Source of the DNA: Candidatus Synechococcus spongiarum SP3
GTDB taxonomy: Bacteria > Cyanobacteriota > Cyanobacteriia > PCC-6307 > Cyanobiaceae
Assembly (NCBI GenBank): GCA_001007665.1
Contig: JXQG01000013.1
Location: forward strand, 1-38,142
Direction of reading: 5' to 3'
DNA: 38,142 nt
Made by a program: the position numbers and the translations under genes. Position 1 is the stretch's first letter. Each line of letters begins with the position of its first letter. The notes beneath the pieces are model-generated. The model ran no database searches. It worked only from the letters and a program-made list of their open reading frames with translations, and was not told the origin of the DNA. Below, piece by piece: positions 1 to 38,142 of this stretch.

Positions 1-88
1 CAACCGTTTACAAAAAGAATGGAAGGTCGCCGAGTTGAGCGTGGTGCGGGGCGCTTGAAACGCCCGGGGTGGTCATGGCCTGAGATGC

Positions 89-860
89 TCAATCATGTTG
101 TCTTGTTCCCGTACGTTCCAGGGGCGCGGATTTCTTGGCGAATGTTGTTGTGAAGGAAAAATCACGGATCTGCCGAGCTGCTTGTGATTGGCTCCAAATT
201 GGTGAGGGAGGAGGAAGGGGTCTGCCGCTCGATGGACGTGACCGGGGGGCAGATGCAGGCGCCCTGTTGGAAGCGGGCCGTAGACTCACCGATATCTTGT
301 CGCCGACATTGACCTGGGCCCAGGTGGGGTTGGCGGTGAGGCCGTAATCGTTTCCTGATCTCCCCACCGTCAGGCAGGCCCGCCAGAAGTCGGCGGCGGG
401 ATCGTCCAGGACGGGGCAGACGGGCGCGGTGTTGCTCACCTTCACGCTGAAAGACCGACCTCCTTGCCCACCGCGTTCTGTAGTCTGCTGTGTCTGTCAC
501 CGGGCATGGCGTAATCGATCGTGACGTTCATGTCGACGGCGGTGAGGGCATGGGGAAGGCCCAGCTTCAGCCTGGTCGCGCTGGTCGCGTCCGTGTTGTC
601 AAGATGAACCGAAGACAAGTCCAGCCTGTTGCCACCGTTGATCTTCACGTCAAAGGCTCCTGTCCCGGGCAAAGAACCCGAGTCCACCGCCTCGTCAAAG
701 GTGAGCACCAGCTCCTTCGGCGCAGCCGTCGTCACTACCGCGCCCGTCGCGTCCGGCACTGACGCCACGTTGATCGTCATCGTGCAGGTACCGGCACTGT
801 CGTCCTCCCCGTTATTCACCGTGAAGTCAAAGCTCGCGTAGCCGTCCCCTTCACTGATGC
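89..860 (-). pseudogene. Remnant of a cadherin-like/SwmB-repeat adhesin (frameshifted)
   Basis: Reading leftward, the frame at about 860-442 gives a beta-rich segment (FDFTVNNGEDDSA, then TMTINVASVPDATG) like the end of cadherin/VCBS-type repeats. A SwmB-like repeat follows (KELVLTFDEAVDSGSLPGTG, VTIDYAMPG, LQNAVGKEV). The frame then stops, and the expected continuation (SFSVKVSNTAPVCPVLDD, DFWRACLTVGRSGNDYG) lies in another frame that runs to 89, so a frameshift sits near position 450. There is no start codon: the frame runs straight into the 3' end of ndhI. The intact family would be large secreted repeat proteins used for surface attachment. I read this as the C-terminal scrap of such a gene, not an expressed protein. 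Family assignment is from motif memory and is moderate; the decay is seen directly. Positions 1-88 hold nothing recognisable. Confidence 0.5.
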
Positions 861-1450
861 TGACGTGTTGCCGAGGGATCTGTCACCACATCCTGGGGCA
901 GGCGCCCAGCGCGGCGCGCCTCGTCGGGAACACCGTGGGGATCCATGGCCCCCTTGGGGAGGTAGGCCAGCTCCCGCAGCGGTTGAACCGAGGGATCCAT
1001 GGTCACGCTGGTGGGCAGCCGACCCAGCGCCACGTTGTCGAAGTTGAGGCTGTGGCGGTCAAAGGCAGCCAACTCGTACTCCTCCGTCATGGAGAGGCAG
1101 TTGGTGGGGCAGTATTCCACGCAGTTGCCACAGAAGATGCAAACGCCAAAATCAATGGAGTAGTTCTTGAGTTGCTTTTTCCTGGTCTCCTTGTTCATCA
1201 CCCAGTCCACCACCGGCAAGTTGATGGGGCAGACCCTGACGCACACCTCACAGGCAATGCACTTGTCGAACTCGAAATGGATCCGGCCACGATAGCGCTC
1301 GGAAGGGATCAACTTTTCATAGGGATACTGGACCGTCACCGGACGGCGCCGCATGTGGTCAAACGTGACCGCTAGCCCCTGGGTGATGCCCCTGGCCGCG
1401 GCGGCGGCCTCACGGCTGTAATCACCCACCTGCTTGAGGAATCCGAACAT
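851..1450 (-). CDS. ndhI: NAD(P)H-quinone oxidoreductase subunit I (NdhI)
   Basis: Iron-sulfur subunit of the cyanobacterial NDH-1 complex on the thylakoid membrane. It passes electrons from ferredoxin toward plastoquinone in cyclic flow and respiration. Two 4Fe-4S motifs are visible, numbered from the ATG at 1450: C64-x2-C67-x2-C70-x3-C74 ([12 protein letters not shown]) and C104-x2-C107-x2-C110-x3-C114 ([12 protein letters not shown]). An in-frame GTG at 1456 would add two residues, but the ATG gives the family's usual start ([11 protein letters not shown]), so I chose it. The product is 199 aa, about normal. The gene lies 42 bp downstream of ndhA and probably shares its transcript. The last residues (after [10 protein letters not shown]) diverge from what I expect and run into the adhesin remnant. 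The usual next genes, ndhG and ndhE, are not seen. Confidence 0.96.
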
Positions 1451-1492
1451 GGCCACACCGGGGAAGAGAGAAACGTGGACCGACGGCTGCCG

Positions 1493-2653
1493 TCAGCCAC
1501 CAAACAGTGTAGGGAAAACAAGTTTCAGGGCTGCGGTGAGCAGAAGATTGACCAGGGAAATGGGCAGGAGGAATTTCCAACCGAAGTCCAGCAGCTGGTC
1601 AATGCGCACCCGTGGCGTAGTCCAGCGCAGCAGGATGGCAAAAAACACCAGCAGAAACGCCTTGAGCACCGTGGTGACAATGCCCACCGAGGCCGTCACC
1701 ACTTGCACCAGAGGAGAGTCCAATGGCTGGTGCAGCACCGTGGCCAACCACTCCACCGGCAAGGGGAACCCCCAGCCCCCCAGGTACAGCACCGCCACCA
1801 ACAGGCCGGAGAGCACCAGGTTGATGTAGCTGCCCAAGTAAAAGAGGGCAAATTTCATGCCGGCGTATTCGGTTTGATACCCCGCCACCAGCTCCTCCTC
1901 CGCTTCAGGCAGGTCAAAGGGGGCCCGCTCGCATTCGGCGATGACGCAGATCCAGAAAACGAGAAACCCCACCGGCTGGCGCCAGATGTTCCAGCTGAGC
2001 AGGCCGGCGCTGTTCTGTTGTTGAACGATCTCCACCGTGCTGAGGGAGTTGCTGAGCATGACTACGGCCAGCGCCGCCAGGGCCAGCGGCACCTCGTAGC
2101 TGATGGACTGGGCTGCGGCCCGCAAGCCCCCCAGCAAGGCGTACTTGTTGTTGCTGGAGTAGCCGGACATGAGGAGGCCGATGGGCTGGATGCTGCTCAG
2201 GGCAATCCAGAGGAAGATGCCCACACCCACGTTGCTGATCAGGAGGTTCTGGCCAAAGGGAACGATCAGCCAGGAGAGGATCACCGGCACCAGCACCAGC
2301 ACCGGACCCAACGTGAAGAGAAGGTGATCGGCCCGGGCAGGAATCACGTCCTCCTTCACCAGCAGCTTGAGGCCGTCGGCGAGGGGCTGCAGAATGCCCA
2401 GGGGACCTGCATACTCCGGGCCGATGCGCTGCTGCATGGCCGCCGAAACCTTGCGCTCCATCCAGACACTGGCCAGAACTCCCACCAGGGCGGCCGCCAG
2501 CACCAGCAGCATGGGCAGGGGCAGCCAAAGCACGTGGGCCAGGCCGGGGCTCAAGCCCCATGCCTGAAGCGCAGCCTGAAATCCTCCCGCCAAGTCCAGG
2601 TTGCCACTGGCCACTGTGGCCAAAGGCAGCCCTGTTGGTGCCGTTGGAGTCAT
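1493..2653 (-). CDS. ndhA: NAD(P)H-quinone oxidoreductase subunit H-type membrane protein (NdhA)
   Basis: Membrane subunit of NDH-1 (complex I subunit 1/NuoH family), which forms part of the quinone-binding site and the joint between the membrane and peripheral arms. Conserved segments are [33 protein letters not shown], the [21 protein letters not shown] loop, and a C-terminal [19 protein letters not shown] helix; about eight hydrophobic segments are visible. The frame is open to 2794, but the first 47 codons would be an Arg/Pro-rich tail that overlaps gltA. The ATG at 2653 gives a normal 386-aa protein beginning 32 bp after the gltA stop. It sits between gltA and ndhI on the same strand, the usual picocyanobacterial order. 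Confidence 0.96.
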
Positions 2654-2685
2654 TGATGGGGCTGTTGCAGTTCCGGTTAATCTAC

Positions 2686-3852
2686 TCAGACGCTGCCCCC
2701 GCGTTCCTGGTGGAGTCGCCAGGGGCGCTGGTCTACGCCCGTGTAAATTTGCGACGGGCGAAAGATGCGGTTGGCGCCGAGCTGCTCTTTCCAATGGGCC
2801 AGCCAGCCAGCCACCCGAGCAACGGCAAACACAGGCGTAAACAGGTCTGCGGGGATACCGAGCCGACGGTAAACGAGGCCGGAATAAAAATCCACGTTGG
2901 CGTACACGCCCTTTCCTGCCAGCCGCTCTTCCACCTTTTTCTCCAGAAGCCGGGCCAGGTCGTAGGTGGAATCACTGCCGTAGCACGCGAAAAGCTTCTC
3001 CGCCAACTCCTGAAGGATCCTGGCGCGGGGATCCTTCACCCGATACACCCGATGCCCGAACCCGGCAATACGCTCCTTCCGGGCCAGACATTGATCCAGA
3101 AAGGGCTCCACCCGGTCGGGACTGGCAATCTCGTCCAACATGTCCAGCACGTCCTCGTTGGCGCCGCCATGGAGCGGTCCCGCCAAGGTGCCCACCGCAG
3201 AGGCAACCACGGCATAGGGGTCGGTGAGGGTGCTGGCGGTGACCCGGGCACTGAACGTGCTGGCGTTGAGGCTGTGCTCGGCATGGAGAATGAGGCAGGC
3301 GTCCAGGACTCTGGCGGCCAGAGGCTCGGGCTCCTGCTCGCTGAGCATGTAGAGGAAGTTGGCGGCGTAGGAGAGGTCGTCCCGGGGACGAATGGGGTCC
3401 AATCCTTTGCGGATCAACTGAAACGCCGCCACCATGGTGGGAATCTTGGCCACCAGTCGCACCACGGCCTGGCGAATGTAGAGGGGGTCGTCCAGCACCC
3501 GTCGGGAGTAGAATAGCCCCAGGGCTGCAGCACTGGCCTGAAGGGCGTCCATCGGGTGACCGCTTTCCGGGAAGCACTTCATCACGTCCCGAATGCGGAA
3601 CTTGATGCGCCGATGGGTATACACGTCATGCTCGAAGGCCTGCAGCTCCTGCCTGTGGGGAAGCTCGCCCCAGATGAGCAGGTGGACGGTTTCGAGGAAG
3701 TTGCTGTGGCGCACAAGGTCCTCAATGGAGTAGCCCCGATACAGGAGAGAGCCCGCCTTGCCGTCGATGTGGCAAATGGCGGACTGGGCAACGGGAACAT
3801 CTTCAAGACCAGGCCGAAACTCCACGACGCCACGGCAGACAACAGAAACCAT
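2686..3852 (-). CDS. gltA: Citrate synthase
   Basis: Condenses oxaloacetate and acetyl-CoA to citrate, the entry step of the cytosolic TCA pathway that supplies 2-oxoglutarate for nitrogen assimilation. Family signatures include [20 protein letters not shown] near the N-terminus and RGYSIEDL. The catalytic triad is visible as His in [10 protein letters not shown] (H193), His in GPLHGGANE (H228) and Asp in NVDFYSG (D321), plus GFGHRVY. Numbering is from the ATG at 3852 (388 aa). An upstream in-frame start at 3918 would add 22 residues that do not look like the family, so I reject it. It heads the gltA-ndhA-ndhI run and is divergent from hrcA, with about 130 bp between the starts. Confidence 0.95.
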
Positions 3853-3979
3853 TGTGGTCCACGGGAGCGCTGCCTTGCCGATACCGGCGACGCCAGGGCG
3901 ATGCCCCGTGTCCCTCATTACGGAAAACCATCTCGCCCATCCCCGAGACTCCTATGTTGTTCCCAGCATTCGACTCCCC

Positions 3980-5008
3980 TTGGCGCTCCTCAGCCCACGG
4001 CAACAGCAGGTGCTCAAGGCCACGGTGCGCCATTACATCGACACGGTGGAGCCAGTGAGCAGCGGCATGCTGGTGCAGCGGTTCCGTTTGAACGCCAGTC
4101 CGGCCACCATCCGCAACGCCATGGGGTGGCTGGAGCGCCAAGGCTTGCTGCGTCAGCCCCACACATCCGCAGGCCGGATTCCCAGCCAGCAAGGCTATCG
4201 CCACTACGTGGACGCCCTCCTGCCCTATGGCGGATCCCAGGTGCAACTGCTGCAGCGGGAGCTGAACAGCCTGAGACTGCAATTCCAGTGGACCGCCCTG
4301 GACGATCTGTTGCGCTTCCTGGCCGGGCGGCTGGCGGACCTGACCGGGTTGCTGGCCCTGATTACCCGCCCCACCCTCGGGACGCCACGGCTGCGCACCA
4401 TGCGCCTGGTGTCCAGTGGCGAGCGGCTGGTGCTGATGATGGTGGACTGGGGCGGCAACGTGGTGACCCTCAATATCCGTCATCCCACCGCGCAGCCCCG
4501 GGACGTGCTTCGCCTGGAGCACTGGCTGGACCACCAGCTTCAGACGGGGGAACGGATTGACTGGCAGGCTCTTCCACCCCAACACCAGCGCTTGGGCCGC
4601 CCGGTGCAACTGGCCTTTGAAAATCATTGCCGCCAGTCTTCCCTGGCGGCGGAGGGAATGGTGGCCGTGGGTCTCGGGGGGCTCATCGCCCAGCCGGAGT
4701 TTCACCAGGGCCGCCACAACCTCCGTGACCTGCTGCAGTTGGTGGAAGAGCGGCCCGAGGAGTTGTTGAGGGAGCAACCCCATCAGTGCTCCACGGTGCT
4801 GGGGGCGCCACGGTTGCAGCACGTGAGCATCGGTCGGGAGCACACAATCCCGACGCTGGCCCCCTGTGCGCTGGTGAAGGCTCCCTACGGTGGTCACCAG
4901 GGAACCCAGGGCTGGGTAGCTGTCCTCGGACCCATGCGGATGGCCTACGAAACCATCATCGGCTCGGCCCACAGCGTGGCTGCTGTCCTGGAGCGACTGC
5001 TGGGGTGA
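3980..5008 (+). CDS. hrcA: Heat-inducible transcription repressor HrcA
   Basis: HrcA normally represses groESL and other chaperone genes by binding the CIRCE inverted repeat. The N-terminal winged-helix region is clear: SPRQQQVLKATVRHYIDTVE, then ATIRNAMGWLERQGLLRQPH and the family phrase TSAGRIPSQQGYRHYVD. The C-terminal part ends with VAVLGPMRMAYETIIGSAHS, the typical HrcA finish. The start is uncertain. The frame is open from 3758, but residues before about 3960 look non-coding and overlap gltA antisense. A TTG at 3980 gives a 342-aa protein that aligns with the usual N-terminus; a GTG at 3908 is the alternative. Neither has a clear Shine-Dalgarno sequence. The gene is convergent with gcvH, with a single base between the stops. 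I saw no CIRCE copy in the window. Confidence 0.88.
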   Translation: MALLSPRQQQVLKATVRHYIDTVEPVSSGMLVQRFRLNASPATIRNAMGWLERQGLLRQPHTSAGRIPSQQGYRHYVDALLPYGGSQVQLLQRELNSLRLQFQWTALDDLLRFLAGRLADLTGLLALITRPTLGTPRLRTMRLVSSGERLVLMMVDWGGNVVTLNIRHPTAQPRDVLRLEHWLDHQLQTGERIDWQALPPQHQRLGRPVQLAFENHCRQSSLAAEGMVAVGLGGLIAQPEFHQGRHNLRDLLQLVEERPEELLREQPHQCSTVLGAPRLQHVSIGREHTIPTLAPCALVKAPYGGHQGTQGWVAVLGPMRMAYETIIGSAHSVAAVLERLLG

Positions 5009-5009
5009 A

Positions 5010-5402
5010 TCAAGCCTGCCTCACCCGGGCTGCGTAGTCGGCGGCGGAACGGAGCCCGTCGGTGCCGGCATCAGGGGCGGGTTGGAGCTGGAGCAGCCAG
5101 CCGTCTCCATAGGGGTCGTTCTGCAGGTCCTCCGGGCTGGCCAACACCGCCTCGTTGCGGCGCAGCACGGTGCCGGGCATGGGGGCCACCAGCTCCTCCA
5201 CGGCTTTCACGGACTCCACCGTGCCAAAGCTGCTCCCCTGCTCCAGCTGGGCGCCCTCCTCCGGTAATTCCACAAAGACAATATCTCCCAACTCCTCCAC
5301 CGCAAAGGCACTGATGCCCACGGTGACGGTCCCATCCGCATTGCTGCGCACGTACTCATGGCTATCGGCGTAGAGAAGTTCCGGGGGGAAATGCTGACTC
5401 AT
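5010..5402 (-). CDS. gcvH: Glycine cleavage system H protein
   Basis: Lipoyl carrier of the glycine decarboxylase complex, which moves the aminomethyl group from glycine between the P, T and L proteins during photorespiratory glycine breakdown. The protein is 130 aa, normal for the family. The lipoylated lysine is K66 in GTVESVKAVEELVAP. Flanking conserved pieces are VGISAFAVEELGDIVFVELP and NDPYGDGWLLQL. The ATG at 5402 gives the expected start (MSQHFPPELLYADSHEYV). It lies 48 bp downstream of the PLP-enzyme gene on the same strand, so they may be co-transcribed. The P-protein gene gcvP is not next to it. The lipA gene that makes lipoate is about 18 kb away in this window. Confidence 0.96.
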   Translation of the reverse strand: MSQHFPPELLYADSHEYVRSNADGTVTVGISAFAVEELGDIVFVELPEEGAQLEQGSSFGTVESVKAVEELVAPMPGTVLRRNEAVLASPEDLQNDPYGDGWLLQLQPAPDAGTDGLRSAADYAARVRQA

Positions 5403-5450
5403 GGGGAAAGGTGTGGGACGGGGCCATGGCCATTCTGGCCTGCCGGGGCA

Positions 5451-6707
5451 TCAGATGGTCGAGAGGGCTGCCAGTGCCTCTTCCAGGGCCAGGCGCACAT
5501 GGCTGCGGTGGCATCCTCCCTGCACATAGATCACGTAAGGGGACACCAGAGGAGCATCCGCAGAGAACTCACTGGTGCTGCCCTCCACGAAGGTGCCCCC
5601 CGCCATCACCAGGTGATGGTGATAGCCCGGCATGGCCGCCGGTGTGGGCTCCAGATAGGCCCCCACGGGTGAGCAGCGCTGAAAGGCCCGACAGACCGCC
5701 AGGAGACGTTGGGCCGAGCCCAGCCGGACCGCCTGGATCACGTCGCTGCGCTCCGTGCCGGGTTGGGGGTTCACCCCATAGCCCAGTTGCTGGAAGGTGG
5801 TGGCCACCAGTTCGGCTCCAATCAAGGCTTCGGCCACCATCTGGGGCGCGAGAAACAACCCTTGCAACACCAGGCGCGTCCAGCCAAAACCGGATCCGGC
5901 GGCCGAGCCCAGCCCCGGGGCCGTGAGGCGGCAACAGGCCTGCTCCACCAGATCCCGCCGCCCCGCCACGTAACCACCCGTGGGGGCGATGGTTCCACCG
6001 GGGTTTTTCACCAGGGAGCCCGCCATCAGGTCCGCGCCCACGGCCGTGGGCTCCCGCTGGTTCACGAATTCCCCATAGCAGTTGTCCACAAAGCAAACGG
6101 TGTGGGGACTGCGGGTGTGGGCCAAGGCGCAGAGCCGCTCCAACTGCGCCAGGGACAGGCCCGGTCGCCACGTGTAGCCACAACTGCGTTGCAGAAACAA
6201 CAGGCGGGGCCGGAGGCTGCTCAGGGCCTCCGCCAGGGTCTGCTCATCCACACGGCCGTCACGGGTGAGGGGAACCTCCCGATAGGTGACGCCAAACTCC
6301 TGGAGGGACCCCTGCCCCTGGCCCCGCAGGCCTATCACCTCCTCAAGGGTTTCATAGGGGCGGCCAGCAGCGGCCAGCAACGTGTCCCCTGGCCGCAGGA
6401 CGCCAAACAGAGCCGCCGCAATGGCATGGGTCCCGCTGACAAACTGGAGCCGCACAGCGGCAGCCTCCGCCTGCATCACACGGGCAAACACCCGATCCAG
6501 GGCCTCTCGTCCCGGATCCCCGTGGGCCGCGCCTGTGGAGCCGGAAAAGTGGTGCTGACCGATGCGCTCAGCCGCAAAAGCAGGGAGAAGGCGGCGCAGA
6601 TGGTCCGTTACGGCGGCGCAGTGGCCCTGGGCCGCAACTGCGGCAGCCGCCTCCACCCGGGCCAGAAACTGATCCCGCGCAACGGCTGAGCGCGGCAAGG
6701 CTTTCAT
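5451..6707 (-). CDS. PLP-dependent enzyme of the 'aluminium resistance'/methionine gamma-lyase-like family
   Basis: A fold-type I pyridoxal-phosphate enzyme of the family annotated as aluminium resistance protein or methionine gamma-lyase-related (PF06838). The substrate is not established. Visible marks are FVSGTHAIAAALFGVLRPGDTLL (cofactor-phosphate region), VCFVDNCYGEFVNQREP (the Asp that pairs with the pyridine nitrogen) and SLVKNPGGTIAPTGGYVAG with the Schiff-base lysine at K234 (numbering from 6707). The frame is open to 6794, but the 29 extra residues look like leader sequence; the ATG at 6707 gives MKALPRSAVARDQF and 418 aa, close to the family length. It is divergent from the first desaturase and precedes gcvH. 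This neighbourhood is usual in picocyanobacteria, which suggests a housekeeping role in sulfur amino acid metabolism (inference). Confidence 0.88.
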   Translation of the reverse strand: MKALPRSAVARDQFLARVEAAAAVAAQGHCAAVTDHLRRLLPAFAAERIGQHHFSGSTGAAHGDPGREALDRVFARVMQAEAAAVRLQFVSGTHAIAAALFGVLRPGDTLLAAAGRPYETLEEVIGLRGQGQGSLQEFGVTYREVPLTRDGRVDEQTLAEALSSLRPRLLFLQRSCGYTWRPGLSLAQLERLCALAHTRSPHTVCFVDNCYGEFVNQREPTAVGADLMAGSLVKNPGGTIAPTGGYVAGRRDLVEQACCRLTAPGLGSAAGSGFGWTRLVLQGLFLAPQMVAEALIGAELVATTFQQLGYGVNPQPGTERSDVIQAVRLGSAQRLLAVCRAFQRCSPVGAYLEPTPAAMPGYHHHLVMAGGTFVEGSTSEFSADAPLVSPYVIYVQGGCHRSHVRLALEEALAALSTI

Positions 6708-6866
6708 CAAAGATTGACCACGACCTGTCCCTATTGTTGGCGAGGAACCATTAGGATTTTGTAAAACAGTGGTGGACCAGACTTGCACTTCCACCCCAAG
6801 GCAGGAGAAGCAAATTTGGTCACATCACCCGTCCGGCCTTCTACGGACACACGCGACCTCAGCAGC

Positions 6867-7763
6867 ATGGCCGCTGACAAGGCCACAGCGGAGTTGCAAC
6901 AGCACGTCAGCGCCGAACGCCCCCCCCTGACCCGACAGAGCCATGCCTGGTCTCCCGGCACTGTTGCGTTCATGCTGGCGGTCCATGTGGGCGGTGTGGC
7001 CGCCCTGCTGCCCCGGTTCCGCAGTTGGCAGGGGCTGGTCGCGCTGGCCGTTCTCTACTGGGTGACCGTCATTGGCGTCACCTTGGGGCTTCATCGGTTG
7101 GTGGCCCATCGCAGCTTCAAGGCGCCCCGCTGGCTGGAGCGCCTGCTGGTGATCATGGGCAGCCTCAGTGCCCAGGGGGGGCCCATTGAATGGGTTGGCC
7201 TCCATCGCCACCACCACAAATACTCCGACCAGCCCAACGACCACCATGACGCCGTACGAGGCTTCTGGTGGAGTCACAGCGAATGGATGCTCCATACAAT
7301 CCCCGCCATCGAACATCTGGAGCGGTTTGCGGGGGACCTGTTTGCGGATCCCCTCTATCGCTGGCTGGACCATTGGTTTCTGTTGCTCCAGCTTCCTGTG
7401 GCGGCGTTGCTCTACGGCATTGGCGAGGCGACAGGCGCCCCTGGTGGCGGGCTGGGCCTGTTGCTCTGGGGCATCCCCCTGCGGCTGATGGTGGTTTACC
7501 ACGTCACCTGGCTGGTGAATTCCGCCACCCACGCCTTCGGCTATCGCAATTTCAAGACCCCCGACCTGTCCTTCAACTGCTGGTGGGTGGCCCTGCTCAC
7601 CTTCGGCGAGGGGTGGCACAACAATCACCACGCTTTTCCCCAGAGTGCGCGCCATGGTCTGCGCTGGTTTGAAGTGGACATCACATGGCAGCACGTTCGC
7701 TTTCTCCGTGCCCTGGGATGGGCCAAGCAGGTGCGCATGGCCAACCACAACCTCAACCGCTAG
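6867..7763 (+). CDS. Acyl-lipid fatty acid desaturase (DesC-like), copy 1
   Basis: Integral membrane di-iron desaturase that inserts a double bond, probably delta-9, into fatty acids of membrane lipids. The three histidine boxes are intact, numbered from the ATG at 6867: H76-x4-H81 (HRLVAHRS), H113-R-H115-H116-H117 (GLHRHHH) and H251-N-N-H254-H255 (GWHNNHH). Four hydrophobic segments and the conserved [20 protein letters not shown] stretch are present. The frame opens at a TTG at 6783 inside the divergent gene's leader, so I use the ATG at 6867 (298 aa). Even so it has about 30 residues before the first membrane segment, more than copy 2. The 3' end overlaps the convergent gene at 7753-8568 by 11 bp. 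Confidence 0.93.
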   Translation: MAADKATAELQQHVSAERPPLTRQSHAWSPGTVAFMLAVHVGGVAALLPRFRSWQGLVALAVLYWVTVIGVTLGLHRLVAHRSFKAPRWLERLLVIMGSLSAQGGPIEWVGLHRHHHKYSDQPNDHHDAVRGFWWSHSEWMLHTIPAIEHLERFAGDLFADPLYRWLDHWFLLLQLPVAALLYGIGEATGAPGGGLGLLLWGIPLRLMVVYHVTWLVNSATHAFGYRNFKTPDLSFNCWWVALLTFGEGWHNNHHAFPQSARHGLRWFEVDITWQHVRFLRALGWAKQVRMANHNLNR

Positions 7764-8568
7764 CAACACCGGCGGCGGCAGGTTCGCAACCCTGTTGGCG
7801 CAGTTGGCTGAGGAACTGGTCAACGGTCCCTGGCGCTTGGGCCCACGGGGCTGTGCCCTCCGCCATGGCGCAGGCCGTGCGGTGCAGATCGTCCAGTTCT
7901 GCCTCCAACTCGGCAGCGGTGTAGTCCTTCTGCCCCGAGAGGACAGCCTCGAACTGTTGACGGCGTTGGGGCCTTTCCACGGGATAGGCGGCCAGAACCT
8001 GGTCTTTACACTGGCGCCAGGGTTGGCGGCCGGTGAGCCAATCGCTCAGGGCGCCACAGAGGGCAGAGGCTTCCTGCTCCGCGATGCGCAGATCAAAGGC
8101 CGGGGGAGGCGTGGCGAGGCCCGTGAAGATCTCCAGCAACTGCCCAGCTCCCAAGGGCTGGCCCGCCTCGTCCAGCAGGGCCGCAGGGGGGGCACGGCGC
8201 AGCAGGTCCGCCTCGGGGCAGTTGGCCGGGGGGAGGTCCCGCAATTGCCGATCAGGTGACCAGTGCCGGAGCCAGCGATTCACGCTGCCAATGGTGAGGA
8301 ACACTTCCGGGCCGGGGTTGGCCAACTTGCGGTGTTTCAGCATGGAGATCTGGGATGCGTGGACCCGGCCCAACTGCAGGTGTTGGCCAAGCCGGGGGAC
8401 CATGGTGTGGGGCCAGCCATTGCGCTGGTGCCATGTGCGCAGGAGATGGGCAAAGGCATTGCGGCCCGACTCCAACTGCTGCTGCAAACGGGTTCGCGGA
8501 GCCACAGCCAATCCGGATTCTGATTCTGATTCTGATGGTAAGAATTCTATCCATGCCACAGGAGACAC
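7753..8568 (-). CDS. Conserved hypothetical protein with a possible helix-turn-helix N-terminus
   Basis: I do not recognise a named family. The 271-aa reading has no signal peptide or membrane segment. Residues about 28-100 (LQQQLESGRNAFAHLLRTWH, QLGRVHASQISMLKHRKLAN, PGPEVFLTIGSVNRWL) look like a helical XRE-type fold in which an agent chooses partners by 'SQIS-L'; this is only inference. A middle part follows (FTGLATPPPAFDLRIAEQEA) and then a Gln/Glu-rich end. The start is doubtful. A GTG at 8568 would translate a GATTCT repeat as SESESES; a start inside 8470-8510 is equally possible. It lies antisense between two desaturase paralogues, overlaps copy 1 by 11 bp, and shares a short divergent promoter region with copy 2, so a regulatory link to lipid desaturation is worth testing. 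Confidence 0.6.
   Translation of the reverse strand: MSPVAWIEFLPSESESESGLAVAPRTRLQQQLESGRNAFAHLLRTWHQRNGWPHTMVPRLGQHLQLGRVHASQISMLKHRKLANPGPEVFLTIGSVNRWLRHWSPDRQLRDLPPANCPEADLLRRAPPAALLDEAGQPLGAGQLLEIFTGLATPPPAFDLRIAEQEASALCGALSDWLTGRQPWRQCKDQVLAAYPVERPQRRQQFEAVLSGQKDYTAAELEAELDDLHRTACAMAEGTAPWAQAPGTVDQFLSQLRQQGCEPAAAGVASG
8516..8536. repeat. Hexanucleotide microsatellite, 3.5 copies of GATTCT
   Basis: Three perfect GATTCT units plus GAT. On the minus strand it reads Ser-Glu repeats at the extreme N-terminus of the 7753-8568 gene if the GTG at 8568 is used; otherwise it lies in that gene's leader. Changes in copy number would not shift the frame. Confidence 0.9.
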
Positions 8569-8572
8569 GAGA

Positions 8573-8600
8573 TTGACTTACGAATCAGAATTCGTATGAT
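8573..8600 (+). promoter_or_regulatory. Sigma-70 type promoter of desaturase copy 2
   Basis: The -35 box TTGACT (8573-8578) and -10 box TATGAT (8595-8600) are separated by 16 bp. Each differs from consensus by one base. Transcription would start near 8607, giving a leader of about 22 nt before the ATG at 8629. This is among the best promoter matches in the window. Confidence 0.7.
8579..8596. promoter_or_regulatory. Inverted repeat inside the promoter spacer, candidate operator
   Basis: TACGAAT, a 4-nt centre CAGA, and ATTCGTA form a perfect 7-bp inverted repeat. It fills the spacer between -35 and -10 and overlaps the first two bases of the -10 box. This is a classic repressor position. A second, weaker repeat (GGATT-5 nt-AATCC, 8602-8616) follows at the expected start of transcription. 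Confidence 0.5.
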
Positions 8601-8628
8601 AGGATTCAAGTAATCCGATTTGTTTTTT

Positions 8629-9516
8629 ATGGTATCCCCTGCGGTTGCCCGGCGCCCGCCCCAAGGCCTCAACTGGCGCTGGGACGTGGTGGGCTTCATG
8701 GTCCTGATCCACAGTTTGGCCGCGCTGGCGCTGCTGCCACGCTTCTGGAGCCTGCCGGCGGTTCTCACCCTCCTGGTGCTCTACTGGGTCACGGGCTGCC
8801 TGGGGGTCACCCTGGGCTATCACCGCCTCCTCGCCCACCGCTCCTTCCGTGTGCCCCGCTGGCTCCGGAACCTTCTGGCGGTGTGTGGCGCCCTCAGTTG
8901 CCAGCACGGCCCCATTACATGGGTGGGCCTCCATCGCCATCACCATCGCTTCTCCGACACCCGCCACGACCATCACAACAGCCTGTGCGGGTTCTGGTGG
9001 AGCCACATGGGCTGGATGCTGTTCACGACGCCCGCCATGGCCACGGTGCCCCGGTTCACCCGTGATTTCCAAAGCGACCCATGGCTGCAGTTCCTCGACC
9101 GCTGGTTCCTGGCCCTGCAGGTTCCCCTCGCCACAGCCCTTTACCTGTTGGGCGAGGGGCTGGGCGTGGGAGGGTGGTCCCTGGTGCTCTGGGGCATCCC
9201 CCTACGCCTGGTGGCGGTGTATCATGTCACATGGCTGGTGAACTCCGCCACCCACGCCTGGGGCTACCGCTCCTTTGCCACCGACGACGAGTCCCGCAAT
9301 TGCTGGTGGGTGGCCCTGCTTTCCTTCGGCGAGGGGTGGCACAACAATCACCATGCCGTTCCCTTCAGCGCCCGCCAGGGCCTGCGCTGGTTCGAGCCGG
9401 ACCTCACGTGGCAACACATTCGCCTTCTTCAGGCCCTGGGGCTGGCACGAGGGGTTAAGGTGGCGCTTTGTGAACAGGGATCCAGCCATGGCCAAGCGGT
9501 TTCAGGTGGTGCTTAA
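8629..9516 (+). CDS. Acyl-lipid fatty acid desaturase (DesC-like), copy 2
   Basis: Second paralogue of the delta-9-type membrane desaturase. Its histidine boxes are intact: H65-x4-H70 (HRLLAHRS), H102-R-H104-H105-H106 (LHRHHH) and H238-N-N-H241-H242 (GWHNNHH). It aligns with copy 1 over the whole length from the first membrane segment onward (for example [20 protein letters not shown] and [18 protein letters not shown] are shared). The frame opens at a TTG at 8620; the ATG at 8629 gives [12 protein letters not shown] and 295 aa. The last 29 bp overlap the start of rplI, so the two are translationally coupled or at least co-transcribed. It has its own strong promoter with an inverted repeat in the spacer. 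Two paralogues may differ in substrate lipid or growth condition (inference). Confidence 0.93.
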
Positions 9517-9943
9517 GGAGGACGTCAGCACCCTGGGCAAACGCGGCGACGTGGTGGACGTGGCTCCGGGCTTTGCCCGCAACTTTCTGGTGCCCCAGGG
9601 CAAAGCCCTGCCCGTCACCACCGCTGTGCTCAAGCAGGTGGAGCATCATCGCGCCAAGGAAGCCGAGCGCAAGGAAGCCGAGCGCAAGGAAGCTCTGGCG
9701 TTCCGCACGGCCCTTGCCACCATTGGCGCCCTCACGATTCGCAAACACACGGGCAGCGACGGCGTGCTCTTTGGCACCGTCACCAACGGGGATGTGGCGG
9801 AAGCCATCACCGCAGCCACCCGGAGAGACGTGGAGCGGCGCAACATCGAGGTGCCGGAAATCCATCGCGTCGGGGACTACATAGCCCTGCTCCGTCTCCA
9901 TAGCGGCATTACCGCCGAGGTGAAGCTTTCCGTAGTGGGGTAA
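9488..9943 (+). CDS. rplI: 50S ribosomal protein L9
   Basis: Large-subunit ribosomal protein that binds 23S rRNA near the L1 stalk. The 151-aa product has the typical N-domain ([34 protein letters not shown]). A charged connecting helix follows with a tandem [13 protein letters not shown] motif, encoded by a 15-bp repeat around 9656-9693, and then the C-domain ([26 protein letters not shown]). The frame is open further upstream inside the desaturase gene, but the ATG at 9488 matches the family start. The first 29 bp overlap desaturase copy 2, and dnaB begins 30 bp downstream. Desaturase-rplI-dnaB on one strand is a familiar picocyanobacterial order. Confidence 0.97.
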
Positions 9944-9973
9944 GGTTCTGTGCCTTGAGCCGCCGCCAATGCC

Positions 9974-11392
9974 ATGGTGACTGCTGCTCCTTCCAACCCC
10001 CAACAGCCCAGGGACTTGTCATTGCCGCGGCCGTCTGGTGACGGGGCGCCAACCGGCGGCAATCCCTTCAATGCCCTCCCCAACCAGGTACCGCCCCAAA
10101 ACCTGGAAGCGGAAGAAGCCGTCCTGGGGGGAATCCTGCTGGATCCGGATGCCATGGGCAGGGTGGCGGACATCCTCCATCCCGACGCCTTCTATGTGGC
10201 GGCCCATCGGGAGATCTTCCGCACTGCCCTGGCGCTGTACAGCCAGAACAAGCCCACGGACCTCACCTCCATGACCGCATGGCTGGCGGATGCGGGCCAC
10301 CTGGACAAGGTGGGAGGAGGTATGCGGCTGGCCCAGCTCCTGGAGCGCATCATCGGTACCGCAGCCATCGATCAGTACGCCCAACTGGTGATGGACAAGT
10401 ACCTGCGGCGGCAGCTGATCAAGGCGGGCAACGACGTGATGGAGCTGGGATTTGACCAGCGTCGGCCCCTGGGCGGCTTGCTGGATGAGGCGGAGCAGAA
10501 GATCTTTTCCGTCAGCAAGGAACGCCCCCAGGGCGGCCTGGTCGCCACGGCGGAGATCCTCACCAGCACCTTCAACGAAATCGAGAGCCGCTCCATGGGC
10601 GACTCCGTGGCGGGCATTCCGGTCAACTTCTACGACCTGGATGCCGTCACCCAGGGGCTGCAGCGCAGCGACCTGATCATCGTTGCCGGCCGCCCCGCCA
10701 TGGGGAAAACCTCCATCGTGCTCAGCATGGCCAAGAACGTGGCGGCACTCCATCAACTGCCCGTCTGCATGTTCAGCCTGGAGATGAGCAAGGAGCAGCT
10801 CACCTACCGGCTGCTGTCCATGGAAACGGGCATTGAGGGTGGCCGCCTCCGCACGGGACGTCTCAACCACCAGGAGTGGCCTCTGCTGGGCCAGGGCATC
10901 AGCAGCCTGAGCCAGCTTCCCATCTTTATTGACGACAAGCCCAACAGCGGCGTGATGGAGATGCGCTCCCTTTGCCGCCAACTGATGGCCCAGCAGCGCC
11001 GGGACCTGGGCATGGTGGTGGTGGACTACCTCCAGTTGATGGAGGGATCCAACTCGGACAACCGGGCCCAGGATCTGTCCGTCATCACCCGTGGCCTCAA
11101 GCAACTGGCCCGGGAGCTTGAGGTGCCGGTGATAGCCCTCTCCCAGCTCAATCGCGGGGTGGAATCCCGCACCAATAAACGGCCCATGCTCAGTGATCTG
11201 CGGGAGTCCGGCTCCATTGAGCAGGACGCTGATCTGGTGCTGATGATCTACCGCGACGAATACTACAATCCGGAAACGTCGGACAAGGGTCTGGCTGAGG
11301 TGATTGTCACCAAGCACCGCAATGGTCCGGTGGGCACCGTCAAGCTCCTCTTTGAATCTCAGTACACCCGTTTCCGTAACCTGGCCACCTGA
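9974..11392 (+). CDS. dnaB: Replicative DNA helicase DnaB
   Basis: Hexameric 5'-3' helicase that unwinds DNA ahead of the replication fork. The protein is 472 aa. The N-terminal DnaB domain begins at [20 protein letters not shown] (about residue 39). The RecA-like core carries Walker A GRPAMGKT (239-246), Walker B [9 protein letters not shown] (348-356) and the [30 protein letters not shown] motif (about 384-412). The end ([20 protein letters not shown]) is typical. No intein interrupts it, although cyanobacterial dnaB genes often carry one at the P-loop. It follows rplI by 30 bp. The gene I would expect next in picocyanobacteria, mnmG (gidA), is absent; a gene-poor tract follows. Confidence 0.97.
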   Translation: [472 protein letters not shown]

Positions 11393-12158
11393 GAGCTTGC
11401 TGAACAAATGCAGCAGGCCATGCCAATGCATGCTGGAATCGGAGCCGTTCACCGGGGGAAGTCTGTAGCCCAAGGACCAAACCCGCCATCCCATGGGGAA
11501 GGGTGAAACAGGCGCTGCCTGATGTTGGAAGTTCCCTGCTCGCGAATCATGAGTTGAGCCTTACAGTGAATCGGTTTCTTGGCCTCAGAACAATGCAGCA
11601 TCAAGTTGGACAGCCGTCGGGCCAAGGAGCGCCTCCCGGTATTCCTGAGCCTGGCGCAAGAGCTGCTGGCAGCCTGGCGGTCTCGGAGGATAGAGGTGTT
11701 AAACTTCTATATCTTGAGATGGGATGGTGCCGATAGATGAAGACAGATCTTGTCTTGTCAAATGGCCCTGCTGGCGGCGCTGCTGCTCGCCAGCGAAGGT
11801 GCCGTCGCCGCCCCCGGGCCTGCTGCTGCGTCGTGGATTCTGCAGGTCGGGAGCCACTCCTTCGACGTGGACAATGAAGAGGGCAAACCTGCATTTATTC
11901 CTGGCTTACCCACTTGCATTGGCAGTCTTGATTGGTCAAGATCTTAATACATTTGGAGAGTGCTTTCTCTATGGGCACTTTAGCGACCGAAATCCTTCAT
12001 ATGAACAAGTACACAGTTTCAGATCATCCAGCTTCACATACCGGATTTAAGGCCAAGTTAGTGTTTCTGATCTGAGACTCAGAGATGCCTTGGCCAGCCC
12101 CTTTCGAGAACAAATATTCCTTGAGCAGTCTTGTTGCATGGCTAGTAGAGCGAGGGCT
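11393..12158. other. Gene-poor tract after dnaB
   Basis: About 770 bp without a convincing gene. It holds an unrecognised 53-codon plus-strand frame (TTG 11579 to TGA 11740: LDSRRAKERLPVFLSLAQEL) and a 61-codon frame with a signal-peptide-like start (11762-11947, listed separately). There is also an inverted repeat AAGACA-5 nt-TGTCTT at 11740-11756. Composition shifts from G+C-rich to A+T-richer after about 11890. I read it as a graveyard of fragments; nothing shows function. Confidence 0.6.
11762..11947 (+). CDS. Possible small secreted protein or fragment
   Basis: A 61-codon frame begins MALLAALLLASEGAVAAPGP, which looks like a signal peptide with an Ala-x-Ala cleavage site. It continues SWILQVGSHSFDVDNEEGKP before stopping. 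There is no good Shine-Dalgarno sequence and no family I recognise. The 6-bp inverted repeat at 11740-11756 lies just upstream. It may be the start of a lost exported protein or a chance frame in G+C-rich DNA; I lean slightly toward a remnant. Confidence 0.2.
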   Translation: MALLAALLLASEGAVAAPGPAAASWILQVGSHSFDVDNEEGKPAFIPGLPTCIGSLDWSRS

Positions 12159-13374
12159 TCAGAAGTGCAAACAACTCTTGCTGCGGCATGATGTGAGGAT
12201 GAGCCATGGCAGATACCAGCGCAGGGCATTCCACAGGACCACACTTGTGGCGTGTCTTACTTCAATCTGTACATCACCTAACCGCCAGAGAGATGAATCA
12301 ATGTTTGCTGCATTGACCTTGACAGCAACCTCAATCTGACCTGGCTTGTCGTTGGTCCAGAAGCCAGCACAGTAGTTGCCTAGTGTGACAATGACGTCTT
12401 TGGGATCGCCAGAGAAAATGTTAAGAATTGCCAGACCAACGCTGCTGGGTTTCAGTAAAATTAGCGATTCCCTGGATATGGATTGGACATAGTCAGGGTG
12501 GTAGACTCGCTCCTCTGATCGGTATTTGCGGTATGCAAGGTATGCCCCTGCCTGCACAAGTGTTTCTGCAATGCCCGGCAGGCACAGCCGGTATACCGCA
12601 GTCTCTTGATCCACCGCCAAGTGCTGAATCTTACATTTCCGCTCGGCTTCCTTGTGCTGTCTCTGGGCTTCCTCCTCGCGTTCACGCTTCAGCCGGGTTT
12701 CGTTACGTTGTCTCCGGGCTTTCTCCTCGGCTTCCCTGTGTTGCCTCTGGGCTTCCTTGCGTTGTCTCTGCTCTTCCTCGTGCTGCTGCTGAGCCTCTTC
12801 CTCAAGCCGCTTCCTTTGAGCTTCTTTATGCTCCCGCTCAGTCTCCTCCCGCTCCCGTTTCCGCTGGGCTTCGTTGCGCTGCCGCTTGGCCTTCTCCCCC
12901 TCCCTGTGTTGCCGCTTAGCCTGCTCTACTCTGGCAACAACAGCAGCACCGCCGTTCAGGTCGAAGACGGCCATGGCGGGAGGCTGACCGTAAGGTATTG
13001 TCTGCGCAACCAACCGCTCGCCCCCGGCCAAAGATTCCAGGAACAAGCAGGGCACCGGGACGAACGTAGCGTTATCATCAGTGCTGATGCTCCATCGCCT
13101 GGTTTCAGCATCCGCTGGCGGAAAACGGTACGTGACGCGCTTCCACTCAGACAAGTCGTCACTGTCGTCACCCAGATACTCGTGCCAACAGATGAACGCC
13201 TCGATCCCGCCTGACTTACAGCGAACAACGAGCTTGAACGGCCTGGATTCAGCCCCCGAACTGCCCCCGCCCTCTGGCGTTGAGACTTGCTGTGACCATG
13301 GTCGAGTCGTCAAGAGGGTTTGTGGACTCGCTAATCGTCCACCCTGCGATCTGCTCTTCCTGGGCAGCAGTCAC
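12159..13374 (-). pseudogene. VasI/TagO-like domain protein with long charged coiled coil (frameshifted)
   Basis: From a GTG at 13374 one frame reads VTAAQEEQIAGWTISESTNP, then LDDSTMVTASLNA, and then stops at 13249. The next frame continues the same domain: RPFKLVVRCKSGGIEAFICW, EYLGDD, WSISTDDNATF, ERLVAQTIPYG and AVFDLNG. Together these match the VasI/TagO family (PF11319), known from type VI secretion loci but also found outside them. Removing one C near 13278 joins the frames (SLNAEGGGSSGAESRPF). After the domain come about 110 residues of Glu/Arg/Gln/Lys/His repeats (QRKEAQRQHREAEEKARRQ and similar), strongly predicted coiled coil by eye. A C-terminal domain of about 150 residues follows that I do not recognise (AVYRLCLPGIAETLVQAGAY, PSSVGLAILNIFSGDPKDVI). 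No signal peptide is seen. No type VI genes are nearby. Confidence 0.6.
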
Positions 13375-14135
13375 TGCTTGGCATCCTCAGCCATGGTCCT
13401 GCCATCCTAAAAGACTGCGGGACGTCACGGAAGCTGTGGCAGACCCCGCTCCCCGCCCAACCCCGCCGCCCACGGCCCACTGGAGTTGGAGCTGGACGCC
13501 ACCCGCTCGGAGACCACTGGTGGTGATGCATCTGCCGAGCACGGGGTCATGCTCAGAAGCACACTCCTCCTGGTGACCACAGCTCCTGGAAGGGTTGACA
13601 GGGTTAGACTCCCTCCCTCTCCACCGGATGGGGGAGGAGTCCACCACGTTGCCCCGACCACTGCCACCCTCAGCCCATGGCTACCCCATTCAACCCACCC
13701 TCCTGCCAAGCCGCACACGGGCATCCTCTGCTGGTGTCAGCCTCACCCCACCACCCCCCATTCCTAGCGGAGAAGGCAGGTCACGCCTTCCTTCTCAAGC
13801 TGATCTCCCGTCTCTCAATTGGGTCTTGACCTGCCAGGTCTTGTCCACAAGATGCACCTGCCGGGCCTGGGCGGCTTCAGCCAAGGCTCAATTTCCGGAT
13901 CAGGGGGCCGCAGAGGGAAACTGCCCTCGCGCTGGCTTGGGGCTTGGGGAAGTCTGACGGGAAGAGGGGGAGAGGGGAACACCCTGCTGTGGCCTGTTGT
14001 TATGGCTTTCCAGTCTGTGCCTTGGGGAGGGGGAGCTTCCAAAATCAGGTAGCGCCGGATTCAACCGTCCCCGCGGAATGCCCTCTCCCCCATGAACGTC
14101 AGTATGCTCTTATCCGGAACTCGGGTTACACTACA
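13375..14135. other. Gene-poor tract upstream of the glycosyltransferase
   Basis: No believable gene. The first part (to about 14060) is C/G-rich with several short inverted repeats. One is GAAGGC-7 nt-GCCTTC at 13772-13790, which competes with GAGAAGG-13 nt-CCTTCTC at 13770-13796. Another is GACCTG-C-CAGGTC at 13828-13840. Around 13596-13620 the plus strand resembles the 3' end of a serine tRNA (T-loop-like GGGTTAGACTCCC followed by CTCTCC), but no matching 5' half exists. From about 14100 the DNA becomes A+T-rich and leads into a promoter. Confidence 0.5.
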
Positions 14136-14163
14136 TTGGCAAGGTTTAAATCATTCCTATGAT
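14136..14163 (+). promoter_or_regulatory. Sigma-70 type promoter of the glycosyltransferase-fusion gene
   Basis: TTGGCA (14136-14141), a 16-bp spacer and TATGAT (14158-14163) lie in an A+T-rich patch. Transcription would begin near 14170, giving a leader of about 75 nt before the ATG at 14246. No gene is seen between. Confidence 0.55.
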
Positions 14164-14245
14164 ACTATCTCAGAACAAAATAACATTATTTTAAGTGCGT
14201 TCGTAAAATTCAGCAGCAATAAATATCGGCGTACTTGTCCTGGTC

Positions 14246-16594
14246 ATGATGGATCAAGTGTCGTCGTCACCTCCGAGTGCTGGGCCAGTAGACAGGTTTA
14301 CGACAACTGTTTCTCCAGGCTCCGTGCACGGACAATCTCCATCTTTGCTTTCCGGAGCTCCGGCTCATCCTGATCCCCGGGCCCGTTTCTCGCGCACTTG
14401 GTGGCTACTGATGGTTGCAGTGGCGGTGTTGTCTGCTCTTCTGTTCCTCAGCCAATTGGGCAGCACAGGCTTGGTGGATGAGACACCACCTCTGTTTGCG
14501 GCTGCAGCGCGAAACATGGTGGAGAGCGGTGATTGGCTCACGCCACGGGTGAATGGCAACCCTCGTTTTGACAAGCCGGTGCTGGTGTATTGGCTCATGG
14601 GGCTGGGCTATCGTTGGATTCCCCAGCAACTGGATCCTTTCGGCAGCCTGGCGGCTCGGCTACCCTCTGCCTTGTCAGCCACCGTCTTGAGCCTGGCTCT
14701 GGCGGATCTGCTCTGGTGCTGGCCCCAGAAGCTGGTTGGCAAGGGCAAGGCTTGGCTGGTGCCCCTAATGGCCAGTTTGGGTTTTGGTCTCTGTCCGCTG
14801 GTGCTCATCTGGGCACGCACGGCTGTGAGTGACTTGCTGTTTACAGCCCTGGTCAGTCTCAGCCTGATGGGCTTCTGGCGACACTATGCCAGCCGCAAGC
14901 GCCATGTGCCCGTTGGTTCATGGATCGCCCTGGGGCTGGCGGTGCTCACCAAAGGTCCTCTCGCTCTTGCACTGGCTGGTTTCGTATGCCTGCTCTTTGG
15001 TGTTCGTCAGGGGGAAATCAGCCGACTCTGGAACAACCTCTTGCCCCTCAAGGGTGCCGTGCTGGTGTTGCTGGTGGCATTGCCGTGGTATGGGGCTGAG
15101 TTGATTGTTGAGGGTCAGACCTTTTGGGAAAGCTTTTTCCTGTACCACAATGTTATGCGCTTGACCCAGGTGGTCAACAATCACAGTGGTCCTCTGTGGT
15201 TCTACGCTCCTGTCCTGCTGATTGGGGCCATGCCTCAGTTGCCCATGGCCCTCTATGGCGCCTGGACAGGGCTGGCAGCAAGACAAAGCGGGAGACAGAT
15301 CACCGCAGCGCAGTCCCTGCGCTGTTTTGCGGCCTGCTGGCTGTTAGCCGTTGTGATCATCTTCACCATGGTGGCAACAAAGCTGCCCAGTTACATGCTG
15401 CCGGCCATGCCAGCCATTGGCCTGCTGGTGGGGCTTGCCGCCGGAGACATGGAAGGGAACACTGCAAAAGGATCTGTCTGCGGAGCGGCCTGGCTCAGCC
15501 TGGCACTGGCTGCTCTGGTGGGTATTGGCTGTCTGCTGCAAGAGTTGTGGCTGCCATGGATTCGTGAGCCGGCAATGCCGACGCTGGCTGTAGATGTGCA
15601 AGCCACGGGAGTGATCACCACAATCGGCATGGCTTGGTTGGTGGCGGCAGGGCTAGGGATGCTGACATTGTGGCGCTGTTGGCAAAGCTGGCTGCTGGTG
15701 CTGCAGCTTGTGCTGGTCGCATGGATTCCTCTTGGCTTGCTCCCTCTGGGCAGTCTGGTGGACCACCTGCGGCAGGAACCTGTGCGTGCAATGGCAGTGG
15801 CGGCTCAGGAGCACATTCACCACGGTGAGCCTTTGGCCATGGCCGGCATCAGAAAACCGTCTCTGCATTTCTACAGTGGTCACGTGGTGCGTTATGAGGG
15901 GCACTCCCGCCAGGGCCTGGCGAATCTTGCCCACTGCATCACGTGGAGCCCTGGTTCGGAAACCATGCTGGTGGTGCTGGATCAGTCCACAGCTCAAAAG
16001 CCCTACTGGCGGCGCCTTCCCGGCAAAGTGCTGGCCCAAGCAGGGGTGTATGAACTCCGTCGCCTCAGGCGGCAGAATCTGGAGGCTGTTGTGGCTCAAC
16101 TGCTTCGGGCCGGTGACGTTAAGGGGGATTGTCCGGTTCCCCATTGGGAGAGCTACAACGAGCGTAGAATCGATAGGCGTTCAACAAAATCTCGTTCTGT
16201 GGAAGGAGCAACACTTGGAGCAGGAGCTGTGGGGGAAGCGTCGGTCACTGTGGAAATGCTCCAACTGGCTGTGCCTGCCGACCGGCGTGATGCCTGGCTC
16301 ACCGCGGAAGCTCAAGTCTGGCAGCCATGGCTGGAACAGCAGCAGGGCTATCTGGGTCGGGACCTGTACTGGGATCCTGAAGCAGAGCAAGCCTACGTGC
16401 TGATCCGCTGGCGCTCCCGGCAGGAATGGAAAGCCATTGCCGAGAAGGAGGTGGCCGCTGTGCAAGCCCGCTTTGTGGCAGCGATCAACCAGGTTACCGC
16501 TGAGGATCTTGCTGACCCCATTCCCCTGAAGGCCGCCAGCCAGTGGCTGCTTCTTTCCAGAGAGGCGCCCAAGGCTGCCGAGAGATACGCCTGA
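14246..16594 (+). CDS. GT-C glycosyltransferase (ArnT/PMT-like) fused to a TIGR03792-like domain
   Basis: Residues 1-640 form a polyprenol-phosphate-sugar-dependent membrane glycosyltransferase of the ArnT/PMT_2 type. It would transfer sugars to lipid or protein on the outer face of the inner membrane. The catalytic first loop is visible (LVDETPPLFAAAARNMVESG, with D78-E79, then NGNPRFDKPVLVYWL), along with about ten to twelve membrane helices and a soluble tail ending near HWESYN (633-638). A 28-residue Arg/Ser/Gly-rich linker follows that looks like translated spacer. Residues 669-758 match the cyanobacterial TIGR03792 family (VEMLQLAVPADRRDAWL, GYLGRDLYWDPEAEQAYVLI, RWRSRQEWKAI), small proteins with a dimeric alpha-beta-barrel look. 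The family is usually a separate gene; here the frame is continuous, probably through loss of a stop. The gene is convergent with psaB. Confidence 0.82.
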   Translation: MMDQVSSSPPSAGPVDRFTTTVSPGSVHGQSPSLLSGAPAHPDPRARFSRTWWLLMVAVAVLSALLFLSQLGSTGLVDETPPLFAAAARNMVESGDWLTPRVNGNPRFDKPVLVYWLMGLGYRWIPQQLDPFGSLAARLPSALSATVLSLALADLLWCWPQKLVGKGKAWLVPLMASLGFGLCPLVLIWARTAVSDLLFTALVSLSLMGFWRHYASRKRHVPVGSWIALGLAVLTKGPLALALAGFVCLLFGVRQGEISRLWNNLLPLKGAVLVLLVALPWYGAELIVEGQTFWESFFLYHNVMRLTQVVNNHSGPLWFYAPVLLIGAMPQLPMALYGAWTGLAARQSGRQITAAQSLRCFAACWLLAVVIIFTMVATKLPSYMLPAMPAIGLLVGLAAGDMEGNTAKGSVCGAAWLSLALAALVGIGCLLQELWLPWIREPAMPTLAVDVQATGVITTIGMAWLVAAGLGMLTLWRCWQSWLLVLQLVLVAWIPLGLLPLGSLVDHLRQEPVRAMAVAAQEHIHHGEPLAMAGIRKPSLHFYSGHVVRYEGHSRQGLANLAHCITWSPGSETMLVVLDQSTAQKPYWRRLPGKVLAQAGVYELRRLRRQNLEAVVAQLLRAGDVKGDCPVPHWESYNERRIDRRSTKSRSVEGATLGAGAVGEASVTVEMLQLAVPADRRDAWLTAEAQVWQPWLEQQQGYLGRDLYWDPEAEQAYVLIRWRSRQEWKAIAEKEVAAVQARFVAAINQVTAEDLADPIPLKAASQWLLLSREAPKAAERYA

Positions 16595-16606
16595 CGCCAA
16601 AGCCAC

Positions 16607-16632
16607 AAAAAAAGCCCTCGCAAAGCGAGGGC
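16607..16632 (-). terminator. Rho-independent terminator of psaAB
   Basis: GCCCTCGC (16614-16621), loop AAA, GCGAGGGC (16625-16632) form a perfect 8-bp stem. In the minus direction it is followed by seven T (the A run at 16607-16613). It lies 36 bp beyond the psaB stop and 12 bp beyond the convergent glycosyltransferase stop; the T run makes it strong only for psaB. Confidence 0.9.
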
Positions 16633-16668
16633 CAACATCTCAGGGAACAAAGGGCCTTGGGACAACCC

Positions 16669-18882
16669 TTAGCCAAACCTGCTGGATGTAGAAGCGATGA
16701 GGAAGGCCGCGTAGGTAAGGAAGAACCCAACGGTGAAGTGGGTCAGTCCAACGAGGCGTGCTTGCACAATGGACAGGGCCACGGGCTTATCACGCCAACC
16801 AATCAGGTTTGCCAGTGGCGTGCGCTGATGAGCCCAAACGATGGTCTCAATCAACTCCTGCCAGTAGCCACGCCAGGAGATGAGGAACATGAACCCAACG
16901 GCCCAGGCCAGGTGAGCCAGCAGGAAGATCCAGGCCCAGACGGCCAGATTGTTGACGCCAAACGGGTTGTAGCCATTAATCAACTGGGAACTGTTCAGCC
17001 ACAGGTAATCCCGGAACCAGCCCATGAGATAGGTGCTGGATTCGTTGAACTGCGCCACATTGCCCTGCCATATGGCCAAGTGCTTCCAGTGCCAGTAGAA
17101 GGTGGTCCAGGCGATGGTGTTCAGTGCCCAGAAGAGCGCCAGATAGAAGGCATCCCAAGCAGAGATGTCGCAGGTGCCGCCCCGTCCGGGACCATCACAA
17201 GGGAAGGAGTAGCCGAAGTCCTTTTTGTCGGGCATCAGCTTGGAGCCACGAGCATCCAGGGCGCCCTTCACCAGGATCAGCGTGGTGGTGTGCAGACCCA
17301 GGGCAATGGCGTGGTGAACCAGAAAATCACCAGGACCGATGGGCAGGAACAAATCGGTACTGCCGTTGATTGCATCCAGCCAGTAGTGGGGCCCTGGAAT
17401 GTTCTGGCTGGCCACGGTGGCGGCACTGTTGGCATTCGCCAAGAGCACATCAAAGCCATACATGACCTTGCCATGGGCGGCCTGAATAAACTGGGCGAAA
17501 ACCGGCTCCACCAGAATCTGCTTCTCCGGCGTGCCAAAGGCCACCACCACGTCATTGTGGACGTAGAGCCCCAGGGTGTGGAAGCCCAGGAAGAGAGACA
17601 CCCAGCTCAGGTGGCTGATCAGAGCCTCTTTATGCTCCAGCATCCTCGCCAGAACATTGTTCTTGTTGGCAGCCGGGTCGTAGTCCCGCACGAAGAAGAT
17701 GGCGCCATGGGCAAAGGCGCCGCACATCAGGAAGATGGCAATGTATTGATGGTGCGTGTAGAGGGCAGCCTGCGTCGTATAGTCCCTGGCAATGAAGGCA
17801 TAGGACGGCATGGCGTACATGTGCTGCGCCACCAGGCTGGTGATGACCCCCAAGCCAGCCAGGGCAAGACCCAACTCCATGTGAAGAGAGTTGTTCAGGG
17901 TCTCAAAAATCCCCTTGTGGCCTGCACCCAACTCCCCCGGTGTGCCCGCAGGAGGATTGTGAGCCTCCAGGATGTCCTTGATGGAGTGGCCGATACCGAA
18001 GTTGGTGCGGTACATGTGGCCAGCAATCACAAAGATGACGCCGATGGCCAGGTGATGATGGGCAATGTCCGTCAGCCAGAGGGATTCCGTCTGGGGATGG
18101 AACCCACCAAGGAACGTGAGGATGGCGGTGCCAGCCCCTTCAGAGGTCCCGAAGACCTGGCCCAAGGTGTCGGGATTTTGGGCATAGACACCCCAGTTGC
18201 CGGTGAAGAACGGCCCCAGGCCAGCAGGGTGAGGCAAGGTGGAGAGGAAGTTATCCCAACCAACGTGTTGCCCTCTGGCTTCAGGAATGGCCACATGCAC
18301 CAGGTGACCGGTCCAGGCGATGGAGCTGAATCCAAAGAGGACAGCCAAGTGGTGATTGAGCCGGGCCTCAGCATTCTTGAACCAGGCCAGTGAAGGCCGG
18401 AACTTGGGCTGTAGATGGAGCCAACCTGCGAACAGTGCCCACGCAGAGAGGATCAACATGAATAGCGATCCCTGGTAGAGCTCCAGGTTGGTGCGCATGC
18501 CGATGGTGTACCACCAATGGTAAACACCGGAATAGGCAATGTTCACAGGAGAGGAGGCACCGGCCTGCGTGAAGGCGTCGATGGCTCCTTGGCCAAATTG
18601 AGGATCCCAGATCGCGTGGGCGATGGGACGCACATGCAGTGGATCAGCGACCCACTGCTCGAAGTTGCCTTGCCAGGCGACATGGAACAGGTTGCCCGAA
18701 ACCCAAAGGCCGATGATGGCCAAGTGACCGAAATGGGTAGCGAAGAGCTTCTCGTAGAGACGCTCTTCTGTCATTCCGTCGTGGCTCTCGAAGTCGTGAG
18801 CCGTGGCGATCCCGTACCAGATGCGACGGGTCGTCGGGTCCTGCGCCAGACCCTGGCTAAACGAAGGAAATTTCGTTGCCAT
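16669..18882 (-). CDS. psaB: Photosystem I P700 chlorophyll a apoprotein A2
   Basis: One of the two reaction-centre subunits of photosystem I in the thylakoid membrane. It binds P700, antenna chlorophylls, the branch electron carriers and, jointly with PsaA, the Fx iron-sulfur cluster. The 737-aa product has the standard start [20 protein letters not shown]. The Fx cysteines are C562 and C571 in [12 protein letters not shown], and many His chlorophyll ligands are present ([21 protein letters not shown]). The end, [20 protein letters not shown], is normal. It begins 21 bp after the psaA stop, so the two are one transcript. It ends at a clear terminator. psaL and psaI do not follow it in this window. 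Confidence 0.99.
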
Positions 18883-18903
18883 TGGTAAGGTCGAGGAAGA
18901 AGG

Positions 18904-21210
18904 TCAGCCGACCGCAAGACTGCGGGCGAGGAAGAAGGCCCAAGTGGTGCCGATACCACCCAGGAGGTAGTGGGCAACACCCACGGCGCGGCCTTGGGTG
19001 ATGCTCAAGGCACGGGGCTGGATGGACGGAGCCACCTTGAGCTTGTTGTGGGCCCAGACAATGGACTCAATCAGTTCTTGCCAGTAGCCACGGCCACTGA
19101 ACAGGAACATCAAGCTGAAGGCCCAGACGAAGTGGGAGGCCAGGAACATCAAGCCATAGGCACTGCTGGAGGAGCCGTAGCTGTTGAGCACTTGCGTGGC
19201 TTGCGCCCAGAGGAAGTCACGCAACCAGCCGTTGATGGTGATGGCGCTTTGGGCAAAGTTGCCGTTGGTGATGTGCTGCACGGTGCCGTCGGGAAGCACG
19301 GAACCCCACACATCGCTCTGCATCTTCCAACTGAAGTGGAAGATCACGATGGAGATGGAGTTATACATCCAGAACAAGCCCAGGAACACGTGGTCCCAAG
19401 CCGACACCTGGCAGGTGCCCCCGCGGCCGGGGCCGTCACAAGGGAAGGCAAAGCCCAGGTTGGCCTTGTCGGGAATCAAGCGGGAGTTGCGTGCAAAAAG
19501 AACGCCCTTCAGCAGGATCAGTACCGTCACGTGGATGGTGAAGGCATGAATGTGGTGGACCATGAAATCCGCCGTGCCCAAGGGAATGGGGGCCACAGCC
19601 ACCTTGTCGCCAACAGCCACCATGGAGCCGTTGAACACCTCGCTGACCCCGGACAGGGCATTGGGCGCCGTGAACGACACGCTGAGGGAGGAGTTGATCT
19701 GCTGCACCCACTGGGCAAAGATGGGCTGCAACTGGATGCCTGTATCGCTAAACATGTCCTGGGGACGACCCCAAGCACGCATGGTGTCGTTGTGGACATA
19801 GAGCCCAAAGCTGTGGAAGCCCAACCAGATGCACACCCAGTTCAGGTGGCTGATCAGGGCATCCCGCGCCTTCAGCACACGATCCAGAACGTTGTCCAGA
19901 TTCTGCGCCGGGTCATAGTCCCGCACCATGGCAATTGCGGCATGGGCCCCTGCGCCCACAACCAGAAAGCCACCGATCCACATGTGGTGGGTGAACAGGC
20001 ACAGCTGCGTTGCGTAGTCCGTGGCGATGTACGGGTACGGAGGCATCGCATACATGTGGTGGGCCACGACGATGCTGATGGAGCCCGCCAAGGCTAGGTT
20101 GACCGCCAGCTGAGCATGCCAGGACTTGGTCATGAACTCATACAGCCCATCGTGGCCGCGGGAGGCCGGGAACAGCAGGGGGTCACCCTTCTGGCCTTCC
20201 AGGATCTCCTTGATGGAGTGACCAATGCCGAAGTTGGTCCGGTACATGTGACCGGCGATGATGAACATCACGGCAAGGGCCAGATGATGATGGGCAATAT
20301 CCGTCATCCACAGGCTGCCGGTCACTGGGTTGACCCCTCCCTTGAAGGTGAGGAAGTCGCCGTAGGCAGCCCAGTTGCCACTAAAGAATGGCGCCAACCC
20401 TTCATTGAACCCGGGGAACAGTTGCCCCATCACGTTTTGGTCGACAAACACGTGGGGAAGGGGAACGTCAGCCAACATGGCAATGGTTTGGCCGTTGAGA
20501 CTGAGGGGCTCACCCGCATCAATGGCGTCCAGCAACTGATTGATGGGCAGAGAGACGTGGATCACATGCCCAGCCCATGCCAAGGACCCCAGGCCGATCA
20601 GTCCGGCCAGGTGGTGATTGAGCATGGACTCCACATTTTGGAACCATTCCAGCTTGGGCGCCGCCTTGTGGTAGTGGAACGCGCCGCCAGCGAGCATTAA
20701 CCCAGCCGCCACCAAACCGCCAATGGCTGTCACCAGGAGTTGGTATTCCTGGGTAAAGCCTTCCGCCCGCCACATTTGGAACAGGCCGGAGGTGATCTGG
20801 ATGCCGTGGAAGCCGGCGCCAACGTCGCCATTGAGGATTTCCTGGCCAAAGATGGGCCAGACCACCTGGGCCGAGGGCTTGACGTTGGTGGGATCGGCAA
20901 GCCAGCCAGAGTAATTGGAGAAGCGGGCGCCGTGATAGAAGGCGCCGCTCAGCCAGATGAAGACAACGGCCAAATGGCCAAAATGAGCGCTGAAGATCTT
21001 GCGAGAGATGTCTTCCAGGTCGCTCGTGTGACTGTCGAAGTCGTGGGCGCGAGAATGGAGGTTCCAGACCCAGGTTGTGGTCCGGGGGCCTTTCTTCAAT
21101 GCACGGTCAAAATGACCAGGTTGGCCGAGAACATCGAAATCGATGGGCACGGTGTCCCTGTCAACACTGACCTTGCTTTTTGTGCCACGCTCCGGTGGGC
21201 TGATGGTCAT
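18904..21210 (-). CDS. psaA: Photosystem I P700 chlorophyll a apoprotein A1
   Basis: Partner of PsaB in the photosystem I core. The 768-aa product starts at the ATG at 21210 with [20 protein letters not shown]; an in-frame extension to 21303 has no family counterpart and contains a stem-loop, so I treat it as leader. The Fx cysteines are C591 and C600 in [20 protein letters not shown]. Conserved pieces include [40 protein letters not shown] and [13 protein letters not shown]. It precedes psaB by 21 bp. It is divergent from cbiG-cobJ, with a 415-bp region between them that holds the leader and a promoter-like -10 box. Confidence 0.99.
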
Positions 21211-21264
21211 TGAGACGTTCCCTGAGATGGGGTTCGCGGGAGGGGGCCGACAGATGTCGACCAA

Positions 21265-21288
21265 ACCATTCCCGAATGAGGGAATGGT
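21265..21288 (-). promoter_or_regulatory. Stem-loop in the psaA leader
   Basis: ACCATTCCC (21265-21273), 6-nt loop, GGGAATGGT (21280-21288): a perfect 9-bp stem. It ends 54 bp upstream of the psaA ATG, inside the expected 5' untranslated region, and has no T run. Possible roles are mRNA stability, light-dependent control or protein binding; the sequence does not decide. Confidence 0.6.
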
Positions 21289-21397
21289 GACGGCCACCAC
21301 CACGGTTAGGAAGCAGACAGGACAAGCCCGTCAAGGGAACTGAAGAGCCTGCTTCACCACTGGTAAGTCACGCCCTGAAAAGGGGACCGATGGGGCG

Positions 21398-21426
21398 AGT
21401 ATAGGCTTTTACGCTCAGCTCAATCC
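21398..21426 (-). promoter_or_regulatory. Candidate psaA promoter (-10 box)
   Basis: On the minus strand TATACT (21398-21403) is a good -10 box. The -35 region is weak: GGATTG at a 17-bp spacing, or TTGAGC at only 14 bp. A start near 21391 would give a leader of about 180 nt. The rest of the 21211-21625 spacer shows no gene. Weak -35 boxes with activator sites are common for light-regulated photosystem genes. Confidence 0.4.
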
Positions 21427-21625
21427 CCAAGACAGTTACAAAGGTTCAATCCCTCACTGTTGCCGAAACACCACCTCTGCTGGACCGCCTCGGGCGCCAA
21501 AGCCGGGCAGCACCAGGGGAGCGGACGACCTCAGGCCTGGCAATATTTCTTCTGGCTCCGAGTTGAAACTATATTGAATTCCGACTGGGCTTTGTCCTCG
21601 GACCTGCCGACTTGCACCGTTCTCC

Positions 21626-23482
21626 ATGCCGCATTCCAGGCTGACCCAGGTGCGCCTCGGGGTAACGGTTCATCAGCATGGTCTAGGGCCTCTTCTGGAT
21701 TTACGGGACGGTGGCTTCCTGGACGAGGTGGCGGCCCCTGCTGCCCTTGTCGCTGCCACAAACGGGAGTGGGGTGACCGGTTTTTCCCGCGGCCTGGCCC
21801 ACTTCCTGGCCACCTGCTGGCCCCGGTTGCAACTCCTGGTGGCTGCCATGGCCAGCGGCGCCTTGCTCCGCAGCCTTGCTCCCCTGCTCCAGGACAAACA
21901 TCGAGATCCAGCCGTACTGCTTCTGGAGGGCGGCGGCCGGCATGTGATCCCCCTGCTGGGGAGCCATGGGCGGCATGGGGACCAATGGGCGGCGGCCATG
22001 GCAGCCTTCCGCGGTGGAAAAGTGTGGCGTAGCGGCTATAGCAGTGGTTCCGGGCTGCTGGCTCTGGATGGTTTCGGCTCCAGCCTGGGCTGGCAACGGG
22101 GCTTGGGGAGATGGGATGAGCTGGTGAAAGCCTTTGCTCGGGGACAAGGCATGGCTCTGGTTCAGGAGAGTGGCTCCAGGTCCTGGCGCGCCACGGCTGC
22201 AGCCGTACGCTTGCAGCCGGCAGACCCTTTGCCCCCTGGTGAGCCCTGGCTGTACATCGGCCATCGCTCCGCCACCGGAGCGACGGCCCACTGGCATCCA
22301 CCGGTGCTCTGGCTGGGCCTGGGTTGCGAGCGCCATACCCATCAAGCAGTTCTGGAGGCTGCTGTGGAAAAGAGTCTGGCGTCGGCAGGTCTCGCTGCTG
22401 CCGCTGTGGCTGGGGTGGCCAGTCTGGATCGCAAGAGTGATGAGGCCGGGCTGCTGGCGCTGTGCCAACAACGCCAGTGGCCCTTGAAGATCTTCACTGC
22501 GGCCCAACTGGCGGCCATTCCCGTGCCCAACGGATCCCCGGTTGTGGCCAGGCAGGTGGGAACGCCCAGCGTGGCGGAGGCTGCTGCTCTAGCTGCTGCC
22601 GGTGCTGCTGCCAAAACGGGCGCCCGGCTTTTGGCGCCCAAGACGATTGTCCATGGAGAACAGGTATCCGGCGCCGCCACCTGTGCCGTTGCTTTGGCAT
22701 CCAGTCCCTGGGCACCCAGTCGGGGTGCGCTGGATCTCGTTGGCAGTGGTCCGGGGGCGCTGGATCAACTGACCCCTGCAGCCCGATCCGCGTTGGCCGC
22801 AGCCACCGCCTGGGTGGGCTATGGTCCCTATCTGAACCGTCTGGAGCCTCTGCGCGCTCCCCACCAACTGCGGCTTGACGGGGTCCTGGGCAAGGAGAAG
22901 GAGCGTTGCGCAACGGCGCTGGCCATGGCCTGTCAGGGGCAGCGGGTGGCCCTCGTCTCCTCCGGCGACAGTGGCATTTACGGCTTGGCCGGCCTCGCCT
23001 TGGCGTGTTGGCTGGACCTGCCGGAACAAGAGCGTCCCGGCTTTGCCATACATCCCGGTATTTCCGCACTGCAAATGGCAGCCGCCCGCCTTGGCGGACC
23101 TTTGATGCATGATTTTTGCGTCATCAGCCTGAGTGACAAGCTCACCCCCTGGGCCACCATCCAGCAGCGCCTCCATGCCGCCGCCCTGGGAGACTTTGTG
23201 GTAGCCCTCTACAACCCTCGCTCCAAGGAGCGGGTCTGGCAATTGGAAGAAGCCCGGAGAATTCTGTTGGCAGAGCGCTCCGGCAGCACACCGGTGGCCA
23301 TCTGCCGCCAACTGGCCAGGCCGGAGGAGCACATCACCCTTACCACTCTTGCGGCACTGGAGAGCAGCACGGTGGACATGCTCACCCTGGTGTTGGTGGG
23401 CAACAGCCAAACCCGATGGCGGGGCTCCTGGCTCCTGACCCCCAGGGGGTATGACATGGACAGAACTATGGAGTCGGGATGA
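21626..23482 (+). CDS. cobJ: Cobalamin biosynthesis fusion protein CbiG-CobJ (precorrin-3B C17-methyltransferase)
   Basis: Acts in the corrin-ring contraction part of (pseudo)cobalamin synthesis. The N-terminal part (about 1-345) is CbiG-like: its core is FSRGLAHFLATCWPRLQLLV and HVIPLLGSHGRHGDQWAAAM, then the C-terminal CbiG domain LGLGCERHTHQAVLEAAVEK through LASLDRKSDEAGL-type sequence to KTGARLLAPKTIVHGEQVSG. From about residue 370 a SAM-dependent methyltransferase domain (CobJ/CbiH) begins: VGSGPGALDQLTPAAR (373 on), VGYGPYL, VSSGDSGIYGLAGLAL, HPGISALQMAAARLGGPLMH, FVVALYNPRSKER. Length is 618 aa. The fused form is usual in picocyanobacteria, as is divergence from psaA. Its stop codon lies inside the antisense tRNA-Pro gene (9-bp overlap). 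Confidence 0.93.
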   Translation: MPHSRLTQVRLGVTVHQHGLGPLLDLRDGGFLDEVAAPAALVAATNGSGVTGFSRGLAHFLATCWPRLQLLVAAMASGALLRSLAPLLQDKHRDPAVLLLEGGGRHVIPLLGSHGRHGDQWAAAMAAFRGGKVWRSGYSSGSGLLALDGFGSSLGWQRGLGRWDELVKAFARGQGMALVQESGSRSWRATAAAVRLQPADPLPPGEPWLYIGHRSATGATAHWHPPVLWLGLGCERHTHQAVLEAAVEKSLASAGLAAAAVAGVASLDRKSDEAGLLALCQQRQWPLKIFTAAQLAAIPVPNGSPVVARQVGTPSVAEAAALAAAGAAAKTGARLLAPKTIVHGEQVSGAATCAVALASSPWAPSRGALDLVGSGPGALDQLTPAARSALAAATAWVGYGPYLNRLEPLRAPHQLRLDGVLGKEKERCATALAMACQGQRVALVSSGDSGIYGLAGLALACWLDLPEQERPGFAIHPGISALQMAAARLGGPLMHDFCVISLSDKLTPWATIQQRLHAAALGDFVVALYNPRSKERVWQLEEARRILLAERSGSTPVAICRQLARPEEHITLTTLAALESSTVDMLTLVLVGNSQTRWRGSWLLTPRGYDMDRTMESG

Positions 23483-23547
23483 CAGGATTCGAACCTGCGG
23501 CCCCGTCGTCCCGAACGACGTGCGCTACCAAACTGCGCCACATCCCG
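23474..23547 (-). tRNA. tRNA-Pro(CGG)
   Basis: A full cloverleaf is visible on the minus strand. The acceptor stem is CGGGATG/CATCCCG, the D-arm is GCGC-AGTTTGGTA-GCGC, and the anticodon stem CGTCG/CGACG holds the loop TTCGGGA, giving anticodon CGG. The T-arm is GCAGG-TTCGAAT-CCTGT, and the discriminator is A. CCA is not encoded. It overlaps the cobJ stop by 9 bp on the opposite strand. Only 25 bp separate its 5' end from the divergent lipA start, so its promoter must lie within or beside lipA. Confidence 0.96.
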
Positions 23548-23572
23548 ATTCAGTCAACTTTAGCAGACCACC

Positions 23573-24487
23573 ATGGTGAACCCCCCTCCGCCCTCTGCAG
23601 CAGCAGCAAGCGCCTCAACACCCGCCAAGCCCCCATGGCTGCGGGTCAAGGCACCTTTACAGGAGCGGGTTGGTCCGGTCAGCGGCCTGCTGGCGGACTT
23701 GCAGCTGAACACGGTCTGCCAGGAGGCCAGTTGTCCCAACATCGGCGAGTGCTTTGCTGCGGGGACAGCCACCTTCCTGATTATGGGGCCCAGTTGCACC
23801 CGGGCCTGCCCCTATTGCGACATTGATTTTGTCCGGCATCCCCGTCCACTGGATCCCGGCGAACCCCGGCGCTTGGCGGAAGCGGTGCAACGCCTGGACC
23901 TGAAGCATGTGGTGATTACCTCCGTAAATCGCGATGACCTGGCGGACGGAGGGGCTGCACAGTTCGCTGCCTGTGTCAGGGCAGTGCAGCAGTGTTGCCC
24001 TGGCGCCACCATCGAACTGCTGGTGCCGGACTTCTGTGGTGACCACAAGGCCCTGGCCTTGACCATGGCCGCAACCCCGCACGTGCTCAACCACAACGTG
24101 GAAACTGTGCCCCGACTCTATCGCCGGGTTCGCCCACAAGGACGCTATGAACGCTCTCTGGACCTGCTGGAGGAGGTGCGCCGCCATTGGCCACGCACCT
24201 ACACCAAGTCTGGTCTGATGGTGGGTCTGGGGGAAGAGAATGACGAGGTGCTGACGGTGCTGGAGGATCTGCGCCAGCGGCAGGTGGACATTGTCACCAT
24301 TGGCCAATACCTGTCACCTGGACCGAAGCACTTGCCTGTGGACCGTTTTGTCACCCCGGAAGACTTTGACCGCTTTCGTGAATACGGCGAAGCTCTGGGG
24401 TTTCTCCAAGTGGTCAGCACACCCCTCACCCGCAGCAGCTACCAGGCTGAGCAGGTGAAAAGGCTCATGCTTGAACACCCCCGCTAG
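23573..24487 (+). CDS. lipA: Lipoyl synthase
   Basis: Radical-SAM enzyme that inserts two sulfurs into protein-bound octanoyl chains to make lipoate, needed by the glycine cleavage H protein and 2-oxoacid dehydrogenases. The auxiliary-cluster cysteines are C49, C54 and C60 ([12 protein letters not shown]), and the SAM-cluster cysteines are C75, C79 and C82 ([12 protein letters not shown]). Other signatures are [46 protein letters not shown] and [13 protein letters not shown], with the C-terminal TRSSYQAEQ serine motif. The product is 304 aa. It starts at the ATG at 23573, close to the divergent tRNA-Pro, and ends 7 bp from the convergent lipoprotein gene. Confidence 0.97.
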
Positions 24488-24494
24488 TGTTGGC

Positions 24495-25046
24495 TCATTG
24501 AACCGCCACCAGTGGCGCATAGCTCATGGTGGCGTTGAACTGCTTGCACCAGATGATCACGGAACTGTCTTCGGATAGGTCGATGTCGGCAGGAAGTTCA
24601 TAGTCCTGATGCCCCGTAAATGACATCAACTCGGCTACGGTCGCGTATTCACTTTCATCCAGAGGATAAGGAAGTTCTTTGTCTGCAATGGGGTTGGCGC
24701 TGTTGCCAATGACCACATAAAGATCGGGAGCAGCGGAATTGGTGGCGAAATCCTCACTCAGGTAGAGCATGGCCTGATCTCCATCCTTGTAGATGCTGAA
24801 GGCGCCAGCAGAATCGCCGTACTCCGCCTTTTGGAAAGTGCCGCTGAAGATGGGTTCACCCATGGCCATGTGGTCATGGTCTTCCTCTTCGGACATCATC
24901 ATCTCCTTGTCCCCATGAGACTCATGGGGCATGGTCGGTTCCGAACTCGCCTCCCTGGAGGTGTTCCCTTGACAGGCAGCCAGTGTGGTGAGCAAAGCAA
25001 CTCCCGTCAGAAGCTTGAGTGCGCGTGTACGCATGAGCCGAGACAT
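24495..25046 (-). CDS. DM13-domain lipoprotein
   Basis: A 183-aa predicted lipoprotein with signal KLLTGVALLTTLAAC; lipidation would be at C25. Residues 37-64 are rich in His, Met, Asp and Glu (HESHGDKEMMMSEEEDHDHM), a possible metal-binding segment. From about residue 66 a DM13 domain follows: SGTFQKAEYGDSAGAFSIYK, LYLSEDFATNSAAPDLYVVI, and VIIWCKQFNATMSYAPL with the conserved Cys at C167. DM13 domains (PF10517) have been proposed to take part in redox or electron transfer at the cell surface; function here is inference. The start is the ATG at 25046, or 25034 four codons in. It is convergent with lipA (7 bp) and lies 60 bp downstream of alaS on the same strand. Confidence 0.8.
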   Translation of the reverse strand: MSRLMRTRALKLLTGVALLTTLAACQGNTSREASSEPTMPHESHGDKEMMMSEEEDHDHMAMGEPIFSGTFQKAEYGDSAGAFSIYKDGDQAMLYLSEDFATNSAAPDLYVVIGNSANPIADKELPYPLDESEYATVAELMSFTGHQDYELPADIDLSEDSSVIIWCKQFNATMSYAPLVAVQ

Positions 25047-25106
25047 ACATGATCGATGACAGGGTACATGGTTTTAGAAGCAGATGACAACACAACACCC
25101 GGCAAC

Positions 25107-27827
25107 TCATTCGGCGGATGGCGTTTTCCTGGCGCTCTTGCGGCGACGTGGTTGGGATTCTGGCGGCAGACTCTGACCGAGGGCTTGCACCAGTTCAACC
25201 CGGCCAGCCGCCAAAACAGCGTCAATGTTTTCCGGCTGACGGCCACCCGCCTGGGCCAGATGGGGGCGCCCACCCCCGCCACCACCACACCCTTTGGCCA
25301 GGGCGCCAATCAGGGCCCCAGCCTTCAGGCCACAGGCTACCACCCGGGAGCCAAACCCGGCCACGAGACTCACCTTGCCCGGGGAGGATTCGCCAGCCAG
25401 CACCACCGCCGCCCCAGGACCCAGTTGGTCCACCAGGGCTTGACCAGCCGCTTGCAGGGCTACAGGCTCTACGCCGTCCAGCCGCTGCACCAGCAGTTGG
25501 AACGCGCCATTGGATTGGACCTGTGGAACCAAAGCGGTGGCTTTGGCCAGCGCCAGGGCTTCCCTGCTGGCGGCAAGGGCTTTGCTGGTGTGTTTCAGTT
25601 CTGTTTGCAGCGCCTCCACCCGCGCAACAATCTCCATGGGTTGCGCCTTGAATCGTTCTCCCAATTGGCGACAGGCCTGGTCCCGGGGTTTGATGTAGTC
25701 CAGCACCGCTGGACCAGCCACCGCCTCAATACGGCGGATGCCCGAAGCCACGCCGCTCTCTGCCACCAGCCGCACCAAACCGATTTCGGCAGTGTTGTTC
25801 ACGTGGGTGCCGCCGCAGAGTTCCATGGACACACCAGGAACGCTCACCACCCGCACCACGTCTCCATACTTCTCCCCGAACATGGCCACAGCTCCCCGGG
25901 CCTTGGCTTCCGCCATGGGCATCTGGCTCACCTCCAGGCTGTGGGCATCCAGGATCCACCCATTGATCAAAGCTTCCATCTGCTCCATCTCGCTGGCCGT
26001 CACCGGTCGGGGGCAGTTGAAGTCAAAGCGGAGCCGGTCGAAGTCCACCAGGGAACCGGCCTGGGAGATGCCTGGATCCACAACCCGCTTGAGCGCCTCG
26101 TGAAGGAGATGGGTGGCTGTGTGATGCGCTTGCGCCCGACGCCGGCAAGAGCGGTCCACTCGGGTGGTGACCACGTCTCCCAAGGTCAGCACCCCTGATT
26201 CCAGGCGACCCTGGTGCAGAACCAACCCATTCACCTTCTGTACGTCCTCAACAATCATCTTCATGGGCTGATCTGCCGTTGTCGCGCTCAACAGCACGCC
26301 GTGATCTCCCACCTGGCCTCCGGACTCCCCGTAGAAGCAGGTGCGCGATAAGCTCACCTGCACCACGTCGCCCTGGTGTGCCTGCTCCACTGCTTCACCA
26401 TTGACAACAAGAGCCGCCACCCGGCTCTCGTCATTGAGTTGTTGATAGCCGCTGAAGGGGGTGGCGCCCAGCGTCGCCGCCAAACTTTCCGCCACCCCGC
26501 CACGGGTGAGATCCACATGGACGGCAGCCGCCCTGGCCTGTTGCCGCTGGCTCTCCAGGGCAGCCGCAAACCCTTCTTGATCCACAGCCAAACCGTGCTC
26601 CTGGGCAATTTCCACGGTCAACTCCAGGGGAAAGCCGTGGGTGTCATACAGTTCAAACGCTTGGCCGCCGCTAATCTGCTCCGGCCGCGTCATCAAAATT
26701 TCGCCGAGGCGCTTTTCGCCCCGCCCCAAGGTGTCGAGGAAGCGCAGCTCCTCCTGTTCGAGTTCATTCTTGATGACATCTTCCCGTTGCTGCAGCCGAG
26801 GGTAGGCGGATCCCATCAGTTGGACGACCACATCCGCCAGGGGCCCCAAAAACGGCTCACGGATGCCGATGAGGTGACCATGGCGGACAGCACGGCGGAT
26901 GAGGCGCCGCAGCACATAGCCGCGACCCAGGTTGGAACTGGTGACCCCATCGGCAATCAGGTGGGTCACCGCACGACTGTGGTCGGCAATGATTTTGAGG
27001 GAGGTTTGCTGATCCGCACTGGAAGTGAAGTAGTTCTCCAGGGGTGAGCGCCGGGCAACGGCGGCCATGAGGGGATAGATGAGGTCGGTTTCATAGTTGT
27101 TGGGCTTGCCTTGCAGGATCCGGGCCATGCGCTCCAGACCCATGCCAGTGTCGATGTTCTTGCTGGCCAGGGGTGTCAACACGCCATCGGCATCCCGGTT
27201 GGACTCCATGAACACCAGGTTGTAAAACTCTATGAAGCGCTCCTCGTCTTCCAGGTTGATGACCTCGTCACCCTTCTCCGGCTGCAGGTCGTAGTACAAC
27301 TCGGAGCAGGGACCGCAGGGACCTGTGGGGCCGGCACTCCAAAAGTTGTCGTCTGCACCCATCGGCACAATCCGGCAGGGTTCTACCCCCGCCATCTCTT
27401 TCCAGATGGAGGCGGCTTCCTCATCCTCGCGGAAAACACTCACCACCAGGCGCTGAGGGTCCAGGCCAAACACTTCCGTGCTGAGTTCCCAAGCCCAGCA
27501 AATGGCCTGCTCCTTGAAGTAGTCCCCAAAGGAAAAGTTGCCCAGCATCTCGAAGAAGGTGTGATGCCGTGCCGTGCGACCCACGTTCTCAATGTCGTTG
27601 GTGCGAATGCATTTCTGGGCACTGGTGGCCCGCTGGGCGGGCCGTGGTTTTTGCCCGAGAAACACCGGCTTGAAAGGAAGCATGCCCGCAATGGTGAGAA
27701 GGACGGTGGGGTCGTCCGGCACCAGGGAAGCGCTGGGCAGCGGGCGGTGGCCGCGGGCTGTATAGAAGTCCAGGAAGGCGAGGCGGATGGCCGCACCGCT
27801 ACAAGGCTGCTGTTGTGCCGACGTCAT
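25107..27827 (-). CDS. alaS: Alanyl-tRNA synthetase
   Basis: Charges tRNA-Ala and edits mischarged Ser/Gly. The class II catalytic core is at the N-terminus (SASLVPDDPTVLLTIAGMLP, TNDIENVGRTARHHTFFEML, GPTGPCGPCSELYYD). The editing domain has zinc ligands H569 and H573 (HTATH) and C671 and H675 (CGGTH), numbered from the ATG at 27827. The C-terminal oligomerisation domain ends in Gly-rich GCGGGGGGRPHLAQAGG and a basic tail (QPRRRKSARKTPSAE). Length is 906 aa. The frame is open to 27908, but MTSAQQQPCSGAAIRLAFLD at 27827 fits the family start; 27854 is an alternative. It is divergent from the SNF2 gene. Confidence 0.97.
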   Translation of the reverse strand: MTSAQQQPCSGAAIRLAFLDFYTARGHRPLPSASLVPDDPTVLLTIAGMLPFKPVFLGQKPRPAQRATSAQKCIRTNDIENVGRTARHHTFFEMLGNFSFGDYFKEQAICWAWELSTEVFGLDPQRLVVSVFREDEEAASIWKEMAGVEPCRIVPMGADDNFWSAGPTGPCGPCSELYYDLQPEKGDEVINLEDEERFIEFYNLVFMESNRDADGVLTPLASKNIDTGMGLERMARILQGKPNNYETDLIYPLMAAVARRSPLENYFTSSADQQTSLKIIADHSRAVTHLIADGVTSSNLGRGYVLRRLIRRAVRHGHLIGIREPFLGPLADVVVQLMGSAYPRLQQREDVIKNELEQEELRFLDTLGRGEKRLGEILMTRPEQISGGQAFELYDTHGFPLELTVEIAQEHGLAVDQEGFAAALESQRQQARAAAVHVDLTRGGVAESLAATLGATPFSGYQQLNDESRVAALVVNGEAVEQAHQGDVVQVSLSRTCFYGESGGQVGDHGVLLSATTADQPMKMIVEDVQKVNGLVLHQGRLESGVLTLGDVVTTRVDRSCRRRAQAHHTATHLLHEALKRVVDPGISQAGSLVDFDRLRFDFNCPRPVTASEMEQMEALINGWILDAHSLEVSQMPMAEAKARGAVAMFGEKYGDVVRVVSVPGVSMELCGGTHVNNTAEIGLVRLVAESGVASGIRRIEAVAGPAVLDYIKPRDQACRQLGERFKAQPMEIVARVEALQTELKHTSKALAASREALALAKATALVPQVQSNGAFQLLVQRLDGVEPVALQAAGQALVDQLGPGAAVVLAGESSPGKVSLVAGFGSRVVACGLKAGALIGALAKGCGGGGGGRPHLAQAGGRQPENIDAVLAAGRVELVQALGQSLPPESQPRRRKSARKTPSAE

Positions 27828-27904
27828 GGTGACCGGGGGTGCAGGCGCCTTCATGGTGGAGAAGCATAATGAAAGGCGATGATCGCGCAGTCCCAAGGAA
27901 CTGG

Positions 27905-27920
27905 TCATGGCAGGCCATGA
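27905..27920. promoter_or_regulatory. Palindrome between alaS and the SNF2 gene
   Basis: TCATGGC-AG-GCCATGA is a perfect 7-bp inverted repeat with a 2-nt centre. It lies in the 184-bp divergent region, 78 bp from the alaS start and 92 bp from the helicase start, a position suited to an operator. No known consensus is recognised. Confidence 0.4.
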
Positions 27921-28011
27921 TCTGGCAATTTAAAGGGGGAGTACCGCTGACCATCGCCTCCAGCCAGGGTCAGCGTATGCCACGTCTCACGCTTTTCGAC
28001 CAAAAGGGTCT

Positions 28012-31000
28012 ATGAGCCTTCTGCACGCGCTATGGGATGGCGACGGTCTGGTGCTATGGGCTGATGACTGGTGTCCGGCAGACCGGCAGACTCCTGTGGA
28101 TGAACCGCTGGTCCATCCCTTTGCCCTTTTCCACCAGGACCTGCACCACTGTCTGACCAGCCAGCAACGCCTGCCACAGGCTCCCCTGAAGCCTGTGCAT
28201 CGTCTACTGAGCTTGCCCAGTCGGGATCTGCGCCGCTCCCGGCGGCGCCGGAGTCGCGCCAGGAACGGCAGCAGTGGCAGTGAGTGGGAAGTGTGGAGTG
28301 GCCTTCCTCTGCTTGCCGGAGAAGCGGTTCCTGAGCAGTGTCAGTGGTGGCCTTGGCGTATTGAAGGGCTGAAGCTGGCCATGGCGGATCTGCCCAACTG
28401 GCTCAATGCGCTGCCCCTCAGTGGCGAGCACCCGGATCTGGGGGATGAGCTGCGTTGGTTGGCCCACTTGCAGCGCTGGTGTCTCAGCCTGATGGCTCGG
28501 GGCCGCTGGCTGCCTGTGGTGGAGGCCACGGACGATCACTGTCACGCCCGCTGGCAACCGTTGCTGAATCACGAGGATGACCGTTACCACCTGGAAACCA
28601 TGGCGCTGCACATGCCCCAGGCACTGCTCTCGGGTGACAATCCGCTGAAGACGCTGGCCTGCCGTCGTCCCGAACAGCAGCGTCTGCAGGTGGCTGGCAT
28701 TGTGGCTGCCCTCCTGGACACCCAGATGCGCACTGCCTTTACTCCGCTGGAGGAGGGCCTGGATGATCTGCTGGACAGTTGGCAGCAGGCCCTCGCTTCC
28801 CCAGAAGGCCATCTGAGCAGCGATGGGGATGGCGTGGAGCGCCTGCAGGCGGCTACCAGTCACTGGCGCCAGGGGGTCACTGGCCAATTGGCGCCAGCCC
28901 GGGCCTGTCTGGAGTTGCAAGCCCCAACACCACAGCAAGGAGAGCACAATGACAACCGCTGGCAGCTCCGCTTTGGTCTCCAGGCTGCCGTTGATCCAGG
29001 TCTCTGGCTGGACGCCGAGGCCATTTGGGCTGCTGGCGACAATGCCGTCCACATTGGCGAAATCCCGGTGGACAAGCCCAGCCAGTTGCTGCTGGAGGGC
29101 TTGGGTCGGGCCCTGTCTGCCTTTGAACCCCTTGAGCGGGGACTGGAGGGCGCCACCCCGTCCAGCATGAACTTGACGCCAGCGGAAGCCTTTGTTCTGG
29201 TCCGCACCGCCAGTCGTCGGTTACGGGATCTGGGGATTGGCGTCAAGCTCCCTGCCACCCTCAGCGACGGTCTTGCCGGGCGCATGGGGCTGGCCATCCA
29301 GGCGGATCTATCGCCAGAGTCCCAGGGCTTCAGCTTGGGAGAGTCCCTCCAATGGCGCTGGACCCTCATGATCGGCGGCCAGCCCATCACCCTCAACCAA
29401 CTGGAGCGGCTGAGCGCCCAGAAGAGTCCGCTGGTGAACCACGGAGGGCAATGGGTTGAGCTGCGCCCTGGAGATATCAAGGCAGCCGAAAAGTTTTGTC
29501 TGGAAGAGCCGCGATTCAGCCTGGAAGACGCCCTGCGACTGGCCGGGAGCGACCTGGAAATTCTGCAACTGCTGCCGGTTCACCGCTTTGAGGCAGGACC
29601 ACGCTTGCAGCAGGTTTTGGAGCAGTACCACCACCATAAGCAACCCGATCCCCTGACTGCGCCGGAAGGGTTTTGCGGCCAGTTGCGCTCCTACCAGGAG
29701 CGGGGACTGGGCTGGCTGGCCTTCCTCTATCGCTTTGGTCAGGGGGCCTGCCTTGCAGACGACATGGGCCTGGGCAAAACCATTCAATTGCTGGCCTTTC
29801 TTCAGTATCTGAAGGCGCAAAAGGAACTCAAGCGCACGGTATTGCTCGTTTGCCCCACCTCGGTCATGACCAACTGGCGCCGTGAGGCACAGCAGTTCAC
29901 CCCTGGGCTAAGCGTGATTGAACATTACGGCAGCCGTCGCCCCGGCACAGCCGCCGCGTTGGCTGCCGCACTCGATGGTGTGGACCTGATGCTCACCAGC
30001 TATGGTCTGCTGCAGCGGGACCTGGCCGTTCTCGGCAGCTATGAATGGCAGGGGGTGGTCATTGATGAAGCCCAGGCCATCAAGAACTCCAGCTCCAAGC
30101 AGTCCGCCGCCGCACGGGAGTTGTCGCGCCTCGGCCAGAAATCCTGCTTCTGCATCGCCCTCACGGGAACGCCGGTGGAAAACCGTGTGAGCGAGATCTG
30201 GCCCTTGATGAATTTCCTCAACCCGCGGGTGCTGGGGGAGGAAGGGTTCTTCCGCCAACGCTACCGTCTGCCCATTGAGCGCTATGGCGACATGTCCTCC
30301 CTGCGGGATTTGCGTCGTCGTGTTGGCCCCTTCATTCTCCGGCGCCTCAAGACGGATCAATCCATCATCAGCGACTTGCCCGAGAAAATCGAGCTGGATG
30401 AGTGGTGCGGACTCTCTGATGAGCAGAGGCGGCTTTACAGCAAGACAGTGGACGACACCTTGGAGGCCATCGCCCGCGCTCCCCGCGGTGAACGCCACGG
30501 TCGGGTGTTGGGTCTGCTCACCAGGCTCAAACAAATCTGTAACCACCCCGCGCTGGTGCTGCAGGAGCAGGAGGTGGGTCAGGATTTCGGTCGCCGCTCC
30601 GCTAAGCTGCAGCGGCTGGAGGAAATTCTTGACGAGCTCATGGCGGTTGGGGATCGGGCCTTGTTGTTCACCCAATTTGCCCGCTGGGGTCATCTCCTTC
30701 AGCAATACCTGGAGCAGCGCTTCCGGGGGGAAGTTCCCTTCCTCCATGGGGGAAGCTCCAAGTCGGAGCGTCAGGGCATGGTGGATCGTTTCCAGCAGGA
30801 TCCCCGCGGCCCGCAGCTGTTTCTCCTGTCCCTCAAAGCCGGTGGGGTTGGCCTGAACTTGACTCGCGCCAGCCATGTGGTCCATATTGACCGCTGGTGG
30901 AACCCTGCCGTGGAAAACCAGGCTACGGACCGTGCTTATCGCATTGGCCAGACCAATCGGGTCATGGTGCATAAATTCATCACCAGCGGCAGCCTGGAGG

Positions 31001-31122
31001 AAAACGTGGACCGTATGATTCGCAAAAAGGCCCGGCTGGCAGAAGACGTCGTTGGAGGCGGAGAAGACTGGCTGGCCGACTTGGCCATCGACGACATCAA
31101 AGACCTGGTGAGCCTGCAATGA
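28012..31122 (+). CDS. SNF2-family helicase/ATPase
   Basis: A 1036-aa bacterial SWI2/SNF2-type DNA translocase. The N-terminal half holds a little-conserved region, then the SNF2-associated domain (DUF3670-like, about 420-540; LSAQKSPLVNHGGQWVELRP). The motor has Walker A DDMGLGKT (583-590), motif II DEAQ (685-688), LTGTPVENRVSEIW (motif III), LFTQFARWG, and motif VI QATDRAYRIGQ (970-980). The role of this family in cyanobacteria is not established; remodelling of protein-DNA complexes during repair or transcription is likely. Its stop overlaps the start of the SWIM-protein gene by 4 bp (ATGA, 31119-31122), a tight two-gene operon that is common for these partners. Confidence 0.94.
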   Translation: MSLLHALWDGDGLVLWADDWCPADRQTPVDEPLVHPFALFHQDLHHCLTSQQRLPQAPLKPVHRLLSLPSRDLRRSRRRRSRARNGSSGSEWEVWSGLPLLAGEAVPEQCQWWPWRIEGLKLAMADLPNWLNALPLSGEHPDLGDELRWLAHLQRWCLSLMARGRWLPVVEATDDHCHARWQPLLNHEDDRYHLETMALHMPQALLSGDNPLKTLACRRPEQQRLQVAGIVAALLDTQMRTAFTPLEEGLDDLLDSWQQALASPEGHLSSDGDGVERLQAATSHWRQGVTGQLAPARACLELQAPTPQQGEHNDNRWQLRFGLQAAVDPGLWLDAEAIWAAGDNAVHIGEIPVDKPSQLLLEGLGRALSAFEPLERGLEGATPSSMNLTPAEAFVLVRTASRRLRDLGIGVKLPATLSDGLAGRMGLAIQADLSPESQGFSLGESLQWRWTLMIGGQPITLNQLERLSAQKSPLVNHGGQWVELRPGDIKAAEKFCLEEPRFSLEDALRLAGSDLEILQLLPVHRFEAGPRLQQVLEQYHHHKQPDPLTAPEGFCGQLRSYQERGLGWLAFLYRFGQGACLADDMGLGKTIQLLAFLQYLKAQKELKRTVLLVCPTSVMTNWRREAQQFTPGLSVIEHYGSRRPGTAAALAAALDGVDLMLTSYGLLQRDLAVLGSYEWQGVVIDEAQAIKNSSSKQSAAARELSRLGQKSCFCIALTGTPVENRVSEIWPLMNFLNPRVLGEEGFFRQRYRLPIERYGDMSSLRDLRRRVGPFILRRLKTDQSIISDLPEKIELDEWCGLSDEQRRLYSKTVDDTLEAIARAPRGERHGRVLGLLTRLKQICNHPALVLQEQEVGQDFGRRSAKLQRLEEILDELMAVGDRALLFTQFARWGHLLQQYLEQRFRGEVPFLHGGSSKSERQGMVDRFQQDPRGPQLFLLSLKAGGVGLNLTRASHVVHIDRWWNPAVENQATDRAYRIGQTNRVMVHKFITSGSLEENVDRMIRKKARLAEDVVGGGEDWLADLAIDDIKDLVSLQ

Positions 31123-31949
31123 ACGTCCTCAACAACAGCGCTGGTCAAGACGCCATGATGGAGCAGCCCTGGTGGGTGGCCCAGTGGATGGACCTGATCA
31201 ACTCCTATCGCTACAAGAAGCGGTTGGAGCGGGCCTGGGAGTACATGCATGAGGGTCACGTGTTATCCATTCGCTTTGAGGGTCGCCGTGTGCATGCTCG
31301 GGTGCAGGGCGCCGGCAAGGATCCCTACAAGGTGAAGCTCTGGCTGGATACCCTCAGCAACGATGACTGGAATTACGTCCTGGATGCCCTGTCCCAGAAG
31401 GCCCGCTGGACGGCTCAGCTGTTGGCCGGGGTCATGCCCCAGGACATTGAACGGGCCTTCGCCGCCAGTGGCCGTAGCCTGTTCCCATGGGAACTCCGGG
31501 AAGTACGCAGTGAGTGCAGTTGCCCGGATAAAGCCAATCCCTGCAAGCACATCATTGCTGTCTATTACTTGATGGGGGACCGCTTCAGTGAAGATCCCTT
31601 TGTCCTGTTTCAGTTGCGGGGCCGAACGCGGCAACAACTCCTGGACCAGTTGGCCCAGCGGCGGATCAGCAACGCCACAGAGCAGGGTGTCACCGTGCAG
31701 ACCGGGATGCTGCCTCCCCAGGCGCGCCGCACCTGGAGCTACGGGGAGGACATGGATCCGGAACTGGTGGTGATCACCCCTGCTCTGGAAGGGGAGCTGG
31801 GGTTGGACGAGGCTGGTCCCCTGCCGGTGGCGCCGGATCCCCACAACCCCGCTGCCAACAAGCTCTTCCTCCACCATCTCCATGAGCAGGGCCAGCGGAT
31901 TGGCCAATTGGCCATGGGCCAGGCCATGGGGGGCAAGCCCTTGTGTTGA
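31119..31949 (+). CDS. SWIM zinc-finger protein
   Basis: A 276-aa soluble protein with a SWIM zinc motif C133-x-C135-x6-C142-x-H144 (CSCPDKANPCKH). Before it is a typical lead-in (VLSIRFEGRRVHARVQGAGK, PYKVKLWLDTLSNDDWNYVL). SWIM domains bind DNA or protein and often pair with SNF2 ATPases; here the gene is translationally coupled to the helicase, so the two probably act as a unit (inference). The C-terminal third is Pro/Gln-rich and low in motifs. A hairpin follows 8 bp after the stop. Confidence 0.9.
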   Translation: MNVLNNSAGQDAMMEQPWWVAQWMDLINSYRYKKRLERAWEYMHEGHVLSIRFEGRRVHARVQGAGKDPYKVKLWLDTLSNDDWNYVLDALSQKARWTAQLLAGVMPQDIERAFAASGRSLFPWELREVRSECSCPDKANPCKHIIAVYYLMGDRFSEDPFVLFQLRGRTRQQLLDQLAQRRISNATEQGVTVQTGMLPPQARRTWSYGEDMDPELVVITPALEGELGLDEAGPLPVAPDPHNPAANKLFLHHLHEQGQRIGQLAMGQAMGGKPLC

Positions 31950-31957
31950 GGATTGGG

Positions 31958-31993
31958 TCGGTTCTCCCTTCCCCCTGGAATGGGGGCAACCGA
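31958..31993 (+). promoter_or_regulatory. Hairpin between the SWIM gene and hsp20
   Basis: An outer stem TCGGTT/AACCGA (31958-31963, 31988-31993) encloses an inner stem CCCCC-6 nt-GGGGG (31971-31986). No T run follows. It may slow transcription after the SWIM gene or be part of the hsp20 leader, which is otherwise featureless to 32114. Confidence 0.35.
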
Positions 31994-32114
31994 ACGTTGT
32001 GGTAGCTGCCGTACCCGGAGGATCGGTTTCACCGCTGGGGGGATCTGTTTGCGCGACCAAGACTGGTGGCGTGGAGGCAACAACTCCATGACCCATCCAA
32101 CGTTTTGATCTTTT

Positions 32115-32120
32115 GGAGGA
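32115..32120 (+). promoter_or_regulatory. Shine-Dalgarno sequence of hsp20
   Basis: GGAGGA lies 7 nt before the ATG at 32128. It decides the start: the upstream in-frame TTG at 32113 would put the ribosome site inside the coding region. Confidence 0.8.
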
Positions 32121-32127
32121 ACTATCC

Positions 32128-32514
32128 ATGCTTGCTCTATCACAATCCCCCTTCTCCCTGTTTGAGCATCTGGATCGGCAGCTTCACCAGGCCGAGAGCG
32201 CACCCGCTGCTGAAATCCGGGAAAACGACAACCGCTATCAACTGGCTGTGGAGCTCCCCGGCATCAGCAAGGATGCGATTGAAATCAAAGCCACTGAACA
32301 CGGCATGACCGTCAGTGCTGAGCGGCCCAACGTCGATGGTGGCGAGGATCGCGTGCTCAGCGAATTTCGTTATGGCAGCTGGCGGCGGAACTTCTACTTT
32401 GGGAAGCGCATTGATCCCAACCAGCTGCAAGCCGAGCTTCAGGATGGCGTCTTGCACGTTACGGCCCCCAAAGTGGACAGCGTCAAGGCCGTGAGCGTCA
32501 AGGTGCGCAACTGA
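32128..32514 (+). CDS. Small heat-shock protein (Hsp20/alpha-crystallin family)
   Basis: ATP-independent holdase chaperone of 128 aa. The alpha-crystallin domain runs from about residue 30 to the end: IRENDNRYQLAVELPGISKD, IEIKATEHGMTVSAER, VLSEFRYGSWRRNFYFGKRI, and DGVLHVTAPK near the end (usual form GVL-V--PK). The C-terminal IXI motif is weak (VSVKVRN), so oligomer contacts may differ. The start is set by GGAGGA at 32115-32120. It stands alone after the SNF2-SWIM pair and before dctP. A CIRCE element is absent upstream even though hrcA is present at 3980, so HrcA control is not supported by the sequence. Confidence 0.92.
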   Translation: MLALSQSPFSLFEHLDRQLHQAESAPAAEIRENDNRYQLAVELPGISKDAIEIKATEHGMTVSAERPNVDGGEDRVLSEFRYGSWRRNFYFGKRIDPNQLQAELQDGVLHVTAPKVDSVKAVSVKVRN

Positions 32515-32539
32515 GCCACCCACCCCTCAAGTCTACTCG

Positions 32540-32573
32540 CCTTGCCCTGTGAACCTCTCTCCACAGGGCAAGG
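32540..32573 (+). terminator. Strong hairpin between hsp20 and dctP
   Basis: CCTTGCCCTGTG (32540-32551), a 10-nt loop, CACAGGGCAAGG (32562-32573): a perfect 12-bp stem 26 bp after the hsp20 stop. No T run follows, so it is either a non-canonical terminator or a 3'-end stabiliser. It separates hsp20 from the TRAP operon. Confidence 0.6.
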
Positions 32574-32623
32574 TGGGTCATGGGGTTGGGGTTATACTCA
32601 TCCCGGATTCTTCACTGTCCCCC

Positions 32624-33715
32624 ATGAAACGACGCCAGGCACTCACGACGGCTGCCTTCGGCCTGGGTAGCGCTGCCCTGGCGGCTTGCAGCGGACGTGA
32701 GGACAAGCAAAGCCAGGCATCACCAGCCATGACAGGTGGAGAGCAGCCCAGGATTCGCTGGCGCATGGCCACCAGTTGGCCGGAATCTTTGGACACCATC
32801 TATGGCGGCGTGCTCAACCTTGCGGCACGGGTCCGGGACATGAGTGGCGGCCGCTTTGAAATCACCCCTTATGCCGCTGGTGAACTGGTTCCCGGTCTCC
32901 AGGTTCTGGATGCTGTCCAGAGCGGCTCAGTGGAATGTGGCCATACCGCCAGTTACTATTACATTGGCAAGAATCCTGCACTGGCCTTTGGCACAACATT
33001 GCCGTTTGGCCTCAATGCCCAACAACAAAATGCCTGGCTCTATGAAGGCGGTGGCAACGAAGCCATGGATCGTCTCTTCAAAGATTTTGGTGTGCTGGGA
33101 TTTCCCGCGGGGAATACGGGCTCACAAATGGGCGGCTGGTTCAAACAACAGGTCAAAACGGTTGCTGATCTGCAAGGTTTGAAAATGCGGATTCCCGGCC
33201 TTGGTGGAGAGGTGATGGCATCCTTAGGCGTCAACGTGCAAGCCTTGCCGGGCAGCGAGATCTTTCTCGCCCTGGAGCGGGGCGCCATTGACGCTGCAGA
33301 ATGGGTCGGTCCCTATGATGATGAAAAACTGGGCCTGTGGAAAGCCGCCAAGTATTATTACCATCCAGGCTGGTGGGATCCAGGCTCCACAGTTCATGTG
33401 CTCGTGAATCAACGGGCTTGGGAGGCGCTTCCGACAATCTACCAGGACATATTGCGTACGGTAGCCAGTGAAGTGAACCTCAAAATGCTGGCCCGCTACG
33501 ATCAACGCAATAGCGATGCTCTCAAGCGGCTGGTGGCTGGGGGAACCAGCCTGGTTCCTTATGGCCAGGATATTCTTGAGGCCGCTGAGAAGGCCAGCTT
33601 CGAGATCTATGAAGATCATGGGGCCAAGAGTCAGAATTTCCGTCAGATCTATGAATCCTGGTCCCGTTTCCGTGAAGACATCTCCCGCTGGGATCGTATC
33701 CATCGGCTGGCCTGA
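32624..33715 (+). CDS. dctP: TRAP transporter substrate-binding protein (DctP/TakP family)
   Basis: Periplasmic binding protein of a tripartite ATP-independent transporter. The signal begins MKRRQALTTAAFGLGSAALA and ends in a lipobox-like LAAC; the twin arginine suggests Tat export, the Cys (C22) lipidation. The mature part resembles TakP and lactate/2-oxoacid-binding members: RWRMATSWPESLDTIYGGVL, GLKMRIPGLGGEVMASLGVN and AAEWVGPYDDEKLGLWKAAK. The Arg in KMRIPG is the family's carboxylate ligand, and the KYYYHPGWWDPGS stretch is typical of the TakP group. Likely substrate is a 2-oxo or hydroxy monocarboxylate (inference). The frame is open from 32549, but the signal fixes the start at 32624 (363 aa). 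A TATACT box lies at 32593-32598. The stop overlaps dctQ as TGATG. Confidence 0.92.
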   Translation: MKRRQALTTAAFGLGSAALAACSGREDKQSQASPAMTGGEQPRIRWRMATSWPESLDTIYGGVLNLAARVRDMSGGRFEITPYAAGELVPGLQVLDAVQSGSVECGHTASYYYIGKNPALAFGTTLPFGLNAQQQNAWLYEGGGNEAMDRLFKDFGVLGFPAGNTGSQMGGWFKQQVKTVADLQGLKMRIPGLGGEVMASLGVNVQALPGSEIFLALERGAIDAAEWVGPYDDEKLGLWKAAKYYYHPGWWDPGSTVHVLVNQRAWEALPTIYQDILRTVASEVNLKMLARYDQRNSDALKRLVAGGTSLVPYGQDILEAAEKASFEIYEDHGAKSQNFRQIYESWSRFREDISRWDRIHRLA

Positions 33716-34266
33716 TGTCATCCACCTGGTGGCCACGGCTAAGGCGTTGGGCAAACGTCATCGATCAGCTCAGTGCCTGCATGGGTCGGCTGTCCAGTTG
33801 GCTGGTGCTGCTCATGCTGATGGTGGGTGCATGGAACGTGGTGGGTCGGCATCTTGGAGCCCTGATCGGACGGAACCTCAGTTCCAATAGCCTCATCGAG
33901 GTTCAATGGTATCTATTTTCCTTCACGTTTCTCCTGGGCGGGGCTTGGACCCTGCAGCGCAACGGCCATGTTCGGGTTGATGTTTTGCAGAGCCGGTGGG
34001 GGGCACGACAACAAGCCTTGGCCAACATGGTGGGCATAATCCTGTTTTTATTTCCCTTTTCCCTGCTGATGATTCTGTCTTCCTGGGGAGCGGTTCATTT
34101 CTCTTGGAACATCCTTGAGCAATCTCCCGACCCGGGAGGCCTGCCGCGTTATCCGTTGAAAACCTTGTTACCATTGGGTTTTCTGTTGCTTATTTTCCAA
34201 GGAATCGCAGATCTGATTCATAACGTAGAGGCCATACGCGATTCCGAGAAAAAGAGGAAACCGTGA
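33715..34266 (+). CDS. dctQ: TRAP transporter small membrane subunit (DctQ)
   Basis: A 183-aa protein with four hydrophobic helices (starting near SWLVLLMLMVGAWNVVGR, LIEVQWYLFSFTFLLGGA, MVGIILFLFPFSLLMILSSW, LLPLGFLLLIFQGIADLIHN). It carries the family phrase EVQWYLFSFTFLLGGAWTLQRNGHVRVDV, which marks DctQ proteins of the TakQ/FcbT2 type. It connects the binding protein to the large permease. Its ATG shares bases with the dctP stop (TGATG), and its own stop overlaps the dctM start in the same way, so translation of the three is coupled. Confidence 0.92.
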   Translation: MSSTWWPRLRRWANVIDQLSACMGRLSSWLVLLMLMVGAWNVVGRHLGALIGRNLSSNSLIEVQWYLFSFTFLLGGAWTLQRNGHVRVDVLQSRWGARQQALANMVGIILFLFPFSLLMILSSWGAVHFSWNILEQSPDPGGLPRYPLKTLLPLGFLLLIFQGIADLIHNVEAIRDSEKKRKP

Positions 34267-35609
34267 TGGACGCAACCACATCCTGGATGGGGCCCGGCAT
34301 GTTTGTTGTGGCTTTGGCATGTCTGCTGTTGGGCTATCCAGTGGCCTTTACCCTGGGTGGCGTGGCTGTTCTGTTCGCAGGAGTCGGCATTGCCACCGGA
34401 ACCTTTAACGAGCTATTCCTCACGGCCCTGCCCCAGCGTGTCTTCGGCATCATGGGCAACTTTACGCTCCTGGCCATCCCGGCCTTTATCTTCATGGGCG
34501 CCATGCTGAAAAGCTCCGGTTTGGCGGAGCAGTTGCTGGAGGCCATGGGGCGGGTGCTGGGACGGGTGCGGGGCGGCTTGGCGCTGGCCGTGGTGTTGGT
34601 GGGGGCATTGTTGGCTGCTACCACCGGTGTTGTGGCAGCCACGGTAATCACCATGGGGCTCATCTCCCTGCCCACAATGCTCCGCCATGGTTACGACAAA
34701 TCCTTGGCCACGGGCGTGATTGCCGCATCGGGAACACTGGGACAAATCATTCCTCCCAGCATTGTGCTGGTGGTTCTGGGTGATCAGCTGGGGGTTCCCG
34801 TCGGGGATTTGTTTATCGGTTCCGTCATCCCTGGTTTGCTGATGGCCGTGGTTTTTGGGCTCTACGTATTGGTGATCACCCAGTGTAGACCCAATCTGGC
34901 CCCACTTCTGCCTGCCGGTGGCGACGGCCGATCCCTGGGCCAGGAACTGCAGCAGGCGGCGCCGCTGGTCTTGCCGCCGTTGGCATTGATTTTGCTGGTG
35001 TTGGGGAGCATCTTTTTCGGGGTTGCCACACCCACGGAGGCAGGCGCCATGGGTGCTGTGGGGGCCATGGCCCTGGCAGCGTGGAACGGCCGGCTGAGCC
35101 TGGGCGCCATCAGGGAAGTGAGTGAAGACACCCTGTCCACAACCACCATGGTGATGTTCATTCTGCTGGGCTCCACGGCCTTCAGCCTGGTGTTCCGCGG
35201 CTTCGACGGGGATAGCTTGATTGCCGACCTGCTCCTCCGTCTTCCCGGTAATTCTGCAGGCTTTCTCATCATCAGCATGGCCACAATTTTTGTCCTGGGC
35301 TTTTTTATCGACTTTTTCGAGATTGCCTTCATTGTTGTCCCGCTTTTTGCACCTGTTGCCAAGACCCTTTTTGGGCCGGAAGCCCTGGTCTGGTATGGCG
35401 TTATTATTGGGACTAACCTGCAATCATCTTTCCTTACACCACCCTTCGGGTTTGCATTATTTTATCTCCGCAGTGTTGCCCCTGGGCAAGTGACCACAGG
35501 TCATATCTACCGTGGCGCCATCCCTTTCATTCTCCTGCAGGTTCTGGTTATGCTGCTCATTATTGTGTTTCCCCAGTTGGTCACTGCTTTGCCACATCTG
35601 GTGGCATGA
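34266..35609 (+). CDS. dctM: TRAP transporter large permease (DctM)
   Basis: The sodium-driven permease of the TRAP system, 447 aa, with about eleven to twelve membrane helices. Family landmarks include FIFMGAMLKSSGLAEQLLEA, GALLAATTGVVAATVITMGL, a GTLGQIIPPSIVLVVLGDQL half-helix, GVATPTEAGAMGAVGA and a second LQSSFLTPPFGFALFYLRS half-helix; the two PPS/TPP signatures mark the substrate and ion sites. The ATG at 34266 overlaps the dctQ stop as TGATG; a GTG at 34263 is the alternative. With dctP and dctQ the transporter is complete and undamaged, which argues it is in use. Confidence 0.94.
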   Translation: MDATTSWMGPGMFVVALACLLLGYPVAFTLGGVAVLFAGVGIATGTFNELFLTALPQRVFGIMGNFTLLAIPAFIFMGAMLKSSGLAEQLLEAMGRVLGRVRGGLALAVVLVGALLAATTGVVAATVITMGLISLPTMLRHGYDKSLATGVIAASGTLGQIIPPSIVLVVLGDQLGVPVGDLFIGSVIPGLLMAVVFGLYVLVITQCRPNLAPLLPAGGDGRSLGQELQQAAPLVLPPLALILLVLGSIFFGVATPTEAGAMGAVGAMALAAWNGRLSLGAIREVSEDTLSTTTMVMFILLGSTAFSLVFRGFDGDSLIADLLLRLPGNSAGFLIISMATIFVLGFFIDFFEIAFIVVPLFAPVAKTLFGPEALVWYGVIIGTNLQSSFLTPPFGFALFYLRSVAPGQVTTGHIYRGAIPFILLQVLVMLLIIVFPQLVTALPHLVA

Positions 35610-35657
35610 TGGCTCCATCTCCTTCACGACACCACTGCAGTGCTGCAAAGGAAGGCC

Positions 35658-36128
35658 ATGCTTGGCAAGCTTGTCGTGGTTGCCGCGGCCTGTATCCTGC
35701 CCCTGACCCTGAACTCGGTCATCCTCAGCCTGTTTGGACAGGAAAGTCCGGACCGGGCTGAACATGGGCTTGTGGGAATCTTGCTGCTTCTGGGTGTGGT
35801 TGGGACCAGCACCCACAATTGGGACAAGCCTGGTGAAGCCGTTGGCATTGTTGCCCTGGCCCTTGTGCCGTGTTACCTGAGCACGATCTTCCCGGATTGG
35901 GATCTCCGGCTGCTGGGGATCGGCGCTCACCGCAACCCTCTCTTCCACAGCAGCTTGTCGTTCCTGGCGCTGCGCCTGCTGGTGGGATCGCAGATGCGCC
36001 TCCCCCACGTTCTGATCACAGGCTACGGCAGCGGCAAGCAAAACCCTGCCCCATTGCTCATGTTTTACTTCTTGTATTTCTTGCCCTCCAAGACTGAATC
36101 TTTTCAAGCAACTCAGCTTGAAAACTGA
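35658..36128 (+). pseudogene. Truncated membrane metal-dependent hydrolase-like protein (YdjM-type)
   Basis: A frame of 156 aa with a good ribosome site (AAGGAAGG, then CC before the ATG at 35658). It has three to four hydrophobic helices and the phrase IFPDWDLRLLGIGAHRNPLFHSSLSFL. This resembles the PD-D/HR-HS metal-binding signature of membrane-bound YdjM-like hydrolases (PF04307). The family normally continues with more helices and a second HLLxD-type motif; here the frame ends instead with MLMFYFLYFLPSKTES-like sequence read through the antisense 3' end of the OLD gene (70-bp overlap). I infer that the gene lost its C-terminus when the OLD region arrived. The family call is moderate; a complete short membrane protein remains possible. 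Confidence 0.45.
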
Positions 36129-37651
36129 GCATAGCCCCACGCCGGGCAGCGGTCTCAGTACAACCACTCAGACGCGCCAAGTGCTCCGGCGTACGTCTGA
36201 ATCTCTCAGCAAGAGCCTCAAGGGCTGGCTTCCAAATCTGGTTTGTTTGAAGATGATGATGCCCCTGATAGATTTGTTCAATCTCAGCCAAGCTGCGTTT
36301 CAGTTCCTCCGGGGCCACACCCAGGTCATTGGCATAGTCCTGTGAGTGCTCTTGTAAAATGCTCCAGATCAATTGCTCTGGTGCGGTAGAGCCGGGGAGG
36401 ATCAACGGCTCCGGCATATATCCATAGGCCTCGGCTGCTGCCATAACGGGTTGCACCTTATCTTGTGCATCGCCATCCAGAACCATGAGGCAATCTGCCA
36501 GGCAACCAAACTTTCCTAAAGCACGGACATGGCCTGCAAACTCGCTGCTACCGGTATCCCGGCCAACCAGGAGGGCGTCAGGAGCAAGAGGGGGATCCAG
36601 CGTCGGGTTGATGGCGTCTAATACCCCCAGCACAATTGCTTCCGATATTTTGTCTTCGCAGAGAATTGAGAGTCGATCATGAGATTGTCCGTAAAGAGCT
36701 TTTTGCAGAATGTCCTTATAGGGAGTTGTTATCATTTGGACATGATCTGTATCAGCGTTGCGATCAAGAAAGATACGACCTTCAGGAGGTACACTATCGA
36801 GCACTATCGTGCTGTGAGAAGCAGCAACAATAATCTGCAAGTCTTGACGAAGTGCAATGCGTTGTAGTCCCAACATGATTTGCTGCTGAGTGTAGGGATG
36901 GAGACCAGCCTCAATTTCATCAATGAGGACAAGAGCGCCTTGCAGCTTGGATAATTCCTTCGAGAAGCGAAGTACAGCTCGCTCACCTGTAGACATGTGG
37001 AATTCTGAATAGCCCGTCGATTGTTGATTATCAAGTTGAGCAAATAAAAGATCACATTTCTGTGTCTTGATTAAAGCAAGATTCCGATAGCGCTGTGGCA
37101 AGATTCTCTTGGCAAACATCAGAGATTTTACAGGGAGGTTTTGCGTTAGAAATTCCTTGCGTGCCAATTGCAGGAAGCTACGCACCTCAGCAGGGTTCGT
37201 AAAATTTGCCAGGGTGCGTATGTATAGTTTTCTTTCTGGTTGCTTTCCCCCTGGGCGACCCATATAGCTGCGATTCCAGGATTTACCACGTCTCCATACC
37301 ATAGTATAAGATGATCCTTTGTGTTGATAATCAAATTCCAATTCAGTTTTGACAGGAACGTCGCTGATCTTCTGCTCTTGTTTGTTAATAAAATTAGGAA
37401 ATATCGTGCTCGGTGTCATCTCGCGATTGGCGGCTGGGATCCTGATACGCGCAGGCACAGGCAAACAGGACGGTAGACTTGCCGCAACCATTGGGACCAG
37501 CGAGCATACAGACAGGGTAGCGAAAGCGAACTTTTAGATCCTGAATACCGCGCAAGTTCCTGATGCGAACAGCTTGGAGAGCTTCAGGTCCAGGAGCTTT
37601 TGCTCGCAAAGCATCCCAGACGCCAAGCAATTGCTGGTCAATCAGCGCCAA
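36058..37651 (-). pseudogene. OLD-family ATPase/TOPRIM nuclease, frameshifted
   Basis: From a TTG at 37651 one frame reads LQAVRIRNLRGIQDLKVRF and Walker A GPNGCGKST (37472-37498), then ends at 37394 (DTEHDIS). The expected continuation (REMTPSTIFPNF, then MVWRRGKSWNRSYMGRPGGK) is in the next frame and runs to 36058. One extra T near 37435 would explain it. The second part has an ABC-type signature (FHMSTGERAVLRFS), Walker B LVLIDEIEAGLHPYTQQQ and ASHSTIVLDSVP. A TOPRIM nuclease domain follows (ILCEDKISEAIV, LVGRDTG, LMVLDGDAQDK). OLD nucleases act in phage defence, alone or with partner helicases as in Gabija; no partner is visible here. The 36650-37400 stretch is clearly more A+T-rich than its neighbours, a sign of transfer. 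Confidence 0.75.
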
Positions 37652-38075
37652 GGCAACGCTCCGGACGGTCTTGTGTGGTCACAATGCATCAGAGAAGGCC
37701 CTGGTGTTGCCTCCTTGAAGAGGGTCTGGATGGAGCCTGCCCATGAGCCGGCCAATGGATGGGCGCCGTGACGGCGCCCGGCAGCGCCTCCCAAGAGGAG
37801 TTGGAGCACCTGGCCTGCGGCGGTGGGATTGCCTGGCGCTGGCTGAAAGTCCTTCCTCCATCACCGCGCCAGGGCAGGGCCATCGCTGTGGAGCATGGGC
37901 TGGAAGCTGGAACAGGGCCATACGGGGAAAGTACTGGCATTTTCGCCAATACCGGCCGCTTGGCCGCTGGAACCCAAGGCGGGCCTGCCGTCAGGCACAA
38001 TGGCTCCACCCCAACAGGCATCCCGCCCCCCATGGGCCTCTGCGCTCCGGTCCACGCTTGCCCCCAGCCCAGCCC
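37652..38075. other. Tract without a convincing gene
   Basis: About 420 bp of G+C-rich DNA. Long open frames exist on both strands, but their translations are Pro/Gly/Ala-rich with no family resemblance. One plus-strand frame (GRAIAVEHGLEAGTGPYGES, 37759-38079) could be a fragment. A perfect G+C hairpin is at 37761-37779. Confidence 0.5.
37761..37779. repeat. G+C-rich perfect hairpin
   Basis: GGGCGCCG, loop TGA, CGGCGCCC: an 8-bp perfect stem without a T run. It lies 110 bp upstream of the OLD gene start, between it and the next gene. It may be a REP-like element or the edge of an insertion; no second copy was noticed in the window. Confidence 0.6.
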
Positions 38076-38142
38076 ATGACGGCCACCAGCGACAAATTGG
38101 TAAAGGCGGTGGCGGCCTACTGCGCCGAACTCCACCGCATCC
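38076..38142 (+). CDS. Start of an unidentified gene, cut by the window end
   Basis: An ATG at 38076 opens a frame with normal-looking codon use (MTATSDKLVKAVAAYCAELH) that runs off the window. Twenty-two codons are too few to name a family. No clear Shine-Dalgarno sequence precedes it. Confidence 0.35.
   Translation, partial: MTATSDKLVKAVAAYCAELHRI

Follow-up and report, generated by a model that had tools for sequence, protein, structure and literature searches.

Proteins of the ABM fold are mostly dimeric enzymes that act on small molecules, and the heme-degrading monooxygenases IsdG and MhuD carry an Asn-Trp-His catalytic triad. ArnT, the 4-amino-4-deoxy-L-arabinose transferase, moves L-Ara4N from undecaprenyl phosphate to lipid A. 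The available sections of PMC7801869 describe ArnT as a 13-helix membrane region with a periplasmic domain. Here we analyzed a cyanobacterial gene in which an ArnT-like glycosyltransferase and an ABM-fold domain of the TIGR03792 family are encoded in one frame. A literature search returned no paper on TIGR03792 and none on a fusion of an ABM monooxygenase with a glycosyltransferase in cyanobacteria, and the available part of PMC6506613 holds nothing on the fused gene.

The window, that is, the whole stretch of DNA that we analyzed, comprises 38,142 bases and is the complete contig C111 of genome G000, a 2.13-Mb genome of 117 contigs that is 95.8% complete. Its genus is the Ca. Synechococcus spongiarum group of sponge symbionts, whose named records include Candidatus Synechococcus spongiarum isolate 1 and Synechococcus sp. 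SB0662_bin_14. We refer to the other genomes of the genus as G001 to G009.

The fused gene and its two parts

A preliminary description of this DNA had proposed that a GT-C enzyme runs in frame into a TIGR03792-like domain. Both parts are indeed encoded in one open frame of 782 codons (Table 1), and the sizes given for them were about right, with 645 glycosyltransferase residues up to the position of the stop codon in relatives. The NCBIfam model TIGR03792 matched residues 669-745 with 94.5 bits (E = 2.6e-27) against a cut-off of 45.75, which places the domain in that family. All other full copies that we read are free-standing genes for separate small proteins, as had been anticipated, and they bear leaders in the Synechococcus family, whereas here TIGR03792 is a C-terminal domain within a much longer frame. 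The fusion is genuine in the assembly and was seen in one lineage only; it rests on one assembled genome, in which a single codon (16181-16183) decides.

Table 1. Positions of features in and around the fused gene, numbered from the first base of the window
Feature	Position	Strand	Detail or basis
Fused gene	14246..16594	+	782 codons, ATG to TGA
GT-C glycosyltransferase, residues 1-645	14246..16180	+	up to position of relatives' stop
Glycosyltransferase membrane part, residues 50-509	14393..15772	+	AlphaFold2 helices; alignment to ArnT 5f15
Glycosyltransferase soluble C-terminal domain, residues 511-621	15776..16108	+	predicted periplasmic by ArnT homology; topology from the available part of PMC7801869
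Linker, residues 633-664	16142..16237	+	pLDDT under 50
TCA (Ser646) at glycosyltransferase stop position of G004 (TAA), G007 (TAA) and G003 (TGA)	16181..16183	+	
GGA at ATG position of leaderless TIGR03792 remnants in G004 and G007	16223..16225	+	
TIGR03792 domain, ABM-type alpha/beta fold	16238..16594	+	
Domain 5' segment, nearest leaderless glycosyltransferase-adjacent remnants (G004, G007)	16238..16327	+	
Domain 3' segment, nearest psaB-adjacent copy of G008	16336..16537	+	switch between 16322 and 16336
In-frame GTG after purine-rich GGAGCAGGAG, possible internal start	16229..16231	+	sequence
Promoter-like site upstream of glycosyltransferase	14136..14163; second at 14180-14209	+	consensus match only
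Terminator-like hairpin, interval between fused gene and psaB	16613..16633	-	
psaB, convergent with fused gene	16669..18882	-	

The sole PDB sequence match to the fused protein up to E = 1 was ArnT 5ezm (7.3e-26). The ArnT equivalog model PRK13279 of NCBIfam aligned to residues 58-495 with 114.7 bits, far under its cut-off of 567, so that the equivalog model does not assign the protein to ArnT; the Pfam model PMT_2 was also sub-threshold (21.5 of 26.1 bits). An AlphaFold2 model of the whole protein, built on a 43-row alignment, reached a mean pLDDT of 85.5. In it, the membrane helices end at residue 509 and are followed by a soluble alpha/beta domain that ends at 621, a disordered linker (633-664), and another alpha/beta domain spanning 666-770. 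With VIA-align, residues 50-608 superposed on ArnT 5f15 (Z 37.7, 512 residues, 3.7 Å), and this membrane fold with its C-terminal soluble domain assigns the protein to the GT-C superfamily. The fused protein thus shares with ArnT (5ezm/5f15) both the membrane fold and the fold of the C-terminal domain, but it bears an additional C-terminal domain and is only about 21% identical. A DE pair at residues 78-79 lies, by sequence, in the first large loop past membrane helix 1 and also occurs in ArnT; we take it to be catalytic in ArnT-type enzymes. Judged from its fold, the fused protein would be a GT-C enzyme that works on the periplasmic side and takes its sugar from a polyprenyl-phosphate donor. 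Because the C-terminal domain of ArnT is periplasmic, the linker and the TIGR03792 domain are predicted by homology to be periplasmic as well, which agrees with the earlier proposal that the small domain is placed beside a membrane glycosyltransferase. For sugar transfer, the TIGR03792 domain is probably dispensable.

Modeled alone on a 36-row alignment, the small domain reached a pLDDT of 88.7 and showed the order beta-alpha-beta-beta-alpha-beta of the ABM fold. The ABM model PF03992 stayed below its gathering threshold of 23.1 bits, with 17.2 bits for the whole protein and 20.6 bits for the C-terminal piece alone. Structure comparison matched the domain to 1iuj (Z 12.6, 99 residues, 2.5 Å) and MhuD 4nl5 (Z 11.1, 99 residues, 3.0 Å), with RslO4, WhiE-ORFI, and SnoaB also among the best rows, and many of the 50 rows shown, which range from Z 9.5 to 12.6, are titled ABM or related. 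The fold is therefore common to the small domain and ABM-type dimeric alpha/beta-barrel proteins (1iuj, SnoaB, MhuD, and IsdG), but identity is 4-20% in the 50 rows shown, and the small domain has no conserved His. A Trp of the domain aligns with the Trp of the MhuD motif HWES (E 0.34 and weaker). In the 36-row TIGR03792 alignment, no invariant or 90% column holds Asn or His, so that the IsdG/MhuD triad is missing, and with no conserved His we did not retain a heme-degrading role of the MhuD/IsdG type.

Apart from the fused copy, the window's genome gave no TIGR03792 match up to E = 1. With invariant columns computed without the fused copy in the alignment, this copy has the consensus residue in each of the 7 columns that do not vary among the other 35 rows (Glu, Leu, Val, three Trp, and Phe), and likewise in each of the 15 without variation among the 21 genus and family rows. 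Pairwise dN/dS (Nei-Gojobori) between the fused domain and nine full copies was 0.19-0.31 (9 pairs), which falls inside the range of 0.13-0.50 among the other full copies (36 pairs), and the glycosyltransferase part gave 0.20-0.25 (five pairs). Since these values span time before the fusion, they indicate that there is no strong relaxation rather than selection on the fusion itself.

Within the fused gene, a consensus scan covering 14000-16800 revealed no promoter-like site on the + strand. Upstream of the glycosyltransferase, a 384-codon frame on the - strand (12159-13313) has no Pfam match and may not be a gene.

Counterparts of the locus in related genomes

Among the ten genomes of the genus, the window's genome counted, the fusion occurs in G000 only. 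The glycosyltransferase is present in six of the ten (G000, G001, G003, G004, G006, and G007), and no match to it up to E = 0.001 was found in G002, G005, G008, and G009, whose stated completeness is 95, 95, 73, and 89%. TIGR03792 matched in all ten genomes (E up to 1) and exceeded the cut-off in nine, with only a remnant in G007. Our search for the same fusion in relatives thus came back empty for the other nine genomes of the genus, while it did find the two genes adjoining and separate in G001 and G003.

G001 and G003 (named record L066, Synechococcus sp. SB0662_bin_14) have the same gene order, orientation, and psaB adjacency as the window, but a stop codon separates the two genes and TIGR03792 has its own leader. 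In G001, the glycosyltransferase is followed by a stop and then by a leader-bearing TIGR03792 gene; in G003, the stop is TGA and the gene behind it is a single leader-bearing one with two tandem TIGR03792 domains. The two domains of this tandem gene (L020:6051-6881) share 63% and 54% identity with the fused one. In G004, a TAA stop is followed by 5 codons, an ATG, and the start of a leaderless TIGR03792 copy that breaks off after about 30 codons, and a second, full, leader-bearing copy starts about 400 bases further on. G007 repeats the TAA stop, the leaderless start, and the decay on a short contig, so that the glycosyltransferase-adjacent copies of both genomes are leaderless. G006 has a stop and then a decayed TIGR03792 remnant with traces of a leader, and its full copy lies on another contig.

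The three closest relatives that bear the glycosyltransferase therefore have TAA, TAA, and TGA where the window has TCA, and the remnants of G004 and G007 lie downstream of the glycosyltransferase in the same frame. Between the stop position and the former ATG, G000 has 14 codons whereas G004 and G007 have 6; the difference is exactly 24 nucleotides, and since this net difference amounts to 8 codons, the frame is kept. Together, these findings provide good support for the proposal, already made in the preliminary description, that loss of a stop codon joined the glycosyltransferase to its neighbor. The same description had taken the linker for translated spacer, which is incomplete: our comparison indicates that the linker also includes the 5' end of a leaderless glycosyltransferase-adjacent TIGR03792 copy, and the domain behind it is a mosaic of two copies.

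Over the first 31 codons, the fused domain matched the G004 and G007 remnants at 74/87 and 74/90 sites, compared with 54-61/87 and 55-63/90 for the nine other full copies; these 5' parents are short, at 87-90 sites. Identity to the G008 copy rose from 64/93 before the switch to 182/207 after it (Fisher p below 0.0005), and G008 showed no comparable jump in any of its 8 comparisons with the remaining full copies. A weaker rise was seen against G005 (66/93 to 169/207, p 0.048, among nine full-copy comparisons). We also counted private sites, defined as those absent from G002, G006b, G009, G004b, G005, and G001, with the two G003 domains outside the set. None of the 12 sites private to the fused domain and the remnants lies beyond 16322, a limit that is partly by construction because the remnants end there. 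The 7 sites private to the fused domain and G008 all lie at or after 16336, and this limit is not by construction. By these comparisons, the fused domain is a mosaic of about 30 codons of the leaderless glycosyltransferase-adjacent type and a G008-like remainder. Since the switch coincides with the breakpoint of the G004 and G007 remnants, it is explained most simply if recombination with a full copy restored a leaderless copy that had been truncated.

A domain that combines two kinds of copy, found in a single genome and in a genus where G004 holds tandem copies, could also come from a chimeric assembly of two TIGR03792 copies, or the stop codon could have been lost to a sequencing error. We consider such an artifact very improbable. 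The usual assembly overlap exceeds 9 bases, and no exact run of 9 or more bases is shared between the last third of the G004 remnant (columns 60-93, at the switch) and the G008 copy, which makes a chimera assembled across a repeat less likely. Moreover, the change of the stop comes together with loss of the ATG and the 24-nucleotide in-frame length difference.

Predicted export of TIGR03792 proteins

We called leaders by hydropathy only, as a 14-residue mean of at least 1.8 within 25 codons of an in-frame start and upstream of the domain. A leader was found in all 8 genus loci with a full free TIGR03792 copy and in 29/29 other loci of the Synechococcus family, which makes 37/37 for genus and family. 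The 29 loci comprise 8 named Synechococcus records, whose family is assumed from their names and of which several are closely related, and 21 other genomes, with repeat views of one gene (L090 and L102) excluded from the count. In three of the 29 that were picked for their long open frames (L091, L093, and L095), 49-57 residues separate the hydrophobic stretch from the domain behind it. On the other hand, 0/22 loci from other cyanobacterial families, which are all such loci among the 30 best class-sample rows, had a leader, and their highest hydropathy was 1.35. By these counts, the TIGR03792 proteins of the Synechococcus family are probably exported and those of the other families sampled probably cytosolic, an apparent change of compartment. 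This contrast is the more general outcome of the analysis and narrows the search for the function of TIGR03792.

Residues 616-670 of the fused protein, which contain the linker, have no leader-like stretch, with a best 14-residue hydropathy of 1.06 against the required 1.8. With export predicted for the free relatives and no leader on the fused copy, the glycosyltransferase may supply both export and anchor. If the C-terminal domain is periplasmic as in ArnT, the fusion would return the leaderless domain to the predicted compartment of its relatives. Given a leader of its own, the domain can do without such a carrier, as shown by the four of ten genus genomes without a glycosyltransferase match.

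It is conceivable that the domain is instead made mainly as a separate, leaderless, cytosolic protein from an internal start at GTG 16229, 16199, or 16250, and that the long frame is incidental. The frame does offer start candidates near the domain (GTG 16199, GTG 16250, and ATG 16256, in addition to the GTG behind GGAGCAGGAG), and TIGR03792 is leaderless in all 22 loci from other cyanobacterial families. However, the ATG of G004 and G007 has become GGA in the window, and a leader accompanies the free copy in every one of the 37 loci tested in genus and family. We therefore regard two separate products as improbable.

The best explanation, and in our view a fairly probable one, is that the gene encodes an ArnT-like GT-C enzyme with a TIGR03792 ABM-fold tail on a flexible periplasmic linker, which arose by leader loss, recombination, and stop loss. 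A leader-bearing TIGR03792 gene would have lain directly 3' of the glycosyltransferase, as it still does in G001 and G003, and the leader of this adjacent copy would have been lost in the lineage to which the window, G004, and G007 belong. In the window's lineage, a full copy would then have donated the 3' two thirds of the domain by recombination. Finally, the glycosyltransferase stop would have become TCA and the old start would have disappeared, so that the domain would now be made as a tail. The glycosyltransferase would carry this leaderless domain through export and anchor it in the membrane, which would bring it again to the outer side of the inner membrane. The separate genes, stop codons, absence of a leader, and mosaic come from the comparison of loci, and from them we infer the order of the steps, export, and use as one polypeptide. 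The locus is a natural, stepwise example of a neighboring gene turning into part of a membrane enzyme, and sister species probably still preserve the intermediates.

A more far-reaching version, which we offer tentatively and hold for possible but not probable, is that stop loss rescued export: a signal-less duplicate of a secreted ABM protein, rebuilt by a sister copy, would have been re-exported and anchored as a GT-C tail and would make the glycosyltransferase a dimer if the ABM domains pair. Dimerization of the glycosyltransferase is possible because ABM proteins are mostly dimeric.

Neighbors and spread of TIGR03792

The preliminary description had also expected the fusion to give a functional clue to the TIGR03792 family, and our comparison did not support this expectation. 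In other genera of the family, the glycosyltransferase and TIGR03792 lie 38 kb to 1.8 Mb apart in 43/43 same-contig pairs among the matches listed; these pairs were picked by eye outside the genus, with both genes among the listed matches and pairs on different contigs left uncounted. With all 43 pairs at least 38 kb apart and TIGR03792 kept without the glycosyltransferase in 4/10 genus genomes, we rejected a functional tie. A functional link to the glycosyltransferase is thus poorly supported, and the fusion tells little about what TIGR03792 does. No glycosyltransferase match was found in seven family frames of more than 300 codons, among the matches listed, and the listed TIGR03792 frames of the class sample other than that of G000 have at most 274 codons. 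The fusion pairs two known families in a combination that we did not see elsewhere in our searches, among the matches listed, and it looks young and lineage-specific.

This distribution also bears on whether the tail is a neutral accident, a passenger on the glycosyltransferase that is headed for decay as in G004 and G007 and is tolerated on account of a C-terminus that extends freely into the periplasm. That the adjacent copies of G004, G007, and G006 have decayed, that the two genes show no genomic tie in other family genera, and that the fusion occurs in just one genus genome would all fit such an accident. Yet the leaderless copies behind a kept stop are the decayed ones (G004 and G007, where a single event may account for the decay of both), while the fused copy is full length, is the sole TIGR03792 match in a 95.8%-complete genome, keeps 7/7 invariant residues, and has a pairwise dN/dS of 0.19-0.31. 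We consider a passenger tail unlikely and retain the exported, anchored domain as the preferred reading.

The order GT-C glycosyltransferase, TIGR03792, psaB was seen in four genomes of the genus (G000, G001, G003, and G004), and the 3' end of psaB adjoins TIGR03792 in the window and in 7/8 other genus loci with a full free copy. The exception is G005, where no full psaB was found in the 10 kb read around TIGR03792. Close to its full TIGR03792 gene, G005 also has a TIGR03792 fragment (L022:6826-7117) that lies beside a psaB-like piece of 45 residues with 67% identity. In other Synechococcus, none of the 13 loci searched had a psaB match beside TIGR03792, and a tie to photosystem I was rejected because the adjacency looks lineage-specific. 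In the five of these other Synechococcus loci with frames listed, TIGR03792 lies between genes other than psaB, which we take to resemble ispF or trmD, and larB. TIGR03792 itself is widespread, with matches in 277/300 family genomes and 68/117 class genomes.

Elsewhere in the window, one frame joins the N and C parts of CbiG to a tetrapyrrole methylase domain (21626-23482) as a cobalamin gene fusion. Three adjoining genes at 32549-35609 encode a DctP-DctQ-DctM TRAP transporter, and the - strand at 36058-37491 encodes an AAA_21-type ATPase, a Pfam family whose description mentions AbiEii.
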